DNA from: Nocardioides stalactiti
GTDB taxonomy: Bacteria; Actinomycetota; Actinomycetes; Propionibacteriales; Nocardioidaceae
DNA: 64,000 nt
Direction of reading: 5' to 3'
Assembly: GCF_014180715.1 (NCBI RefSeq)
Contig: NZ_JACEFC010000002.1
Coordinates: forward strand, 1-64,000
The notes beneath the pieces were generated by a model. That model searched no databases, was not told the DNA's origin, and worked only from the letters and a program-made list of their open reading frames with translations. Positions 1-64,000 of this stretch are shown in pieces (position 1 is the first letter of the stretch; each line of letters begins with the position of its first letter). Both the position numbers and the translations under genes were made by a program.

Positions 1-142
1 AGCCCATCGCGTCGTCGGCCGGAGCGTCGACGCTCCAGCCCAGGAGCGCGCTGTAGAACTCGGCGGCGGCGCCGGGGTCGTCGGCTGCCAGGTCGACCCA
101 GCTGGGGGTTCCGGTGGGCCAGGCTTCGTCACGAGTGGGCAT
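1..142 (-). CDS. VOC-family (glyoxalase-like) protein, N-terminal fragment
   Basis: Only the first 47 codons lie in the window; the rest continues past the left edge. The visible N-terminus has the layout of a glyoxalase/bleomycin-resistance (VOC) half-domain, with a TPSWVDLAADDPGAAAEFY segment followed by ALLGW, the usual first strand and helix of such proteins. The ATG is preceded by a good ribosome-binding site (GAGGAG, complement of about 149-154). It is divergent from the hut operon and shares its 180-bp upstream region. The substrate cannot be told from this fragment. Confidence 0.75.
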   Translation of the reverse strand, partial: MPTRDEAWPTGTPSWVDLAADDPGAAAEFYSALLGWSVDAPADDAMG

Positions 143-252
143 TGCTTGCTCCTCAATGGGGTCGGATCTCGGGTGGGATCTCGGGGGCGTCGCCATCCTG
201 CCGCTGCCCACCGACAGACGCCACGAGGGACACCCGAACATCTCCTGAACTG

Positions 253-268
253 GTCTCGGATCCGAGAC
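253..268. promoter_or_regulatory. 16-bp perfect palindrome upstream of hutH, candidate operator
   Basis: GTCTCGGATCCGAGAC reads identically on both strands and lies 54 bp before the hutH start. The same intergenic region (143-322) also holds two direct copies of GGATCTCGGG at 164-173 and 176-185, which share the GATC/CTCGG core of the palindrome. This fits a binding site for a dimeric repressor controlling hut, the divergent VOC gene, or both. No regulator gene is adjacent, so the protein involved is unknown. Confidence 0.45.
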
Positions 269-322
269 ACCTGTCACCCCAGGAGCCTGGCGGACCGGCC
301 TGCACAGGCGTTGGATGGAGAC

Positions 323-1873
323 ATGGAGCAGAAGTACGTCGAGGTCGGTACCGGCCCGGTCTCGTTCGCAGATGTCGTCGCCGTCGCCCGCGAGGGAGCA
401 GCCGTCCGCCTGGGCGACGACGCCGTCGCGGCCATCGAGGCCGCCCGCTCTGTCGTCGACGAGCTCGCCGCGTCGCCCACCCCGGCGTACGGCGTCTCGA
501 CCGGGTTCGGCGCGCTCGCGACCCGCCACATCGCGCCCGAGCTCCGCACTCAGCTCCAGCGCTCGCTGGTGCGCTCGCACGCCGCCGGCTCCGGACCCGA
601 GGTCGAGCGCGAGGTGGTCCGCGCGCTGATGCTGCTGCGGCTCTCGACGCTCGCCACCGGCCACACCGGTGTACGACGCGAGACCGCCGAGCTGATGGCG
701 GCGCTGCTCAGCCACGGCATCACCCCGGTGGTCCACGAGTACGGATCGCTCGGCTGTTCCGGCGACCTGGCCCCGCTGTCCCACTGCGCGCTCGCGCTCC
801 TGGGTGAGGGAGACGTCCGCGACGCCGCCGGGACGCTCGTGCCCGCCGCCCAGGCCCTCGCCGCCGCCGGGCTGACCCCCGTCGAGCTCGCCGAGAAGGA
901 GGGCCTCGCCCTCATCAACGGCACCGACGGGATGCTCGGGATGCTCGTCCTCGCGATCACCGACCTCGAGCGACTGCTCCGCACCGCCGACATCGCTGCC
1001 GCCATGTCGGTCGAGGGCCAGCTCGGCACCGACCGGGTGTTCGCACCCGAGCTCCAGGCGATCCGGCCGCACCCCGGCCAGGCCGCCTCCGCCGCCAACC
1101 TGGTCGCGCTGCTCGCCGACTCCGGCGTCGTCGCGTCGCACCGGGGACCCGACTGCAACCGCGTGCAGGACGCCTACTCGCTGCGCTGCTCGCCCCAGGT
1201 CCACGGCGCCGCCCGCGACACCGTCGACCACGCCGCCACCGTCGCCGGACGCGAGCTCGCCAGCGCCGTCGACAACCCGGTCGTCCTGCCCGGGGAGCGT
1301 CGCCTCGAGAGCAACGGCAACTTCCACGGCGCCCCGGTCGCCTACGTGCTCGACTTCCTGGCGATCGTCGCGGCCGACGTCGCCTCGATCAGCGAGCGCC
1401 GTACGGACCGGTTCCTCGACAAGTCCCGCAACCACGGCCTGCCGCCGTTCCTCGCCGACGACCCCGGCGTCGACAGCGGGCTGATGATCGCCCAGTACAC
1501 GCAGGCCGCGATCGTGTCCGAGCTCAAGCGGCTCGCGAACCCTGCGAGCGTCGACTCGATCCCCTCCAGCGCGATGCAGGAGGACCACGTCTCGATGGGC
1601 TGGTCCGCCGCCCGCAAGCTGCGGCGCTCGGTCGACGGCCTCACCCGCGTCGTCGCGATCGAGGTCCTCACCGCCGCCCGGGCGCTCGACCTGCGCGCCC
1701 CGCTGACCCCGTCGCCCGCGACCGGCGCGGTCATCCAGGCGCTCCGCGACGCGGGAGTCCAGGGTCCCGGCCCCGACCGCCACCTCTCACCCGAGATCGA
1801 GACCGCCGTCTCGCTCGTCCAGTCCGGCGCCGTCCTCGACGCCGCCCAGTCCGTGATCGGAGACCTGCGATGA
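323..1873 (+). CDS. hutH: histidine ammonia-lyase
   Basis: 516-aa enzyme that removes ammonia from L-histidine to give urocanate, the first step of histidine degradation in the cytosol. The MIO prosthetic group of this family forms from a tripeptide in the motif [14 protein letters not shown]. Here the tripeptide is Cys-Ser-Gly rather than the common Ala-Ser-Gly; I recall the same variant in Streptomyces HutH. Other family signatures are [33 protein letters not shown] and [14 protein letters not shown]. The ATG at 323 (MEQKYVEV) gives a normal length; the frame is open upstream to 146 but that part is not HutH-like. It overlaps hutU by 4 nt (ATGA) and is the first gene of a tightly packed five-gene operon. 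Confidence 0.97.
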
Positions 1874-3558
1874 CCACCGAGACGACCAACCCCCGGCTGC
1901 CGATCCACGCCGCCACCGGCACCGACCTCACCGCGAAGTCGTGGCAGACCGAGGCCCCGCTGCGGATGCTCATGAACAACCTCGACCCGGAGAACGCCGA
2001 GCGTCCGGAGGACCTCGTCGTCTACGGCGGCACCGGCAAGGCCGCGCGCTCCTGGGAGGCGTACGACGCCATCGTCCGGTCCCTGCGCGACCTCGAGCCC
2101 GACGAGACGCTGCTCGTCCAGAGCGGCAAGCCGGTCGGCGTGATACGGACGAACGAGTGGGCGCCGCGCGTCCTCATCGCCAACTCGAACCTCGTCGGCG
2201 ACTGGGCGAACTGGGAGGAGTTCCGCCGGCTGGAGGACCTCGGGCTCACCATGTACGGCCAGATGACCGCCGGCTCCTGGATCTACATCGGCACCCAGGG
2301 CATCCTCCAGGGCACCTTCGAGACGTTCGCCGCCGTCGCCGACAAGAAGTTCGGGGGCACCCTCGCCGGGACCATCACGGTCACCGCCGGCCTCGGCGGC
2401 ATGGGCGGCGCGCAGCCGCTCGCGGTCACCATGAACGACGGGGTCGCGATCTGCATCGAGTGCGACCAGTCCCGCATCCAGCGGCGCATCGACCACCGCT
2501 ACCTCGACGTCCAGGCCGACTCGCTGGAGCACGCCGTCGAGCTCGCCATCGAGGCTCGGGACGAGCGCCGCGCGCTGTCCATCGGCGTCCTCGGCAACGC
2601 CGCGGCGATGCTGCCCGCTCTTCTCGAGCAAGGGGCGCCGATCGACATCGTCACCGACCAGACCTCCGCCCACGACCCGCTGTTCTACCTCCCGGTCGGC
2701 ACCGCCTTCGACGACTGGGAGCGCGAGCGCACCGAGGACCCGGTGGGTTTCACGAAGCGTGCCCAGGAGTCGATGGCCGCCCACGTGCGGGCCATGGTCG
2801 AGTTCCAGGACGCGGGCGCCGAGGTCTTCGACTACGGCAACTCGATCCGCGACGAGGCCCGCAAGGGCGGCTACGACCGGGCGTTCGCGTTCCCCGGCTT
2901 CGTGCCCGCCTACATCCGGCCGCTGTTCTGCGAGGGCAAGGGCCCGTTCCGCTGGGCCGCGCTGTCCGGAGACCCGGCCGACATCGCTGCCACCGACAAG
3001 GCGATCCTCGAGCTCTTCCCGGACAACGAGCGACTCCGGAAGTGGATCACCATGGCGGGTGAGCGGGTCCACTTCCAGGGCCTGCCCGCGCGGATCTGCT
3101 GGCTCGGGTACGGCGAGCGGCACCTGGCCGGCCTGAAGTTCAACGAGATGGTCGCCTCAGGTGAGCTGAAGGCGCCGATCGTGATCGGCCGCGACCACCT
3201 CGACTGCGGCTCGGTGGCCTCGCCGTACCGGGAGACGGAGGCGATGCTCGACGGCTCCGACGCGATCGCCGACTGGGCCCTGCTCAACGCGCTCGTGAAC
3301 ACTGCATCCGGCGCGACCTGGGTGTCGATCCACCACGGCGGTGGGGTCGGCATGGGACGCTCGATCCATGCCGGACAGGTGTGCGTCGCCGACGGCACCG
3401 ACCTCGCGGCGCAGAAGATCGAGCGGGTGCTCACCAACGACCCGGGGATGGGCGTGATCCGCCACGTCGACGCCGGCTACGAGCGGGCGGTCGAGGTCGC
3501 CGCGGAGCGCGACGTCAGGATCCCGATGCGCGAGGGCCGCGAAGGTGGGGTGGCGTGA
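1870..3558 (+). CDS. hutU: urocanate hydratase (urocanase)
   Basis: 562-aa NAD+-dependent enzyme converting urocanate to imidazolonepropionate, the second step of histidine breakdown. The length is normal for the family. Signatures include [20 protein letters not shown] near the N-terminus, the glycine-rich [36 protein letters not shown], and the [11 protein letters not shown] segment holding the conserved active-site cysteine. The ATG overlaps the hutH stop as ATGA, and the stop overlaps the next gene's GTG as GTGA, so translation along the operon is probably coupled. Confidence 0.97.
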
Positions 3559-4754
3559 CCGACGACTTCGAGCGGATGTGGGCGGACCTCGCACCGGTCG
3601 GCCGCTCGACCTCGTCGGGCGGCTACTTCAGGCAGCCGTTCGCCAGTGCCGAGGAGGAGCTGCGCGGGTGGTTCGCCGAGCAGGCGGCCGCACGGGGGCT
3701 GACGCTCGAGACCGACGCGTTCGGCAACCAGGTCGCCTGGTGGCGCCCTGAGCCGACGCCCGGCCAGGTCGAGATCCTCGGGGTGCTCACCGGCAGCCAC
3801 CTCGACAGCGTCCTCGACGGCGGTGCGTACGACGGTCCGCTCGGTGTCGTCTCCGCGCTGGCCGCGATCGACGTGCTCCGCGACCGCGGCGTCCAGCCTT
3901 CGCGGGCGATCGGCGTCGGGGTGTTCCGCGAGGAGGAGGGCTCCCGCTTCGGGTTGGCCTGCCTGGGCTCGCGGCTCGCCACCGGCTCCGTCGCCTGGGC
4001 CGAGGTGGAGGGGCTTCGCGACCGTGACGGTGTCGCACTCGGCGACGTGACCGCCGCGCCGGAGAACGGCGCCGGCGGGATCCTGGCCGACGTCGGCTGC
4101 TTCGTGGAGCTCCACGTCGAGCAGGGACGGGTGCTCGTCGACAGCGACGACCCGGTCGGGCTGGCGAGCGGGATCTGGCCGCACGGCCGGTACCGGTTCG
4201 ACTTCACCGGCCGCGCCGACCACGCCGGGACCACCCGGATGGAGGACCGGGCCGACCCGATGCTCACCTACGCGATGACGGCGCTCGCGGCTAACAAGCA
4301 GGCCCGGCTCTCCGGCCAGCGCGCGACGTTCGGGCGGATCGACGTCGCGCCCAACGGCACCAATGCCGTCCCGTCTCGCGTCACCGCCTGGCTCGACGCC
4401 CGGGCCGACTCCGACGAGGCCCTCGGCGCGCTCGTGGCCGCGGTGGAGAAGCAAGCCAGTGAACGGGCCGGCCGCGACGGGACCACCGCGGTGATGACGG
4501 CCGAGTCGGTCTCCGGCGCGGTCGCGTTCAGCGCCGACCTCACCGACCGGATCCGATCGACCCGATCCTGGCCGGTGCTCCCGACCCAGGCCGGTCACGA
4601 CGCCGGCATCCTGTCCGCGGCCGGACACCCGAGCGCGATGCTGTTCGTCCGCAACCCGACCGGGGTCTCGCACTCGCCTGACGAGCACGCCGAGACCGTC
4701 GACTGCCTGGCCGGGGTGGAGGCGCTCGCCGACGCGCTCATGGAGCTCGTATGA
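3555..4754 (+). CDS. M20-family amidohydrolase (allantoate amidohydrolase-like) in the hut operon
   Basis: 399-aa dinuclear metal amidohydrolase of the allantoate/N-carbamoyl-amino-acid hydrolase branch of peptidase family M20. Expected metal and catalytic residues are visible: H82 and D84 in GSHLDS, D93 in GGAYDGPLG, the Glu pair 127-128 in [10 protein letters not shown]187 in ELHVEQG, and a C-terminal His in [10 protein letters not shown] dimerisation-domain motif [17 protein letters not shown] is also present. It starts at GTG 3555 (GTGA overlap) and ends in an ATGA overlap with hutF. HutF makes N-formylglutamate, and no classical HutG deformylase is encoded nearby, so I infer that this enzyme completes the pathway by releasing formate and glutamate. 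That function is not proven; ureidoglycine or allantoate substrates remain possible. Confidence 0.88.
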
Positions 4755-5887
4755 CGGTGCTCCAGATCCCCACGATGGCCAACGCGCACTCCCACGTCTT
4801 CCACCGCGCGCTGCGCGGCCGCACGCAGCAGGGGACCGGCAGCTTCTGGACCTGGCGCGAGCAGATGTACGACCTCGCCTCCCGCCTCACGCCCGACCTC
4901 TACCTCGAGCTCGCGCGGGCGGTCTATGCCGAGATGGTCTCCACCGGGATCGGCGCGGTGGGGGAGTTTCACTACCTGCACCACCAGCCCGACGGGACGC
5001 CGTACGACGACCCGAACGAGATGGGCCGCGCGCTGCTCGCTGCCGCCGACGAGGTCGGCATCCGGATCCGGCTGCTCGACACCTGCTACCTCACCTCCGG
5101 CATCGGGCAGCCGCCCGCGGGCGTGCAGCGACGCTTCAGCGACGGCCACGCCGACGCGTGGGCCGAGCGGGTCGCGGTCTTCGACGACCCGCGGGTCGGG
5201 GCGGCGATCCACAGCGTCCGCGCGGTGCCGCGCGAGCAGATGGGCACCGTCGCCGCGCTCGGGGGTCCGGTCCACGTGCACCTCTCCGAGCAGCCGGCCG
5301 AGAACGAGGCCTGCCTCGCGGCGTACGGCGTCACCCCCACCCGGGTGCTCGCCGAGGAGGGTGTCCTCGGCCCGCGGACGACGCTCGTCCACGCGACCCA
5401 CCTGACCGACGACGACGTCCGACTCATCGGCGACAGCGGCGCGCTGGTCTGCCTCTGCCCGACCACCGAGCGCGACCTCGCCGACGGGCTCGGTCGCGGG
5501 GCCGACCTGCGCGCCGCCGGGGCGCGGATCTCGTTGGGATCCGACAGCCACGCGGTCATCGACCTGTTCGAGGAGATGCGCGGCGTCGAGATGCACGACC
5601 GGCTCCGCACGGGCGTCCGCGGGCACTGGTCGGCGCAGGCGCTCCTGGAGACCGCGACCGGCAACGGCTATGCCTCCCTCTCGGTCGGCGACCCCGGTGT
5701 CGTGATGATCGACCCGGTCAGTCCGCGGACGGCGGGCACCGGGCGCGACGTCCACGCCGCCGTCTTCGCGGCAACCGCTGCTGACGTCACCGAGGTGATC
5801 ATCGACGGCCGGGTCGTGTTCGACGGCGACCACGCCCGGGTGGGCCGCGAGCTCGAGGCTGCGATCGAGAAGGTGTGGTCGGCGTGA
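4751..5887 (+). CDS. hutF: formimidoylglutamate deiminase
   Basis: 378-aa amidohydrolase-superfamily protein. In the five-step histidine pathway HutF deiminates N-formimino-L-glutamate to N-formyl-L-glutamate and ammonia. The metal-binding HxH occurs early in [16 protein letters not shown], followed by [12 protein letters not shown], the LSEQPAEN strand, [11 protein letters not shown] and the C-terminal [15 protein letters not shown] with the catalytic Asp. Its position between the M20 hydrolase and hutI supports HutF over a generic deaminase. The ATG overlaps the previous stop (ATGA). No separate promoter space exists, so it must be co-transcribed. Confidence 0.93.
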
Positions 5888-7107
5888 CAGCGACGAGTCG
5901 TGTGCCCCAGACATCGGATATCGAGGCTCTCAGGCACACGACCTCAGGCAGCCTCCTCATCACCGGCATCGGCGAGCTGGTCACCAACGACCCGGCGGCG
6001 TCCGACCTGCTCGGTGTGCGGACCGACGCGGCGCTGGTCCTGGCTGACGGCGTGGTCGCCTGGGTCGGCGCCGCCGCCGCCGCGCCCGCTGCCGACGAGC
6101 GCGTCGACGCCGAGGGTCGCGCCGTGCTGCCGGGCTTCGTCGACAGCCACAGCCACCTCGTCTTCGCCGGCGACCGGGCCCAGGAGTTCCGCGCCCGGAT
6201 GGCGGGGGAGTCCTACGCCGCCGGCGGGATCCGGACGACGGTCGCGGCGACCCGCGCTGCCTCCGACGACGAGCTCGCCGCCAACGTCGCGCGGCTCGTC
6301 GCCGAGATGCGCGCCCAGGGCACGACCACCGTCGAGATCAAGTCCGGCTACGGCCTCTCGGTCGCCGACGAGGCACGCTCGCTGGAGGTCGCGTCGCGCT
6401 TCACCGACGAGACCACCTTCCTCGGCGCGCACGTCGTCCCGGCTGACCACGCCGACGACCCGGCCGGCTACGTCGACCTCGTCACCGGGCCGATGCTGGC
6501 GGCCGCCGCGCCGCACGCGCGCTGGATCGACGTCTTCTGCGAGACCGGCGCGTTCGACGCCGACCAGGCGCGGGCGGTGCTCGCCGCCGGCGCGGCTGCC
6601 GGGCTGGAGGGTCGGCTCCACGCGAACCAGCTCGGCCCCGGTCCCGGCGTCGCGCTGGCCGCCGAGCTCGGGCTGACCGCCGTCGACCACTGCACCTACC
6701 TGACGGACCAGGACGTCCACGCGCTGCGGGAGAGCGGCACCGTGGCGACCCTCCTGCCCGGCGTCGAGTTCTCGACCCGTCAGCCCTATCCCGACGCGCG
6801 CGGCCTGATCGACGCCGGCGTACGGGTCGCGCTGGCCAGCGACTGCAACCCGGGCTCGTGCTACACGAGCTCGATCCCGTTCTGCATCGCGCTCGCGGTG
6901 CGGGAGATGGGGATGACCCCCGCCGAGGCGGTCCACGCGGTGACCGTCGGCGGTGCCGCGGCGCTGGACCGGACCGACGTCGGACGGCTGGTGCCCGGGG
7001 CCCGGGCCGACGTCGTGCTGCTGGACGCGCCGAGCCACGTGCACCTGGCCTACCGCCCGGGCGTACCGCTGGTGAAGCGGGTCTGGGTCGGCGGCGAGGC
7101 TAGCTAG
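5884..7107 (+). CDS. hutI: imidazolonepropionase
   Basis: 407-aa metal-dependent amidohydrolase that opens the imidazolone ring to give N-formimino-L-glutamate, the substrate for HutF. It contains the metal HxH in [20 protein letters not shown], the EIKSGYGLS motif, [11 protein letters not shown] and the C-terminal [14 protein letters not shown] chose GTG 5884 because it overlaps the hutF stop as GTGA, like the other junctions; GTG 5875 is a possible alternative. It is the last gene of the operon and its 3' end overlaps the convergent acetyltransferase gene by 8 nt, leaving no room for a separate terminator. Confidence 0.96.
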
Positions 7108-7627
7108 GTTCGACGGGCGAGTCCGTCGGCGGGGCGAGGTCGCGCTGGAGGATGGCGACGTCGACCCAGCGGCCGTGCTTGAAGCCGATCCGACGCAGCA
7201 GGCCGGCCTGCTCGAAGCCGAAGCGGGCGTGCAGAGCCATCGACGCGTCGTTCGGCTGCGCGATGCGGGCGGTCAGGACCTGGAAGCCGCGCTCCTCAAG
7301 CCGGGGGACCAGGACGTCGTACAGCGCGGTGCCGAGGCCGGACCCCTGCGCGGCCGGCGCGAGATAGACGCTGACCTCGCCGGCCCAGCGGTACGCCGGC
7401 CGCTCCGCGAACTTCGTGCCGTAGGCGAACCCCGCCACCTGTCCGTCCTGCTCGGCGACGAGCCACCCGTGGCCCGCCTGGCACGCGCTGATCCGCCCGG
7501 CCATCTCCTCGACCGTCGGCGGGGTCAGCTCGAACGTCGCCACGGTGGTCTCGACGTAGTGGCCGTAGATCGCCGCGCACGCGACGGCGTCGTCGGGGGA
7601 CGCGTCGCGGATGATCAGCCCCTGCAC
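7100..7627 (-). CDS. GNAT acetyltransferase, phosphinothricin/methionine sulfoximine type
   Basis: 175-aa GNAT protein resembling the Pat/Bar/MddA group, which acetylates phosphinothricin-like or methionine-derivative substrates with acetyl-CoA. Visible features are the N-terminal [20 protein letters not shown], the [19 protein letters not shown] acetyl-CoA loop (Q/R-x-x-G-x-G/A type), and [20 protein letters not shown] near the end. The length is typical. It is convergent with hutI. The substrate is unproven; many such genes are housekeeping detoxifiers and not resistance genes. Confidence 0.85.
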
Positions 7628-7654
7628 GCGGTCATCCTCGCAGGCGCCACCCGG

Positions 7655-8971
7655 TCAGGTGGCCGACAGGCCGGCGATGTCACCGGTCCTGAAGGCGTCG
7701 ACGAACAAGGCGTGGTCCTCACGCACGGTGTCGGCATAATCCATGCCGAAGGAGACGAGGTCCTCGACGAACGCGTCCTCGTCCTCACCGATCGCGGCGA
7801 GGATCGCCTCCTCGGTCTGGAACTCGACGAGCTCCTCGTCGCTGTCCTCGTCGGAGGCGCAGTGGACCTTCGCGGTGGCGCGGCCGAGGTCCTCCAGCAG
7901 CGGCGCCATCTCGTCGGGCTCGGTGATGTCGCGCCAGTCCAGGTCCGTCTCGTACGGCGACAGCTCGGACACGACGAACCCGGTCCCGTCGATCGTGGTC
8001 CAGCCCAGGAACTGGTCGGTGTGCGCCTGGAGCGCACGCTGGCTGACGACGGTCCGGTGCCCGTCGTGCTCGAAGAAGTCCTTGATCCGCTGGTCGCGGA
8101 CCACCTGGCTGACGGCCGGGTGGTTGCCCTGCTTCATGCTGAGGACGATGTCGTTCTCCAGCGCCTGGTTGAAGCCCTCGATGAGCACGTTGTAGGCGGG
8201 CAGCCCGGCGCTCCCGATGCCAAACCCGGTGCTGGCGACCACGTCCTTGACGTCGTAGTAGACCCGGCGCGCGGACCTCTTCGACTCAGGGATCGTGTCG
8301 AGGTAGCGGTCGAACGCGGCGAGAACCATCGACCGCTCGGCGGCGTTGAGGTGGCGAGCGGTCGGGCCGTCGACGAAGCGCCGCTCGTGGTCGGAGACCG
8401 ACGTCATCGAGTCGAGGAGGCCGTTCCTGGTGCTCGCCCGAGCCGCCTGGAGCACGGTGTGCACGATCCCCTCGGTGTTGTCGAGGCGCAGCGCGAACTC
8501 GTCGAGGTCGTCGTCGGTCGCGTCGTAGCGCCGTACCTGGTCCAGGTAGGCGCGGAGGTAGACGGCGGCGGTCTCGCGGACGTCGTCCTCGGGCAGTGCC
8601 TTCTGCCAGCCCATCAGGGCAAGGCTCGCCACGAACCGGCGCAGGTCCCAGGAGAAGTGCCCGAGGTAGGCCTCGTCGAAGTCGTTGACGTCGAAGACCA
8701 GCAGCCCCTCGGCGTTCATGTAGGTGCCGAAGTTCTCCGCGTGCAGGTCGCCGTGGATCCACACCCGGGACGTCCGCTCGTCGGCCCAGCGGTCCTCGAT
8801 CTCGGCGACGTCGGCGTAGAAGAGGCAGGCGGAACCGCGGTAGAAGGCGAACGGGTCCGCGGCCATCTTGCGGAACTTCGTGCGGAAGCCCCGCGGGTCG
8901 GTGCGGAGCAGGTCGTCGAACGCCGCGGTGAGCACGTCGACCACCTGCTGACGGCGGGCACTGCTGGTCAT
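7655..8971 (-). CDS. DUF2252 family protein
   Basis: 438-aa protein matching the DUF2252 family, common in actinobacteria and of unknown biochemical role. The core looks kinase-like: WIHGDLHAENFG at residues 71-82 and VFDVNDFDEA at about 92-101 resemble the catalytic-loop and DFG-type acidic motifs of aminoglycoside-phosphotransferase folds. An N-terminal R-KM-DPFAFYRG segment (35-46) is also typical of the family. It lies 9 bp downstream of the phospholipase D-like gene on the same strand, so the two are probably one transcript. No substrate can be inferred. Confidence 0.85.
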   Translation of the reverse strand: MTSSARRQQVVDVLTAAFDDLLRTDPRGFRTKFRKMAADPFAFYRGSACLFYADVAEIEDRWADERTSRVWIHGDLHAENFGTYMNAEGLLVFDVNDFDEAYLGHFSWDLRRFVASLALMGWQKALPEDDVRETAAVYLRAYLDQVRRYDATDDDLDEFALRLDNTEGIVHTVLQAARASTRNGLLDSMTSVSDHERRFVDGPTARHLNAAERSMVLAAFDRYLDTIPESKRSARRVYYDVKDVVASTGFGIGSAGLPAYNVLIEGFNQALENDIVLSMKQGNHPAVSQVVRDQRIKDFFEHDGHRTVVSQRALQAHTDQFLGWTTIDGTGFVVSELSPYETDLDWRDITEPDEMAPLLEDLGRATAKVHCASDEDSDEELVEFQTEEAILAAIGEDEDAFVEDLVSFGMDYADTVREDHALFVDAFRTGDIAGLSAT

Positions 8972-8980
8972 CCTCGTCTC

Positions 8981-10441
8981 CTAGAAGTCCCGGGTGCCGC
9001 GGAGACCGCGCGGTCGTCCGTCGGGGTCGCAGAGCGTGCGATAGACCGCGCGCGCCCACAGGCCACGGGCGCCGTCCACCCGGTCCGGGACGTGGTCGCG
9101 GATCCGGCTGCCGGGCGCGCCCACCCGCTCCCGCCAGAGCGCGATCGGGTCGTCGTGTCCCGCGAGCCTCGGGTCGTCAGCGGGCAGTGCGAGGTGCTCG
9201 GCCCAGAGCGAGGACCGCAGGTCTCGTGGCAGGTCCCCGGCCGGATCGACGACGGCGCAGGTCAGCTCGGAGTCGTGGGTCCATGAGCGCAGGTTGAGGT
9301 TGTCGGAGCCGATCGTCATCCAGGTGTCGTCGACCACGCAGACCTTCGCGTGCACGTAGATCGGGGTGCCGGCGTCGTTCGCGAGGTCGAACATCGCGAA
9401 GCGGTCACCGCCTGCATCGTGTAGTGCCTCCCACGCGCGTCGCTGGCCGTGGACCATCGGCGGTCCGCTGAACCGACCGTCCTCCTCCGGGAAGCGGGGA
9501 ACGACGGCGATCACCTGGAGACCCGGCTCGCGGCGCAGCGCCTCGGCGAGGGTCGTGGCGACCAGGTCGGACCAGAAGTACTGGTCCTCGAGGTAGATCA
9601 GCCGCTTCGCCCGGGCGAAGGCGTGGGCGTAGCCGCGGGCGATCGAGCGCTCGCCCTCGGGGGCGAACGGGTACGCCGGGCGCTTCGCCGGGTAGGTCCG
9701 CAGGATCTGGACCTGGTGGGTGCCGGCGGCCGGCGGCGGGTCCCACCGATCGGGCAACGGCTCGGGGTGACGCGGCACCCGGGCCAGGCGGTGCTGGAGG
9801 GCGCGCACGGGGTTGCGGTGGTCGAGCGGGGTCGGGTCGTCCCACCGCTCGGCGAACGTGTCGAGGACGTGGGCGACGGCCGGGCCCCGGATCTCGGCCA
9901 TCGCGTCGTGCCAGGGGGGTGTGTCGCCGTACCGCTCATCGAGGGGCGGCGCCTGTGGGTCGCCGGCGTGGCCGGCGTCGTCCCGGCGGCCGTGGCACAG
10001 GTCGATGCCCCCGACGAACGCGACGTCGTCCTGCGGCCGGTGCTGGTGGCGCACGACGAAGAGCTTCTGGTGGTGGGACCCGCCACGTCGGACGCGCTCG
10101 TCGAGCAGAGCCTCGCCACCCGCCTGGTTGATGACCCTCCCCAGGTGTTCGTTCTCCTCGCTGTTGAGCGGACCCGGGTGGGAGCGCCAGAGCAGGGCGC
10201 GGACCTCGACGCCACGGTTGCCCGCCGCTGCCAGCAGGTCGCCGACAGTGGTCCCGTCCTCGGCCATGCGCTCGTCACGGTCGCCGCGCCAGTCGGTGAG
10301 GAAGATCCGATCACCCGCTTCGGCCGCGTTGACGACCTCGATCAGGCGTGCGAAGTACGGCGCCCCGTGGACCCTGGGGACCACGAGGTTGCCCTCGGTC
10401 CACGGCCGTTCCACGGCGGGCAGGAACCAGGCACTCACCAC
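8981..10441 (-). CDS. phospholipase D-like (HKD) family protein
   Basis: 486-aa protein with two HKD-type half-sites, expected to cleave or transfer phosphodiester bonds of phospholipids. The C-terminal motif is canonical: VHAKVCVVDDTWMTIGSDN (H-x-K-x4-D, then GSxN). The N-terminal one reads SHHQKLFVVRH, where the residue at the Asp position is Arg; it is followed by the usual FVGGIDLCHGR. The His and Lys needed for catalysis are retained in both halves. No signal peptide is evident. The start is GTG 10441 (GTG 10438 follows directly). It is followed 9 bp later by the DUF2252 gene. Confidence 0.88.
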   Translation of the reverse strand: MVSAWFLPAVERPWTEGNLVVPRVHGAPYFARLIEVVNAAEAGDRIFLTDWRGDRDERMAEDGTTVGDLLAAAGNRGVEVRALLWRSHPGPLNSEENEHLGRVINQAGGEALLDERVRRGGSHHQKLFVVRHQHRPQDDVAFVGGIDLCHGRRDDAGHAGDPQAPPLDERYGDTPPWHDAMAEIRGPAVAHVLDTFAERWDDPTPLDHRNPVRALQHRLARVPRHPEPLPDRWDPPPAAGTHQVQILRTYPAKRPAYPFAPEGERSIARGYAHAFARAKRLIYLEDQYFWSDLVATTLAEALRREPGLQVIAVVPRFPEEDGRFSGPPMVHGQRRAWEALHDAGGDRFAMFDLANDAGTPIYVHAKVCVVDDTWMTIGSDNLNLRSWTHDSELTCAVVDPAGDLPRDLRSSLWAEHLALPADDPRLAGHDDPIALWRERVGAPGSRIRDHVPDRVDGARGLWARAVYRTLCDPDGRPRGLRGTRDF

Positions 10442-10532
10442 TTCAGTTGATCACATACCCGTCTGTGAGAAGGTCGGCGAACGGCCCTGTCAGGTGGCGG
10501 GCACCGCCCCGACCTCCGTATCGTCGAGACCG

Positions 10533-11006
10533 ATGCGCCCGACCGAAAACGCAGTCATCCGTCCGATCAAGCCCGCCGACATCGACACGATCGTCGACCT
10601 CAACCAGGACGCCCTCGAGGGCGTCGGCCCGCTGGACTACGAGTCCGCGGCCCTGCTGGTGAAGCAGTCCGACCAGGCCCTGGTCCTCGACGTCGACGGC
10701 GACATCGCCGGCTTCGTGATCACGCTCCCGACCGGGGCGACCTACGACTCCTCGCGCTACGACTGGTTCGAGCAGCGGCTCGCCGACTACGTCTACCTCG
10801 ACCGGATCGTCGTGGCCGACACGCACCGTCGCCGCGGCGTCGCCTCACGGCTGTACGACGCGGTCGAGACCGACGTGCCCGTCGCGCTGGAGGTCTACGA
10901 GACCAACGACGCGTCGCTGGAGTTCCACCGCCGCCGCGGGTATCGCAAGGTCGGCGAGCTCCAGCACGCCGGCAAGCGCAACCTGATGCTGCTCAAGGCC
11001 TGCTGA
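10533..11006 (+). CDS. GNAT family N-acetyltransferase
   Basis: 157-aa GNAT-fold acetyltransferase. The N-terminal strand AVIRPIKPADIDTIVDLNQ is followed by LDRIVVADTHRRRGVASRLY, the acetyl-CoA-binding R/Q-x-x-G-x-A motif, and by LEVYETNDASLEFHRRRGY. I chose ATG 10533 because the homology begins there, although the frame is open far upstream. It is divergent from the phospholipase D-like gene and convergent with the exonuclease gene, with a 14-nt 3' overlap. The substrate is unknown. Confidence 0.85.
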   Translation: MRPTENAVIRPIKPADIDTIVDLNQDALEGVGPLDYESAALLVKQSDQALVLDVDGDIAGFVITLPTGATYDSSRYDWFEQRLADYVYLDRIVVADTHRRRGVASRLYDAVETDVPVALEVYETNDASLEFHRRRGYRKVGELQHAGKRNLMLLKAC

Positions 11007-12012
11007 GGGTCCGACCGAACGACGGGTCGCCGCTGAGTACCCGGAGCGCCAACGAGGTGGTCGCCTCCACGTTCAGGAAGCCGACGACCTTGCTGATCCG
11101 CTCCGGGTCCAGCGGCAGCAGGCCCGGGCTGCCCGGCACGTCGGGCGTCAGACCGAGGTCGAGGTCGTCCTGGCCGCCCATGAGCCGCACGTTGAAGTCG
11201 TAGCGCTCGCGCGCACCCGGCGCCGCCAGCCGTCGTACGACGGAAGCGCCGATGCGCCGGGCTCCGGTCTCCTCCGCCCACGAGTCCAGCGCCGCGATCA
11301 CGGCGAGCCCCTCGTTGTGCTCGATGTCGGCCCAGACGGTGGCCATCGGGCCCGCGTGCTCCAGCAGGGCCGCCGCGCCCTTCTCGCCGATCCCGGTGAC
11401 GCCGGGCAGGTTGTCGCTCGCGTCGCCGCGCAGCGCGGCGTACTCGAGGTAGCGCTCGGCCGCGACGCCGTACATCGCGAACAGCCGCTTCGGCGTGAGC
11501 AGCGGCGAGCCGGCGATGCCGCCGTCGATGACCCGCAGCACCCGGGTGTGGTCGCTGATGTGGGCGAAGGCGTCGCGGTCGCTCGTGATGATGATGCAGT
11601 CCCAGCCGTTGCGACCGGCCCAGGCGGCACCCGACGCGTTGACGTCGTCGGCCTCCAGGCCCGGCGGGGTGAGGGTCGCGAGCCCGAGCGCGTCGAGCAG
11701 CGCGCCGGCCCGCTCGAGCTGGTCGACGAGATCCGGGTGCTTCTCCGCGCGGCCCGCCTTGTAGTCGGGGTAGAAGTCCCGGCGCACCGAGGAGGTCCGG
11801 TCGTCGAGCCCGAAGATCACCGCGTCGGGCGCGAAGCCGTCGATGACGTCGAGGATCTGACGGACCATGCCCTCCAGCGCCCACGCCGGGCGGCCCGACC
11901 GGTCGGTGATCCGGGTGTGCATCCGCGCGTGGTGGCTGCGGTGCAGGAGCGACGGCGCGTCGACGACCAGCAGCAGCCTGCGGTCACGGGTGGGCACGTC
12001 GAGGGGTGGCAT
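10993..12012 (-). CDS. 5'-3' exonuclease (stand-alone PolA N-terminal domain type)
   Basis: About 339 aa, homologous to the 5' nuclease domain of DNA polymerase I but without proofreading or polymerase domains. Acidic metal-binding clusters are present: LLVVDAPSLLHRSHHAR, DFYPDYKAGR, PPGLEADDVNAS, ITSDRDAFAHI and GDASDNLPGVTGIGEKGAA, the last being the helix-3-turn-helix that binds DNA. The expected role is removal of flaps or RNA primers and DNA repair. The ATG at 12012 fits the family best; ATG 12027 adds five residues. It lies about 40 bp downstream of the nitrilase gene on the same strand. Confidence 0.9.
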   Translation of the reverse strand: MPPLDVPTRDRRLLLVVDAPSLLHRSHHARMHTRITDRSGRPAWALEGMVRQILDVIDGFAPDAVIFGLDDRTSSVRRDFYPDYKAGRAEKHPDLVDQLERAGALLDALGLATLTPPGLEADDVNASGAAWAGRNGWDCIIITSDRDAFAHISDHTRVLRVIDGGIAGSPLLTPKRLFAMYGVAAERYLEYAALRGDASDNLPGVTGIGEKGAAALLEHAGPMATVWADIEHNEGLAVIAALDSWAEETGARRIGASVVRRLAAPGARERYDFNVRLMGGQDDLDLGLTPDVPGSPGLLPLDPERISKVVGFLNVEATTSLALRVLSGDPSFGRTLSRP

Positions 12013-12051
12013 GGCGATCGCGCCCATCGTAGGTGCGCGGCGCCGAGCGGA

Positions 12052-12972
12052 TCAGGCCGGTCCGTCGCCCTCGAAGACGACCGGTGCCTTCGGCCGGGTG
12101 TCGACCCGGAGCGAGAAGACGTCGGGCCGTGCGTAGTGGCCGACCGGGTCGAACATCCGCCGCTGCGCGTGGACCTTCGACAGGTCGAGGTCGGCGTACA
12201 GGATCTCCTCGCGCCCCTCGACCGGGCCGGCGATGATGTCGCCGCCGGGCGCCACGATGGTGGTGAGGCCGCGCGACAGCCAGTCGTCCTCGCCGCCGTA
12301 CAGGTCGCCACGCAGGTCCTCGGGCACGTCGGAGCCACGGATCAGCGGCGCGACGCCGATGACGAACTGCCGCCCCTCCTTGGCGATGTGCTGGAGCGTC
12401 CCCACCCAGGTGTCGCTGGTGTCCCAGGTCGGTGCCAGGTAGATGTCGGGCCGCTGGGCATAGATCGCGGCGCGGGCCAGCGGCATGTAGTTCTCCCAGC
12501 ACAGCAGGCCGCCGACGACTCCGAACGGCGTCTGCACGACGGACAGCTCGGAGCCGTCGCCCATGCCCCACACGGTGCGTTCCCCGCCGGTCGGCATCAG
12601 CTTGCGGTGCCGCTGGAGGAGCGATCCGTCGGGGCCGAGGTAGAGCAAGGTGTTGTAGAGCGTCCCGCCGTCGACCTCGGTGACGCCGACCGCGACGTAC
12701 GCCGCCGCCTCGGCCGCCGCCTCCGCCATCCGGTCCAAGGCCGGTCCGGGGACGCTGACGGCGTTGTCGTACAGGCGCTTGATGAACGGACCGTCGCTCC
12801 ACGCCGGCGTCCGCCACACCCAGTCCGGGTAGGCGGGCACGAAGGACTCACCGAAGACGATGAGCTCCGCCCCGTTGCCGGCCGCCTCCTTCACGAGCGC
12901 GCAGACCTTGTCGACCGTCGCCTCCCCGTCGAGGAACACGGGCGTCGCCTGGACTGCAGCCACCGTCACCAT
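12052..12972 (-). CDS. nitrilase / carbon-nitrogen hydrolase
   Basis: 306-aa member of the nitrilase superfamily with the complete Glu-Lys-Cys triad: E42 in VFGESFVPAYPDWVW, K124 in RHRKLMPTGGERTVWG and C158 in GGLLCWENYMPLAR. The CWENYMP context is typical of true nitrilases (nitrile to acid plus ammonia) more than of amidases, although nitrile hydrolysis itself is inferred. The start is ATG 12972; the open frame extends upstream to 13911 but that part is unrelated. It is divergent from the DinB-like gene. Confidence 0.92.
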   Translation of the reverse strand: MVTVAAVQATPVFLDGEATVDKVCALVKEAAGNGAELIVFGESFVPAYPDWVWRTPAWSDGPFIKRLYDNAVSVPGPALDRMAEAAAEAAAYVAVGVTEVDGGTLYNTLLYLGPDGSLLQRHRKLMPTGGERTVWGMGDGSELSVVQTPFGVVGGLLCWENYMPLARAAIYAQRPDIYLAPTWDTSDTWVGTLQHIAKEGRQFVIGVAPLIRGSDVPEDLRGDLYGGEDDWLSRGLTTIVAPGGDIIAGPVEGREEILYADLDLSKVHAQRRMFDPVGHYARPDVFSLRVDTRPKAPVVFEGDGPA

Positions 12973-13053
12973 GCCGCCAGTGTGGCAGCGGATCGTGGAT
13001 CGGTGGCGGGGAATCCCGTCGCGGCTGCGGACACCGCTTGGAAGGATGGCAAG

Positions 13054-13608
13054 GTGACGTCGCCTGCCGAGATCGCCCCTGACACCAAGGACTGGACCTG
13101 GGTCCTCGACCGGGCCTGCGCCGAGTGCGGCTTCGACGCCGGCGCGGTCGACCGCGCGGCCCTGGGGTCCACGATCCGCGCCAACGCAGCGGCGTGGGCG
13201 CAGGTGCTGGCGTCCGTCGATGCGACCCGGCGCCCCGCGCCGACGGTGTGGTCGCCGACCGAGTACGCCGCCCACGTGCGCGACGTCCACACGATGTTCG
13301 CCGGCCGCGTGCGGCTGATGCTGACCGAGGACGACCCGACCTTCGCCAACTGGGACCAGGACGAGACGGCGCTGGCCGAGCGCTACGACCTCCAGGACCC
13401 CGCCGTCGTCGCACCGGCCCTGGTCGCCGCCGCTGACGAGGCCGCCGCGGCGTACGACGCCGTCGCGGGCGCGCAGTGGGAGCGGACCGGTACGCGGAGC
13501 AACGGCAGCCTGTTCACGGTCGAGTCGATCGGCCGCTACCACCTGCACGACGTGGTCCACCACCTCTGGGACGTGCGTGGGGTCGACCTGCCAGGATCCT
13601 CCGGGTGA
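13054..13608 (+). CDS. DinB / maleylpyruvate-isomerase-like protein
   Basis: 184-aa protein of the DinB/mycothiol-dependent metalloenzyme fold, a four-helix bundle common in actinobacteria. PTVWSPTEYAAHVRDVH and the C-terminal YHLHDVVHHLWDVRG supply the His residues expected as metal ligands. GTG 13054 has a good ribosome-binding site (GAAGGA, about 13041-13046). The gene overlaps the DUF3046 gene (GTGA) and starts a three-gene run with it and the MFS transporter. The reaction is unknown; a thiol-S-transferase role is plausible by family. Confidence 0.8.
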   Translation: MTSPAEIAPDTKDWTWVLDRACAECGFDAGAVDRAALGSTIRANAAAWAQVLASVDATRRPAPTVWSPTEYAAHVRDVHTMFAGRVRLMLTEDDPTFANWDQDETALAERYDLQDPAVVAPALVAAADEAAAAYDAVAGAQWERTGTRSNGSLFTVESIGRYHLHDVVHHLWDVRGVDLPGSSG

Positions 13609-13799
13609 GGCACACCGAGTTCTGGGCACGGCTCGACCACCAGCTGGGGGAGGCGTACTCACGCACCTGGGCCGAGACCCAGGTCCTTGGCGTCCTCGGT
13701 CACCGGACCCCGCAGCAGGCACTGGACGCCGGTGTCCCGCCCAAGCAGGTGTGGGCAGCGGTCTGGCAGTCGCTCGAGCTGCCCGTGAGCGAGAAGTGA
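13605..13799 (+). CDS. DUF3046 family small protein
   Basis: 64-aa protein beginning VRHTEFWARLDHQLG and containing LGVLGHRTPQQALDAG and PKQVWAAVWQSLELP, the signature of DUF3046, an actinobacterial family of unknown function often found just upstream of recA. Both its start and its stop are GTGA overlaps with neighbours, so it is embedded in the operon. No signal peptide or membrane segment is present. Confidence 0.88.
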   Translation: MRHTEFWARLDHQLGEAYSRTWAETQVLGVLGHRTPQQALDAGVPPKQVWAAVWQSLELPVSEK

Positions 13800-15073
13800 C
13801 CGCGCCGTCGCCCCTCGCGCCTGCTGCTGACACGGCGCTGCTGCAGCGTCGTACGGTCCGGGTGCTGGTGCTGACCCAGGCCGTCGGTGCGCTCGGCATC
13901 ACCATCGGCATCGCGACCGCCTCGCTGCTCGCGCGCGACCTGTCGGGATCCGAGGCGCTGTCCGGCCTCGCGCAGACGGCGCAGGTGCTCGGCGCGGCCG
14001 TGATCTCGTTCCTGCTCGCAGCGGTGATGTCGCGCCGGGGGCGGCGGATCGGTCTGGTGACCGGCTACCTGCTCGGCGCGGCGGGTGGCGGGCTCGCGGT
14101 GCTGAGCGGGGTCGTGGAGTCGATGCCCCTCCTGCTGCTGGGCGCGGTGCTGCTCGGCGCGGGCTCGTCGGCCAACAGCGCGGCTCGGTTCGCGGCGACC
14201 GATCTCGCAGACGACACCAATCGCGGGCGCTCGCTGTCGCTCGTGGTGTGGGCGACCACGATCGGGGCGGTCCTGGGTCCCAACCTCACCGGACCGGCCG
14301 GCGCCTTCGCCGACGCCGTCGACATCCCCGAGCTCACCGGGCCGTTCGCCATCGGCGCGTTCGGGATGCTCGGCGCCGCGCTGATCGCCTTCGTCGCGCT
14401 ACGGCCCGACCCGCTGCTCACCGCCCGCGAGCAGGCGGGGGAGGTCGTCGTCGGCCAGCCCGTCGCCGGCTCGTCCGCGGCACGTGCCCTCGCGGCCGTG
14501 AAGGAGCGCCCGGTGCTGGGGTTCGCGATCGGCGGGCTCGCCCTCGCGCACGCCACGATGATCTCGGTGATGGTGATGACGCCGCTCCACATGGAGCACG
14601 GTGGCGCGGAGCTCGACGTGATCGGCCTGGTCATCAGCGTCCACGTGCTCGGGATGTTCGCGTTCTCCCCGCTCGTCGGCATCCTGGCCGACCGGTTCGG
14701 CCGGCCGGTGGTGCTGGGGTCCGGGGGACTGGTCCTCGTCGCCGCGCTGCTGCTCTGCGCCTCCTCGCCGCAGGGGATGTCGTGGCAGGTGACCGCCGGC
14801 CTGTTCCTCCTCGGCCTCGGGTGGTCGCTGGCGATGGTGTCGGCCTCGACGATGGTCGCGGAGCACGCCCCGCTGGCGGTCCGCACCGACGTGCAGGGCA
14901 CCTCGGACCTGGTGATGGGGGTGACCGCGGCGTGCGCGGGGGCGCTCGCCGGGCTCGTCGTCGACCTCGCCGGCTACCCGGCGCTCGCGTTGGTCACGCT
15001 GGCGCTGGCGTTCGGCGTCGCGGGCTCCGCGGCGCGGGCGCAGATGATCGACACGACACGCCGCGCCTCCTGA
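13796..15073 (+). CDS. MFS transporter
   Basis: 425-aa integral membrane protein with the major-facilitator pattern: two sets of hydrophobic helices separated by a hydrophilic loop around residues 200-235 (RPDPLLTAREQ). A loop 2-3 basic motif (MSRRGRRIG) and its repeat in the second half (GILADRFGRPVVLGSG) are clear. It is probably a drug or metabolite exporter; the substrate cannot be read from the sequence. It starts at GTG 13796 overlapping the DUF3046 stop and ends 7 bp before the recA SOS box. Confidence 0.9.
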   Translation: MTAPSPLAPAADTALLQRRTVRVLVLTQAVGALGITIGIATASLLARDLSGSEALSGLAQTAQVLGAAVISFLLAAVMSRRGRRIGLVTGYLLGAAGGGLAVLSGVVESMPLLLLGAVLLGAGSSANSAARFAATDLADDTNRGRSLSLVVWATTIGAVLGPNLTGPAGAFADAVDIPELTGPFAIGAFGMLGAALIAFVALRPDPLLTAREQAGEVVVGQPVAGSSAARALAAVKERPVLGFAIGGLALAHATMISVMVMTPLHMEHGGAELDVIGLVISVHVLGMFAFSPLVGILADRFGRPVVLGSGGLVLVAALLLCASSPQGMSWQVTAGLFLLGLGWSLAMVSASTMVAEHAPLAVRTDVQGTSDLVMGVTAACAGALAGLVVDLAGYPALALVTLALAFGVAGSAARAQMIDTTRRAS

Positions 15074-15080
15074 CCACCTT

Positions 15081-15094
15081 CGAACAGGTGTTCG
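15081..15094. promoter_or_regulatory. LexA-binding SOS box upstream of recA
   Basis: CGAACAGGTGTTCG is a perfect match to the Gram-positive/actinobacterial LexA consensus CGAAC-N4-GTTCG. It lies 168 bp upstream of the recA start, just after the MFS gene. This implies LexA repression of recA with induction on DNA damage. The long leader leaves room for an additional LexA-independent promoter nearer the gene, as known in mycobacteria, but I could not fix one here. Confidence 0.9.
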
Positions 15095-15262
15095 GCTAGG
15101 TTCCTCCGTACGACGCCCGCAGCGCGAGCCGCGAGACGTCCACAGGTACGACGTACGGGCGAGACGATCCACCCACCGAGGCGGCTGATCAGGCTGTGTC
15201 GGACCCCCTCCCTAACGTCGCAGAGGTACCTGGCCCGATCACCAGACGAAGGACGTGAGGAC

Positions 15263-16315
<1,053 letters not shown>

Positions 16316-16316
16316 T

Positions 16317-16346
16317 GGCGCGAGCGTGTCGCTCCTTCGTCGCGCC
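16317..16346 (+). repeat. stem-loop immediately after recA
   Basis: GGCGCGA (16317-16323) pairs with TCGCGCC (16340-16346) across a 16-nt loop, starting one or two bases after the recA stop. There is no U-tract, so it is not a classical intrinsic terminator. It could stabilise the recA mRNA 3' end or reduce read-through into recX. Confidence 0.45.
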
Positions 16347-16412
16347 ACGCTGCCGCGCGCGCAGTCGAGGTAGTTGCGAGGCGGCGCTTCAAGGCGTCTC
16401 GCCGGTCGGCAC

Positions 16413-16485
16413 GTGGAAAGCGCGGCCATCTTCGCTCCGGTCGCTCGTTCCTCGCTCCCTCCGCTCAGGCGACCGCGTTTTCCAC
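16413..16485. repeat. large imperfect inverted repeat between recA and recX
   Basis: GTGGAAAGCGCGG (16413-16425) is complementary to CCGCGTTTTCCAC (16473-16485) at 12 of 13 positions. A nested pair GGTCGC (16439-16444) / GCGACC (16469-16474) lies inside. The interior has a repetitive CGCTC/CTCGCTCC composition unlike coding DNA. It looks like a mobile or interspersed palindromic element or a strong RNA hairpin; either could attenuate recX expression relative to recA. Confidence 0.5.
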
Positions 16486-16517
16486 GATGGCCGACAGTTG
16501 GAGAGGAGTGACCGCTC

Positions 16518-17048
16518 ATGGAGCACGAGCCCGACGAGCTTCGAGACCTGGGGCCCGAGCCGGACCATGAGGCGGTCGCGCGCAAGATCCTGCTCGACCA
16601 GCTGACCGGTCAGGCGCGGAGCCGTCACGAGCTGGCGCAGCGGCTGGCCCGCCGCAACGTCCCTGACGAGGTGGCGAGCCGGCTGCTCGACCGGTTCGAG
16701 GAGGTCGGGCTGGTCGACGACGAGGCGTTCGCGCGCAGCTGGGTCGACAGCCGGCAGCGCACCCGCGGCCTGGCCGGTCGGGCGCTGGCCCAGGAGCTGC
16801 GGCGCAAGGGGATCGACGACGAGACCGCCCGCGACGTCCTCGCCGAGGTCGGCCGCGACGACGAGGAGCGAGTGGCCCGCGAACTGGTCCGCAAGAAGCT
16901 GCGCAGCCTGCGCGGCGTCGACGACACGGTCGCGGCCCGTCGGCTGGTCGGCATGCTCGCCCGCAAGGGCTACGGCTCCGGGATGGCGTTCGCCGTGGTC
17001 AAGGACGAGCTCGCCTCGCTCGGGCGCGACGTCTCCGCGGACGCCTGA
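16518..17048 (+). CDS. recX: regulatory protein RecX
   Basis: 176-aa helical protein that binds RecA filaments and limits RecA activity. Family features visible are the repeated three-helix modules: QARSRHELAQRLARRNVP, FEEVGLVDDEAFARSWVDS with R-GLAGRALAQELRRKGI, and LRSLRGVDDTVAARRLVGML with ARKGYG. The ATG lies after a GGAGAGGAG Shine-Dalgarno. It is normally co-expressed with recA; here the 202-bp spacer carries two hairpins that may set the RecA to RecX ratio. Confidence 0.93.
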   Translation: MEHEPDELRDLGPEPDHEAVARKILLDQLTGQARSRHELAQRLARRNVPDEVASRLLDRFEEVGLVDDEAFARSWVDSRQRTRGLAGRALAQELRRKGIDDETARDVLAEVGRDDEERVARELVRKKLRSLRGVDDTVAARRLVGMLARKGYGSGMAFAVVKDELASLGRDVSADA

Positions 17049-17081
17049 CGTCGCCCCGCCCCGCGTGCCAGGATCGGATGC

Positions 17082-17633
17082 GTGACGACGGAGCAGACCC
17101 CGGCGGACGTCACGTTGCGCCCGATGACCCGGGCCGACCTCCCTGCCCTGGTGCGCTGGCGGCAGGCGCCCCACGTCGCGCGCTGGTTCGTCAGTGGCGG
17201 ACCGGCGACCGCGGACACCATCGCCGCCCACTACGGGCCGCGGATCGACGGCGTCGGCGCCACCCGGATGTGGGTCGTCGAGGTCGACGGCGAGCCGGTC
17301 GGCTTCGTGCAGGACTACCGGATCAGCGACCACCCCGAGTTCGCCGTGCTCGCGCCCGACCCTGCCGCGATCGGCCTCGACTACGTCATCGGCGAGGTGA
17401 CGTGGACCGGATGCGGGATCGGCGAGCGGATGCTGCGCGCCTGGTTCGACCTAGCACGCACCAGTTACCCCGACGCGACGACGTACTTCGCCGCGCCCGA
17501 CCACCGCAACGTCCGGTCCCGTCGGCTGCTGCTGCGCGTCGGGTTCGTCGAGGGCGTCTGGTTCGACGAGCCCCAGGCCGACGGGAGCGTCGCCACCGTC
17601 GTGGGACACAGCCGCGCTGCGGCCACGGGGTGA
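17082..17633 (+). CDS. GNAT acetyltransferase, AAC(6')-like
   Basis: 183-aa acetyltransferase resembling aminoglycoside 6'-N-acetyltransferases and related GNATs. Signals are LRPMTRADLPALVRWRQAPHV at the N-terminus, MWVVEVDGEPVGFVQDYRI, the IGLDYVIGEVTWTGCGIGE acetyl-CoA region and DHRNVRSRRLLLRVGF near the end. The start is GTG 17082. Chromosomal genes of this type often have no resistance role, so the substrate is left open. It is followed by the PPK2 gene after 23 bp. Confidence 0.8.
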   Translation: MTTEQTPADVTLRPMTRADLPALVRWRQAPHVARWFVSGGPATADTIAAHYGPRIDGVGATRMWVVEVDGEPVGFVQDYRISDHPEFAVLAPDPAAIGLDYVIGEVTWTGCGIGERMLRAWFDLARTSYPDATTYFAAPDHRNVRSRRLLLRVGFVEGVWFDEPQADGSVATVVGHSRAAATG

Positions 17634-17656
17634 GGCGCGGTGCAAGGATTGCGCCC

Positions 17657-18523
17657 ATGACCGCCGAGGACGACTACTCCGCCCTGCTGAGCCCCGCCGC
17701 CGGCCCCGTGGACCTGGCCGCCATCGCGACGGATGCCACCCCCGGCTCCGACGGCGACAAGGCGGCCGGGGAGGCTGAGCTGGTCGGGCTGGGCCCGGAG
17801 CTCGCCGACCTCCAGGAGCGGCTCTTCGCCCACGGCAAGGCCGACGGCCGCCACAGCGTCCTGCTCGTCCTCCAGGGCATGGACACCTCCGGCAAGGGCG
17901 GGACCCTGCGCTCGACGGTCGGGCTGATGGGCCCGCAGGGCGTGCGGATCACCTCGTTCAAGGCACCGACCCCCGAGGAGCTCGAGCACGACTTCCTGTG
18001 GCGGATCCGGCGCGCCCTGCCGACGCCCGGCTACGTCGGGGTGTTCGACCGCTCGCACTACGAGGACGTGCTCATCGGCCGGGTCCGTTCCCTGGCACCC
18101 CCCGAGGAGATCGAGCGCCGGTACGACGCGATCAACGCGTTCGAGGCCGAGCTCGCCGCGGCCGGCACGACGATCATCAAGTGCATGCTCCACATCTCGC
18201 CCGAGGAGCAGAAGGAGCGGCTGCTCGCCCGCCTCGACGACCCCTCGAAGCACTGGAAGTACAACCCCGGCGACCTCGCCGAGCGCTCCCTGTGGCCGGC
18301 CTACCAGGAGGCCTATGCCGTCGCCATCGAGCGCACCCACACCGACGTCGCGCCCTGGCACGTCGTACCGGCCGACCGGAAGTGGTACCGCAACCTCGCG
18401 ATCGGCCACCTGCTGCTCGAGGCGCTGCGCGGCCTCGACCTCGCCTGGCCGACGGCCGACTTCGACGTCGCCGAGGAGCGGCGCCGGCTCGCCGAGGAGG
18501 ACCCGCTGGGTGGGGACGCGTGA
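17657..18523 (+). CDS. polyphosphate kinase 2 family protein
   Basis: 288-aa PPK2-type kinase that transfers phosphate between polyphosphate and nucleotides. Walker A GMDTSGKGG (74-82) and the Walker B/lid signature FDRSHYEDV (130-138) are intact, followed by the family's KHWKYNPGDLAER region. One-domain PPK2 enzymes of this size usually act on AMP or ADP/GDP; which class this is cannot be told without phylogeny. The stop overlaps the HipA-like gene as GTGA, so the genes are translationally coupled. Confidence 0.93.
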   Translation: MTAEDDYSALLSPAAGPVDLAAIATDATPGSDGDKAAGEAELVGLGPELADLQERLFAHGKADGRHSVLLVLQGMDTSGKGGTLRSTVGLMGPQGVRITSFKAPTPEELEHDFLWRIRRALPTPGYVGVFDRSHYEDVLIGRVRSLAPPEEIERRYDAINAFEAELAAAGTTIIKCMLHISPEEQKERLLARLDDPSKHWKYNPGDLAERSLWPAYQEAYAVAIERTHTDVAPWHVVPADRKWYRNLAIGHLLLEALRGLDLAWPTADFDVAEERRRLAEEDPLGGDA

Positions 18524-19299
18524 ACGCGGTCGGGCTGGACCGGGTCCGGGTCACTCGCTACGTCACGCCGCTGCGCGAGGGCGGCAGCCTGCCTGGCGTC
18601 GTCGAGGGTGACGACCTCGGCACCTACGTCTGCAAGTTCCGGGGCGCCGGTCAGGGACCGCGCGTCCTCGTCGCGGAGGTGATCGCCGCGGGCCTCGCCG
18701 AACGGATCGGTCTGCGCACCCCGCGCCAGGTCGTGCTCGACCTCGGAGCCGACCTCGCCCGCTACGAGGCCGACGAGGAGGTCCAGGACCTGCTGCGGGC
18801 CAGCGTCGGCCTCAACCTCGGGATCGACTTCCTGCCCGGCGCGTTCGGTTACGACGGCGACCTGGCGCCCCACGCCGGTGTCGCGGCCAAGGTGCTCTGG
18901 CTCGACGCGTTCTGCGCCAACGTCGACCGTTCGTGGCGCAACCCCAACCTCCTGCTGTGGCACGACGACCTCTGGGTGATCGATCACGGCGCGTCGCTCT
19001 ACTTCCACCACGCCTGGGTGGGGGGAGTGACCGACCCGGAGCGGTTCGCCCGCCAGCCGTGGGACGTGTCCGACCACGTGCTGTCGACCTACCGCAGCGC
19101 GCTGCCGGCGGCCGATGCCGAGATCTCCGCGCTGCTCTCCGCCGCCGACCTCGAGGCGGTCGTGGCACAGGTCCCCGACACCTGGCTGGAGCCCGTCCCC
19201 GGCGCCGAGACGCCGGAGGCGTTGCGGTCGGCGTACGTCTCGTTCCTCACCGCACGCCTGGCGACGCGTCAGTGGCTTCCTGGTGCAGGTGTCGCGTGA
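18520..19299 (+). CDS. HipA-like kinase family protein
   Basis: 259-aa protein of the single-domain HipA-like kinase family. The N-terminal half has a glycine loop and lysine strand (GDDLGTYVCKFRGAGQGPR). The catalytic part appears as DAFCANVDRSWRNPNLLLWH followed by DLWVIDHGASLYFHH, the Asp- and DxG-like acidic positions. Unlike true HipA it has no HipB partner; a DUF3037 gene overlaps its 3' end (GTGA), a pairing I know from many bacteria. Function is unknown; it may phosphorylate a protein target. Confidence 0.8.
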   Translation: MNAVGLDRVRVTRYVTPLREGGSLPGVVEGDDLGTYVCKFRGAGQGPRVLVAEVIAAGLAERIGLRTPRQVVLDLGADLARYEADEEVQDLLRASVGLNLGIDFLPGAFGYDGDLAPHAGVAAKVLWLDAFCANVDRSWRNPNLLLWHDDLWVIDHGASLYFHHAWVGGVTDPERFARQPWDVSDHVLSTYRSALPAADAEISALLSAADLEAVVAQVPDTWLEPVPGAETPEALRSAYVSFLTARLATRQWLPGAGVA

Positions 19300-19697
19300 A
19301 CACCCAGCAAGGCATGAGCGCGCCGATGCCCTACCAGTACGTCGTCCTGCGCTGCGTGCCGCGCGTGGACCGCGAGGAGTTCCTCAACGTCGGCGTCGTG
19401 CTCTACTGCCAGGCCGCGGACTATCTCGCCGTGACCTGGCACTGCGACGCCGACCGGCTCCGCGCCGTCGACCCGCGGCTCGACGTCGACCGCGTGTGCG
19501 ACGCGCTCGCGTTCGTCGACGGGGTCTGCGCCGGCGACGAGCGCGGGGGAGCGGTGTCCGACCAGCCGCTCACCCAGCGCTTCGGCTTCCTCAAGGCCCC
19601 GAAGTCGACAGTGCTCCAGCCCGGCCCGGTCCACGGTGGTCTCACCGCGGACCCGGCTCGAGAGCTGGAGCACCTGTTCAGCCGACTGGTCGGCTGA
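19296..19697 (+). CDS. DUF3037 family protein
   Basis: 133-aa protein with the DUF3037 signature YQYVVLRCVPRVDREEFLNV followed by GVVLYC, and TQRFGFLKAPKSTVLQPGPV near the C-terminus. It overlaps the HipA-like gene by 4 nt (GTG 19296); ATG 19314 is an alternative start six codons in. The constant pairing with HipA-like kinases suggests that they work together, but no activity is known. Confidence 0.85.
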   Translation: MNTQQGMSAPMPYQYVVLRCVPRVDREEFLNVGVVLYCQAADYLAVTWHCDADRLRAVDPRLDVDRVCDALAFVDGVCAGDERGGAVSDQPLTQRFGFLKAPKSTVLQPGPVHGGLTADPARELEHLFSRLVG

Positions 19698-19711
19698 GTC
19701 GTTCGTTCAGG

Positions 19712-19726
19712 CCCGGTCAGACCGGG
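19712..19726. terminator. short hairpin between convergent genes
   Basis: CCCGGT (19712-19717) and ACCGGG (19721-19726) form a perfect 6-bp stem with a 3-nt loop, lying between the end of the DUF3037 gene and the chelatase gene and overlapping the latter's stop. There is no U-run on either side. It could act as a weak bidirectional terminator. Confidence 0.4.
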
Positions 19727-20460
19727 ACGAGCTCGACCGCGCCGACCGCGTAGCGGGCCAGGACGGTGCGCGCGATCTCCGGGTGGGCGCCGAGGGGCTC
19801 GGACACCGCCACCGCACCGGCCTCGAAGGCCAGCTCGGTCGCCCGGTCCAGCAGGCTGCCGGGCGCGAGGAAGAGCGATGCGACGGCGATGTGCCGACGC
19901 CCCTCCGCGCGGAACGCGCGCACGGCCTCACCGGTCGCCGGCGGGGCGGCGGCGGCGTAGGCAGCGGTCACGGGCAGCTTGTGGTGCGTGCCCCAGACCC
20001 GCGCCAGCCGAGCGACGGCCTGGTTGGCGAGCGGGTCGGTCGAGCCGGCAGCCGCGAGCACGAGCGCGTCGAGCTCACGGACGCGGGCCTCCTTGAGAGC
20101 CTCGCGCATGCGCTCGTCGAGCACCTCGAGGAAGCGGGCCTCGAGCCCGAGCACCTCGGTCGCCCGGATCTGGAGACCCGGGTGACGCGTGGTGGCCTCG
20201 GCGATCGCCTCGGGGACGTCGACCTTGGCGTGGAACGCCTCGTTGAGGAGCAGTGGTACGACGACGATCTCGTCGTAGCCGGCCCGCACGAGCTTGTCGA
20301 CCACCGTCTGGAAGCCGGGCTTCGCGAGCTCGAGGAACGCCTTCTCGATGCGGAGGTCGGGGCGCAGCGCCTTGACCTCGTCGACGAGGGCGGTGATCGT
20401 CGCGGATGAACGGGGGTCCCGGCTGCCATGAGCCAGGGCCACCAAAGCAGGAGCGGCCAT
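19717..20460 (-). CDS. sirohydrochlorin chelatase (CbiX/SirB-like)
   Basis: 247-aa two-domain CbiX-type chelatase. The N-terminal half shows the metal/catalytic strand ALVALAHGSRDP and the VVVPLLLNEAFHAKVDVPE segment with its conserved His; a degenerate second copy follows (LVLAAAGSTDP, IAVASLFLAPGSLLD). It most likely inserts Fe2+ into sirohydrochlorin to give the siroheme of the sulfite reductase two genes upstream. M. tuberculosis has the same sirA-cysH-chelatase order. I chose ATG 20460, which has a GAGGAG ribosome-binding site. Confidence 0.87.
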   Translation of the reverse strand: MAAPALVALAHGSRDPRSSATITALVDEVKALRPDLRIEKAFLELAKPGFQTVVDKLVRAGYDEIVVVPLLLNEAFHAKVDVPEAIAEATTRHPGLQIRATEVLGLEARFLEVLDERMREALKEARVRELDALVLAAAGSTDPLANQAVARLARVWGTHHKLPVTAAYAAAAPPATGEAVRAFRAEGRRHIAVASLFLAPGSLLDRATELAFEAGAVAVSEPLGAHPEIARTVLARYAVGAVELVPV

Positions 20461-20515
20461 CAGCAGCTGTCTCCTCTCGAGGGGTGCACGGAATGAGTGA
20501 ACGAACGGGTGCGGA

Positions 20516-21259
20516 TCACGAATGGATCCCGCACTCCGTCTTGTTGGTGCCCGCCCAGCGCCCACTGCGAGGGTCCTCGCCTGGAGCGACTCGGCGTGTG
20601 CACGGCCAGCACCCGATCGAGGGATAGCCGTCGTACACCAGGGGATTCACGAGGACTCCGTTGTCCGCGATGTAACGCTCCACCTGCTCGTCGGTCCAAC
20701 GAGCGAGCGGAGAGACCTTGACCTTGCCCTTCTTGGCGTCCCAGCCGATGACCGGCGCGATGACCCGGTTGTGGGTCTCGGCGCGGCGCAGGCCGGTCGC
20801 CCAGGCGTCGTAGCCCGACAGCGACTCCTGCAGCGGCTGCACCTTGCGCAGCTTGCAGCACAGGTCGGGGTCGCGCTTGTAGAGATCTTTGCCGTACTCG
20901 GCGTCCTGCTCGGCCACGCTCTGCACGGGCGTGATCGTGATCAGGTTGACCGGCAACGTGTGCTTGACCGCGTCGGCCGTGCCGACGGTCTCGGCGAAGT
21001 GGTAGCCGGTGTCGAGGAAGACCACGTCGATGCCGGGGACGACCTTGGACGCGAGGTGCGCCAGCAGGGCGTCGCCCATCGACGACGTCACGCAGAAGCG
21101 CTCACCGAACGTGGCCGCGGCCCACTCGATGATGACCTCGGCCGGCGCGAGCTCGAGCTCGGCGCCCCAGTGGGACACGAGCTCGCGCAGCTCCTCGGGG
21201 GAGCGACCCGTGGCGTCGGTGCCCCGCGCGAGGCGCGCCTTGGCGGTGGAGACGCTCAT
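20516..21259 (-). CDS. cysH: adenylylsulfate (APS) reductase, CysH family
   Basis: 247-aa thioredoxin- or glutaredoxin-dependent reductase producing sulfite from activated sulfate. The four cysteines that ligate a [4Fe-4S] cluster in APS-specific enzymes are present: C134-C135 in DLCCKLRKV and C217/C220 in SIGCWPCTRRV. The catalytic Cys is C243 in KTECGIHS. FLDTGYHFAET and the SSMGD loop bind the nucleotide. The cluster motif argues for APS rather than PAPS as substrate. Its ATG overlaps the stop of the small upstream gene (ATGA). Confidence 0.95.
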   Translation of the reverse strand: MSVSTAKARLARGTDATGRSPEELRELVSHWGAELELAPAEVIIEWAAATFGERFCVTSSMGDALLAHLASKVVPGIDVVFLDTGYHFAETVGTADAVKHTLPVNLITITPVQSVAEQDAEYGKDLYKRDPDLCCKLRKVQPLQESLSGYDAWATGLRRAETHNRVIAPVIGWDAKKGKVKVSPLARWTDEQVERYIADNGVLVNPLVYDGYPSIGCWPCTRRVAPGEDPRSGRWAGTNKTECGIHS

Positions 21260-21414
21260 GCGCGCTCACCTCCGGGACGCAGCAGGCCGAGCAGCTTGAG
21301 GGAGAACGCGCGCAGGCAGGAGCGGCACTCCCACGATCCGTGCTGCTCCTCGTGCGGCCAGAGGTTCTCGTCTCCGCAGTAAGGGCAGTGGAACGGCACT
21401 GCGCGCTCGCTCAT
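21256..21414 (-). CDS. small CxxC-CxxC protein between sirA and cysH
   Basis: A 52-aa frame with ATG at 21414 and TGA inside the cysH start (ATGA); its own start overlaps the sirA stop, also ATGA. The protein contains CPYCG at residues 10-14 and CRSC at 30-33, a four-Cys arrangement suited to zinc or an Fe-S cluster, and ends ERA after a short hydrophobic helix (LKLLGLLRPG). Coupling on both sides and the metal-like motif make a real gene very likely. I do not know its function; it could serve electron transfer or assembly for the neighbouring Fe-S enzymes. Confidence 0.85.
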   Translation of the reverse strand: MSERAVPFHCPYCGDENLWPHEEQHGSWECRSCLRAFSLKLLGLLRPGGERA

Positions 21415-23141
21415 GAGCCTGACTCCAATGACGCCAGCACCTTGTCGCCGCGCAGCAGGTCCTCGTCGGCGCGCGCGACCCAGTCGGCGAACCGCTCGTC
21501 CTCCTTGCGGTCGGTCAGGTAGTTGCTGACGACGTTGCTCACGTAGTCGTCGAGCGCGACGCTGGTGACCTTGTGGGCCCGCAGCTTGCGACCGAAGTTC
21601 GCACCGAGCCCGGTGGCACCGCCGAGGTGCACCTGGAAGCCCTCGACCTGGTTGCCGTCGTCGTCGAGGACGAGCTGGCCCTTGAGGCCGATGTCGGCGA
21701 CCTGGGTCCGGGCGCAGGCGTTGGGGCAGCCGTTGACGTTGACCGTGATCGGGCTGTCGAGGCCCGGGAAGCGGCGCTCGAGCTCGGAGATCAGGTCACG
21801 GGCACGGTTCTTGGTGTCGACGATCGCGAGCTTGCAGTACTCGATGCCGGTGCAGGCCATCGTGTTGCGGCGCCAGTTCGACGGCTCGGCGGACAGGCCG
21901 ATCTCGTCGAGGCGCACCTTGAGGTCGTCGACCTTGTCGCCGTCCACGCCGATGAGCACGATCTTCTGGTACGGCGTCAGGCGGGCGCCGTCGACTCCGA
22001 ACTCCTCGAGCAGGTCGGCCAGCTGGACCAGCAGGGTGCCCGAGACGCGGCCCACGGTCGGCGCGACACCGACGTAGAACTTGCCGTCCTTCTGGGGGTG
22101 CACGCCGATGTGGTCGCGGTGACCGACCGGGGAGGCGGGGGACTCGAGGTTGACCAGCTTCTTGCCGAGGTACTCGTTCTCGAGGACCTCCTGGAACTTC
22201 TCGATGCCCCAGTCGGCGACGAGGAACTTCAGGCGGGCCCGCGAGCGCAGCCGGCGGTAGCCGTAGTCACGGAAGATCGAGGCAACGCCCTCCCAGACGT
22301 CAGGCACGTCCGCGAGCGGGATCCAGACGCCCATCTTCTGCGCGAGCATCGGGTTGGTCGAGAGACCGCCGCCGACCCACACGTCGAAGCCGGGGCCGAG
22401 CTCGGGGTGGACGGTGCCGACGAACGACACGTCGTTGGTCTCCGGGGAGACGTCGTGGCTCGGGTGACCGGTCAGCGCGGTCTTGAACTTCCGCGGCAGG
22501 TTGGAGAAGTCCTTGTTGCCGATGTAGCGGCGCTCGATCTCCTCGAGGGCGGAGGTGCCGTCGATGATCTCGTCGGCCGCGACGCCGGCGACCGGCGAGC
22601 CCAGGAACGGACGGGGCGAGTCGCCGCACGCCTCGAGGGAGTGGAGTCCGACCTCGTCGAGCCGCTCCCAGATCGCCGGGACGTCCCTGACGTCGATCCA
22701 GTGGTACTGGATGTTCTGGCGATCGGTGACGTCGGCGGTGTCGCGAGCGAAGTCGACCCCGATCGTGCCGAGAGCGCGCACGGCTGCGGGGGAGAGCAGC
22801 TTGCCGTCCGAGCGGACGCGCAGCATGAAGTAGCTGTCGTCCAGCTCCTCCTCTTCGAGGGCGCCGGTCTTGCCGCCGTCGATGCCGGGCTTGCGCTGGG
22901 TGTAGAGACCCATCCAGCGGAAGCGGCCGCGGAGGTCGGCGGGGTCGATCGAGTCGAAGCCGCGCTTGGAGTAGATGTAGAGGATCCGGTCACGCACGTT
23001 GAGCGCGTCGTCGTCCTTCTTGGACTGCTCGTTCTTGTTGAGCGGCTCGGTGTAGCCCAGCGACCACTGGCCCTCCGCGCGCCGAGGGCGGGGGATCTCG
23101 GTGTGCTGAGCGGGCTGGGACTGGAAGCGCAGGTCAGGCAT
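21411..23141 (-). CDS. sirA: ferredoxin-dependent sulfite reductase (SirA/NirA)
   Basis: 576-aa siroheme and [4Fe-4S] enzyme reducing sulfite to sulfide with six electrons from ferredoxin. Cluster cysteines are in ACTGIEYCKLA (C-x5-C) and NVNGCPNACART (C-x3-C). Tyr80 in WMGLYTQRK and Cys172 in LEACGDSPRPF are 92 residues apart, the spacing of the Tyr-Cys pair that is covalently linked at the active site of M. tuberculosis NirA, which supports sulfite rather than nitrite as substrate. The ATG at 23141 follows GAAGGA. A leader peptide and promoter lie upstream (23208-23302). It is the first gene of the four-gene sulfur operon. Confidence 0.95.
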   Translation of the reverse strand: MPDLRFQSQPAQHTEIPRPRRAEGQWSLGYTEPLNKNEQSKKDDDALNVRDRILYIYSKRGFDSIDPADLRGRFRWMGLYTQRKPGIDGGKTGALEEEELDDSYFMLRVRSDGKLLSPAAVRALGTIGVDFARDTADVTDRQNIQYHWIDVRDVPAIWERLDEVGLHSLEACGDSPRPFLGSPVAGVAADEIIDGTSALEEIERRYIGNKDFSNLPRKFKTALTGHPSHDVSPETNDVSFVGTVHPELGPGFDVWVGGGLSTNPMLAQKMGVWIPLADVPDVWEGVASIFRDYGYRRLRSRARLKFLVADWGIEKFQEVLENEYLGKKLVNLESPASPVGHRDHIGVHPQKDGKFYVGVAPTVGRVSGTLLVQLADLLEEFGVDGARLTPYQKIVLIGVDGDKVDDLKVRLDEIGLSAEPSNWRRNTMACTGIEYCKLAIVDTKNRARDLISELERRFPGLDSPITVNVNGCPNACARTQVADIGLKGQLVLDDDGNQVEGFQVHLGGATGLGANFGRKLRAHKVTSVALDDYVSNVVSNYLTDRKEDERFADWVARADEDLLRGDKVLASLESGS

Positions 23142-23207
23142 GGCGGCAGGTGGTCCTTCGCTGATGGGCGCGTGGAGCGCGCGGCTGAGGTGGAGGAGCG
23201 AGGCAGA

Positions 23208-23267
23208 TCAGCGGGGCCAACACATCATGCTGCCGGTGCGCCCGAGGTCGACGTGGCGACGTACCAC
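23208..23267 (-). CDS. putative cysteine-responsive leader peptide upstream of sirA
   Basis: A 19-codon frame from GTG 23267 to TGA 23208, ending 67 nt before sirA. The peptide reads VVRRHVDLGR followed by TGSMMCWPR. The RRHVDLGR core with a nearby C-terminal Cys is the hallmark of short actinobacterial leader peptides found upstream of sulfur-assimilation genes. In mycobacteria, short Cys-containing upstream frames make downstream expression depend on cysteinyl-tRNA supply. The same frame is open up to ATG 23297, but that codon sits in the probable -35 element, so I prefer the GTG, which would be at the 5' end of the transcript (leaderless). Confidence 0.7.
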   Translation of the reverse strand: MVRRHVDLGRTGSMMCWPR

Positions 23268-23273
23268 GAGGAA

Positions 23274-23302
23274 CGCATGGGTTGCACTGGAGACCATGTC
23301 AA
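23274..23302 (-). promoter_or_regulatory. candidate promoter of the sirA operon
   Basis: On the minus strand a consensus -35 element TTGACA occupies 23302-23297. A 17-nt spacer leads to 23279-23274 (CATGCG), a poor -10. Transcription would then begin about 23267, the GTG of the leader peptide. The perfect -35 and the fitting geometry support it; the weak -10 suggests activator dependence or an error in my placement. Confidence 0.45.
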
Positions 23303-23326
23303 CCAGTCTCAGACTTCGGACGGCTG

Positions 23327-23356
23327 GTCCACAAATCGGGATCTCATGATGTGGAC
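23327..23356. promoter_or_regulatory. inverted repeat in the sirA-glyA intergenic region
   Basis: GTCCACA (23327-23333) and TGTGGAC (23350-23356) are perfect 7-bp arms separated by 16 nt, located 25 bp upstream of the proposed sirA -35 element. This placement suits an activator or repressor site for the sulfur operon. The rest of the 354-bp gap (23142-23495) holds the leader peptide, a 6-bp hairpin near 23395 and the glyA leader; I see no other gene. Confidence 0.35.
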
Positions 23357-23394
23357 ACCGATCTCGGAATGCGGACGAAAGGTACCGCTTATCG

Positions 23395-23409
23395 CCGCCT
23401 GAGAGGCGG
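23395..23409 (+). other. small hairpin in the glyA leader
   Basis: CCGCCT (23395-23400) pairs perfectly with AGGCGG (23404-23409) around a GAG loop, 87 nt upstream of glyA. It may be a transcript-leader structure or part of a promoter region. It does not match a glycine or THF riboswitch that I can recognise. Confidence 0.3.
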
Positions 23410-23495
23410 TCGTGCGACGGACGTCACACGCGACGCGGTGTCGAACAACGGGGGCCACGATGATCCGAACGCCCTTCAGCCCTACGATCTTCCGC

Positions 23496-24956
23496 ATGAG
23501 CGACCCCGTGTCTGGCCACGTCTCGAGCAACCTCGTCAGCAGCGCCTACAACCAGGCCCTGGAGGTGATCGCCTCTGTGGAGCCGCGGGTGGCCGAAGCC
23601 ACCCGCAAGGAGCTGGCCGACCAGCGCGCCTCCCTCAAGCTGATCGCGAGCGAGAACTACGCCTCGCCGGCGGTCCTGCTCACGATGGGCTCCTGGTTCA
23701 GCGACAAGTACGCCGAGGGCACCATCGGCCACCGGTTCTACGCCGGCTGCCAGAACGTCGACACCGTCGAGGCGCTCGCCGCCGAGCACGCCCGCGAGCT
23801 GTTCGGCGCCGAGTACGCCTACGTCCAGCCGCACTCCGGCATCGACGCCAACCTGACGGCGTACTGGGCGATCCTCGCGCACCGGGTCGAGGGCCCCTGG
23901 CTCCAGAACCAGGGCGCCAAGAACATGAACGACCTGAGCGACGAGGACTGGGAGAAGCTCCGCAAGGAGCTCGGCAACCAGCGCCTGCTCGGCATGAGCC
24001 TCGACACGGGTGGTCACCTCACCCACGGCTTCCGCCCCAACATCAGCGGCAAGATGTTCCACCAGCAGCAGTACGGCACCGACCCGGAGACCGGGCTCAT
24101 CGACTACGACGCGCTGCGCGCCAAGGCCAAGGAGTTCAAGCCGCTCATCCTGGTGGCCGGCTACTCCGCCTACCCGCGCCGGGTGAACTTCGCCACGATG
24201 CGCGAGATCGCCGACGAGGTCGGCGCCACCCTGATGGTCGACATGGCCCACTTCGCGGGCCTGGTGGCCGGCAAGGTCTTCACCGGTGACGAGGACCCGA
24301 TCCCGCACGCCCACGTGGTCACCAGCACGTCGCACAAGTCGCTCCGCGGCCCGCGCGGCGGCTTCATCCTGGCCACCGAGGAGTACGCCCCCAGCGTCGA
24401 CCGCGGTTGCCCGATGGTGCTCGGTGGTCCGCTCTCGCACGTGATGGCCGCCAAGGCCGTCGCGTTCGCCGAGGCCCGCCAGGAGTCCTTCCAGACCTAC
24501 GCGCAGCAGATCGCCGACAACGCCAAGTCGCTCGCCGAGGGCTTCCTGACCCGTGGCGGCCGTCTCGTCACCGGCGGCACCGACAACCACCTGGTGCTCC
24601 TGGACGTCACGTCGTTCGGTCTGACGGGCCGCCAGGCCGAGTCGGCGCTGCTGGACGCCGGCGTCGTCACCAACCGCAACTCGATCCCGGCCGACCCCAA
24701 CGGCGCCTGGTACACCTCGGGCATCCGCCTGGGCACCCCGGCGCTGACCACCCGCGGCTTCGGCCACGACGAGTTCGACCGCGTCGCCGAGCTGATCGTC
24801 CACGTCCTCCAGAACACGACCCCCGGCACCACCAAGGCCGGCGACCCCTCCAAGGCGTCGTACGTCCTGGCCGAGGGCGTCGCCGACAAGGTCAAGGACG
24901 CCTCCGCCGAGCTCCTCGACAAGCACCCGCTCTACCCCGGCCTCGAGCTCGCCTGA
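23496..24956 (+). CDS. glyA: serine hydroxymethyltransferase (long form)
   Basis: 486-aa PLP enzyme interconverting serine and glycine with tetrahydrofolate. The Schiff-base lysine is in [16 protein letters not shown], and [14 protein letters not shown] and [13 protein letters not shown] are typical. It is about 60 residues longer than the common bacterial form because of an insertion after [20 protein letters not shown] that runs through [17 protein letters not shown]; a long SHMT subgroup with this feature exists in some actinobacteria and Chlamydia. I chose ATG 23496; the frame is open back to 23412. It is divergent from the sulfur operon and ends convergent with the phosphotransferase gene. 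Confidence 0.95.
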
Positions 24957-24977
24957 GCCAGCCGACAGCGCCGGGCG

Positions 24978-26150
24978 CTAACCGGTCGCGTCGACCAGGT
25001 CGAGGCTGAAGCGGGCGATCTCGGCGCGGGCCGCGACGAGGTCTCGGACCGCTGGCGTCGGGTCCTGGCCGAGCACCTCGACGGGCAGGGACGAGAGCCC
25101 GGTGTAGAGCAGCAACGTGAGCGCGTGGCTGCGGGCCACCGTCGCTGACGGCAGGTCGGTCCCGGCGGCGGTCAGGCCGTCGCCGTAGGCCGCGAGGCAG
25201 GCGGCGTGGCGCTCGGCGACGTCGTCGACCGGTCGGCGCCCGATCTGGATGTCACCGACGAGCAGCTGGTTGAGGTCGAACCCGACCGGCGTCGCGGCGA
25301 GGTAGCCGAAGTCGATGAGGGTGAAGCCCGGGCGGTCGGGGCGCACCAGCAGGTTGTTGGAGCAGGCGTCACCGTGCGCGACGAGCTCGGGGAGCCCGAG
25401 GACCTCCTCGACCAACGCGTCCATGCGGTCGGCGGCGTCGAGGAGCCGCGCGCGCAGCGGGCCGAACGACGAGGCGACCAGCGGGTGGTGCCAGATCCCC
25501 TCGTCGCGCAGCGTCGGCAGGACCTGGTGGGTGAGCCGCCCCGCGGCGTAGGAGCGAACGCCGACGTCGTGCCCGCCGATCCCGGCCAGGCCGCGGACAC
25601 CCGGCGTGGCCGCGAACCGCCCGAGCAGCTCGGCCGCCTCGACGTCCCGGGTGAGGTCCCAGGCCGCCTCGACGGTCGGCACCAGCTCCAGCCAGACGGC
25701 GTACGACGACTCGTCGAGGTCGCGGACCGCCAGCGCCCGCGGCATCGACAAACCCTCGGGCAGGTGAGCCGCGAGGTCGGAGCGATAGACCGCGCCCTCG
25801 GTGCGCCACGGGACGGCGGCGCGGGCGACGTCGCGGATCTCCTCGGGGACGGCGGCGAAGTACGGGGAGCGGCTCCACTCCTGGACGTGCTTGACGAAGA
25901 GCGCGAACGGTCGCCGCTCGCCGCCGATCTCGGCCTCGCCCTCGACCAGGTAGCGCCCGGCCGTGGTGATGGCGGGGATGTCGTAGGGGACCGAGGAGGC
26001 GGTCGAGGACACCAGCCGCACGTCGGGCGCGCCGAGCAGGTCGGCGACCAACGCGGCGAGCTCCTCGTCGGAGACGTCGGCCGGTCCCAGCGCGCTGCGG
26101 TCGTGCATGGCGGCACGATAGGGGGTGCCGACCGCGTCCGGGGCCGTCAC
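24978..26150 (-). CDS. phosphotransferase (aminoglycoside phosphotransferase-like fold)
   Basis: 390 aa from GTG 26150, which overlaps the stop of the response-regulator gene (GTGA); ATG 26108 is an alternative giving 376 aa. The kinase-like core shows LVAHGDACSNNLLVRPDRPG, the catalytic loop (HGD-x4-N), and FTLIDFGYLAATPVGFDLNQ, the metal-binding Asp. Substrates in this superfamily range from antibiotics to small alcohols and amines; nothing here points to one. The overlap places it in the operon of the two-component genes, which may be incidental. Confidence 0.78.
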   Translation of the reverse strand: MTAPDAVGTPYRAAMHDRSALGPADVSDEELAALVADLLGAPDVRLVSSTASSVPYDIPAITTAGRYLVEGEAEIGGERRPFALFVKHVQEWSRSPYFAAVPEEIRDVARAAVPWRTEGAVYRSDLAAHLPEGLSMPRALAVRDLDESSYAVWLELVPTVEAAWDLTRDVEAAELLGRFAATPGVRGLAGIGGHDVGVRSYAAGRLTHQVLPTLRDEGIWHHPLVASSFGPLRARLLDAADRMDALVEEVLGLPELVAHGDACSNNLLVRPDRPGFTLIDFGYLAATPVGFDLNQLLVGDIQIGRRPVDDVAERHAACLAAYGDGLTAAGTDLPSATVARSHALTLLLYTGLSSLPVEVLGQDPTPAVRDLVAARAEIARFSLDLVDATG

Positions 26151-26848
26151 GGCACGACGCGCCAGTGGTAGGCGACCTCGGGCCGACCGCCCCCGCCGCC
26201 GTACCGCGGCCGCCGGTCGGCGAGGCCGGTGCCGGCGAGGTGCTCCAGGTAGCGGCGCGCGGTGACGCGGGAAGTGCCGATCGCCGCGGCGACCTCGCTC
26301 GCCGACAGGCCGTCGGCGGCACTGCGCACCGCGGAGGTCACGTCCTGGAGGGTCTCCGGGCTCATCCCCTTGGGCAGCGGCGCACTCCCGGTCGGTCGCA
26401 ACGACCCGAGCAGCCGGTCGACCTCGTCCTGGACGACCTCGCGCGGCGAGGCGGCCAGGTTGTCGCGGTAGGCGGCGTACTGCTCGAGCTTGGACCGGAA
26501 GGTCGCGAACGTGAACGGCTTGAGCAGGTAGAGGACGACGCCCTGGGCGACCGCGTGCCGGACCACGTCGGTGTCGCGCGCCGCGGTGACCGCGATCACG
26601 TCACACAGGTGGCCCGCGGCGCGGACGGCGGTGAGCAGCCCGAGCCCGTGCCCGTCGGGCAGGTTCATGTCGAGGAGCAGCAGGTCGACCGGCTGGCCCT
26701 GGGTCCGTGCCGCATCGAGGAGGCGCAGGGTGTCGGTCACCGAGTGGGCGATCCCGGCGACCACGAAGCCGGGGACCCGTCCGACGTACGACGCGTGCGC
26801 CTCGGCCACCCGCGCCTCGTCCTCGATGACGAGCGTCCGCACGGTCAC
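26147..26848 (-). CDS. response regulator, CitB/DcuR type
   Basis: 233-aa regulator with an N-terminal receiver domain: acidic pair in VIEDEARV, phosphoacceptor Asp in LLLLDMNLPDGHG, and Lys in LYLLKPFTFATFRSKLEQY. The C-terminal winged helix (SASEVAAAIGTSRVTARRYL) is typical of the CitB/DcuR group controlling di- and tricarboxylate use. It overlaps the sensor kinase gene by 4 nt. The divergent dicarboxylate symporter is the likely target. Confidence 0.92.
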   Translation of the reverse strand: MTVRTLVIEDEARVAEAHASYVGRVPGFVVAGIAHSVTDTLRLLDAARTQGQPVDLLLLDMNLPDGHGLGLLTAVRAAGHLCDVIAVTAARDTDVVRHAVAQGVVLYLLKPFTFATFRSKLEQYAAYRDNLAASPREVVQDEVDRLLGSLRPTGSAPLPKGMSPETLQDVTSAVRSAADGLSASEVAAAIGTSRVTARRYLEHLAGTGLADRRPRYGGGGGRPEVAYHWRVVP

Positions 26849-28464
26849 GGTGCCTCCTCGCGGAGGGCGACGGTGAAGCGGGCGCCGCCGAGGTCGGAGC
26901 GGTCGACCGAGACCGTCCCGCCGTGGCGGCGGGCGACCTGGGCGACCAGGGCCAGCCCGAGTCCGCGTCCCTCGCCCGGCCCGGCCTTGGTCGTCCAGCC
27001 GCGTTCGAGCACGCGGGTCGCCGCCTCGGCATCCAGGCCGGCCCCGCTGTCCTCGACGGTGATCGTCAGCAGCGCCTCCTCGCGCTCGAGCCGGACGGCG
27101 ACCCGGCGCTCGCCCGAGCCGGCGTCGGTGTTGGCGACAGGGGCCCCGCCGGACACCGCGTCGAGGGCGTTGTCGACCAGGTTGCCGATCACCGTCACCA
27201 GGTCGCGACGGGGGAACCCGCCGACGTCGGTGACGTTGCCGCTGACCGCGAGGTCGATGCCGCGCTCGGCCGCCTCGGCCGACTTCCCCAGCAGCAGCGC
27301 GGCGACGACCGGGTCGTCCACGGCGTCGACGACCCGGTCGGCGAGGAGCTGGGCGACCTGGAGCTCCTCGGTCGCGAAGTCGACGGCGTCCTCGGGGCGC
27401 CCCATCTCGATGAGGGACACGACGGTGTGGAGCCGGTTGGCGGCCTCGTGGTTCTGGGAGCGGAGCGACTCGGTGAGCCGGTGGACCAGGTCGAGCTCGC
27501 CGGTGACCGCCCGGAGCTCGGTGTGGTCGCGCAGGCTGACGACCGACCCGACCTCGCGACCCTCCCAGCGGGCGGGCGCCGTGGAGACGACGAGCATCCG
27601 GTCGTCGGCCAGGTAGAGGTCGTCGGACTCCGCAGTCCGGCCGAGGGCGGCGGCGACCAGGCCCGGCGCCAGGCCGAGCTCGTCGACCCGGCGGCCGAGG
27701 ACGTCGTCGGGCAGCCCGAGCAGGCGGCGCGCCTCGTCGTTGGCCAGCTCGACGCGACCGTCGGGGTCGAGGAGCAGGAGTCCCTCACGCACGGCATGGA
27801 GCACGGCCGAGTAGTACTCGTACATGCGGGCGATCTCGCGCTCGCCCATCCCGTGGGTCATCCGGCGCAGCCGACGGCTGACGAGCGCCGCACCGGTGAG
27901 GCCCACGCCGAGCACGGCCGCCGCGCACAGCAGGATCACCAGCACGTCGCGGCGCAGCTCACGGTCGATGTCGCTCACCGCGATCCCGACCGAGACCAGG
28001 GCGATCACCTCGCCCCCGTCCTCGACGGGGACGACCGCGCGCACCGACGGACCGAGCGTGCCCGTGTACTGCTGGGTGAAGACCTCCCCGTCCGGCGCCC
28101 CACCGAGGTCGCCGACGAACGGCTCGCCGATGTTGGAGGCGGTCGGGTGCGTGTAGCGGGTGCGGTCGAGCCCCATCACCACCACGAAGTCGGTGTCGGT
28201 GTCGGTCCGCACCTGCTCGGCGTAGGGCTGGAGCGCCGCCGTGATGTCCGCCGGGTCCGGCTGCCGCACCGCGCGTCGCACGTTGGGGGAGTCGGCCACC
28301 GCCTCGGCGACCGCGACCGCGCGGTCCGCAGCGTGCTCGCGGACGTCGCGGCGGGCGTCGTACGCCGTCAGCCCGAGCGCCGCGGCGACCAGGACCACGA
28401 CCACCCCGACCTGCAGCAGCAGGATCTGCCGAGCGACCGAGAGGTCGGCGAGGGGCCGGGGCAC
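26845..28464 (-). CDS. sensor histidine kinase, CitA/DcuS type
   Basis: 539-aa membrane sensor. TM1 is about residues 12-34 (QILLLQVGVVVVLVAAALGL) and TM2 about 172-194 (VLVILLCAAAVLGVGLTGAA). They flank an extracytoplasmic sensory domain that by family would bind a C4-dicarboxylate or citrate. A cytoplasmic PAS domain follows (LHAVREGLLLLDPDGRVELA), then the phosphoacceptor His in SLRSQNHEAANRLHT and the ATPase N-box NLVDNALDAV with a DSGAGLD G-box. It starts at GTG 28464 and is divergent from the symporter gene 113 bp away. Confidence 0.92.
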   Translation of the reverse strand: MPRPLADLSVARQILLLQVGVVVVLVAAALGLTAYDARRDVREHAADRAVAVAEAVADSPNVRRAVRQPDPADITAALQPYAEQVRTDTDTDFVVVMGLDRTRYTHPTASNIGEPFVGDLGGAPDGEVFTQQYTGTLGPSVRAVVPVEDGGEVIALVSVGIAVSDIDRELRRDVLVILLCAAAVLGVGLTGAALVSRRLRRMTHGMGEREIARMYEYYSAVLHAVREGLLLLDPDGRVELANDEARRLLGLPDDVLGRRVDELGLAPGLVAAALGRTAESDDLYLADDRMLVVSTAPARWEGREVGSVVSLRDHTELRAVTGELDLVHRLTESLRSQNHEAANRLHTVVSLIEMGRPEDAVDFATEELQVAQLLADRVVDAVDDPVVAALLLGKSAEAAERGIDLAVSGNVTDVGGFPRRDLVTVIGNLVDNALDAVSGGAPVANTDAGSGERRVAVRLEREEALLTITVEDSGAGLDAEAATRVLERGWTTKAGPGEGRGLGLALVAQVARRHGGTVSVDRSDLGGARFTVALREEAP

Positions 28465-28516
28465 CGCGCCATTGTGTCCCAGTGGCCACCCGGCCGGGAG
28501 GCGTCGGTGTGGCGTG

Positions 28517-28555
28517 GGTCACGAACACAACGAACGCAACGGTGACGCAGGTCAC
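28517..28555. promoter_or_regulatory. candidate control region of the symporter / two-component genes
   Basis: The 113-bp divergent region holds GGTCAC (28517-28522), an inverted GTGAC (28542-28546) and a direct GTCAC (28551-28555), surrounding the A-rich AACACAACGAACGCAAC. It is the least GC-rich part of the region and is suited to binding by the CitB-type regulator. Assignment is tentative. Confidence 0.3.
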
Positions 28556-28577
28556 TCCCGCCGGGACAGTCGGCGGC

Positions 28578-29951
28578 ATGAGCAACCACACCTCGTCCGC
28601 GGACCGGCAGGTACGCCGGGACCGCACCCACTACCTCTACCTCGCCGTCATCGGCGCCGTGGCCGCCGGCATCGCCGTCGGGTTGGTCGCGCCGTCGTTC
28701 GCTGTCGAGCTCAAGCCCCTCGGGCAGGCCTTCGTGGCCCTCATCAAGATGATGATCCAGCCGGTCATCTTCTGCACGATCGTCCTCGGCGTCGGGTCGG
28801 TGCGCAGCGCGGCGCGGGTCGGCAAGGTCGGCGGCCTCGCGCTCCTCTACTTCGTCACCATGTCGACGGTCGCCCTCGGCATCGGCCTGGCGGTGGGCAA
28901 CCTGCTGCACCCGGGCGCCGGCCTGGACATCACCGAGGAGACCGCCTCGGCCGGCGCGGCGCAGGCCGCGGAGACCGGTCACGCGAGCACGACCGAGTTC
29001 CTGCTCGGCATCGTGCCGGACTCGATGCTCTCGTCGCTGACGTCGGGCGAGGTGCTCCAGACGCTCCTGGTCGCGCTGCTGGTCGGGTTCGCGCTGCAGG
29101 CGATGGGCTCGGCGGGCGAGCCGGTGCTGCGCGGCGTCGGCCACGTCCAGCGGCTGGTCTTCCGAGTGCTGTCGATGATCATGTGGGCCGCGCCGATCGG
29201 CGCGTTCGGCGCGATCGCCGGCGTCGTGGGGGAGACCGGGGTCGACGCGCTCAAGAGCCTGGCCGTCCTCATGATCGGCTTCTACGTCACCTGCGCGCTC
29301 TTCGTCTTCGTCATGCTCGGCCTCGTCCTCAAGGTGACGACCGGCGTCAACATCTTCGCGCTGCTGCGCTACCTGGGGCGTGAGTTCCTGCTCATCCTGT
29401 CGACGTCCTCCTCGGAGTCCGCGCTTCCGCGCCTCATCGCCAAGATGGAGCACGCCGGCGTCGACAAGCCGACCGTGGGCGTCGTGGTGCCGACCGGCTA
29501 CTCGTTCAACCTCGACGGCACCGCGATCTACCTGACGATGGCCTCGCTCTTCATCGCCACCGCCATGGGCGACCCGCTGTCCATCGGCGAGCAGGTCTCG
29601 CTCCTGCTCTTCATGATGATCGCCTCCAAGGGCGCAGCCGGGGTCACCGGCGCCGGCATGGCGACGCTCGCCGGCGGGCTCAGCTCGCACCGGCCCGAGC
29701 TGCTCGACGGCGTCGGCCTCATCGTCGGGATCGACCGGTTCATGTCGGAGTGCCGCGCGTTGACCAACTTCGCCGGCAACGCCGTCGCCACCGTGCTCAT
29801 CGGCAGCTGGACGGGTGGTCTCGACCGGGCCCAGCTCGACCGGGTCCTCGGCGGGGACGACCCGTTCGACGAGACCACGATGGTCGACGACCACGGCTCT
29901 CCGCAGCCGGCCACGGTCCCGGCCGAGGAGAAGCCGCCGGTCCTGGTCTGA
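28578..29951 (+). CDS. dicarboxylate/amino acid:cation symporter (DctA-like)
   Basis: 457-aa transporter of the DAACS (glutamate/dicarboxylate:Na+/H+) family. The re-entrant loop motif STSSSESALPRLIAKMEHAG, PTGYSFNLDGTAIYLTMASL and the C-terminal GIDRFMSECRALTNFAGNAV are diagnostic, and about eight hydrophobic segments are present. Uptake of C4-dicarboxylates (succinate, malate, fumarate) is the likely role given the divergent CitA/CitB-type two-component system. ATG 28578 (MSNHTSS) was chosen; the in-frame upstream part is not conserved-looking. Confidence 0.93.
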   Translation: MSNHTSSADRQVRRDRTHYLYLAVIGAVAAGIAVGLVAPSFAVELKPLGQAFVALIKMMIQPVIFCTIVLGVGSVRSAARVGKVGGLALLYFVTMSTVALGIGLAVGNLLHPGAGLDITEETASAGAAQAAETGHASTTEFLLGIVPDSMLSSLTSGEVLQTLLVALLVGFALQAMGSAGEPVLRGVGHVQRLVFRVLSMIMWAAPIGAFGAIAGVVGETGVDALKSLAVLMIGFYVTCALFVFVMLGLVLKVTTGVNIFALLRYLGREFLLILSTSSSESALPRLIAKMEHAGVDKPTVGVVVPTGYSFNLDGTAIYLTMASLFIATAMGDPLSIGEQVSLLLFMMIASKGAAGVTGAGMATLAGGLSSHRPELLDGVGLIVGIDRFMSECRALTNFAGNAVATVLIGSWTGGLDRAQLDRVLGGDDPFDETTMVDDHGSPQPATVPAEEKPPVLV

Positions 29952-30046
29952 GGCCCCTCGGAAGAGGGTGTGACACCGGCGAAGCCGGGAGTCCGTCTGC
30001 GCGAGGCGTGACGGTTCCCGGCGTCGCCGCCATTACCGTGGACCAT

Positions 30047-31084
30047 GTGGAGGCTGACGATCCGGCGGTGGCTGCTGCTGGCGTCCCCTCCGCCCGGGGG
30101 ACCGCCGTCGCGACGCCGCTCCACCGGCGGATCCTGCACACGATCTGGCGGCTGATCGTCACCACCGTGGGCTCCTGCCTCAAGCATCGGGTCACCGGCC
30201 TGGCCGCGGAGGCGGCCTTCTTCGCCGTGCTGTCCGTGCCGCCGTTGATCTTCGCCCTCATCGGCGGGGTCGGCTACGTCTCCGACAGCTTCAGCGCCGC
30301 CCAGATCCAGGAGATCCGGGAGGCCGTCGTCGAGCTCTTCTCGACGTTCCTCACCGAGAAGGCCGTCAACCAGGTCATCGAGCCGACGCTCAACCAGGTG
30401 CTGCGGGGCGGCCGGTTCGACGTCATCTCCGTCGGCTTCGTGCTCGCGCTGTGGTCGGGCTCGCGGGCGCTCAACGTCTTCGTCGACACCATCACGATCA
30501 TGCACGGGCTGGGCGGGCACCGGGGGATCGTGAAGACCCGGGCGCTGTCGTTCGTGCTCTACATCCTCGCGCTCATCACCGGCGCGATCTCGATCCCGCT
30601 GGTGGTCGCCGGCCCGACGCTGGTCCGCGACTGGCTGCCCAACCGCGCCGACTTCCTGATGACCTTCTACTGGCCCACGGTCATCCTGATCTGCATCTGC
30701 TTCCTGGCCACGCTCTACCACGTGTCCGTGCCGGTCCGGACCAACTGGAGCTTCAACCTCCCCGGTGCGACGTTCTCGCTCGTCGCGTGGATCCTCGGCT
30801 CCTACGTGCTGCGCTGGGTGCTCACCGTGACGGCCACCGACTCACGGTCGATCTACGGCCCCCTCGCGGCGCCGATCGCCGTCCTGCTCTGGCTCTACAT
30901 CGTCGCGATCGCCGTCCTCATCGGCGCCGCGGTCAACGCCGCGTTCGACACCGTCTTCCCGCAGGAGGTCACGATCCGGGCCCGCCGCGAGCTCGTGATG
31001 CGGCTTCGCAACCGGATGGCCCAGGCGCGAGAACGGGGTTCGGCGAGCGACATGCCCGAGGCCACGGCGCCCGACCAGGCCTGA
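30047..31084 (+). CDS. YihY/BrkB family inner-membrane protein
   Basis: 345-aa membrane protein with six hydrophobic segments and the family motifs LAAEAAFFAVLSVPPLIFAL, VGFVLALWSGSRALNVFVDT and YGPLAAPIAVLLWLYIVAIA. The biochemical role of YihY/BrkB proteins is not settled. I chose GTG 30047; GTG 30038 would add three residues. It precedes the K+ channel gene by 18 bp and the two may be co-transcribed. Confidence 0.9.
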   Translation: MEADDPAVAAAGVPSARGTAVATPLHRRILHTIWRLIVTTVGSCLKHRVTGLAAEAAFFAVLSVPPLIFALIGGVGYVSDSFSAAQIQEIREAVVELFSTFLTEKAVNQVIEPTLNQVLRGGRFDVISVGFVLALWSGSRALNVFVDTITIMHGLGGHRGIVKTRALSFVLYILALITGAISIPLVVAGPTLVRDWLPNRADFLMTFYWPTVILICICFLATLYHVSVPVRTNWSFNLPGATFSLVAWILGSYVLRWVLTVTATDSRSIYGPLAAPIAVLLWLYIVAIAVLIGAAVNAAFDTVFPQEVTIRARRELVMRLRNRMAQARERGSASDMPEATAPDQA

Positions 31085-31102
31085 TGGCCTAGATTCGCGG
31101 CT

Positions 31103-32221
31103 GTGCGGGAGCCATCGAACCAGGGCGGGAAGCAGGCGCCGAGCCTGATCGCCCTGCCCGAGCGTGAGCGCTCGCCGTGGTGGGAGCTCGGCCGTCGGGT
31201 GCTGGCCGCCCTGGGCATCCTGGTCGGCACCGTCGCGCTGGTGATGATCGACCGCGGCGGCTACCGCGACGCCGGCGATGCCACCGCGGCGGACCCGCTC
31301 GGGACGGTCTCTCTCATCGACGCGATCTACTACACCACCGTCACGCTCAGCACGACCGGTTACGGCGACATCGCCCCGGTCTCCGACCAGGCCCGCCTGG
31401 TCAACGCCTTCGTCATCACCCCGGCCCGCATCGCGTTCCTCGTGCTCCTGATCGGCACCACCCTCGAGGTGCTGGCGCAGCGCGGTCGCGAGATGTTCCG
31501 CATCGCTCGTTGGAGGAAGCACATGGGACACCACGTGGTCGTCATCGGCTATGGCACCAAGGGACGCAGCGCCGTCGACACCCTGGTCAACAACGGGCTG
31601 GACCGCGACCACGTCGTCGTCGTCGACCCCAGCCCCGAGGCACTCGCCGAGGCGCACGCCGACCAGCTCGCCGTCATCACCGGCGACGCCACCCGGCGCG
31701 AGGTCCTGCGTCGCGCGGGGGTCGCGACCGCCGACCAGGTGATCGTGACGACCGACCGCGACGACACCAACGTGCTCGCCACCCTGACCGTGCGCCAGCT
31801 CAACCCCGACGCGTTCATCGTCGCCGCCGTGCGGGAGCAGGAGAACGCCCCGCTGATCCGTCAGTCGGGCGCCGACTCGGTCATCATCTCCGCCGACGCC
31901 GTCGGCCGGCTGCTCGGCCTCTCGACGCTCTCGCCCACGCTCGGGTCGGTCATGGAGGACCTGCTCACGTACGGCGACGGGCTCGAGGTCGCCGAGCGCG
32001 AGCTGCTCGTGACCGAGGTCGGCGTTCCGCCGCAGTCGCTGCCGGACCAGGTGATCGCGGTCGTGCGCGACGAGAAGGTCTATCGCTACTTCGACCCGGT
32101 GGTCACGCTGCTGGCGCGCGGTGACCGGCTGGTCGTCGTACGCCCGGCGAAGGAGCTGCCGTGGGCGCCGCGTCCCGGCACCCACAACGAGGACTTCGCC
32201 AGCGACCACGGCGACGGCTGA
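31103..32221 (+). CDS. potassium channel with RCK (TrkA-N) domain
   Basis: 372-aa two-TM K+ channel subunit. TM1 is about residues 32-50. The pore helix and selectivity filter are IYYTTVTLSTTGYGDIAPV (TTGYGD at 84-89), and TM2 is about 97-121. A Rossmann RCK domain follows (VVVIGYGTKGRSAVDTLVNN, then VVVDPSPEALAEA and VITGDATRREVLRRAGV), with a TrkA-C-like tail. It probably gates K+ flux in response to NAD(H), Ca2+ or another ligand. The start is GTG 31103, only 18 bp after the YihY gene. Confidence 0.93.
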   Translation: MREPSNQGGKQAPSLIALPERERSPWWELGRRVLAALGILVGTVALVMIDRGGYRDAGDATAADPLGTVSLIDAIYYTTVTLSTTGYGDIAPVSDQARLVNAFVITPARIAFLVLLIGTTLEVLAQRGREMFRIARWRKHMGHHVVVIGYGTKGRSAVDTLVNNGLDRDHVVVVDPSPEALAEAHADQLAVITGDATRREVLRRAGVATADQVIVTTDRDDTNVLATLTVRQLNPDAFIVAAVREQENAPLIRQSGADSVIISADAVGRLLGLSTLSPTLGSVMEDLLTYGDGLEVAERELLVTEVGVPPQSLPDQVIAVVRDEKVYRYFDPVVTLLARGDRLVVVRPAKELPWAPRPGTHNEDFASDHGDG

Positions 32222-32240
32222 GACCAGCTCCGCGGGGCGC

Positions 32241-32840
32241 TCAGGCGCTGGCGCCCTCGGGGGTCAGCATGACCTCGTCGATGTGGTGCGCCAGCAGGTC
32301 GAGGACCTGGCGCGCGCTGCGGTCGTCGCGACGGACGAGCCAGTCGAGGGTGACGCCGTCGATCATCGCCGCCAGGTAGCGGCCGACCACCTCGGGCGCG
32401 ACCGCGGGCACGGCGCCGATCGCGTCGAGGAGCGCCACGAACGCGTGGGCGTAGTGCTCGTACTGCTGGCGGGCGACGCCGGCGTAGCCGGGGGTGCGCA
32501 GGCAGTACTGGGTGAGCTCGTAGGTCAGCAGGTGCTGGTCGGGGTTGGCCGCCACGTGGGCCCAGTAGGCCTCGAGCCCGGCGCGGATCATCTGCTGGCG
32601 GGTCGCCCCGGCGTCGAAGGACGCCTCGGCCAGGTTGACCGTCGTCCCGACCAGCGACTTGATGACGGCGTCGAGGAGCTCCTGCTTGGAGTCGAAGCAG
32701 TAGTGGAAGACGCTCAACGACGTGCCGGCCTCGGCGACGATCGCACGCGTGGTCGTCTTCGGCACCCCTTCGCGGGTGAGTACGGCGATCGCTGCGTCGA
32801 CCAGCTGTTGACGGCGCTGCGCGAGCGGCATCCGGCCCAT
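32241..32840 (-). CDS. TetR family transcriptional regulator
   Basis: 199-aa repressor with an N-terminal helix-turn-helix: RRQQLVDAAIAVLTREGVPK, TTTRAIVAEAGTSLSVFHYC and FDSKQELLDAV. The remaining 150 residues are the ligand-binding and dimer domain. It is divergent from the flavin amine oxidase gene with about 100 bp between, including an inverted repeat at 32884-32906. The arrangement suggests autoregulation and control of the oxidase/propeller pair. The ligand is unknown. Confidence 0.92.
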   Translation of the reverse strand: MGRMPLAQRRQQLVDAAIAVLTREGVPKTTTRAIVAEAGTSLSVFHYCFDSKQELLDAVIKSLVGTTVNLAEASFDAGATRQQMIRAGLEAYWAHVAANPDQHLLTYELTQYCLRTPGYAGVARQQYEHYAHAFVALLDAIGAVPAVAPEVVGRYLAAMIDGVTLDWLVRRDDRSARQVLDLLAHHIDEVMLTPEGASA

Positions 32841-32883
32841 CGGCCCCCCTTTACCTCGCGTCTCACCCTACGGTGTCGGACGT

Positions 32884-32906
32884 AACGAGCGCTCGGGCTT
32901 CTCGTT
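32884..32906. promoter_or_regulatory. candidate TetR operator
   Basis: AACGAG (32884-32889) and CTCGTT (32901-32906) are perfect 6-bp arms with an 11-nt centre, and CGAGCGCTCG (32886-32895) is itself a 10-bp palindrome. The element overlaps the region where a -35 for the rightward gene would lie, so occupancy would block it. Confidence 0.5.
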
Positions 32907-32927
32907 AATGTTCAGGACAAGTGACCT

Positions 32928-32933
32928 GATAAT
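32928..32933 (+). promoter_or_regulatory. candidate -10 element for the amine oxidase gene
   Basis: GATAAT at 32928-32933 is one base from consensus TATAAT. Transcription would start about 32940-32942, at or next to GTG 32942, making the transcript leaderless or nearly so. No convincing -35 was found; TTAATG at 32905-32910 has the right spacing but overlaps the TetR operator. Confidence 0.45.
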
Positions 32934-32941
32934 GCGAGGTA

Positions 32942-34444
32942 GTGAACATGGGAGCAGGACTCGGTCGCCGGCGGCTGCTGGGCGGACTGGCTGTGGGAGC
33001 CGCGGGCGCGGCAGGCGCGGTCGGCACGGGCGGGCTGTGGACACCGTCCCCGGCGGGCGCCGCGACGACCAGCGGGCCGCTCCCGGACCAGGTCGACGTG
33101 ATCGTGGTCGGCGGTGGGATCTCGGGACTCACCGCCGCCCGCACGCTCAAGGCGCGGGGAGCGAAGGTCCTCGTCGTCGAGGCGCGTGACCGGGTGGGCG
33201 GCCGGGTGCTCAACCACCACCTGCGCTCCGGCGGCGTGATCGAGGCCGGCGGTGCGTTCGTCGGCCCGACCCAGGACCGCATCCTCAAGCTCGCCGACGA
33301 CCTGGGCGTCAAGACGTTCAAGGAGTACGTCGAGGGCGAGAACGTCTACGTCAAGAACGGCAACCGCTCGACGTACACCGGCACCGTCCCGCCGGACCCG
33401 AGCATCCTGCTCGACGCGGCGCTGCTCCAGAACCGCATCAACACGATGGCCTCCGAGATCGACGTCAACGCGCCGTGGGACCACCCGCAGGCCGCGGCGT
33501 GGGACGCCATGACGGTCCGGGAGTGGGTCGCCGGACAGACGCTGTCCTCCGACACCGACACCCTCCTCGAGTGCTACTTCCAGCCGAGCTGGGGGTCCGA
33601 CGGCGGCAACGTGTCGCTGCTCTTCCTCGCGTGGTTCATCGCGACCGCGGGCAACGAGGACAACCCGGGCACGTTCGAGCGCTCCTCCGGCACGGCCGAC
33701 GCCGCCCAGGACTCGCGCTTCAAGCTCGGCTCGCAGATGGTCCCGATCCGGATGGCGCGCGCGCTCGGCGACCGGGTCGCCCTGCGCGCTCCGGTCCGCC
33801 GGATCGTCCAGCGCGACGGCTGGGCCCACGTCCACACCGACCGCGGCACGGTGCGTGCGAAGCGCGTCATCGTCGCCTGCCCGCCGCCGCTGGTGCTCGA
33901 CATCGACTGGCACCCGCAGCTGCCGCAACGGCGCCGTCAGCTCCTCACGAACATGCCGATGGGCCACCTGATGAAGTGCGACGCGGTCTATGAGACCCCC
34001 TTCTGGCGCGAGGCCGGCCTCTCCGGTTCGGGCCTGTCGCACTCCGGCGCGACCCGGACGGTGTTCGACAACACGCCGGCCTCGGGTGGCCCCGGCGTGC
34101 TGCTCGCGTTCGTCGGTGGCTCGACCTGGAAGGCCTACGGCCGGCTGCCCCGCGCGGAGCGCAAGCGCGCGGTGCTGGAGGGCTTCGCAGAGATGTTCGG
34201 TGAGCAGGCGCTGCGCCCGATCGAGTACACCGAGCACGACTGGACCCTCGAGCCGTGGTCGACCGGCGGCCCGATCGCGCTGCCGCGCCCCGGCACCATC
34301 TCGACCGTCGGTCCGGAGATCCGCAAGCCGTTCGGCCGGGTCCACTGGGCCGGCACCGAGACGTCGACCTACTGGTCGGGCTTCATGGACGGCGCCGTGC
34401 GCGCCGGGCAGCGGGCCGCGGGCGAGGTGCTGGACAAGCCGTGA
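32942..34444 (+). CDS. flavin-dependent amine oxidase, secreted (Tat-like signal)
   Basis: 500-aa FAD amine oxidase. The N-terminus GLGRRRLLGGLAVGAAGAAG is a twin-arginine-type signal with a hydrophobic core. The dinucleotide motif DVIVVGGGISGLTAARTLKA is followed by VVEARDRVGGRVLNHH, and the C-terminal FAD-binding segment is WAGTETSTYWSGFMDGAVRA. It presumably oxidises a primary amine or polyamine outside the membrane. GTG 32942 or ATG 32948 could be the start. It overlaps the next gene by 1 nt (TGATG) and is probably controlled by the divergent TetR. Confidence 0.88.
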   Translation: MNMGAGLGRRRLLGGLAVGAAGAAGAVGTGGLWTPSPAGAATTSGPLPDQVDVIVVGGGISGLTAARTLKARGAKVLVVEARDRVGGRVLNHHLRSGGVIEAGGAFVGPTQDRILKLADDLGVKTFKEYVEGENVYVKNGNRSTYTGTVPPDPSILLDAALLQNRINTMASEIDVNAPWDHPQAAAWDAMTVREWVAGQTLSSDTDTLLECYFQPSWGSDGGNVSLLFLAWFIATAGNEDNPGTFERSSGTADAAQDSRFKLGSQMVPIRMARALGDRVALRAPVRRIVQRDGWAHVHTDRGTVRAKRVIVACPPPLVLDIDWHPQLPQRRRQLLTNMPMGHLMKCDAVYETPFWREAGLSGSGLSHSGATRTVFDNTPASGGPGVLLAFVGGSTWKAYGRLPRAERKRAVLEGFAEMFGEQALRPIEYTEHDWTLEPWSTGGPIALPRPGTISTVGPEIRKPFGRVHWAGTETSTYWSGFMDGAVRAGQRAAGEVLDKP

Positions 34445-35583
34445 TGCCGCTCCCTGTGATGCCGCTGCGTCGTACGTCGTTGGCCGGCGCGGGCGCGCTG
34501 GCTGCTGTCCTCTCCGTGCTCGTCGCCGTCCTGGTCCCCGTCGGTGGGTCCGGCACGGTCGCCGCTGAGCGTGAGCGTTGGCACACGAAGGTGCTCGCCA
34601 TGGTCGAGGCACCGGGCCGGCCCGCCAACGTGGTCCTGCACCCCAACGGGCGCGTGTATGCCGGCACGTTCGCCAGCCCGCAGACCGACGGCGTCCCGTC
34701 GGTGGTGCGGGAGTGGTCGCGGCGCGGTGAGCTGCTCCGGGAGTGGGAGGTGCCGGGCCAGGACCTGTCGGTGAGCCACGGCGTGCAGGTCGCCCACGTG
34801 GACGCGCGGGGCCGCCTGATCGTCCTCGAGAAGAGCACGGGCAAGATCCTGCGGCTCCAGGTCCGCACGGGGCGCTGGTCGACGTACTCCCGCCTCGTCG
34901 ACCTCCCTGCCTGCCCGCTCGGGATGCCGGGCGAGGGCTGCACGCCGAACCTCAGCGACGCCGGCCCGATCCCGAACTACGCGACGTGGGGCCCCGACGG
35001 GTCGCTCTACGTCAGCGACTACGGCCAGGCCGTCGTGTGGCGGGTGCCGCCCGGCGGGGGCAAGGCGCGGCCGTGGCTGGTGGACAAGAAGCTCGACGGG
35101 GTCGAGTTCGGCACCGCCGGACTGGTGCTCGGGCCGCGACGCAAGGCGCTCTACGTCATGCAGCAGACCTCGCTGGGCCTGGGGGACCCGACGGTCGCGA
35201 TGGGCAAGCTCTATCGGGTGCCGCTGCGCGGGGAGCGGACGCTCACCACGTTGTGGGAGTCGCTGCCGATGGACCTGCCCGACGGGTTCAGCTTCGCGCG
35301 GTCCGGGCGGATCTACGTCGCCAACGCCGGCAGCAACCAGCTCGTCGTCCTCGACGCCGACTTCGCCGAGGTCGAGCGGGTGCCGGCGACGCCGCTCACC
35401 GGCGAGAACGGCTCTCCGGTGCCGTTCGACACCCCCTCGAACATGACGTTCGCCGGGCGCAGCGTGCTCGTCGCCAACCAGGGCTTCTTCGGCAACCCGG
35501 CGCACCACGCGATCCTCGACGTGCACGTGGGGGAGCGGGGCGTCCCGCCGTACGTCCCGGAGGGTGCCGGCACCCGTCGGTGA
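34444..35583 (+). CDS. secreted beta-propeller protein (SMP-30/NHL-like)
   Basis: 379-aa exported protein. Residues 9-42 form a signal peptide (MPLRRTSLAGAGALAAVLSV and on). The mature part has repeated blades such as VVLHPNGRVYAGTF, VAHVDARGRLIVLEKSTGK, ATWGPDGSLYVSDYG and FSFARSGRIYVANAGSNQLV, typical of SMP-30/gluconolactonase/NHL six-blade propellers. It could be a lactonase, an esterase or a partner of the amine oxidase it overlaps (ATG 34444 shares a base with the oxidase stop; GTG 34441 is an alternative). No metal-ligand set could be assigned with confidence. Confidence 0.8.
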   Translation: MPLPVMPLRRTSLAGAGALAAVLSVLVAVLVPVGGSGTVAAERERWHTKVLAMVEAPGRPANVVLHPNGRVYAGTFASPQTDGVPSVVREWSRRGELLREWEVPGQDLSVSHGVQVAHVDARGRLIVLEKSTGKILRLQVRTGRWSTYSRLVDLPACPLGMPGEGCTPNLSDAGPIPNYATWGPDGSLYVSDYGQAVVWRVPPGGGKARPWLVDKKLDGVEFGTAGLVLGPRRKALYVMQQTSLGLGDPTVAMGKLYRVPLRGERTLTTLWESLPMDLPDGFSFARSGRIYVANAGSNQLVVLDADFAEVERVPATPLTGENGSPVPFDTPSNMTFAGRSVLVANQGFFGNPAHHAILDVHVGERGVPPYVPEGAGTRR

Positions 35584-35594
35584 CCCGGTCGGTC

Positions 35595-35671
35595 CGGTCG
35601 ACGAACCAGCACGGTTCGGTCGACGAACCAGCACGCTTCGGTCGACGAACCGGCAGGGTTCGGTCGACGAG
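35595..35671. repeat. 22-nt tandem repeat forming serial hairpins
   Basis: Three units of 22 nt (35595-35616, 35617-35638, 35639-35660) and a partial fourth to 35671, each starting CGGTCGACGAACC. Within units CGAACC and GGTTCG form a 6-bp stem around a 5-nt loop; the loop varies (AGCAC, AGCAC, GGCAG), and one unit has a single stem mismatch. The array lies between the convergent propeller gene and a small leftward gene. It may serve as a bidirectional terminator or a protein-binding array. Confidence 0.7.
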
Positions 35672-35677
35672 GTGAGC

Positions 35678-35908
35678 TCAGCCGTAGAGCGAGCCGGTCT
35701 GGGGCGGGGCCTGGACCGGTCGCAGCTCCTCGGCGGGCACCCAGGCGGTGACGACCCGGCCGCGGGTCTCGACCCAGGTGACGAGAGCGCGCCAGGCGCC
35801 CTCGCCGTCGCGCCGCCACTCCAGGACGAGGCCCGGCATCTCCACGGGCGTGAAGGCCGGTCGTACCCACACGAACCGCGTCCTCGTCACCGACCAACAA
35901 TAGAACAC
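35678..35908 (-). CDS. small protein of unknown function with an SOS-like box at its start
   Basis: 70 or 76 aa depending on start (GTG 35890 or GTG 35908). The sequence VTRTRFVWVRPAFTPVEMPG, then LVLEWRRDGEGAWRALVTWV and VVTAWVPAEELRPV, is a compact beta-rich protein without signal peptide or membrane segment. An SOS-box-like palindrome overlaps the upstream end of the gene. I believe similar small proteins occur in actinobacteria beside translesion polymerase (imuB/dnaE2) genes, but I could not check this; otherwise the function is unknown. Confidence 0.7.
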   Translation of the reverse strand: MFYCWSVTRTRFVWVRPAFTPVEMPGLVLEWRRDGEGAWRALVTWVETRGRVVTAWVPAEELRPVQAPPQTGSLYG

Positions 35909-35915
35909 ATGTTCG
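35902..35915. promoter_or_regulatory. SOS-box-like LexA site
   Basis: AGAACACATGTTCG matches CGAAC-N4-GTTCG at 9 of 10 defined positions, the first C being A. It lies at the start of the leftward small gene and about 30 bp before the rightward NTF2-like gene, so either could be LexA-controlled. The good match and placement next to two starts make chance less likely. Confidence 0.6.
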
Positions 35916-35943
35916 AACGACGGTGCCGGACTAGGGTCAGCGC

Positions 35944-36339
35944 ATGCACCCGTTCCGCACGGCCGTCGAGGCCCGTGACCTCCAGGCGATGTACGACTGC
36001 CTCGCCGACGACGTCGTCTTCACCAGCCCCGTCGCGTTCAAGCCGTACGCCGGCAAGGCCATCACCTCCGCGATCCTCGAGGCCGTCTTCCAGGTGTTCG
36101 AGAACTTCCGCTACGTCCGCGAGATCGGCGCGGAGGGCGCCGCCGACCACGCCCTCGTCTTCGCTGCCGACGTCGACGGCAAGTCGCTGACCGGCTGCGA
36201 CTTCATCCACGTCAACCAGGACGGCCTGATCGACGACTTCATGGTGATGGTGCGCCCGCTCAGCGCCGCCCAGGCCCTCTCCGCCGCCATGGCCGCCCGG
36301 TTCGAGGACATCGCCAAGAAGGCGGCCGCCGCCGGCTGA
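35944..36339 (+). CDS. NTF2-like / SnoaL-like protein
   Basis: 131-aa protein with the cone-shaped NTF2-like fold signature: MHPFRTAVEARDLQAMYDCL, ADDVVFTSPVAFKPYAGKA, ITSAILEAVFQVFENFRYVR and CDFIHVNQDGLIDDFMVMVR. Members are polyketide cyclases, dehydratases, isomerases or ligand-binding proteins; this one has no recognisable catalytic set. It is divergent from the small gene at 35678. Confidence 0.83.
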   Translation: MHPFRTAVEARDLQAMYDCLADDVVFTSPVAFKPYAGKAITSAILEAVFQVFENFRYVREIGAEGAADHALVFAADVDGKSLTGCDFIHVNQDGLIDDFMVMVRPLSAAQALSAAMAARFEDIAKKAAAAG

Positions 36340-36417
36340 CGGGAACCGCGCGACGGGGTGACCAGGTCGAGCGGAGGCGGTCAGCCCAGGTTTCAACGGA
36401 TCGCGTAGGTTCCATCC

Positions 36418-37368
36418 GTGCTGCTCCGATCTCGCGTCCTGCGCGGCGTCCTCGTCGTCGTCCTGAGCTCGACCCTCGCCGCGTGTGGCGAGTCGGAAGG
36501 CTCGGCTGAGGACGAGGGGCCGGGCGTCGAGTTCTCCGGCGCCGTCGGCTCCGAGCTGGCGGTGGAGTGGTCGGAGGCCGACGACTGGCCCGAGGAGACC
36601 CAGACGACCGCGCTGGTCGAGGGGGACGGGGACGTCATCGGGGCCAGCGACACAGTCAACGCCTTCCTCTTCGTCGGGAACGCGACCGACCAGGAGCAGG
36701 TCTACAACGACTACGACAACGGCGCGCCCCAGCAGCTGCCCGTCGCTCAGATCACCGAAGGCGTCCTGGCGGACCTGCTCGACGGAGCGACCTACGGCTC
36801 GCGCGTGCAGGCGCTCACGACGGCGGAGGGGCTCTTCCCCGAAGGGCTCGAGGGCAACCCGCTCGGCCTGGTCGCTGGTGACGAGGTCGTCGTCGTCGTC
36901 GATCTGGTCTCGGCGGTGGAGCAGGCGCCGACCCCCACCTCCGACCGGCCGCAGGACGCGGACCCGTCGAGCCAGCCCACCGTTGTCGAGGAGGGTGGCC
37001 GTCCTGTCGGGCTGGACTTCACCGGTATCGAGGAACCTGCGCTCGACGCCCCCGTGCAGCGCGTCGTCCTGGATGAGGGCGACGGTCCGAAGGTCGGCGC
37101 CGGTGCCACGGTCACGGTCGACTACCTCGGCTCGACGTACGCCGCGGACGCCCCGTTCGACCAGAGCTATGCGACAGGCGATCCGCTGGTCTCCCCGCTC
37201 GGGGGCCTGATCCCGGGCTGGAGCATCGGGCTCACCGGCGTCCGCGTCGGCAGCCGGGTCCTGCTCCAGATCCCGCCCGCCTTCGGGTACGGCACCCAGG
37301 GCAGCGGTGCCGACATCCCCGGCAACTCCACGTTGTGGTTCCTCATCGACATCATCAAGGCCGAATAG
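36418..37368 (+). CDS. FKBP-type peptidyl-prolyl isomerase lipoprotein
   Basis: 316-aa exported lipoprotein: signal VLRGVLVVVLSSTLAAC with a lipobox cysteine (LAAC). Two FKBP-like modules follow. The first (about residues 40-160) is degenerate. The second is canonical, with GATVTVDYLGSTY, PLGGLIPGWSIGLTGVRVGS and RVLLQIPPAFGYG and the NSTLWFLIDII end. It should accelerate proline isomerisation of exported proteins at the outer face of the membrane. The start is GTG 36418. A 9-bp hairpin follows the gene. Confidence 0.92.
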   Translation: MLLRSRVLRGVLVVVLSSTLAACGESEGSAEDEGPGVEFSGAVGSELAVEWSEADDWPEETQTTALVEGDGDVIGASDTVNAFLFVGNATDQEQVYNDYDNGAPQQLPVAQITEGVLADLLDGATYGSRVQALTTAEGLFPEGLEGNPLGLVAGDEVVVVVDLVSAVEQAPTPTSDRPQDADPSSQPTVVEEGGRPVGLDFTGIEEPALDAPVQRVVLDEGDGPKVGAGATVTVDYLGSTYAADAPFDQSYATGDPLVSPLGGLIPGWSIGLTGVRVGSRVLLQIPPAFGYGTQGSGADIPGNSTLWFLIDIIKAE

Positions 37369-37388
37369 GGGCGGGTCCGGAGCATGAC

Positions 37389-37426
37389 GCAGCCCCGGAG
37401 GCGTCTCGGGTCACCTGCGGGGCTGC
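37389..37426 (+). terminator. hairpin downstream of the FKBP gene
   Basis: GCAGCCCCG (37389-37397) pairs perfectly with CGGGGCTGC (37418-37426) around a 20-nt loop, 20 bp after the FKBP stop. The following bases (TGCATCATTCTGG) are only moderately T-rich, so it is a candidate terminator and not a classical one. Confidence 0.5.
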
Positions 37427-37510
37427 TGCATCATTCTGGACACGAGCAAGGTCTGGTCGCTAGGGGCCAGGTCGCTTGTTCCGCTAAGCGCGACGGTGCG
37501 AGCATGACAA

Positions 37511-37545
37511 AGGCCCCCGATCTGCGTTCCGCAGGTCAGGGGCCT
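37511..37545 (-). terminator. intrinsic terminator of the tRNA operon
   Basis: On the minus strand AGGCCCC (37545-37539) and GGGGCCT (37517-37511) form the base of a longer stem with a second helix CCTGC/GCAGA-like inside; it is followed by TTTGTCAT. It starts 8 nt after the tRNA-Val CCA end, so it should end the leftward Gly-Cys-Val transcript. Confidence 0.7.
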
Positions 37546-37552
37546 CATGTGC

Positions 37553-37627
37553 TGGTGGGCGATACTGGGTTTGAACCAGTGACCTCTTCCGTGTCAAGGA
37601 AGCGCGCTACCGCTGCGCCAATCGCCC
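37553..37627 (-). tRNA. tRNA-Val (anticodon GAC)
   Basis: Minus-strand cloverleaf with acceptor GGGCGAT pairing ATCGCCC, anticodon arm CTTCC-TTGACAC-GGAAG (anticodon GAC), and T arm CTGGTTCAAACCCAG. The discriminator is A, and CCA is encoded (37555-37553). It is the last of three tRNAs in a leftward operon and is nearly identical to the tRNA-Val(CAC) at 38876. Confidence 0.96.
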
Positions 37628-37640
37628 GTGTGGAGTTGTT

Positions 37641-37714
37641 TGGAGGTGGGTACGGGATTTGAACCCGTGTAGACGGATTTGCAGTCCGTTGCCTCGCCTC
37701 TCGGCCAACCCACC
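37641..37714 (-). tRNA. tRNA-Cys (anticodon GCA)
   Basis: Acceptor GGTGGGT/ACCCACC, anticodon loop CTGCAAA giving GCA, T arm CGGGTTCAAATCCCG. U73, the discriminator expected for cysteinyl-tRNA, is present, and CCA is encoded (37643-37641). It is the middle gene of the leftward tRNA operon, 13 bp from tRNA-Val and 26 bp from tRNA-Gly. Confidence 0.96.
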
Positions 37715-37740
37715 ATGGAGGCCTGGGTCTGACCTCTCCG

Positions 37741-37813
37741 AGCGGACGACGAGGCTCGAACTCGCGACCTCAACCTTGGCAAGGTTGCGCTCTACCAACT
37801 GAGCTACGTCCGC
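37741..37813 (-). tRNA. tRNA-Gly (anticodon GCC)
   Basis: Acceptor GCGGACG/CGTCCGC, D arm AGCTCAGTTGGTAGAGC, anticodon arm AACCT-TGCCA-AGGTT region giving GCC, T arm GCGAGTTCGAGCCTCGT. The discriminator is U. CCA is not encoded here (CGG follows), unlike its two operon partners. It is the first tRNA of the leftward operon. Confidence 0.95.
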
Positions 37814-37864
37814 CTGCGACTACCTCCGCCCCGGTTCTCACCGGAGCGGCTGAGCGCGTGTGGA

Positions 37865-37893
37865 ACAGTAGCCGATCTGGTGAACAGCGCCAA
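37865..37893 (-). promoter_or_regulatory. promoter of the tRNA-Gly-Cys-Val operon
   Basis: Minus strand: -35 TTGGCG (37893-37888), a 17-nt spacer and -10 TACTGT (37870-37865). The predicted start near 37858 would give about a 45-nt leader before tRNA-Gly. Optimal spacing and a TANNNT -10 support the call. Confidence 0.6.
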
Positions 37894-37977
37894 AACCGGG
37901 GTCCGTCTCGCCGTGTCGCGCGACTGCTCGCGGCGCGGTGGTGGGGCCGCGGCGGGTGCGTCCGTAGGGTGACTGAC

Positions 37978-38799
37978 ATGCGTGTGTGGATCAACGGAGC
38001 GCTCCTGGCGGACCCCAGTGCACCCGCCGTCCCCGTCACGGATCACGGACTCACCGTGGGTGATGCGGTCTTCGAGGCGGTCAAGGTGGTCGGCGGGCAG
38101 CCGTTCGCGCTCGGGCTGCACCTCGAGCGGCTCGGACGGTCGGCTACCGGGCTGGGCCTGGAGGGCGTCGACCTCGATGCTGTACGACGGGGCGTCGCCG
38201 CCGTCCTCGACGGTGTCCCGATGCCGCTCGGTCGGCTCCGGATCACCGTCACCGCGGGGCCGGCGCCGATGGGCTCGGGCCGGGGGAGCGGTGCGCCGAC
38301 GGTGATCGTCGCCGCCTCCGCGATGGACCCCGCCGCCGAGACCACCACGGTGGTCACCGTGCCCTGGCCGCGCAACGAGCGGGCTGCGCTGGCCGGCCTC
38401 AAGACGACGTCGTACGCCGAGAACGTGGTCGCGCTCGCCGCAGCCCAGGAGAAGGGCGCGACCGAGGCCGTGTTCGCCAACCTCCGGGGCCACCTGTGCG
38501 AGGGCACCGGGACCAACGTCTTCTACGTCGTCGACGGCGAGGTCCGGACGCCGACCTTGGCCAGCGGCTGCCTGGCCGGCGTGACCCGCCGGTTGGTGCT
38601 CGACTGGTTCGGCGGCACCGAGGTCGACGAGCCGATCGAGGTGGCCGCGGCCGCCGACGAGATCTTCCTCGTCTCCACCACTCGCGACGTCCAGGGCGTG
38701 AGCCGTTGGGACGACCGGACCCTCCCGGCGCCCGGCCCGGTCACGCGTCAGGCGATGACGGTGTGGCGTGAGCGGGAGCCGGAGCTCCTCGGCCGCTGA
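37978..38799 (+). CDS. class IV PLP aminotransferase (branched-chain aminotransferase / ADC lyase family)
   Basis: 273-aa fold-type IV PLP enzyme, the family of branched-chain and D-amino-acid aminotransferases and 4-amino-4-deoxychorismate lyase (PabC). The PLP lysine is in LAGLKTTSYAENVV, followed by GATEAVFANLRGHLCEGTGT and NVFYVV, which hold the cofactor phosphate, and CLAGVTRRLVLDWF. The short length and DHGLTVGDAVFEAVKVVGGQ at the N-terminus fit PabC-like enzymes, but I cannot separate PabC from an aminotransferase by eye. It lies between two oppositely oriented tRNA-Val genes. Confidence 0.85.
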   Translation: MRVWINGALLADPSAPAVPVTDHGLTVGDAVFEAVKVVGGQPFALGLHLERLGRSATGLGLEGVDLDAVRRGVAAVLDGVPMPLGRLRITVTAGPAPMGSGRGSGAPTVIVAASAMDPAAETTTVVTVPWPRNERAALAGLKTTSYAENVVALAAAQEKGATEAVFANLRGHLCEGTGTNVFYVVDGEVRTPTLASGCLAGVTRRLVLDWFGGTEVDEPIEVAAAADEIFLVSTTRDVQGVSRWDDRTLPAPGPVTRQAMTVWREREPELLGR

Positions 38800-38875
38800 C
38801 GGGCCGCTGCGGTGCGCGGCCCTGATTCTGGGGAACGAGAAGCGATGCGTTAAAGTCGCGTCCGCATCATGATCC

Positions 38876-38947
38876 GGGCGATTGGCGCAGTGGTAGCGCG
38901 CTTCGTTCACACCGAAGAGGTCACTGGTTCGAACCCAGTATCGCCCA
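38876..38947 (+). tRNA. tRNA-Val (anticodon CAC)
   Basis: Acceptor GGGCGAT/ATCGCCC, anticodon arm CTTCG-TTCACAC-CGAAG (anticodon CAC), T arm CTGGTTCGAACCCAG, discriminator A. The next bases are CCC, so CCA is not encoded. A possible -10 TAAAGT is at 38851-38856. It differs from the tRNA-Val(GAC) at 37553 at about six positions, including a compensated base pair in the anticodon stem. Confidence 0.95.
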
Positions 38948-38993
38948 CCCAGATCTTCCCCCCAGATCTTCCGCGAGCGATAGCGTTCACGCC

Positions 38994-39692
38994 ATGCGTC
39001 GGATCGTTTCTGTCTTCGTCCTTGCGGTCGTGGCCGCTCTGTTCTCGGTCGTCGCGCCGCCGCAGGCGAACGCTGCGGCGCCGATCGTCGGCCGGCTGAT
39101 CGACTTCACCACCGACGACCCGGTGCCGGGCACGGCGCTGCGGTTGCACGCCAACTCCTCGGGCACCCCGGGCGCAGTGGTCGCGACCGCCACGACCGAC
39201 GACACCGGCAGCTTCACCCTGACGCCGCCGTCCGCCGGGGACTACTGGGTCGAGGTCATCCGCAACAACCGGGTGCAGGGCGGCTACGTCTCCGAGGGCG
39301 ACGGCGGACCGAGCTTCGTGCAGTACGAGTTCTTCGAGGCAGCGACGCTCATCTCCTCCGGCACCGACCTCGGCGACGTGTGGGACGCGCCGTCCTTCAT
39401 CAGCGGCGTGGTCGTCAACGCTGCCAGCGGCAACCGCGTCCGCGGGGTCACGGTGAGCTATCGCGAGACCGACGCGCTCGGGGTCGTGCTCGGCAGCGAC
39501 GTGACCGACGCCAACGGCTTCTTCCGGATCAACAACGTGTTCGGCGAGGAGTTCGGCATCCGGGTCAACGGCAGCGCCAAGGGCTACGAGAACGGCTGGG
39601 TGGGCTGCCACAACGGCGTCGTCCCGACGTGGGGCGCGGCCTGCGCCGGCGGCCCCGGCCGAGTCGGCAAGATCCGGCTCGACAAGCTCTGA
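38994..39692 (+). CDS. secreted protein with carboxypeptidase-regulatory-like repeats
   Basis: 232-aa exported protein. A signal peptide covers about residues 1-28 (VFVLAVVAALFSVVAPPQAN, cleavage after ANA). The mature part has two beta-sandwich repeats of the carboxypeptidase-regulatory/Cna-B type: GRLIDFTTDDPVPGTALRLH with DTGSFTLTPPSAGDYWVEV, and ISGVVVNAASGNRVRGVTVS with DANGFFRINNVFGEEFGIRV. Two cysteines near the end (VGCHNG, AACAGG) could form a disulfide. No enzyme domain is attached. Role unknown, perhaps surface binding. Confidence 0.78.
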   Translation: MRRIVSVFVLAVVAALFSVVAPPQANAAAPIVGRLIDFTTDDPVPGTALRLHANSSGTPGAVVATATTDDTGSFTLTPPSAGDYWVEVIRNNRVQGGYVSEGDGGPSFVQYEFFEAATLISSGTDLGDVWDAPSFISGVVVNAASGNRVRGVTVSYRETDALGVVLGSDVTDANGFFRINNVFGEEFGIRVNGSAKGYENGWVGCHNGVVPTWGAACAGGPGRVGKIRLDKL

Positions 39693-39779
39693 GCGACGGA
39701 GCCGTCTGTTCGGTCGACGTTCCGCAGGCGTTAGGCGGCAGTTCCGCGGCGACGGCACCGTGCCCGTCATCGTGCCCGC

Positions 39780-40700
39780 ATGCTGTGGGTGGTGGTGCCG
39801 GCGTTCAACGAGGCCGAGGCGCTCCCGACGGTCGTCCCCTGGATCCTCGAGCAGGTCCGCGCGGTCGACCCGAAGGGACAGGTCCTCGTCGTCGACGACG
39901 GCTCGACGGACAGGACGTCCGAGGTGGTGCGCGGGCTGGTCGCCGAGCACGAGGGCGTCCGCCTGGAGACACTGCGGCACAACCGTGGCAAGGCCGCGGC
40001 GCTGCAACGCGGGTTCGCGGCGGCCCTCGCGGAAGGCGCCACCGAGATCGCGATGATGGACGCCGACGGGCAGGACGATCCCGGTGAGCTCTCGAGGCTG
40101 CTCGCGCGGCTCGACGAGGGCGCCGACCTCGTCACCGGCGCCCGGCTGGTCCGGCGCGACCGGTTCGTCAAGCGCACCACGTCGCGGTTCTACAACTCCA
40201 CCACCGCGCTGATCAGCGGCGCACCCGGCCGTGACTTCAACTCCGGCTTCAAGCTGATGCGGGCCGAGGTCGCCGAGGACGTCTCTCCGATGCTGTACGG
40301 CGAGATGCACCGCTACCTCACGGTCATCGCGCACCACTCCGGCCACCGGGTCGCCGAGGTCCCGGTCGAGCACCACCCCCGGATCGCGGGAAGCTCGAAG
40401 TACGGCATCGCCCGGTTCTGGCGGGGGTTCGCCGACCTGGTGACGGTCCGGTTCCTCCTCGCCTACGAGAACCGCCCGTCCCACCTGTTCAGCGGCGTCG
40501 GCCTGGCCAGCATGCTGCTCGGCACGCTCGCCCTGGCCTACCTCGGTGTCCTCAAGGTGACGGGCGACGCGATCGGCGGCCGGCCGCTGCTCATCACCGC
40601 TGTGATGCTGGTGACGGTCGGTCTCCAGCTGGTCCTGTTCGGGCTGCTCGCCGAGCTCGTCGTCCACGCGCGCAACGTCAACCGGCGGGAGCGGCTGTGA
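39780..40700 (+). CDS. glycosyltransferase family 2, membrane-anchored
   Basis: 306-aa GT2 enzyme of the polyprenyl-phosphate-sugar synthase type (DPM1/GtrB-like). The nucleotide-sugar fold begins LWVVVPAFNEAEALPTVVPW; VLVVDDGSTDRTSEV, MMDADGQDDPGEL (DxD-like acidic motif) and GRDFNSGFKLMRAEVAEDVS are intact. Two C-terminal hydrophobic segments (about 238-258 and 270-293) anchor it. It likely makes a lipid-linked sugar used by the GT-C protein encoded next, whose GTG overlaps the stop (GTGA). Confidence 0.9.
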   Translation: MLWVVVPAFNEAEALPTVVPWILEQVRAVDPKGQVLVVDDGSTDRTSEVVRGLVAEHEGVRLETLRHNRGKAAALQRGFAAALAEGATEIAMMDADGQDDPGELSRLLARLDEGADLVTGARLVRRDRFVKRTTSRFYNSTTALISGAPGRDFNSGFKLMRAEVAEDVSPMLYGEMHRYLTVIAHHSGHRVAEVPVEHHPRIAGSSKYGIARFWRGFADLVTVRFLLAYENRPSHLFSGVGLASMLLGTLALAYLGVLKVTGDAIGGRPLLITAVMLVTVGLQLVLFGLLAELVVHARNVNRRERL

Positions 40701-42280
40701 TCCCGAAGGCTCCGCCGCGGATCCTGTCCGCCGCGGCGCTCGGAGTGGTCCTCGCGTGCGTGCTGATGACCTTCGTCGGGGGCTGGGGGACCGGCATCTC
40801 CTGGGACGAGACCTTCCACGTCCAACGACTCGGCAGCTACCTGGACCACGGCTGGTACGTCCTCCCGTGGGACCTCGAGGGCGGCGAGCCCGAGCCCGGG
40901 CACAAGGCATCCCACGTCTACGCGCCGGTCACGGCCCTCCTCGCGCACGGCGTCGCGATCCTGTGGGGCACCGACACCGCGAGCACCGTGGGCACGACGC
41001 CGGAGGCCTTCGCCGTCCGCCACCTGGTGGTGAGCGCACTGTCGGTGGTGGGGCTCGCCGCGACGGCCGTCACCGCCCGGATCGCCCTGCGCTCCTGGCA
41101 GTGGGGTGCGATCGCCGCGGCAGTCCTGGTGGCGACGCCGATGTGGACCGGCCACGCGATGTGGAACATCAAGGACGTCCCGGTCGCCGCCGGGTATGCC
41201 GTCGTCACCCTCGGCCTGGTGCTGCTCGTCCGGAGCCGGCAGGGCGACCGCACCCCGTACGTCGGCGCCGCGGTGCTGTTCGCCGGCGCCGTCCTCATGG
41301 TCGGCACCCGACCCGGGATGTGGGCGGGCCTGGCCGCCAGCTCCGGGATCGCCCTCCTGCTGCTCTGGTTCGGCGGCCGCCGTCGACGCATCCCGCTCCT
41401 CGTCGGGTCGCTGGTGGCGGTCTACCTCGCGCTCTGGGCGATCTACCCCCAGGCCTTCGGCAACCCGGTCGACCTGCTGTGGGGCTCCGCGACCGAGTCC
41501 GCCGACTTCAACGAGACCGAGGGCCACTGGTGGTGGATCCCGGCGAACGTCTTCACCGAAGTGCCGTGGCTGCTTCTCGCCGCCTCCGTGCCCGGCGTGG
41601 CGGTGCTCCAGCGCGAGGTCCGGGAACGGACCGAGCTGGGGGAGGTCGGGGCGCTTCTCGCCACCCAGGCCCTGGTGCTCCCGATCGTCGCGATCGTCAT
41701 GGACTCCAACGTCTACACCGGCCTGCGCCAGTTCCTCTTCGTCGCGCCGGCGATGGCCGTCGTCGCCGCGATCGGGCTCGCCCACGTGACAGGGCTCGAT
41801 CGCTGGTGGCGGTTGGGGCCTCGAGCGCTGCTGGCCTTCGCCGTGGCCACCGTCGTCCTACCGACACTCGACCAGGCGCGCCTGTTCCCCTACAACTACG
41901 CGTGGGCGGCGCCGGTGCCCGACGCCGTCGGTCTCGGCTTCACCACCGACTACTGGCGCACCAGCGTCCGGGCGCTGGCGCCGTCGATACCGGCCGACGC
42001 GACGGTCGTCTGCGGTCCTGAGCTCCAGGACGACCACACGGTGAACCCCGACGAGGTCAAGGCCCGCAACTGCCCGGCCGACGGCATCGGCCCGCTGCGG
42101 CCCTACCGTGAGGAGATGGCGGGGGAGTGGAGCGGCATCGCCGACCACTTCATCATCGTCGTCAGCGGCGAGCAGTTCCTGCCCGACAACTGCGCGGTCC
42201 TCGACGCCGTCGACCGGTGGGCGCACTTCCGGCGGCAGCGGATGGGGTACGTCGCGGAGTGCTGGCCCGCGGACGGGTGA
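40697..42280 (+). CDS. multi-spanning GT-C-type glycosyltransferase (ArnT/PMT-like)
   Basis: 527-aa membrane protein with about 10-12 hydrophobic segments. The first extracytoplasmic loop has [20 protein letters not shown], where Asp-Glu occupies the usual GT-C catalytic position, and [20 protein letters not shown] fits the second conserved loop. The C-terminal soluble part (residues 420-527) contains four Cys. Translational overlap with the GT2 gene suggests that it uses the polyprenyl-linked sugar made there to modify an external acceptor. Confidence 0.8.
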
Positions 42281-42344
42281 GCCCTGGTGCCGCGAACGCC
42301 GAACTCGCGCGCGGAGCCGGGGAGGCGGTCGATACGCTGGAGCC

Positions 42345-44345
42345 ATGTCTGAGATCAAGGTCGCCGTCCTGTCCGCTGATGCGCGCCAGGACTCGACCGT
42401 GACCACGGGCACCAAGGCCTGGGAGCTGTTCAAGGACACCCCGGACGTCATCGCGGCCCGCGTGGGCGGCGCGCTCAAGGACCTCGCCTACGAGCTCGCC
42501 GACGGCGATGAGGTCGAGGGCGTCGCGATCGACAGCCCGGACGGGCGCGACATCCTGCGGCACTCCTGCGCCCACGTGCTCGCGCAGGCGGTGCAGGACC
42601 TGTTCCCGGACGCCAAGCTCGGCATCGGCCCGCCGATCAAGGACGGCTTCTACTACGACTTCGACGTCGAGACCCCGTTCACCCCGGCCGACCTCGACAA
42701 GCTCGAGACCCGGATGCGCAAGATCATCAAGGACAACCAGCGGTTCTCCCGTCGGGTCACCACCGACGAGGACGCGCTGGTCGAGCTGGCCGGCGAGCCC
42801 TACAAGGTCGAGCTGATCGGGCTCAAGGGTGGCGGCAACGCCGAGGACGCGGCCCAGGAAATTGCAGAGGGTGCCGGCGCCGAGGTCGGCGCGGGCGAGC
42901 TCACCATCTACGACAACATCGACCGCAACGGCGAGGTCGCCTGGAAGGACCTGTGCCGCGGGCCGCACCTGCCCACCACCAAGCGGATCCCGGCGTTCAA
43001 GCTGATGCGCTCCGCGGCGGCGTACTGGCGCGGCGACGAGAAGAACAAGCAGCTGCAGCGCGTTTACGGCACCGCCTGGGAGACCAAGGAGGCGCTGGAG
43101 GACCACCTGCACCGGCTCGAGGAGGCCGAGCGGCGCGACCACCGCAAGCTCGGTCGCGAGCTCGACCTGTTCAGCTTCCCCGACGAGATCGGGTCCGGCC
43201 TCGCGGTCTTCCACCCCAAGGGCGGGGTCATCAAGCGGGAGATGGAGGACTACGTCCGCCGCCGGCACATCGAGGAGGGTTTCTCCTACGTCGGTACCCC
43301 CCACATCACCAAGGACCAGCTCTTCTACACCTCGGGGCACCTGCCGTACTACGCGGACACCATGTTCCCGCCCATGGAGTTCGAGGGCTCGAACTACATG
43401 ATCAAGCCGATGAACTGCCCGATGCACAACCTGATCTACCGGTCGCGCGGACGGTCCTACCGCGAGCTGCCGCTGCGGCTCTTCGAGTTCGGCTCGGTCT
43501 ACCGCTACGAGAAGTCGGGCGTGATCCACGGCCTCACCCGGGTCCGCGGCCTCACCCAGGACGACTCGCACTCCTACGTGACCCCCGAGCAGGCACCTGG
43601 CGAGGTCAAGCACCTGCTCGAGTTCGTGCTCGGCCTGCTGCGCGACTTCGGGATCGACGACTACTACCTGGAGCTCTCGACCCGCGACGACTCCAAGCCC
43701 GACAAGTTCATCGGCGCTGAGGAGGAATGGGCGGTCGCGACCAAGGTGCTGGAGGACGTCGCGATCGAGTCCGGCCTCGAGCTCGTGGCCGACCCCGGCG
43801 GCGCGGCCTTCTACGGCCCGAAGATCTCCGTGCAGGCCAAGGACGCCATCGGCCGGACCTGGCAGATGTCGACGATCCAGTACGACTTCAGCCAGCCCAA
43901 GGGCTTCGACCTGGAGTACGTCGCCTCCGACGGCACCAAGCAGCAGCCGGTGATGATCCACTCGGCGAAGTTCGGTTCGCTCGAGCGGTTCTTCGGCGTG
44001 CTCGTCGAGCACTACGCCGGTGCCTTCCCCCCGTGGCTGGCGCCGGTCCAGGTCGAGGCGATCCCGGTCGCCGACGCCTTCTCCGACTATCTGCACGACG
44101 TGGCGAGGCAGATGCGCGCCCGCGGGATCCGGGTCGAGGTCGACGACTCCGACGACCGGATGCAGAAGAAGATCCGCAACGCACAGCTCCAGAAGGTGCC
44201 GTTCATGCTGATCGCCGGGGCCGAGGACGTCGAGAAGGGCGCGGTCTCGTTCCGCTACCGGGACGGGCGGCAGGACAACGGCGTGCCGATCGCCGAAGCG
44301 ATCGAACGGGTGGCCGCGGCCATCGCGTCCCGCGAGCAGGTCTGA
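42345..44345 (+). CDS. thrS: threonine--tRNA ligase
   Basis: 666-aa class II synthetase charging tRNA-Thr. The order is an N-terminal TGS domain, an editing domain with [19 protein letters not shown], the catalytic core and an anticodon-binding domain ([20 protein letters not shown]). The zinc ligands are in [16 protein letters not shown] (Cys), [17 protein letters not shown] (His) and [18 protein letters not shown] (His). The ATG follows a short 64-bp gap; I see no T-box. It begins the conserved block running to relA. Confidence 0.98.
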
Positions 44346-44355
44346 GAAGCCGGCG

Positions 44356-45330
44356 ATGGCGGGGGGCGCGGCACGTCAGGTCGGGCTCGGCCTCCTGCTG
44401 AGCCTGGCCCTGGGCCTGACCGCGGCGTGCAGCGAGGACGACGCGACCCCCGAGGCCGCTCCGACGACGACCGAGCCCACGAAGGACAAGAAGCAGCGCA
44501 ACCGCGACAACGGCCAGCAGGGCCAGCCCGGGGACGAGGCCGGCGACCTGGCCGACATGGCCGAGGACCTGGCCAACGACGCGCGCGGCACCATCCCGCC
44601 GCGCGCCGGCGAGGTGCTGGGCGCGGACATCAGCTGGCCGCAGTGCCCGAAGGGGATGGGGATCCCCGAGAAGCAGTCGCTGGGCCTGCCGATGCCGGTC
44701 GACGAGGCGGAGTTCGTCGTCGTCGGGCTCACCAACGGGCCGGGGTTCACCCCGAACCCGTGCCTGGCCGACCAGGTCGCGTGGGTGGAGGAGCGCGAGC
44801 TGATGATCTCCGCCTACGCCGTCGCGAGCTATCCCGACGACGCGACCCTCGCCCGCTACGAGTGGGACGGCCCTTTCGACGGCACCCGACTGGCGGGGCG
44901 GCTCCGCAACGTCGGCTACCAGCAGGCGCGGTTCAACGTCGTCTCGATGATCGAGGCCGGACTCGAGACGCCGATCGTCTGGATCGACGTGGAGCCGGTG
45001 CCGGACTTCGAGTGGAGTGCCGACAAGGCCGCCAACGCCGCCGTCGTCGAGGGTGCGGCGCGGGCCTACACGGAGGCCGGATACTCGATCGGCGTGTACT
45101 CGACGCCGTACCTCTGGGACGGCGTGGTCGGCGATTTCGAGCTCGGCGTGCCCGAGTGGCGGGCCGCGGGCCGGACGTCGCGCGACGAGGCCCTCGCCCG
45201 GTGCGGTGACGACTGGTCGATCCAGGGCGGCACGGCTGTGCTGGGGCAGTGGGTCGCCGACAACCGCGACCACAACGTCACTTGTCCCGGGATCGCGCAG
45301 GACCTCGGACGCTGGTTCCACCGTTCGTGA
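44356..45330 (+). CDS. lipoprotein with a glycoside-hydrolase-like (GH25/DUF1906-type) domain
   Basis: 324-aa exported protein: signal GLLLSLALGLTAACSEDD with a probable lipid-modified Cys, then a charged, disordered linker to about residue 78. The folded domain starts EVLGADISWPQCPKGMGIP, the typical opening of actinobacterial TIM-barrel GH25-like proteins. It continues with VVVGLTNGPGFTPNPCLADQ, IVWIDVEPVPDFEW (acidic pair) and IGVYSTPYLWDGVVG. It may bind or cut peptidoglycan. It lies 10 bp after thrS. Confidence 0.75.
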   Translation: MAGGAARQVGLGLLLSLALGLTAACSEDDATPEAAPTTTEPTKDKKQRNRDNGQQGQPGDEAGDLADMAEDLANDARGTIPPRAGEVLGADISWPQCPKGMGIPEKQSLGLPMPVDEAEFVVVGLTNGPGFTPNPCLADQVAWVEERELMISAYAVASYPDDATLARYEWDGPFDGTRLAGRLRNVGYQQARFNVVSMIEAGLETPIVWIDVEPVPDFEWSADKAANAAVVEGAARAYTEAGYSIGVYSTPYLWDGVVGDFELGVPEWRAAGRTSRDEALARCGDDWSIQGGTAVLGQWVADNRDHNVTCPGIAQDLGRWFHRS

Positions 45331-45357
45331 GCCCGGCGACCGGGATACGCTGATCCG

Positions 45358-46086
45358 GTGACCGACGAGCGGGGCGACGACCGCGAGTACGGCGGCGATG
45401 GACGCCGCCTTCGTTGGCTCGCCCACAACCAGGCTCGCCGCCGGGTGATCATCGACGCCGCGATCCGGGTGCTCGAGCGGGCCGAGCCGGGCGAGGACAT
45501 CCAGGTCCAGCTCATCGCGGAGGAGGCCGGCCTCGCGCGGACGGTCCTGTACCGGCACTTCCACGACCGGGTCGACCTCGACCTGGCCGTCCAGCAGAAG
45601 ATCTGCAAGGACGTCGGCAAGGTGCTGCTGCCCTCGCTGTCCTTCAACGGCGAGCCGGTCGTCATCATCCGCCGCGTGGTCGACGCCTTCGTGAAGTGGG
45701 CGGTCGCTCACCCGACGCTGTTCTGGTTCGTCGAGCTCGAGCTGCCCGGCCCGGGACCGCACCCGCTCTCCGAGGCGATCGAGGGGGTCGGGGAGCAGAT
45801 CGAGACCCTGATGAACACGGTCGTCAACTTCTACGGCGTCGAGCTGAGCGCCGACGACCGTGCGGGCCTGGACCCGTGGGTGTTCGGGCTCATCGGCCAG
45901 GTCTTCTCCAGCGTGCGGCGCTGGTCGTCGCGGCTGGAGGTCACGCCGGGAGCCGACCACCTGGTGAGCATGCTCGCGGAGTCGCTGTGGCACCAGATCG
46001 ACGGCATCGCGCGGTCGCGCGGCATCGAGGTCCCCGACGTACCGCTCAACGAGCTGCTCGTCACGCTGGAGCAGCCGGCGCCGTGA
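45358..46086 (+). CDS. TetR family transcriptional regulator
   Basis: 242-aa regulator starting at GTG 45358. The helix-turn-helix covers RRRVIIDAAIRVLERAEPGE, IQVQLIAEEAGLARTVLYRH and FHDRVDLDLAV. The C-terminal domain (FVKWAVAHPTLFWFVELELP, WVFGLIGQVFSSVRRWSSRL) is typical of regulators responding to lipophilic compounds. Its stop overlaps the HIT gene (GTGA), an unusual pairing; the target is unknown. Confidence 0.9.
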   Translation: MTDERGDDREYGGDGRRLRWLAHNQARRRVIIDAAIRVLERAEPGEDIQVQLIAEEAGLARTVLYRHFHDRVDLDLAVQQKICKDVGKVLLPSLSFNGEPVVIIRRVVDAFVKWAVAHPTLFWFVELELPGPGPHPLSEAIEGVGEQIETLMNTVVNFYGVELSADDRAGLDPWVFGLIGQVFSSVRRWSSRLEVTPGADHLVSMLAESLWHQIDGIARSRGIEVPDVPLNELLVTLEQPAP

Positions 46087-46616
46087 CCGACCCCGACGGC
46101 CTGGAGCGTCTCTGGACGCCCCACCGGATGGCCTACGTCCGAACGGCAGCGGACGAGCCCGCTCCCGACCCCGACCTGCCCGCCTGCCCGTTCTGCCGGA
46201 TCACGGTCGACCCGGCGACCTCGCGCGACGACGCGCTCGTCGTGGCCCGCGGCGCGTCGGCGTACGCCGTGCTCAACCTGTATCCGTACAACCCCGGCCA
46301 CCTGATGGTGCTGCCCTACCGGCACGTGGCCGACTACACCGACCTCGACGCGGCCGAGACCGCGGAGGTCGCCGACCTCACCAAGCAGGCCCTCGAGACG
46401 ATCCGGCGCGTCGCGCAGCCGCACGCCTTCAACGTGGGGATCAACCTCGGCGGGGTCGCCGGGGGCTCCCTGTCGGGACACCTGCACCAGCACGTCGTCC
46501 CGCGCTGGTCCGGCGACGCGAACTTCATGACGGTCGTCGCCGGCACCAAGACGCTGCCACAGCTCCTCGAGGAGACCCGCGACCTGCTCGCCGCGGCCTG
46601 GGTCCAGGACGGCTAG
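46083..46616 (+). CDS. HIT-domain nucleotide phosphorylase/hydrolase
   Basis: 177-aa histidine-triad protein with the catalytic motif SGHLHQHVVPRW (H-x-H-x-H-x-x). PACPFCRI near residue 33 provides a CxxC zinc site as in mycobacterial Ap4A phosphorylase (Rv2613c type), and VLNLYPYNPGHLMVLPYRHV is the substrate-binding strand. Probable substrates are dinucleoside polyphosphates. Its place after thrS and before pgsA is as in mycobacteria, but two extra genes now separate it from pgsA. Confidence 0.92.
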   Translation: MTDPDGLERLWTPHRMAYVRTAADEPAPDPDLPACPFCRITVDPATSRDDALVVARGASAYAVLNLYPYNPGHLMVLPYRHVADYTDLDAAETAEVADLTKQALETIRRVAQPHAFNVGINLGGVAGGSLSGHLHQHVVPRWSGDANFMTVVAGTKTLPQLLEETRDLLAAAWVQDG

Positions 46617-47386
46617 AACGGCACCTGGACGGCGAGCAGCCCGGGGGCGTCGGCGCGTCCGCTGATCGCACGGCAGAAGCCGACCGCGTCCATCGAGATC
46701 CGCTCGCCGCCGTTGCCACGCTGCCAGTGGCCTCCTGCCGGCCCGGTGAGCTCGAGGTCGTACGACGCGTCGTGACGGCGGGACCACTCGTCGACGACGT
46801 CGGCCACGATCGCTCCGTCGTGCTCGGCGGTGAGCACCGGCTCGGTCCCGGTCGCGGCCGCGATGTCCATCCGGTGCAGCCAGGGGTCGCGGGTGAGGAT
46901 GACGTCACTTAGGAAGCCGATCACCCAGTGCTCGTCCTGGCCGTTGAGGTGTTGAGGGTCCGGGAACGGGCGGCTGCGGATGAACGGTGGCGTGAACCGG
47001 CGGCCTCGGGCTGCGCGCGGCCCGATGCTCCGGGCTGCGTCGGCGATCCGGGCCGGTGACCAGTCGGCGCGCTCGGCGACCTGCAACCCGGTGAGCGCGT
47101 CGATCGCCACGAGGCCGTCGGCCCGTGCGATCGCGGTCGCCTTCTTCTGCTGACGCGCCATCTCCCAGGGCGTGCTGACCATGGTCGCCATGCCGACCAT
47201 GTGGCAGGCGAGCTGACGGACGTCCCACTCGGTGCAGGGGGTCGGGCGCGACCAGTCGGCAGCGCTGAGGGCCGCCAGGGTCGCGGTGGTGCGCTCGTAC
47301 TCGGTGGCGGCGAGCCTCATGGCCAGCCGGCGGGGGATCTGGGGGCGGACGAGTCGCTCGGCGTCCGTCGGGGTGGTGGTCTTCAT
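46613..47386 (-). CDS. maleylpyruvate isomerase-like, mycothiol-dependent family protein
   Basis: 257-aa member of the actinobacterial TIGR03083-type family with the DinB-like N-terminal domain: LSAADWSRPTPCTEWDVRQL with ACHMVGMATMV (first His). DEHWVIGFLSDVILTRDPWL with HRMDIAAATG completes the metal site. A C-terminal SCP-like domain follows (LELTGPAGGHWQRG). It is encoded 27 bp downstream of a TetR gene on the same strand and overlaps the HIT gene convergently by 4 nt. Substrate unknown; a thiol-linked detoxification is plausible. Confidence 0.83.
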   Translation of the reverse strand: MKTTTPTDAERLVRPQIPRRLAMRLAATEYERTTATLAALSAADWSRPTPCTEWDVRQLACHMVGMATMVSTPWEMARQQKKATAIARADGLVAIDALTGLQVAERADWSPARIADAARSIGPRAARGRRFTPPFIRSRPFPDPQHLNGQDEHWVIGFLSDVILTRDPWLHRMDIAAATGTEPVLTAEHDGAIVADVVDEWSRRHDASYDLELTGPAGGHWQRGNGGERISMDAVGFCRAISGRADAPGLLAVQVPF

Positions 47387-47413
47387 GGTCGGGCTCCGGG
47401 AGTGGGTAGTGGG

Positions 47414-48019
47414 TCAGTCGGAGGAGAGCGGAAGGCCGACGCTGTCGGCCCACATGTCGACGGCGCGTCGGACGACCGCGGTCACCCGGGTGCCGCCGGG
47501 GTCGTTGGCGAAGTGCTGGTTGATGAGGCCACCGATGACGGCGAACCAGATCAGGAACTCGTCGTCGGCGACGTCAGCGAGGGAGGCGACGGTCGCGCGG
47601 GCGTGCGCGACGACCCGCTCCGACGGCGCGAAGGCTTCGGGGGATGGCTCGAACCCGGGGATCAGCCGTTCGTTCATGAGCTGGTAGCGGGGCTGGTCGG
47701 CAATCGCGTAGTCGTAGAAGTGACGTGAGAGCTGGTGGACGGCGGTGCGAGGATCGGCGGAGAGGCCGTCGACCAGCGGCGGCAGCGTGGACTCGTAGTC
47801 GGTCCAGGCGTCGCCGAACATCGCATCGTAGATCGCCATCTTGGAGTCGAAGTGCGTGTAGAGGGACGGTGCCTGCATCCCGACCCGGGCAGCGACGTCG
47901 CGCAGCGTGATCTGGGTGAGGCCCACCTCACGGGCGATGTCCCAGGCCGCGTCGACGATCTCGCGGCGCACGGCCTCACGGCGTTCGGCTTTCCGATCAC
48001 GAGTAGGCGTTCCTAACAC
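47414..48019 (-). CDS. TetR family transcriptional regulator (autoregulated)
   Basis: 201-aa regulator; helix-turn-helix EIVDAAWDIAREVGLTQITL, DVAARVGMQAPSLYTHF, DSKMAIYDAMF. The C-terminal domain resembles TetR_C_33-type regulators. The proposed GTG start at 48019 lies inside a perfect palindrome (48011-48027), so the protein very probably represses itself together with the downstream maleylpyruvate isomerase-like gene. Confidence 0.92.
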   Translation of the reverse strand: MLGTPTRDRKAERREAVRREIVDAAWDIAREVGLTQITLRDVAARVGMQAPSLYTHFDSKMAIYDAMFGDAWTDYESTLPPLVDGLSADPRTAVHQLSRHFYDYAIADQPRYQLMNERLIPGFEPSPEAFAPSERVVAHARATVASLADVADDEFLIWFAVIGGLINQHFANDPGGTRVTAVVRRAVDMWADSVGLPLSSD

Positions 48020-48027
48020 AGTTAGGA
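48011..48027. promoter_or_regulatory. TetR operator overlapping the regulator's start codon
   Basis: TCCTAAC-ACA-GTTAGGA is a perfect 7-bp inverted repeat with a 3-nt centre, the CTAAC-N3-GTTAG form commonly bound by TetR dimers. It covers the GTG of the leftward tetR and ends 23 bp before the rightward pgsA start, so pgsA expression might also be affected. Confidence 0.75.
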
Positions 48028-48049
48028 GAATGCTCCGAGGGAGGTCGCG

Positions 48050-48742
48050 ATGTCAAGGGTGGCGCCGGGATTCGTTACCGTTCGCGTCGTGCTCGACCGG
48101 TTCAAGGACTTCTGGCAGGGCGTCGTCCTCATGCCCTTCGTCAAGCTGTTCATCAAGCTCGGGATCAGTCCCGACACGGTGACGTTCGTCGGCACGCTCG
48201 GCGTGGTCGTCGGAGCGCTGGCGTTCTTCCCACGCGGGGAGCTGCTGGGCGGCGTCCTCTTCATCACCGCGTTCGTCTTCAGCGACCTCATCGACGGCAA
48301 GATGGCGCGGATCCTGGAGCGCAAGTCGCGATTCGGCGCGTTCTGGGACTCCACCCTCGACCGGATCGGGGACGGCGCGATCTTCGGCGGCCTGGCGCTC
48401 TACTTCGCCGGCCCCGGGGACGACTACGTCTACCTCTGCGTCTCGCTGTGGTGCCTGGTCATGGGGTCCGTCACGTCGTACGCCCGGGCGCGGGCCGAGT
48501 CGCTCGGCATGGACGCCAAGGGCGGCCTGGCCGAGCGCGCCGACCGGCTGGTCGCGATCCTCGTGATGACCGGTCTCGGCGACCTGCTCGACCTCCCGAT
48601 CCTGATGGAGGTCACGCTCTGGACACTGGCGCTGGCCAGCACCTACACGGTGATCTTCCGGGTACGGAAGGTCTACCTCCAGGCGATCGTCCTGGACGCC
48701 CCGGGGACGACCGAGGCCGATGCGGGGGACAAGCCCGCATAG
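48050..48742 (+). CDS. pgsA: CDP-alcohol phosphatidyltransferase, probable phosphatidylinositol-phosphate synthase
   Basis: 230-aa membrane enzyme with the complete CDP-alcohol motif DLIDGKMAR...G...D...D (D79, D82, G83, A86, R87, G96, D100, D104). Position in the thrS-HIT-pgsA-pdxS order suggests the actinobacterial phosphatidylinositol-phosphate synthase, which joins CDP-diacylglycerol to inositol phosphate; another headgroup is possible. In many actinobacteria an acyltransferase and pimA follow; here pdxS follows directly after 16 bp. The ATG has a GGGAGG ribosome-binding site. Confidence 0.88.
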
Positions 48743-48758
48743 ACCTAGAATCGTGCCC

Positions 48759-49652
48759 ATGAGCGAGCAGCACGAACTGGGCACCACGAAGGTCAAGCGC
48801 GGCATGGCCGAGATGCTCAAGGGCGGCGTGATCATGGACGTGGTCAACGCCGAGCAGGCCAAGATCGCCGAGGACGCCGGTGCCGTCGCCGTGATGGCGC
48901 TGGAGCGCGTTCCCGCCGACATCCGCGCCCAGGGCGGCGTCTCGCGGATGAGCGACCCGGACATGATCGACGGCATCATCGAGGCCGTCTCGATCCCGGT
49001 GATGGCCAAGGCGCGCATCGGCCACTTCGCCGAGGCGCAGGTCCTGCAGAGCCTCGGTGTCGACTACATCGACGAGTCCGAGGTCCTCACCCCGGCCGAC
49101 TACGCGAACCACATCGACAAGTGGAGCTTCACGGTTCCCTTCGTCTGCGGCGCGACCAACCTGGGTGAGGCGCTGCGGCGGATCACCGAGGGTGCGGCGA
49201 TGATCCGCTCCAAGGGCGAGGCCGGCACCGGTGACGTCTCCAACGCGGTCACCCACATGCGGACCATCCGCGGCGAGCTCCGTCGCCTCGGCTCGCTGGC
49301 CGACGACGAGCTCTTCGTCGCGGCCAAGGAGCTGCAGGCGCCGTACGACCTCGTCGTCGAGGTCGCCCGCACCGGCAAGCTGCCCGTGGTCCTCTTCACC
49401 GCCGGCGGCATCGCGACGCCCGCCGACGCGGCGATGATGATGCAGCTCGGCGCCGAGGGCGTCTTCGTGGGCTCGGGCATCTTCAAGTCCGGCAACCCTG
49501 CACAGCGCGCCGAGGCGATCGTCAAGGCGACGACGTTCTTCGACGACCCCGACGTGGTCGCCAAGGTCTCCCGCGGTCTCGGCGAGGCCATGGTCGGCAT
49601 CAACGTCGAGGACATCCCTCAGCCGCACCGGCTCGCCGAGCGCGGCTGGTAG
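48759..49652 (+). CDS. pdxS: pyridoxal 5'-phosphate synthase, lyase subunit PdxS
   Basis: 297-aa (beta/alpha)8-barrel that forms PLP from ribose 5-phosphate, glyceraldehyde 3-phosphate and ammonia. The two catalytic lysines are in [17 protein letters not shown] and [29 protein letters not shown]-type and [14 protein letters not shown] phosphate motifs are present. Ammonia comes from the glutaminase PdxT, whose gene is usually adjacent but here lies 4.3 kb away beyond an inserted cassette on both strands. Confidence 0.97.
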
Positions 49653-49665
49653 TCCCCGGGGCGAC

Positions 49666-50445
49666 CTAGCGCCGGAGCTCCGGGCAGGCGAGCTCGGCGC
49701 GGTCGTCCGCGTCGAGCGCGTCGTAGTCGCCGACCAGCTCGAGGACCGAGCCGTCGACCGGGTCGAGGTAGACGCGGAAGTCGTAGGGGTCCTGCGCCCA
49801 CCAGAGCTGGGGCTCACCTCCGTCGGACACGGTGTACTCACCGGACGGCGGGCCCATCAGCGCGACGATCTCGTCGCGGGACTGGTCGGGTGAGAGCAGG
49901 CACCACGCATCGACCCAACGGGCCGCCTCATCGTCGCCCGCCCGGCTCTCGGTGGAGAACACCCGCCAGCGAGCGCGGTGATAGACCATGCGCACGGTGA
50001 CGTCGGCGGTGACGTCGGCGGTGACGTCGGGGTCGGCGGACGCCCTGAGACGGACAGCGAGCAGCGCGTCCTCCTCGGTCTGCTGGGTCACCTCGAGGTC
50101 GACGACATCGCTCGCGAAGCCAGGGTCCTCCCACAGCAGCGCCTCGAACCCCGCGCACGGGTCGCCCAGCTCGGCCCGGTCCACCAGGATCGCCTGGTAG
50201 CGCAGGTCGATGGTGAGCTCGGGCGCCTGGAGCGCGCATGCCGCCTCGGCGTCCTGAGCGGCCAGCGCGGCGAGCCAGGCACGATAGGCCGCCTCCGGTC
50301 CGTCCGGGACCTCCGGGCTGAGGGTCCCGACGACGTCGCGGCGCACCTCGCCCCGACTGGGCTCGGGATCGTCCCCGCAGGCGCTCAGGGTTGCGAGAAG
50401 GCTGCCGATCACCAACGTGGTGAGTCCTGCGCGCACGACCCGCAA
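49666..50445 (-). CDS. hypothetical lipoprotein
   Basis: 259-aa exported protein from TTG 50445. I chose this start because GAGGAGG lies 6 nt upstream and the resulting N-terminus (LRVVRAGLTTLVIGSLLATL then SACGDD) is an ideal lipoprotein signal with lipobox LSAC. The frame is open further to 50508. The mature part is acidic, with YRAWLAALAAQDAEAACALQ resembling NTF2-like domains in lipoproteins, and contains a DVTADVTADVT repeat encoded by three 12-nt copies (49996-50031). Function unknown. It stands convergent to pdxS and divergent from the SipW cassette. Confidence 0.8.
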   Translation of the reverse strand: MRVVRAGLTTLVIGSLLATLSACGDDPEPSRGEVRRDVVGTLSPEVPDGPEAAYRAWLAALAAQDAEAACALQAPELTIDLRYQAILVDRAELGDPCAGFEALLWEDPGFASDVVDLEVTQQTEEDALLAVRLRASADPDVTADVTADVTVRMVYHRARWRVFSTESRAGDDEAARWVDAWCLLSPDQSRDEIVALMGPPSGEYTVSDGGEPQLWWAQDPYDFRVYLDPVDGSVLELVGDYDALDADDRAELACPELRR

Positions 50446-50508
50446 GGCATTCCTCCTCAGAGTTGGATCCGCCGTTCCGAAGATTAAAGCGGGACGGTGG
50501 AGGACCAT

Positions 50509-50522
50509 CGTCCCAAGGGACG
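50509..50522. promoter_or_regulatory. inverted repeat upstream of the SipW cassette
   Basis: CGTCCC-AA-GGGACG is a perfect 6-bp inverted repeat 32 bp before the first cassette gene; an overlapping CCAAG (50513-50517) / CTTGG (50524-50528) offers an alternative fold. It could be an operator or a leader-RNA switch for the cassette. Confidence 0.4.
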
Positions 50523-50553
50523 TCTTGGGAGGGACGCCCCGGGAGGGAACATC

Positions 50554-51105
50554 ATGAACAAGTCAACGAAGGGCGCCCTGGCTGCCGGAGCAGCCGCGGT
50601 CCTCTTGGTCGGCGGTGCCGGGACGCTCGCGTTCTGGGCCGACGACGAGACCGTGCCCGGCGGCACCATCGACGCCGGCCACCTCGACCTGACCACCGAT
50701 GGCACCAACACCGGGTGCGGTGTCTGGGAGCTCGACTCGGGAGAGGCGGCGCCCGTCACCTGGAACGACGGCGACCCGCTCGTGCCCGGGGACGTTCTCG
50801 CCATGGAGTGCGCGTTCACGATCGACGCGCAGGGCAACCACCTGCGCGCCACCGTGTCGGCGTCCGCCCCCAACCTCACCGGCAGTCTCGCAGCGGGGCT
50901 CGACATCGATGCGGTCGGCCTGACCGTCAACAACGTCGCGGCCACGGAGTTCACCGAGGCCAACGACGGCCAGGCGCTCGGCGTGACCGTGACGGTGACC
51001 TTCACCGACCCCGGGAGCGTCGACAACACCTACAACGACCCGGCCACGGACGTCTCGGCAGTGCTCGACGACATCACCGTGACCGCCACCCAGGTCCACA
51101 GCTAG
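50554..51105 (+). CDS. exported protein with SipW-type alternate signal (RER_14450-like)
   Basis: 183-aa protein. The N-terminus KGALAAGAAAVLLVGGAGTL then AFWADDETV is the alternate signal typical of SipW substrates, where the hydrophobic stretch ends in aromatic-x-DD and is cleaved by an archaeal/ER-type signal peptidase. The following GGTIDAGHLDL is the start of a TasA/camelysin-like beta-sandwich. It most resembles the actinobacterial RER_14450-type exported proteins. It is followed 4 bp later by its likely processing enzyme, so it may be a surface or matrix protein. Function not demonstrated. Confidence 0.85.
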   Translation: MNKSTKGALAAGAAAVLLVGGAGTLAFWADDETVPGGTIDAGHLDLTTDGTNTGCGVWELDSGEAAPVTWNDGDPLVPGDVLAMECAFTIDAQGNHLRATVSASAPNLTGSLAAGLDIDAVGLTVNNVAATEFTEANDGQALGVTVTVTFTDPGSVDNTYNDPATDVSAVLDDITVTATQVHS

Positions 51106-51109
51106 CGTC

Positions 51110-51673
51110 ATGCGCGCGGCGCTCGGGTTCGGGCGCCTCGTGCTGGCCTGGTGCGTGATCCTCGGCGCCGGCAGCGTGCTGCTGGCGGCCGTGGTCGTGC
51201 CGCGGCTCGTGGGGGCGACGACGTACGACGTACAGACCGGGTCCATGCGGCCCGGCCTGCCTCCCGGCACGCTCGTCGTGGTGCGTCCGGTCGAGCCCGA
51301 GCAGATCGGGATCGGGACGGTGGTCACCTACCAGCTCGTGTCGGGGGAACCGACGGTCGTCACCCACCGGGTGGTCGAGGTCGGCGTCAACCACGTGACC
51401 GGCGACCGGCTGTTCCGGACCCAGGGCGACGCCAACGACGCGGTCGACCCGGGGCTCGTCCGACCGGTCCAGGTGCGGGGCGAGGTCTGGTACGCGGTGC
51501 CGTACGTCGGACGGCTGAACGACCTGTTCGCCGGTCGGCCAGGCCTTCCGCTGCTCGCCGTGGTCGCCGGGCTGCTGGGCTACGCGGCCTGGATGTTCGG
51601 GGGAGCAGCGCGCGAGCGGCGCACGCGCCGCGCGCCCGTCACCGCGGAGGAAGGGGAGCTGGTCGGGTCATGA
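51110..51673 (+). CDS. signal peptidase I, archaeal/ER (SipW) type
   Basis: 187-aa membrane protease. TM1 is about 8-32; the catalytic serine is S45 in DVQTGSMRPGLPPG. The general base is H86 in VVTHRVVEVG, where bacterial-type enzymes have lysine, and the acidic residues are in FRTQGDANDAVDP. A second TM is about 150-172. A Ser-His dyad marks the SipW class, which processes TasA/camelysin-like substrates. It is encoded directly after one substrate and overlaps the next gene (ATGA). Confidence 0.92.
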   Translation: MRAALGFGRLVLAWCVILGAGSVLLAAVVVPRLVGATTYDVQTGSMRPGLPPGTLVVVRPVEPEQIGIGTVVTYQLVSGEPTVVTHRVVEVGVNHVTGDRLFRTQGDANDAVDPGLVRPVQVRGEVWYAVPYVGRLNDLFAGRPGLPLLAVVAGLLGYAAWMFGGAARERRTRRAPVTAEEGELVGS

Positions 51674-52302
51674 AGGTCCGTTGGTTGGTGCTCGCAGCAG
51701 TCCTGGCACCGGTCGCGTTCGCGACCGCGGCCGGTCCTGCGCGCGCCGCCGACGACCCGATCGCGCTCAGCGCCGACGGCGTGACCTGGGGCCATGCCCT
51801 CTCCTCCCCGCTGTTCACCCGCGACCACGTCTGGGTGCCGGGTGACGTCCAGACCCGCTCGTTCTACGTCCGCAACGACGGCCCGACAGGCGCCCGGCTC
51901 ACCGTCGCCCTCCAGGCCGGGGACAGCGACCGCCTCCTCTCCGACCGCGACCTGGCGCTGTCGGCGCGGGCAGCGACCGGTCCGTGGACCCGGGTCCGCA
52001 ACGGCGGTGACGTCGCGCCGCTCGTGCGCGACGCCCTCGAGCAGGGCGAGTCGGTCCGGGTCGACCTGCGGGCCTCGTTCCGCTGGCGGTCGACGAACGA
52101 GTCGATGGTCGACCAGGTGCCGCTCCAGGTCGTGGTGGTGCTGCGTCAGGACGGCCACCTCACCGACGACGAGACCGACGTGACCCTGCCCGGTGTGGGC
52201 AGCACCGTGCCGTGGTGGCTGCTCACCGTCGCGGTCTGCTGCCTGCTCGGCGGCGTCACGATCGTGCTCATCTCCCGGCACCGGGAGGAGCGCCATGAGT
52301 AG
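51670..52302 (+). CDS. exported, membrane-anchored protein of unknown function
   Basis: 210-aa protein with an ordinary Sec signal (VLAAVLAPVAFATAAGPARA, cleavage after ARA). The exposed domain, about residues 28-172, contains HVWVPGDVQTRSFYVRNDGP, a DUF11-like or immunoglobulin-like strand pattern. A C-terminal TM (about 177-201) ends in a basic tail RHREERHE. LPGVG just before the TM resembles an altered sortase signal. It sits between SipW and a SipW-type substrate gene, with overlaps on both sides, so it may anchor or organise the processed proteins. No known family recognised. Confidence 0.72.
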   Translation: MKVRWLVLAAVLAPVAFATAAGPARAADDPIALSADGVTWGHALSSPLFTRDHVWVPGDVQTRSFYVRNDGPTGARLTVALQAGDSDRLLSDRDLALSARAATGPWTRVRNGGDVAPLVRDALEQGESVRVDLRASFRWRSTNESMVDQVPLQVVVVLRQDGHLTDDETDVTLPGVGSTVPWWLLTVAVCCLLGGVTIVLISRHREERHE

Positions 52303-52900
52303 GCACGTCGCGGCCCGTCGTACCGGTCGGATCAGGGCGGTCCTCTGCCTCGCGCTGCTGGCAGGCCTCGGGGCCACGACCAGCCTCGCCTACTGGACCG
52401 ACGACGTGGCGATCTCGGGATCGACCTTCACCGCGGCGACGCTGGACCTCGAGGTCGACAACGCCGACCCGTTCGCAGGAGCGACCGTGCTGTCGATGAC
52501 CGACATGGTCCCGGGAGCGACCTCGGCGCAGGTGCTCACGATCAAGAACGCCGGCACCGCACCGCTGAAGTACACCCTGGTCGGCGGGCTGACCGGCGGT
52601 GGGGCTTCGGCCTACAACACCGCGGCCGCGCTCCGGCTCACCGTCGTCCTCAACGGCACCAAGTCCGGGTCCGGCAACACCAGCACGTGCACCGGTGGCA
52701 CCGTCCTCTACGGACCGACCGCGCTGACCAGCACGACGACCACCTCGATCCTCGCCAAGCGCCCGGCATCCCCGCTCGCGACCACGGCCACGGAGTCCCT
52801 GTGCTTCCAGGTCACCTTCGACTCCGCCGCCCCGTCCTCGCTCCAGGGCGCCTCCGTCAACGCGGTGTTCACCGCGACCGGCACCTCGGACACCTCGTGA
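52295..52900 (+). CDS. TasA/camelysin-like exported protein with SipW-type signal
   Basis: 201-aa protein. The signal segment AVLCLALLAGLGATTSLAYW is followed by TDDVAISGSTFTAATLDLEV, the TasA/camelysin motif (aromatic-x-DD, then S-TF-A-TLDL). The rest is a beta-rich Ser/Thr/Ala domain (PLKYTLVGGLTGGG) with two cysteines (STCTGG, SLCFQV) likely in a disulfide. Related proteins form fibres or surface layers in other Gram-positives. It overlaps the preceding gene by 8 nt and the following fusion gene by 4 nt (GTGA). Confidence 0.85.
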   Translation: MSRHVAARRTGRIRAVLCLALLAGLGATTSLAYWTDDVAISGSTFTAATLDLEVDNADPFAGATVLSMTDMVPGATSAQVLTIKNAGTAPLKYTLVGGLTGGGASAYNTAAALRLTVVLNGTKSGSGNTSTCTGGTVLYGPTALTSTTTTSILAKRPASPLATTATESLCFQVTFDSAAPSSLQGASVNAVFTATGTSDTS

Positions 52901-53898
52901 GCAGGCTGCGCAGCATCGCCGGTCTCGCCCGCGACCTCCTGCTCTCGGCCGGCGCGGCGCTCGGGCTGCTCGTCCTCGTCGCGATGGTCGTGGGACTCGC
53001 CGTCGGAGTGCGGCCCGTGGTCATCACCTCCGGGTCGATGGAGCCGTCGATCGGGACCGGCGCGCTCGTCCTGTCCCGGACGGTGCCCGCCGGCGACGTC
53101 GACGTCGGCGACGTGGTCACCGTCCGTTCGCCGACCGGCTCCCGGGTCACCCACCGCGTGGTCGACGTCGACCGCGACGGCGGGCTCGTCGTGCTGCGGC
53201 TCAAGGGCGACGCCAACGCGGGCGCGGACCCGATGGGCTATCCCGCGAGCGAGGTCGGCGAGGCCGTGGTCCACGTGCCCTACGTCGGATACGCGTTGAT
53301 GGCGGTCCGGACACCCGTCGGGCTGGTGGTGCTCGGCGCGCTCGTCATGCTGCTCGTGCTCGTGGCCGTGCGGGGGAGCGCCGGTCGTCGGGAGCCGAAG
53401 CGGGGCAGGCACGCCGGCGGAACGCCCAGGGGCCGGTCTTCTGGGCACTCTTCTGGGCACTCTTCTGGACACCGCGCAGCGCACGGTGCGCGGCGCCGTG
53501 CGCGTGGTCGTCGTACGGCGGTCGCGGCAGCGACAGCCGCGGTCGTGGCTGCGACGCCGGGCGTCGCCGACGCGGCGCCGTGGACCGACGACGTCGCGGT
53601 GAGCGGGACGTCGTTCTCCGCCTACACCCTCCCCGCGCCGACGCTCAGCTGCGGAGGGCTCGGCGTGCTGTCGGTGACCTTCAACTGGACCGCTGTCGCG
53701 GGTGCGACCGGCTACGAGCTGACGGCCGGCGGGACGACGTACCCCGTCCAGGCGACGACCAGCAGGACGATCGTCGCCGCGATCACCGGTGGGACCGCCA
53801 CGGTCCGCGCGGTGCGGGACTTCGGTTCGACGACCTGGACGTCCGTCGCCTCCAACCAGCGCACCTACACGGTTGCGGTGGTCAGTCTCTGCTCCTGA
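52897..53898 (+). CDS. fusion of SipW-type signal peptidase and SipW-type substrate domain
   Basis: 333-aa protein in one uninterrupted frame. Residues 1-160 are a complete archaeal/ER-type signal peptidase: TM about 16-38, S47 in VITSGSMEPSIGTG, H86 in RVTHRVVDVD, D105 in RLKGDANAGADP and a second TM about 138-158. A basic linker (161-205) includes SSGH repeated three times. Residues 206-333 start with a new hydrophobic stretch (TAVAAATAAVVAATPGVADA), then APWTDDVAVSGTSFSAYTL, matching the substrate motif of the previous gene, and a fibronectin-like domain (SVTFNWTAVAGATGYELTAG). I infer that the enzyme may cleave its own tail. The peptidase call is sure; the fusion is seen directly; its purpose is inference. 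Confidence 0.88.
   Translation: MSRLRSIAGLARDLLLSAGAALGLLVLVAMVVGLAVGVRPVVITSGSMEPSIGTGALVLSRTVPAGDVDVGDVVTVRSPTGSRVTHRVVDVDRDGGLVVLRLKGDANAGADPMGYPASEVGEAVVHVPYVGYALMAVRTPVGLVVLGALVMLLVLVAVRGSAGRREPKRGRHAGGTPRGRSSGHSSGHSSGHRAAHGARRRARGRRTAVAAATAAVVAATPGVADAAPWTDDVAVSGTSFSAYTLPAPTLSCGGLGVLSVTFNWTAVAGATGYELTAGGTTYPVQATTSRTIVAAITGGTATVRAVRDFGSTTWTSVASNQRTYTVAVVSLCS
53437..53472 (+). repeat. 12-nt tandem repeat in the fusion linker
   Basis: Three units of TCTTCTGGGCAC (53437-53448, 53449-53460) and TCTTCTGGACAC (53461-53472) encode SSGH three times. They use TCT, a rare codon in this genome, which suggests recent slippage expansion. Length variation between strains would change the linker without breaking the frame. 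Confidence 0.8.
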
Positions 53899-53922
53899 GG
53901 ACGCGACGACTAACCTCCTCCC

Positions 53923-54519
53923 GTGCCTCGTCCCGTGCCTCGTCCCGTGCCGGTGATCGGTGTCTTCGCGCTCCAGGGCGACGTCCGCGAGCACCTCGCG
54001 ACGCTCACGGAGCTCGGTGTGGAAGCGATCCCGGTCCGGCGCCCGGTCGAGCTGGAGCGCTGCGACGGCCTGGTGCTGCCGGGCGGCGAGTCCACCACCA
54101 TGGCCAAGCTGGCCCGCACCTTCGAGCTGCTCGAGCCGCTGCGGGAGCGGGTGCGCGCGGGCATGCCGACCTTCGGCACCTGCGCCGGCATGATCCTGCT
54201 CGCCGACCGGATCCTCGACGGGGCGGTCGGCCAGGAGACCATCGGCGGGCTCGACGTGACCGTGCGGCGCAACGCGTTCGGCCGGCAGGTCGACTCCTTC
54301 GAGGCGGACCTCGACGTGCGCGGTCTCGACGCACCCGTCCACGCCGTGTTCATCCGCGCGCCGTGGGTGGAGGAGGTCGGTGCCGACGTCGAGGTGCTCG
54401 CCGAGGCCGAGGGGCATCCGGTCGCCGTACGGCAGGGGCACCTGATGGCCACGTCGTTCCACCCCGAGGTCGCGGACGACGGTCGCATCCACCGGCTCTT
54501 CCTGGACCTGGTGGGCTAG
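53923..54519 (+). CDS. pdxT: pyridoxal 5'-phosphate synthase, glutaminase subunit PdxT
   Basis: 198 aa from GTG 53923. Class I glutamine amidotransferase giving ammonia to Pdx[31 protein letters not shown], the nucleophile Cys in [14 protein letters not shown], and the His-Glu pair in [12 protein letters not shown] are all present. The start is uncertain: a 12-nt repeat (53921-53951) supplies in-frame GTG codons at 53923, 53935 and 53947, and GTG 53953 begins the conserved part. It is separated from pdxS by the SipW cassette. Confidence 0.95.
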
Positions 54520-54564
54520 GTAGACTCGCCCGCTGGCAGGGACGGTAGGACGGAAGAGGGACAC

Positions 54565-55332
54565 ATGTCGGGCCACTCCAAATGGGCGACCACGAAGCAC
54601 AAGAAGGCCGCGATCGACGCCAAGCGCGGCAAGCTCTTCGCGAAGCTGATCAAGAACATTGAGATCGCCGCGAAGATGGGCGGTCCCGACCCGGCTGGCA
54701 ACCCGACCCTCTACGACGCGATCCAGAAGGCGAAGAAGCAGTCGGTCCCCAACAAGAACATCGACTCCGCGGTCAAGCGCGGCGGTGGCCTCGAGGGCGG
54801 CGGCGTCAACTACGAGACGATCATGTACGAGGTCTACGGACCTCAAGGCGTGGCGCTCCTCGTCGAGTGCCTCACCGACAACAAGAACCGTGCCGCGATG
54901 GAGGTCCGCACCGCGGTCACCCGCAACGGCGGCACCATGGCTGACCCCGGCTCCGTCTCCCGGCTGTTCACCCGCAAGGGCGTGGTCGTCGTGGCGAAGT
55001 CCCAGGAGGGCAAGGACGTCTCGGAGGATGACGTGCTCGAGGCCACCCTCGACGCGGGCGCCGAGGAGGTCGCCGACCTCGGTGAGGCCTTCGAGGTCCA
55101 GTCCGAGGCCTCCGACGTCGTCGCGGTCCGTACGGCGCTCCAGGCCGCCGGCATCGACTACGACTCCGCCGAGGTCCAGTTCGTGGCCTCGATGGACATC
55201 CCGGTCGCCGACGCCGACGCCGCCGGCAAGGTCTTCAAGCTGATCGACGCCGTCGACGACCTCGACGACGTCCAGAACGTGTTCACCAACGCCGACGTCC
55301 CGGACGAGGTCATGGAGGCCGTCGACGCCTGA
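54565..55332 (+). CDS. yebC: YebC/PmpR family regulatory protein
   Basis: 255-aa protein starting [20 protein letters not shown], the invariant opening of YebC/TACO1 proteins, followed by [15 protein letters not shown] and [20 protein letters not shown]. Members act as transcriptional regulators or as translation factors that relieve ribosome stalling. It precedes ruvC as in other actinobacteria. The ATG has a GGAAGAGGG ribosome-binding site. Confidence 0.96.
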
Positions 55333-55383
55333 CCGGGGCCCCGCGTGTCGCGCTGAATCGGGGCGTCGCCTCGGGCTAGCCTG

Positions 55384-55397
55384 CGAACAGATGTTCG
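55384..55397. promoter_or_regulatory. LexA-binding SOS box upstream of ruvCAB
   Basis: CGAACAGATGTTCG is a perfect CGAAC-N4-GTTCG site, centred about 25 bp before the ruvC ATG. LexA bound here should block transcription of ruvC-ruvA-ruvB, placing Holliday-junction processing under SOS control as for recA at 15081. Confidence 0.9.
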
Positions 55398-55415
55398 ACA
55401 GGAAGGTGAGCGCGG

Positions 55416-55940
55416 ATGCGTGTGCTCGGGATCGATCCCGGTCTGACCCGCTGCGGGATGGGCGTGGTCGAGGGCGACGTGGGTCGTCCGCTTCGCCTCG
55501 TCGACGTCAACGTCCTCCGTACGTCGTCGCACCTGGCGGTCCCTGAGCGGCTGGTCTCCATCGAGAAGGGCATCGATGCCTGGATCGACGAGCACCAGCC
55601 CGACGCGGTCGCCGTGGAGCGGGTGTTCGCCCGCTCCGACGTCAGCACCGTGATGGGCACCGCCCAGGCCAGCGGGATCGCGATGGTGTGTGCAGCGCGG
55701 CGGGGGATCCCGGTCGCGCTGCACACCCCCAGCGAGGTCAAGGCGGCCGTCTCCGGCAACGGACGCGCCGACAAGGCCCAGGTCGGCGCGATGGTCACCC
55801 GCATCCTGCGCCTCGACGCCATGCCGAAGCCGGCCGACGCCGCCGATGCGCTGGCGCTGGCGATCACCCACATCTGGCGGGGCGGTGCCCAGGCCAGGAT
55901 CGACGCCGCCGTCGCTGCGGCAGGGAAGGGGCGCCGATGA
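55416..55940 (+). CDS. ruvC: Holliday junction endonuclease RuvC
   Basis: 174-aa resolvase of the RNase H fold that nicks four-way junctions symmetrically. Catalytic acidic residues are visible in [15 protein letters not shown] (first Asp), [17 protein letters not shown] (Glu) and the C-terminal [15 protein letters not shown] (two Asp). Its stop overlaps the ruvA ATG (ATGA). It is the first gene of ruvCAB under the SOS box. Confidence 0.97.
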
Positions 55941-56536
55941 TCGCGCACGTCCGGGGCCGGGTCGCGGCCGTCACGCTCTCCAGCGCCGTGCTCGAGGTCG
56001 GGGGAGTCGGGCTCGAGCTCATGTGCACGCCCGGCACGCTCGCCGGGCTGCGGACCGGTCACGAGGCGACCCTGCCGACCAGCCTCGTGGTCCGCGAGGA
56101 CTCGCTGACCCTCTTCGGGTTCGCCGACGACGAGGAGAAGACGGTCTTCGAGCTCGTCCAGACCGCGTCGGGAGTGGGGCCCAAGCTCGCCCAGGCGATC
56201 CTCGCGGTGCTCTCGCCCGACGGGGTCCGCGCCGCGATCACCTCCGACGACGTCAAGACGCTCACGAAGGTCCCCGGGATCGGCCAGAAGGGCGCGCAGC
56301 GGATCATCCTCGAGCTCAAGGACCGGATCGGCGCGCCGGTCGGCCGCGCCGGTGCCGCCGTCGCGGTCGCCGCGGCCGAGCCGTGGCGCGACCAGGTGGC
56401 GCAGGGCCTGATGGGCCTGGGCTACCACCCCAAGGACGCCGACAAGGCGGTCGAGGCGGTCTCCGGCGACGTCGGCGACAGCCCCGATGTCGGCCTGCTG
56501 CTGCGCGCGGCCCTCCGGACCCTGTCGAAGGCCTGA
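55937..56536 (+). CDS. ruvA: Holliday junction DNA helicase subunit RuvA
   Basis: 199-aa junction-binding protein that loads RuvB. The N-terminal OB domain ([20 protein letters not shown]), the double helix-hairpin-helix region ([40 protein letters not shown]) and the C-terminal RuvB-contact domain ([15 protein letters not shown]) are in the usual order after a flexible Ala/Val linker. ATG 55937 overlaps the ruvC stop. Confidence 0.97.
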
Positions 56537-56541
56537 TCGCC

Positions 56542-57621
56542 ATGCCCTTCCACGAGGACGAGCTCGACGTCGCCGAGGAGAGCCACCTCCGCTCGCTCAC
56601 CGCGGTCGAGGCCGAGGGTGACGAGCGCGCCATCGAAGCGGCTCTGCGCCCCCGCAGCCTCGATGAGGTCGTCGGCCAGACCCGCGTCCGCGACCAGCTC
56701 GGCCTGGTCCTCGAGGCCGCCCGCCGACGGGGGCGCGCGCCTGACCACGTGCTGCTCTCCGGCCCGCCGGGGCTCGGCAAGACCACGCTCTCGATGATCA
56801 TCGCCCACGAGATGAACGCCGCGCTCCGCCTCACCAGCGGCCCGGCCATCACTCACGCCGGTGACCTCGCGGCGATCCTGTCCGGCCTCAACGAGGGCGA
56901 CGTCCTCTTCGTCGACGAGATCCACCGGATGTCCCGGCCGGCCGAGGAGATGCTCTACCTCGCCATGGAGGACTTCCGGGTCGACGTCATCATCGGCAAG
57001 GGCCCCGGCGCGACGGCGATCCCGCTGGAGATCCCGCCGTTCACCCTCGTCGGCGCGACCACCCGGGCCGGCCTGCTGCCGGGACCGCTGCGCGACCGCT
57101 TCGGGTTCACCGCCCACCTGGAGTTCTACGAGCCGGCCGACCTCGACACGATCGTGCACCGATCCGCGGGACTGCTCGACGTGCCCCTCACGCCCGAGGG
57201 CTCGGCGGAGATCGCGTCTCGCTCACGGGGCACGCCCCGGATCGCCAACCGGCTGCTGCGCCGGGTCCGTGACTTCGCCCAGGTCCGCGCCGACGGGATC
57301 GTCACGCACGCCGTGGCTCATGCCGCGCTCGACCTCTACGAGGTCGACGAGCTCGGGCTCGACCGGCTTGACCGTGCGGTCGTCGACGCGCTGTGCCGCC
57401 GCTTCGGCGGGGGACCGGTCGGCGTCTCGACCCTCGCCGTCGCTGTCGGCGAGGAGCGGGAGACCGTCGAGGAGGTCGCGGAGCCCTTCCTCGTCCGGAT
57501 GGGCTTCCTGGCGCGGACGCCGCGCGGCCGGATCGCCACGCCTGCGGCGTGGGCGCACCTGGGACTCGTACCGCCTCCGGCAACGGTCGACGCGGTCGAC
57601 CCGACCCTGTTCGAGGAGTAG
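56542..57621 (+). CDS. ruvB: Holliday junction branch migration ATPase RuvB
   Basis: 359-aa AAA+ motor driving branch migration. [20 protein letters not shown] opens the core; Walker A is [16 protein letters not shown], Walker [16 protein letters not shown], sensor 1 [20 protein letters not shown] with the arginine finger, and the C-terminal winged helix ends [16 protein letters not shown]. The ATG is 5 bp after ruvA. Confidence 0.98.
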
Positions 57622-57781
57622 CCGCGGCGCCGTTCGCAACCGGATCCCGCTTCCGCCGTACGGCGATGTGGGCTGGCTAACACGCGCGGCTACACTTGCC
57701 CGTCGGCCCGCCCGGGCACCGTGCGCCCCGCCCGGAACCGGTCGTGAGCCGCGTCCAGGTAGACCCTCGGAAGGCTCTTTG

Positions 57782-58126
57782 GTGAAGGAAATCGCTCCCC
57801 TGCTGTGGATCGTCGCGATCGTCGCGATCTTCTGGCTGCTGATCATCCGGCCCGCCCAGCGGCGCCAGCGAGAGATCTCCCAGGTGCAGGCCTCCATCGT
57901 CCCCGGAGAGACGGTCGTCCTGACCTCCGGCATCTTCGCCACCGTGAGCGAGGTCGACGACGCGTTCCTCATGCTGGAGGTCGCTCCGGGCGTCGTCATC
58001 AAGGTCGCGCGTGCCGCCGTCGGCTCGGTCGTGCGTTCCGAGGACGCCTTCGACGAGGAGGCCCCGGACGCGGCGGAGCCGACCGACTCCGAGACCTTCG
58101 AGACCACCGACACCGAGGAGCGCTGA
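57782..58126 (+). CDS. yajC: preprotein translocase subunit YajC
   Basis: 114-aa single-span membrane protein associated with SecDF. The TM is about residues 5-22 (APLLWIVAIVAIFWLLIIRP), followed by the family segment AQRRQREISQVQASIVPGET with VVLTSGIFATV, and an acidic C-terminal tail. The start is GTG 57782 after GGAAGG. The 160-bp gap before it contains TACACT (57691-57696), a possible -10, so the sec genes may have their own promoter. Confidence 0.93.
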   Translation: MKEIAPLLWIVAIVAIFWLLIIRPAQRRQREISQVQASIVPGETVVLTSGIFATVSEVDDAFLMLEVAPGVVIKVARAAVGSVVRSEDAFDEEAPDAAEPTDSETFETTDTEER

Positions 58127-58127
58127 C

Positions 58128-59903
58128 GTGGCTGCGCGTCGCCACCGGCCCGGCCGGACCCTGATCGTCTTCTTCCTGGGCGTCGCCGTGATGTTCGGAC
58201 TGGTCGCCCTGGCCGGGTCGTGGAAGCCGGCTCTCGGTCTCGACCTGCAGGGTGGCCTCAGGGTGACCCTGACAGCGAAGGGCGACCCGAGCCCGGAGAA
58301 CTTCGAGGAAGCCCGCCGGATCATCGACCAGCGCGTCAACGGATCCGGCATCTCCGAGGCCGAGGTCACGGCGCAGTCAGGGCGCTTCATCGTGGTCGAG
58401 ATCCCTGGCTCGACCGAGAACCGGCGCGAGCTCGAGGAGCTCGTCAAGCGGCAGGCCCAGCTGCGGTTCCGGCTCGTCGCCTGCGTCGAGGGCGCTGCTG
58501 ACGCGTGTGCGACCGGCAGCCCGCTCGGCCGGGCACCGCTGGCGATCGACCACGAGCCCGGCCACGAGGGCAGGAAGGGCGGCAAGAAGGGCGACAAGGG
58601 CACCGACGAGCCCACCGACACCGCCAGCCCGACCGACGAGCCGTCGGACACCCCGACCGACGAGCCCACCGATACCCCGACCGACGTGCCCACCGAGGAG
58701 CCGGCCGCCGACGGCCCGCGCACGGCCGACGACGAGCTGGCCTGGGCGGCCTCGCCCGACGCGGAGTCCGTCGCGCTGTTCAACAGCCTCCAGTGCACCG
58801 AGGACGGCGGCACCGTCACCACCGACGAGCAGGGCGCGACCGTCCCCGCTCCGCAGGAGGACGACCCGGACCAGCCGCTGGTCGCCTGCGAGATCGGCGA
58901 AGACGGCGGTGTCATCAAGTACCTGCTGTCGCGCTCGGTCATCGAGGGTGCTGAGCTCGACGACGCCGGCGCCGGCATCCCGCAGGGCGAGGTCGAGTGG
59001 GCCGTCACCCTGGACCTCGGCAACGACAAGGACAAGGCCCGGCCCAAGGGCTCGACGGGTGCCGAGGACGACTTCGAGGTCATCTCCGAGCGGCTCGTCG
59101 GGAGCGGTGGACAGTTCGCGATCGTGCTCGACGGGGTCGTGCTCTCGGCTCCGCAGATGGAGGCGGTGATCCGGGACGGCCGGTCCCAGATCACGGGCAA
59201 CTTCACCGAGGAGAGCGCCACCGACCTGGGCAACAGCCTGAAGTTCGGTGCGCTCCCGATCGCGTTCGATGACGAGGCGACGACCGACGACATCGGTCCG
59301 TCGCTGGCGGGCGACCAGCTCACCGCAGGGCTCACCGCGGGTGGCATCGGTCTTGGCCTGGTCATGCTCTACTGCCTGCTCTACTACCGCGGCCTCGGCC
59401 TGGTGGTCGTCAGCTCGCTGTTCGTGGCGGCTGGCATCACCTACGGGATGGTGCTGCTGCTGAGCGAGTCGGCCGGCTTCACGCTGACCCTTCCCGGCAT
59501 CGCCGGCTTCATCATCGCCGTCGGCATCACCGCGGACTCGTTCGTCATCTACTTCGAACGCATCCGCGACGAGATGCGCGAAGGGAAGTCGATGCGGGTC
59601 GCGGTCGAGACCGGCTGGGCACGGGCCCGGGTCACCCGGTTCGCGGCCAACACGGTCAACCTGCTCGCGGCCCTGATCCTCTACCTGTTCGCCACTGGCG
59701 CGGTGAAGGGCTTCGGTTTCGCGCTCGGCCTGTCGACCCTGATCGACCTCGCCGTGCTGTTCTGGTTCACCAAGCCGCTGGTCTCCTGGCTGGCACAGTT
59801 CAAGATGTTCAACTCGGGTCACCGGCTCTCCGGTCTCAGCCCCGAGACGCTGGGTCTCGACGTACCGAAGGCCCGGACCGCGACGGCTGGAGGTAAGGCC
59901 TGA
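58128..59903 (+). CDS. secD: protein translocase subunit SecD
   Basis: 591-aa RND-type membrane protein that helps proteins through SecYEG using the proton gradient. TM1 is VFFLGVAVMFGLVALAG, followed by the conserved LGLDLQGGLRVTLTA and the periplasmic P1 domain; five C-terminal TMs carry GIAGFIIAVGITADSFVIYF and ERIRDEMREGKSMRVAVETG. A Pro/Thr/Asp/Glu-rich repeat insertion (about residues 145-197, PTDEPSDTPTDEPTDTPTD) splits the external domain and is unusual in composition. The start is GTG 58128; secF overlaps by one base. Confidence 0.96.
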   Translation: MAARRHRPGRTLIVFFLGVAVMFGLVALAGSWKPALGLDLQGGLRVTLTAKGDPSPENFEEARRIIDQRVNGSGISEAEVTAQSGRFIVVEIPGSTENRRELEELVKRQAQLRFRLVACVEGAADACATGSPLGRAPLAIDHEPGHEGRKGGKKGDKGTDEPTDTASPTDEPSDTPTDEPTDTPTDVPTEEPAADGPRTADDELAWAASPDAESVALFNSLQCTEDGGTVTTDEQGATVPAPQEDDPDQPLVACEIGEDGGVIKYLLSRSVIEGAELDDAGAGIPQGEVEWAVTLDLGNDKDKARPKGSTGAEDDFEVISERLVGSGGQFAIVLDGVVLSAPQMEAVIRDGRSQITGNFTEESATDLGNSLKFGALPIAFDDEATTDDIGPSLAGDQLTAGLTAGGIGLGLVMLYCLLYYRGLGLVVVSSLFVAAGITYGMVLLLSESAGFTLTLPGIAGFIIAVGITADSFVIYFERIRDEMREGKSMRVAVETGWARARVTRFAANTVNLLAALILYLFATGAVKGFGFALGLSTLIDLAVLFWFTKPLVSWLAQFKMFNSGHRLSGLSPETLGLDVPKARTATAGGKA

Positions 59904-61177
59904 TGGGCAAGATGTCGAGGCTCGGCAACGACCTCTACAACGGGCACAAGTCGATCGACTTCGTCGGTCGCCGCGGCCTCTTCTACGCGGTCTCGCTCGT
60001 GATCGTCGGGCTCGCGATCGCGGCGCTCTTCGTCAAGCCGCTCAACTTCGGCGTCGAGTTCCGTGGCGGCACCGAGCAGAAGATCACGGTCGCCTCCGGC
60101 GTCGACCAGGCCGACGCCGACGACCTGCGAGAGGCGATCGCCGACGCGGGCATCGAGAACGCCGAGAACCCGACGGTCACGACCGCAGGCAGCGACTCGC
60201 TGGTGCTGACGACGGACACGCTGTCCGACGAGGGCGATCAGCAGTCCGAGGAGGTCATCCTCGACCTGTTCCCCGACGTCGACCCCGAGGAGGACATCTC
60301 CGTCCAAAAGGTCGGCCCCAGCTGGGGTGAGGAGGTCGCGCAGCGCGCCCTCCTCGGCATCGGGGTCTTCCTCGTGATCGTGGTGCTCTTCATCGGCCTG
60401 TACTTCCGGGAGTGGAAGATGTCGGTGGGTGCCCTCGTCGCGCTGTTCCACGACGTCGCCATCACCATCGGTGTCTATGCGCTCTCGGGCTTCCAGGTGA
60501 CGCCCGCAGCCGTGACCGGCCTGCTCGCCATCCTCGGCTTCTCGCTCTACGACACCGTCGTCGTGTTCGACAAGATCAAGGAGAACACCACCACGCTGCG
60601 CAAGAGCACGGAGTCCTATTCCGACGCGGCCAACCTCGCGGTCAACCAGACGCTGGTGCGCTCGATCAACACCAGCATCGTGGCGCTGATCCCGATCGGC
60701 GCGATCCTCTACGTGAGCGCCGTCCAGCTCGGCGCGAGCTCGCTGCAGGACCTCGCCCTCGCGCAGTTCGTCGGCATGGGTGCCGGCGTCTACTCGTCGG
60801 TCTTCCTCGCTCCCCGCATCGTGGTCCACCTCAAGTCCCGCGAGACGGAGATCGTCGAGCAGGCCCGGCGGGCCAAGGCGAAGAAGCGGGCCCTCGCCGA
60901 TCGCTACGCTGCGGTCCCGTCGTTCCGCGAGAACATGCCGGTGATGGACCGCGCCGAGGGCGAGGACGCGCCGAGCGCGGCCGAGCGCGCTGCGGCACGC
61001 GCCGAAGCGGCCCGCAGCGACGAGGGCGTCGAGACCGGCAACAAGGCCCAGGCCTCCGACGATGCGATGGGCAAGGGCCGGACGGCTCCGGTGGCCCAGC
61101 GTCCGGTCTCCAAGAGCGCGAGCTCGGGTCGGCAGCAGCCGGCACGTCAGTCGCGCTCCAAGCGCGGCAAGAAGTAG
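59903..61177 (+). CDS. secF: protein translocase subunit SecF
   Basis: 424-aa partner of SecD. TM1 (YAVSLVIVGLAIAALFVKPL) is followed by NFGVEFRGGTEQKITV, the periplasmic domain and five TMs with ALSGFQVTPAAVTGLLAILG, FSLYDTVVVFDKIKENT and SINTSIVALIPIGAILYVSA. The C-terminus extends about 120 residues as a charged, Lys/Arg/Ala-rich cytoplasmic tail (ending RSKRGKK), as in other actinobacteria. TGATG overlap with secD. Confidence 0.97.
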   Translation: MGKMSRLGNDLYNGHKSIDFVGRRGLFYAVSLVIVGLAIAALFVKPLNFGVEFRGGTEQKITVASGVDQADADDLREAIADAGIENAENPTVTTAGSDSLVLTTDTLSDEGDQQSEEVILDLFPDVDPEEDISVQKVGPSWGEEVAQRALLGIGVFLVIVVLFIGLYFREWKMSVGALVALFHDVAITIGVYALSGFQVTPAAVTGLLAILGFSLYDTVVVFDKIKENTTTLRKSTESYSDAANLAVNQTLVRSINTSIVALIPIGAILYVSAVQLGASSLQDLALAQFVGMGAGVYSSVFLAPRIVVHLKSRETEIVEQARRAKAKKRALADRYAAVPSFRENMPVMDRAEGEDAPSAAERAAARAEAARSDEGVETGNKAQASDDAMGKGRTAPVAQRPVSKSASSGRQQPARQSRSKRGKK

Positions 61178-61189
61178 CGGACGCCGGGC

Positions 61190-61735
61190 GTGGTGGTCGA
61201 GGCTGCTCGCGAGGCCCTTGGGCGGCTGGTGCGTGACGTCGTCGACTTCCCCGAACCGGGGATCGTCTTCAAGGACATCACGCCACTGCTCGCCGACCAC
61301 GCCGGCTTCACGGCGGTCGTCGCGGGCCTGGCTGCGGCCGGCCGGGACACGGACGGGCTGCCGGTGGTCGACAAGGTCGTCGGCATGGAGGCGCGCGGCT
61401 TCATCTTCGCGGCTCCGGTGGCCCTGGCCCTCGGTGTCGGCTTCGTCCCGGTCCGCAAGGTCGGCAAGCTGCCCGGCGAGACGCACGCCGTGGCCTACGC
61501 CCTGGAGTACGGCGAGGCGACCCTCGAGGTGCATCGCGACGCGATCGCGCCGGGGGAGCGGGTCCTCGTCATCGACGACGTCCTCGCCACGGGCGGCACC
61601 GCTCGCGCGACCGTCGACCTGGTCGAGGCCTGCGGCGGCGAGGTGGTCGCGACGACGTTCCTGATGGAGCTCTCGTTCCTCCCCGGACGCGCCGCCCTGG
61701 GCGCCGTACCGGTCACGGCCCTGGCCGTGATCTGA
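61190..61735 (+). CDS. apt: adenine phosphoribosyltransferase
   Basis: 181-aa type I phosphoribosyltransferase salvaging adenine to AMP. The PRPP-binding loop is VLVIDDVLATGGTARA; DFPEPGIVFKDITPLLADHA and GMEARGFIFAAPVALALGVG are typical of Apt. The start is GTG 61190, 12 bp after secF. Its place between secF and relA is conserved in actinobacteria. Confidence 0.96.
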   Translation: MVVEAAREALGRLVRDVVDFPEPGIVFKDITPLLADHAGFTAVVAGLAAAGRDTDGLPVVDKVVGMEARGFIFAAPVALALGVGFVPVRKVGKLPGETHAVAYALEYGEATLEVHRDAIAPGERVLVIDDVLATGGTARATVDLVEACGGEVVATTFLMELSFLPGRAALGAVPVTALAVI

Positions 61736-61765
61736 CGGTGACCAGGGCCGCATAGACTCGCGCCC

Positions 61766-64000
61766 ATGAGCGAGGAACGGGCCAGCGACCGGCCGGTTCC
61801 TGCGCGCGCTCCCGAGGTTCCGGCGGGTGCCAGCGACATCGTCGGGGGCGGTCGGGGCATGCGGGCGCGGCTCGCGCGGATGGGGACCCGGACGCCGACG
61901 TCCAACCCGGTCCTCGAGCCGCTGTTCCGCGCGGTCCGGGCCAACCACCCCAAGGCCGACCTGCCGCTGCTGGAGCGGGCCTACGCCACCGCCGAGCGGC
62001 TCCACGGCACCCAGATGCGCAAGAGCGGCGATCCCTACATCACCCACCCGCTCGCGGTGACGACGATCCTCGCCGGGATCGGCATGACCGAGGCGACCCT
62101 GGTGGCCGCGCTCCTCCACGACACCGTCGAGGACACGCCGTACACGCTCGAGGAGTGTCGTCGCGACTTCGGTGACGAGGTCGCCCGGCTCGTCGACGGG
62201 GTGACCAAGCTCGACAAGGTGGTCTACGGCGACTCGGCACAGGCCGAGACGATCCGCAAGATGATCGTGGCGATGTCGCGCGACATCCGGGTCCTCGTCA
62301 TCAAGCTCGCCGACCGCCTCCACAACATGCGGACCCTGCGCTACGTGCCGCAGAAGAGCCAGGAGCGCACGGCCCGCGAGACCCTCGACATCTACGCGCC
62401 GCTGGCCCACCGGCTCGGCATGAACACGATCAAGTGGGAGCTGGAGGACCTCGCCTTCGCGACCCTGCACCCCAAGATCTACGACGAGATCGTGCGGATG
62501 GTCGCCGAGCGCGCGCCGTCGCGCGACCAGTTCCTCGCCGAGGTGATCACCCAGGTCGAGAAGGACCTGCGCGAGGCCAAGATCAAGGCGACCGTGACCG
62601 GGCGGCCGAAGCACTACTACTCGATCTACCAGAAGATGATCGTCGGCGGCCGCGACTTCTCCGACATCTACGACCTGGTCGGCATCCGGATCCTCGTCGA
62701 GGAGGACCGCGACTGCTACGGCGTCCTCGGCGTGCTGCACTCGCGCTGGAACCCGGTGCTCGGCCGGTTCAAGGACTACGTCGCGATGCCGAAGTTCAAC
62801 ATGTACCAGTCGCTGCACACCTCGGTGATCGGCCCGCAGGGCAAGCCGGTCGAGATGCAGATCCGGACCTTCTCGATGCACCGGCGGGCCGAGTACGGCG
62901 TCGCGGCGCACTGGAAGTACAAGGAGGACGGCCGCACCGGCACTGACACCGACAAGCGTGGCGACATGGACGACATGTCCTGGGTCCGCCAGCTCCTCGA
63001 CTGGCAGAGCGAGGTGGACGACCCGGGGGAGTTCCTGGAGTCGCTGCGCTTCGAGATCAACCAGACCGAGACCTACGTCTTCACGCCGCGTGGCGACGTG
63101 ATCGCGCTGCCGTCGAGCTCGACGCCGGTGGACTTCGCCTACGCCGTCCACACCGAGGTCGGTCACCACACGATCGGTGCCCGGGTCAACGGTCGCCTGG
63201 TCCCGCTGGAGTCGACCCTCGAGAACGGCGACGTGGTCGAGGTCTTCACCTCGAAGTCGCCGACGGCCGCGCCGTCGCGCGACTGGCTGAACTTCGTGCA
63301 GTCGCAGCGGGCCCGCTCCAAGATCAAGCAGTGGTTCACCAAGGAGCGGCGCGAGGAGGCGATCGACCACGGCAAGGACGAGATCGCCAAGCTCATGCGC
63401 AAGGAGGGCCTGCCCCTCAAGCGGCTGCTCACCCATGACTCGCTCAACCTGGTGGCGGAGCACTTCCGACTGGCCGACGTCTCCGCTCTGTACGCCGCCG
63501 TCGGCGAGGGCAACCTCGGGGCCCAGGCGGTCGTCCGCCGCGTCATCGAGATGCACGGCGGCGACGAGGGGGCCCAGGAGGACCTGGCCGAGGCGGTCAC
63601 CATCACCGGGCGGCGCGGTCGCCCGCGCCGGCTCGCGCCGGGCACCGACGCAGGCGTCGTGGTCAAGGGTGCGCCCGACGTGTGGGTCAAGCTGGCCAAG
63701 TGCTGCACCCCGGTGCCTCCGGACCCGATCCTCGGCTTCGTCACGAAGGGCGGGGGCGTCTCGGTCCACCGGCGCGACTGCACCAACGCCGAGAACCTGA
63801 TGGGGCAGCCGGAGAAGGTGCTCGAGGTCGAGTGGGCGCCGACGGGTCAGACGACGTTCCTGGTCAACATCCAGGTCGAGGCGCTCGACCGCTCACGTCT
63901 GCTGTCGGACATCACGATGGTGCTCTCCGACGCCCACGTGAACATCCTGTCGGCCAACCTGACCACCACCCGCGACCGGGTCGCCAAGACCCGGTTCACC
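61766..64000 (+). CDS. relA: bifunctional (p)ppGpp synthetase/hydrolase, truncated by window edge
   Basis: First 745 codons; the end lies beyond the window. The HD hydrolase site is intact (H94 in [11 protein letters not shown]118-D119 in [13 protein letters not shown]), so it can degrade (p)ppGpp. The synthetase has [32 protein letters not shown] and [24 protein letters not shown] domain ([20 protein letters not shown]), a zinc-finger/CC segment ([20 protein letters not shown]) and the beginning of an ACT domain follow. It mediates the stringent response at ribosomes. The start ATG ([10 protein letters not shown]) is 30 bp after apt. Confidence 0.97.

Follow-up and report, generated by a model that had tools for sequence, protein, structure and literature searches.

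One open reading frame in the window, the 64,000-nucleotide stretch of Nocardioides stalactiti DNA analyzed here, encodes a putative ER/archaeal-type (S26B) signal peptidase that continues in the same chain into a candidate substrate of the SipW type. Both assignments are well supported from sequence, the peptidase activity being predicted. An earlier note on this DNA had proposed such an in-frame fusion of peptidase and substrate, and the proposal now stands on 22 conserved proteins, a cleavage site located by an independent profile, stand-alone C-terminal halves in four genomes and a second fusion family. The components of the fusion are already known. However, a search of open-access papers turned up no account of a signal peptidase, whether SipW-type or other, that is fused to its own substrate.

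Results

Structure of the fusion gene

The fusion gene (52897-53898, forward strand) begins with GTG and reads through 333 codons without interruption. Between its start codon and the end of the substrate gene upstream (52295-52900), whose stop codon it shares, there is a 4-nt overlap (GTGA). The earlier note had read from this frame a complete Ser/His signal peptidase with residues S47, H86 and D105, two transmembrane segments (TM1 and TM2), a basic linker with SSGH repeats and a third hydrophobic stretch (helix 3), and all of these are present in the intact frame (Table 1). The TIGR02228 model matches residues 20-156 at 86.3 bits against a cut-off of 51.85, which places the peptidase half in the ER/archaeal-type signal peptidase I group (S26B, SipW group), and Pfam S26 scores slightly over its own cut-off. 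The catalytic residues follow in the order Ser, His (not Lys) and Asp. An alignment of 21 fusions (alignment A3) shows S47, M48, H86, R87, G104, D105 and N107 to be invariant, together with A227 and D231 after helix 3. The window protein scored 64.5 bits with NF046067, the Bacillus SipW equivalog, below the cut-off of 190. By these models the fusion peptidase is SipW-like and is not the Bacillus equivalog. An AlphaFold prediction with five sequences, examined for docking at Ser47, reached a mean pLDDT of 48.5 and is usable for the three helices and the peptidase beta-domain alone; with so shallow an alignment the prediction was too weak, and placement of the site at Ser47 was not seen in it.

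Table 1. Coordinates of the operon genes and of the parts of the fusion gene in the window.
Feature	Position	Strand	Basis
First SipW-type substrate of the operon	50554..51105	+	TIGR04089 130.3 bits, TIGR04088 30.9 bits
SPase1, second, unfused SipW-type signal peptidase	51110..51673	+	TIGR02228 63.6 bits; all-unfused clade
Secreted protein with LAVTG-like sortase-signal end	51670..52302	+	NF058582 24.7 bits, just under cut-off 27
Separate SipW-type (camelysin/TasA-like) substrate, directly upstream of the fusion, 4-nt overlap	52295..52900	+	TIGR04088 21.9 bits, PF12389 28.5 bits, each exceeding its cut-off
Fusion gene: putative SipW/ER-type signal peptidase, basic linker, helix 3, SipW-type cleavage region, C-terminal beta-domain	52897..53898	+	Open frame; TIGR02228 86.3 bits; 22 conserved fusions
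Stretch with catalytic codons S47 (53035-53037), H86 (53152-53154) and D105 (53209-53211)	53035..53211	+	Invariant in alignment A3
TM2, about residues 142-160	53320..53376	+	Hydrophobicity; AlphaFold model helix 140-162
Basic linker, about residues 161-205	53377..53511	+	15 K/R versus 1 D/E in 49-residue loop
Three tandem 12-bp units (TCTTCTGGGCAC) coding SSGH x3, within the linker	53437..53472	+	Sequence; third-position GC 0.53
Helix 3, signal-peptide-like, about residues 206-223	53512..53565	+	Hydrophobicity like substrates' signal peptides; low-confidence model helix 196-218
SipW-type cleavage region A224-D-A-A-P-W-T-D231	53566..53589	+	A227, D231 invariant (alignment A3); profile score
Predicted exported C-terminal domain, beta-rich; FnIII/Ig-like weakly supported	53578..53895	+	fn3 in 2/10 relatives; model pLDDT 52.6

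Cleavage region and substrate-site profile

The motif APWTDDVAVSGTSF, in a cleavage region of the form A-[x]-[WF]-T-D, follows helix 3 of the fusion and the upstream neighboring substrate carries AYWTDDVAISGSTF, so the shared cleavage-region motif described in the earlier note was recovered. A position profile was trained on 39 separate substrates of related operons, with the fusions and the stand-alone C-terminal halves excluded. The training pattern demanded Ala at P1 and W or F at P2', so the make-up of those two positions follows from the selection; A227 and D231, in contrast, are conserved in the alignment irrespective of this pattern. In the window protein the site after helix 3 scored 19.0 bits, the runner-up scored -5.1, and none of 200 shuffles scored as high. 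The top-scoring position lay directly after helix 3 in every one of the 22 fusions, with the smallest margin at L064 8271-9332 (4.3 versus 3.8), and a profile site above 3.5 was found in none of the 51 unfused peptidases. Thus, by site, all 22 fusions carry what marks a SipW-type substrate, a hydrophobic helix with a cleavage region of the kind found in the operon substrates.

Cleavage of the window protein would probably fall after A226 or A227. Ala occupies P1 of the fused site and an aromatic residue occupies P2' in 20 of 22 fusions; in the window protein and L036, if the cut falls at the A-x-A position, a Pro displaces the aromatic residue to P3'. Helix 3 resembles signal peptides and not TM2: its hydrophobicity is 1.93 versus 1.85 for the signal peptides of the substrates (p=0.12), and that of TM2 is higher at 2.45 (p=7e-6). 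With the TIGR04088 and TIGR04089 models, the window C-terminal half gave no match and its stand-alone homologues scored 11.8-14.9 bits, under the cut-off.

C-terminal domain

The earlier note had also described a fibronectin-like domain after the cleavage region, and the evidence for this part of its reading is weak. In the window protein, the C-terminal half has no Pfam match that passes its cut-off. The fn3 family (PF00041) matched two of ten related C-terminal domains, weakly (best E about 1e-3), and a low-confidence AlphaFold model (pLDDT 52.6) contains beta strands only. A profile search of the PDB with the C-terminal domains returned antibody and adnectin chains at a best E of 0.012, which is only a hint of a beta-sandwich. 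Some fusions end in a single small domain and others, at the far end of the range, in several Ig-like domains. The linker and the C-terminal domain diverge across the fusions, whereas the catalytic and site residues stay invariant.

Conservation and phylogeny of the fusion

The search for the same architecture, which the earlier note had suggested, covered relatives, the order and the class. It found 22 fusions in 19 genomes of Nocardioides, of a sister genus in the family and, in one case, of another family of the same order; for Nocardioides this is a minimum count. The carriers include a named N. immobilis contig, and some members of the sister genus have tandem copies of the operon. The loop between TM2 and helix 3, predicted to be cytoplasmic, has 4 to 72 residues and, in most fusions, a basic composition. 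A maximum-likelihood tree, built from 78 peptidase domains, groups the 22 fusions in one clade (100/99) that contains no unfused member; a peptidase half was never found there without its substrate half. The SPase1 clade is wholly unfused, and the starred branches of this tree require at least three changes of fused state overall.

The C-terminal half occurs as a separate gene in four genomes: G016 (L047 5458-5883), G075 (L063 5655-6050), G061 (L068 4938-5405) and G062 (L151 4074-4883). These genes stand at the end of the same type of operon, and pdxT is next in G075, G061 and G062. Each begins with the equivalent of helix 3 as its N-terminal signal peptide, and thus the helix-3 segment can serve as a signal peptide. 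The four genomes, of which G016 is only 87% complete, yielded no peptidase of the fused clade; their best peptidase matches scored 65-88 bits, whereas the true fusions of G060 and G066 scored 286 and 340. A genome of another family belongs to the all-fused clade, and for this reason the stand-alone state probably reflects a later loss of the peptidase half. SPase1 presumably cleaves the stand-alone forms.

A second fusion family

A distinct peptidase clade (L026, L027, L111, L112 and L120; L027 was assigned by alignment) has a third hydrophobic helix followed by a LamG domain or Ig repeats, and at all five loci a separate substrate gene lies directly upstream. A second profile was built from these five neighboring substrates. 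It placed a site after helix 3 in five of five LamG/Ig fusions, and none of 200 shuffles scored as high. On its own fusions the first profile has a mean of 13.2, and on the LamG/Ig group it drops to between -5 and -20; the second profile scores its own fusions at 16-22 and the first group at -8.2 on average. Neither profile recognizes the other group, so in each family the fused site is like those of the substrates that go with the same peptidase family. The fusion in the LamG/Ig peptidase family arose separately from the first.

Other arrangements were also observed. Signal peptidases of other actinobacterial families are fused to DUF5305 (L104 818-2323 and L107 5532-7322) beside small secreted proteins, and the profile did not find a SipW-type site in these two fusions. 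Related peptidase and LamG genes are adjacent and overlapping, and unfused, in G191 (L110 1880-2467 and 997-1899), and a related peptidase gene and a LamG-domain gene are adjacent and unfused at L109 (4861-5460 and 3960-4832).

Operon and surroundings

The SipW-type surface operon consists, in order, of the TIGR04089 substrate, SPase1, the sortase-signal-like protein, the TIGR04088 substrate and the fusion. It lies between two genes that we take, from their translated sequences and general knowledge, to be pdxS and pdxT (window 48756-54519), a position common to most related loci. The fusions mostly end the operon at this position, with L039 and L040 as exceptions. The protein with the sortase-signal end (51670-52302) is missing from several related operons, and the operon stands twice in tandem between pdxS and pdxT at L064, L066 and L069. 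In G060 (L101 6411-10033) the interval from the fusion to pdxT contains three additional genes for secreted-looking proteins and one more peptidase-like gene. In the window, a short tandem repeat (CGTCCCGTGCCT, 53922-53950) surrounds possible pdxT start codons. The SPase1 of one subclade (L041, L042, L045 and L101) has a C-terminal extension of 68-87 residues, which in L041 holds an extra hydrophobic helix. Two more camelysin/TasA-like proteins are encoded elsewhere in the genome of the window, at G000:C225:11249-12399 (L001, L030) and G000:C6:6190-6384 (L003), and one of the two adjoins a plain SipW-type peptidase.

Discussion

We favor, with modest confidence, a reading in which the peptidase carries one of the substrates it would act on, cleaves after helix 3 on its own chain or on another copy, and releases an adhesin-like domain. 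In the predicted topology, TM1 and TM2 would hold the catalytic Ser-His domain on the outer side of the cytoplasmic membrane, the linker with its basic residues would remain on the inner side, and helix 3 would cross outward again as an internal signal peptide. The end of helix 3 presents a SipW-type site, with Ala at P1, an aromatic residue at P2' or P3' and Asp at or next to P4'. A peptidase domain of the same chain or of another copy would then cut after helix 3 and free the C-terminal beta-domain, which would probably join the TasA-like surface layer or fibre of the operon's two other substrates. The fusion would ensure that every exported domain comes with a peptidase able to release it. 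The parts of this reading differ in strength. That the junction is cleaved is quite probable; that the fused peptidase rather than SPase1 cleaves it is slightly favored; and a role of the C-terminal domain in a surface layer has about an even chance. Three observations count against the reading: the window C-terminal half falls short of TIGR04088 and TIGR04089, a Pro moves the aromatic residue in the window protein and L036, and the structural model is too weak to place the site at Ser47. The earlier note had offered self-cleavage in cis, release of a surface domain, or a tethered substrate that regulates the enzyme as consequences of the fusion. Among these three, release of the C-terminal domain is favored because the C-terminal half elsewhere is an ordinary protein bearing a signal peptide.

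The evidence also bears on several other explanations. The C-terminal half may be a genuine substrate that SPase1 cuts in trans, with the fused peptidase mainly serving the operon's other substrates and the fusion fixing co-expression and stoichiometry. SPase1 is encoded in the same operon, and the four stand-alone genomes have SPase1 and no peptidase of the fused clade; since SPase1 must act in those genomes, if the C-terminal half is cleaved there, it could also cleave the fusion. However, the fused peptidase never occurs without the substrate half (22 of 22), while the other substrates persist without the fused peptidase, which suggests that its main client is its own C-terminal half. In addition, in both fusion families the fused sites are of the type that belongs to their own peptidase family. 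We regard cleavage of the fusion in trans by SPase1 as unlikely. It is quite unlikely that the junction stays uncut, so that helix 3 tethers the C-terminal domain as an assembly platform or chaperone for fibre proteins, or that the site acts as a competitor restraining the enzyme. In favor of an uncut junction, the fusion is maintained as one clade in which the domains vary widely and the anchor remains, and in two members a Pro stands beside the Ala at the site, Pro at P1' being disfavored by signal peptidases (PMC10269814). Yet Ala, Asp and the aromatic residue are conserved as in cleaved substrates, the hydrophobicity of helix 3 is that of a signal peptide, and the stand-alone versions use the same segment as an N-terminal signal peptide.

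An artefact, either the joining of two genes by an error of sequencing or assembly or the making of two separate products through an internal start, is extremely improbable. The linker does contain the 12-bp tandem repeat and low third-position GC, and an in-frame GTG or ATG occurs between TM2 and helix 3 in several homologues. However, the window gene and several other homologues have no in-frame ATG, GTG or TTG between TM2 and helix 3, and the in-frame layout recurs throughout the fusions with differing linkers. Third-codon-position GC is 0.90-1.0 on either side of the junction in one frame, as in coding sequence, and falls to 0.53 only in the repeat-bearing linker. The earlier note had named a stop or frameshift between the halves, or homologues whose halves are always separate genes, as findings that would overturn the fusion. 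The former is very unlikely, and the conserved homologues exclude the latter. We rejected a frameshift or assembly error on the strength of the conserved fusions and the in-frame codon statistics.

The favored reading, in which the fused peptidase releases its own C-terminal domain, can be compared with known systems. Like Bacillus SipW with TasA and TapA (tapA-sipW-tasA), B. cereus sipW-tasA-calY and C. perfringens sipW-bsaA, the operon encodes an ER-type Ser-His peptidase that would be dedicated to a few biofilm-matrix proteins encoded alongside, and the substrates share Ala at P1 and an aromatic residue just past the cut. In those systems, however, enzyme and substrates are separate genes, whereas the present operon has one substrate within the chain of the enzyme itself and encodes a second peptidase. 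LepB cleaves TasA, which has Phe at P2', only poorly, and the enzyme dedicated to TasA is SipW (PMC10269814); in C. perfringens the extracellular BsaA polymers need SipW (PMC7395162). The aromatic-bearing fused site would thus be of a kind that a LepB-type housekeeping enzyme handles poorly, as shown for TasA. The operon's other two substrates are members of the TIGR04088/TIGR04089 proteins, which have a signal-peptide-like helix and then A-x-[WF]-[TSN]-D. The fusion resembles them in this respect, but its site is inside the chain behind a peptidase and not N-terminal, and the window C-terminal half misses both models. The solved structures nearest to the peptidase half are SEC11A and SEC11C (E 4e-5), catalytic subunits of the eukaryotic signal peptidase complex. 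These belong to a multi-subunit complex and have no fused substrate. LexA and UmuD (family S24, same clan) carry a peptidase domain and their own cleavage site on one chain. They are soluble Ser-Lys enzymes that cut a linker, unlike the fusion, which is predicted to be a membrane Ser-His enzyme with a signal-peptide-like site.

More generally, the fusions may represent a type of self-releasing export protein, built of a peptidase, an internal signal peptide and a passenger processed in cis, that arose separately in at least two actinobacterial SipW-type branches, each with its own motifs; we put this forward tentatively, at somewhat less than an even chance. The usual encounter between a signal peptidase and its substrate is in trans, and how SipW-type enzymes choose their few substrates is poorly understood. 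A natural fusion supplies enzyme and substrate as one ready-made pair, useful for structural work, for example as an S47A trap, and for mapping specificity. Genes annotated merely as "signal peptidase I" may, as a caution, encode surface adhesin-like domains, and the fusion could help to find the surface structure built by these operons in Nocardioides.
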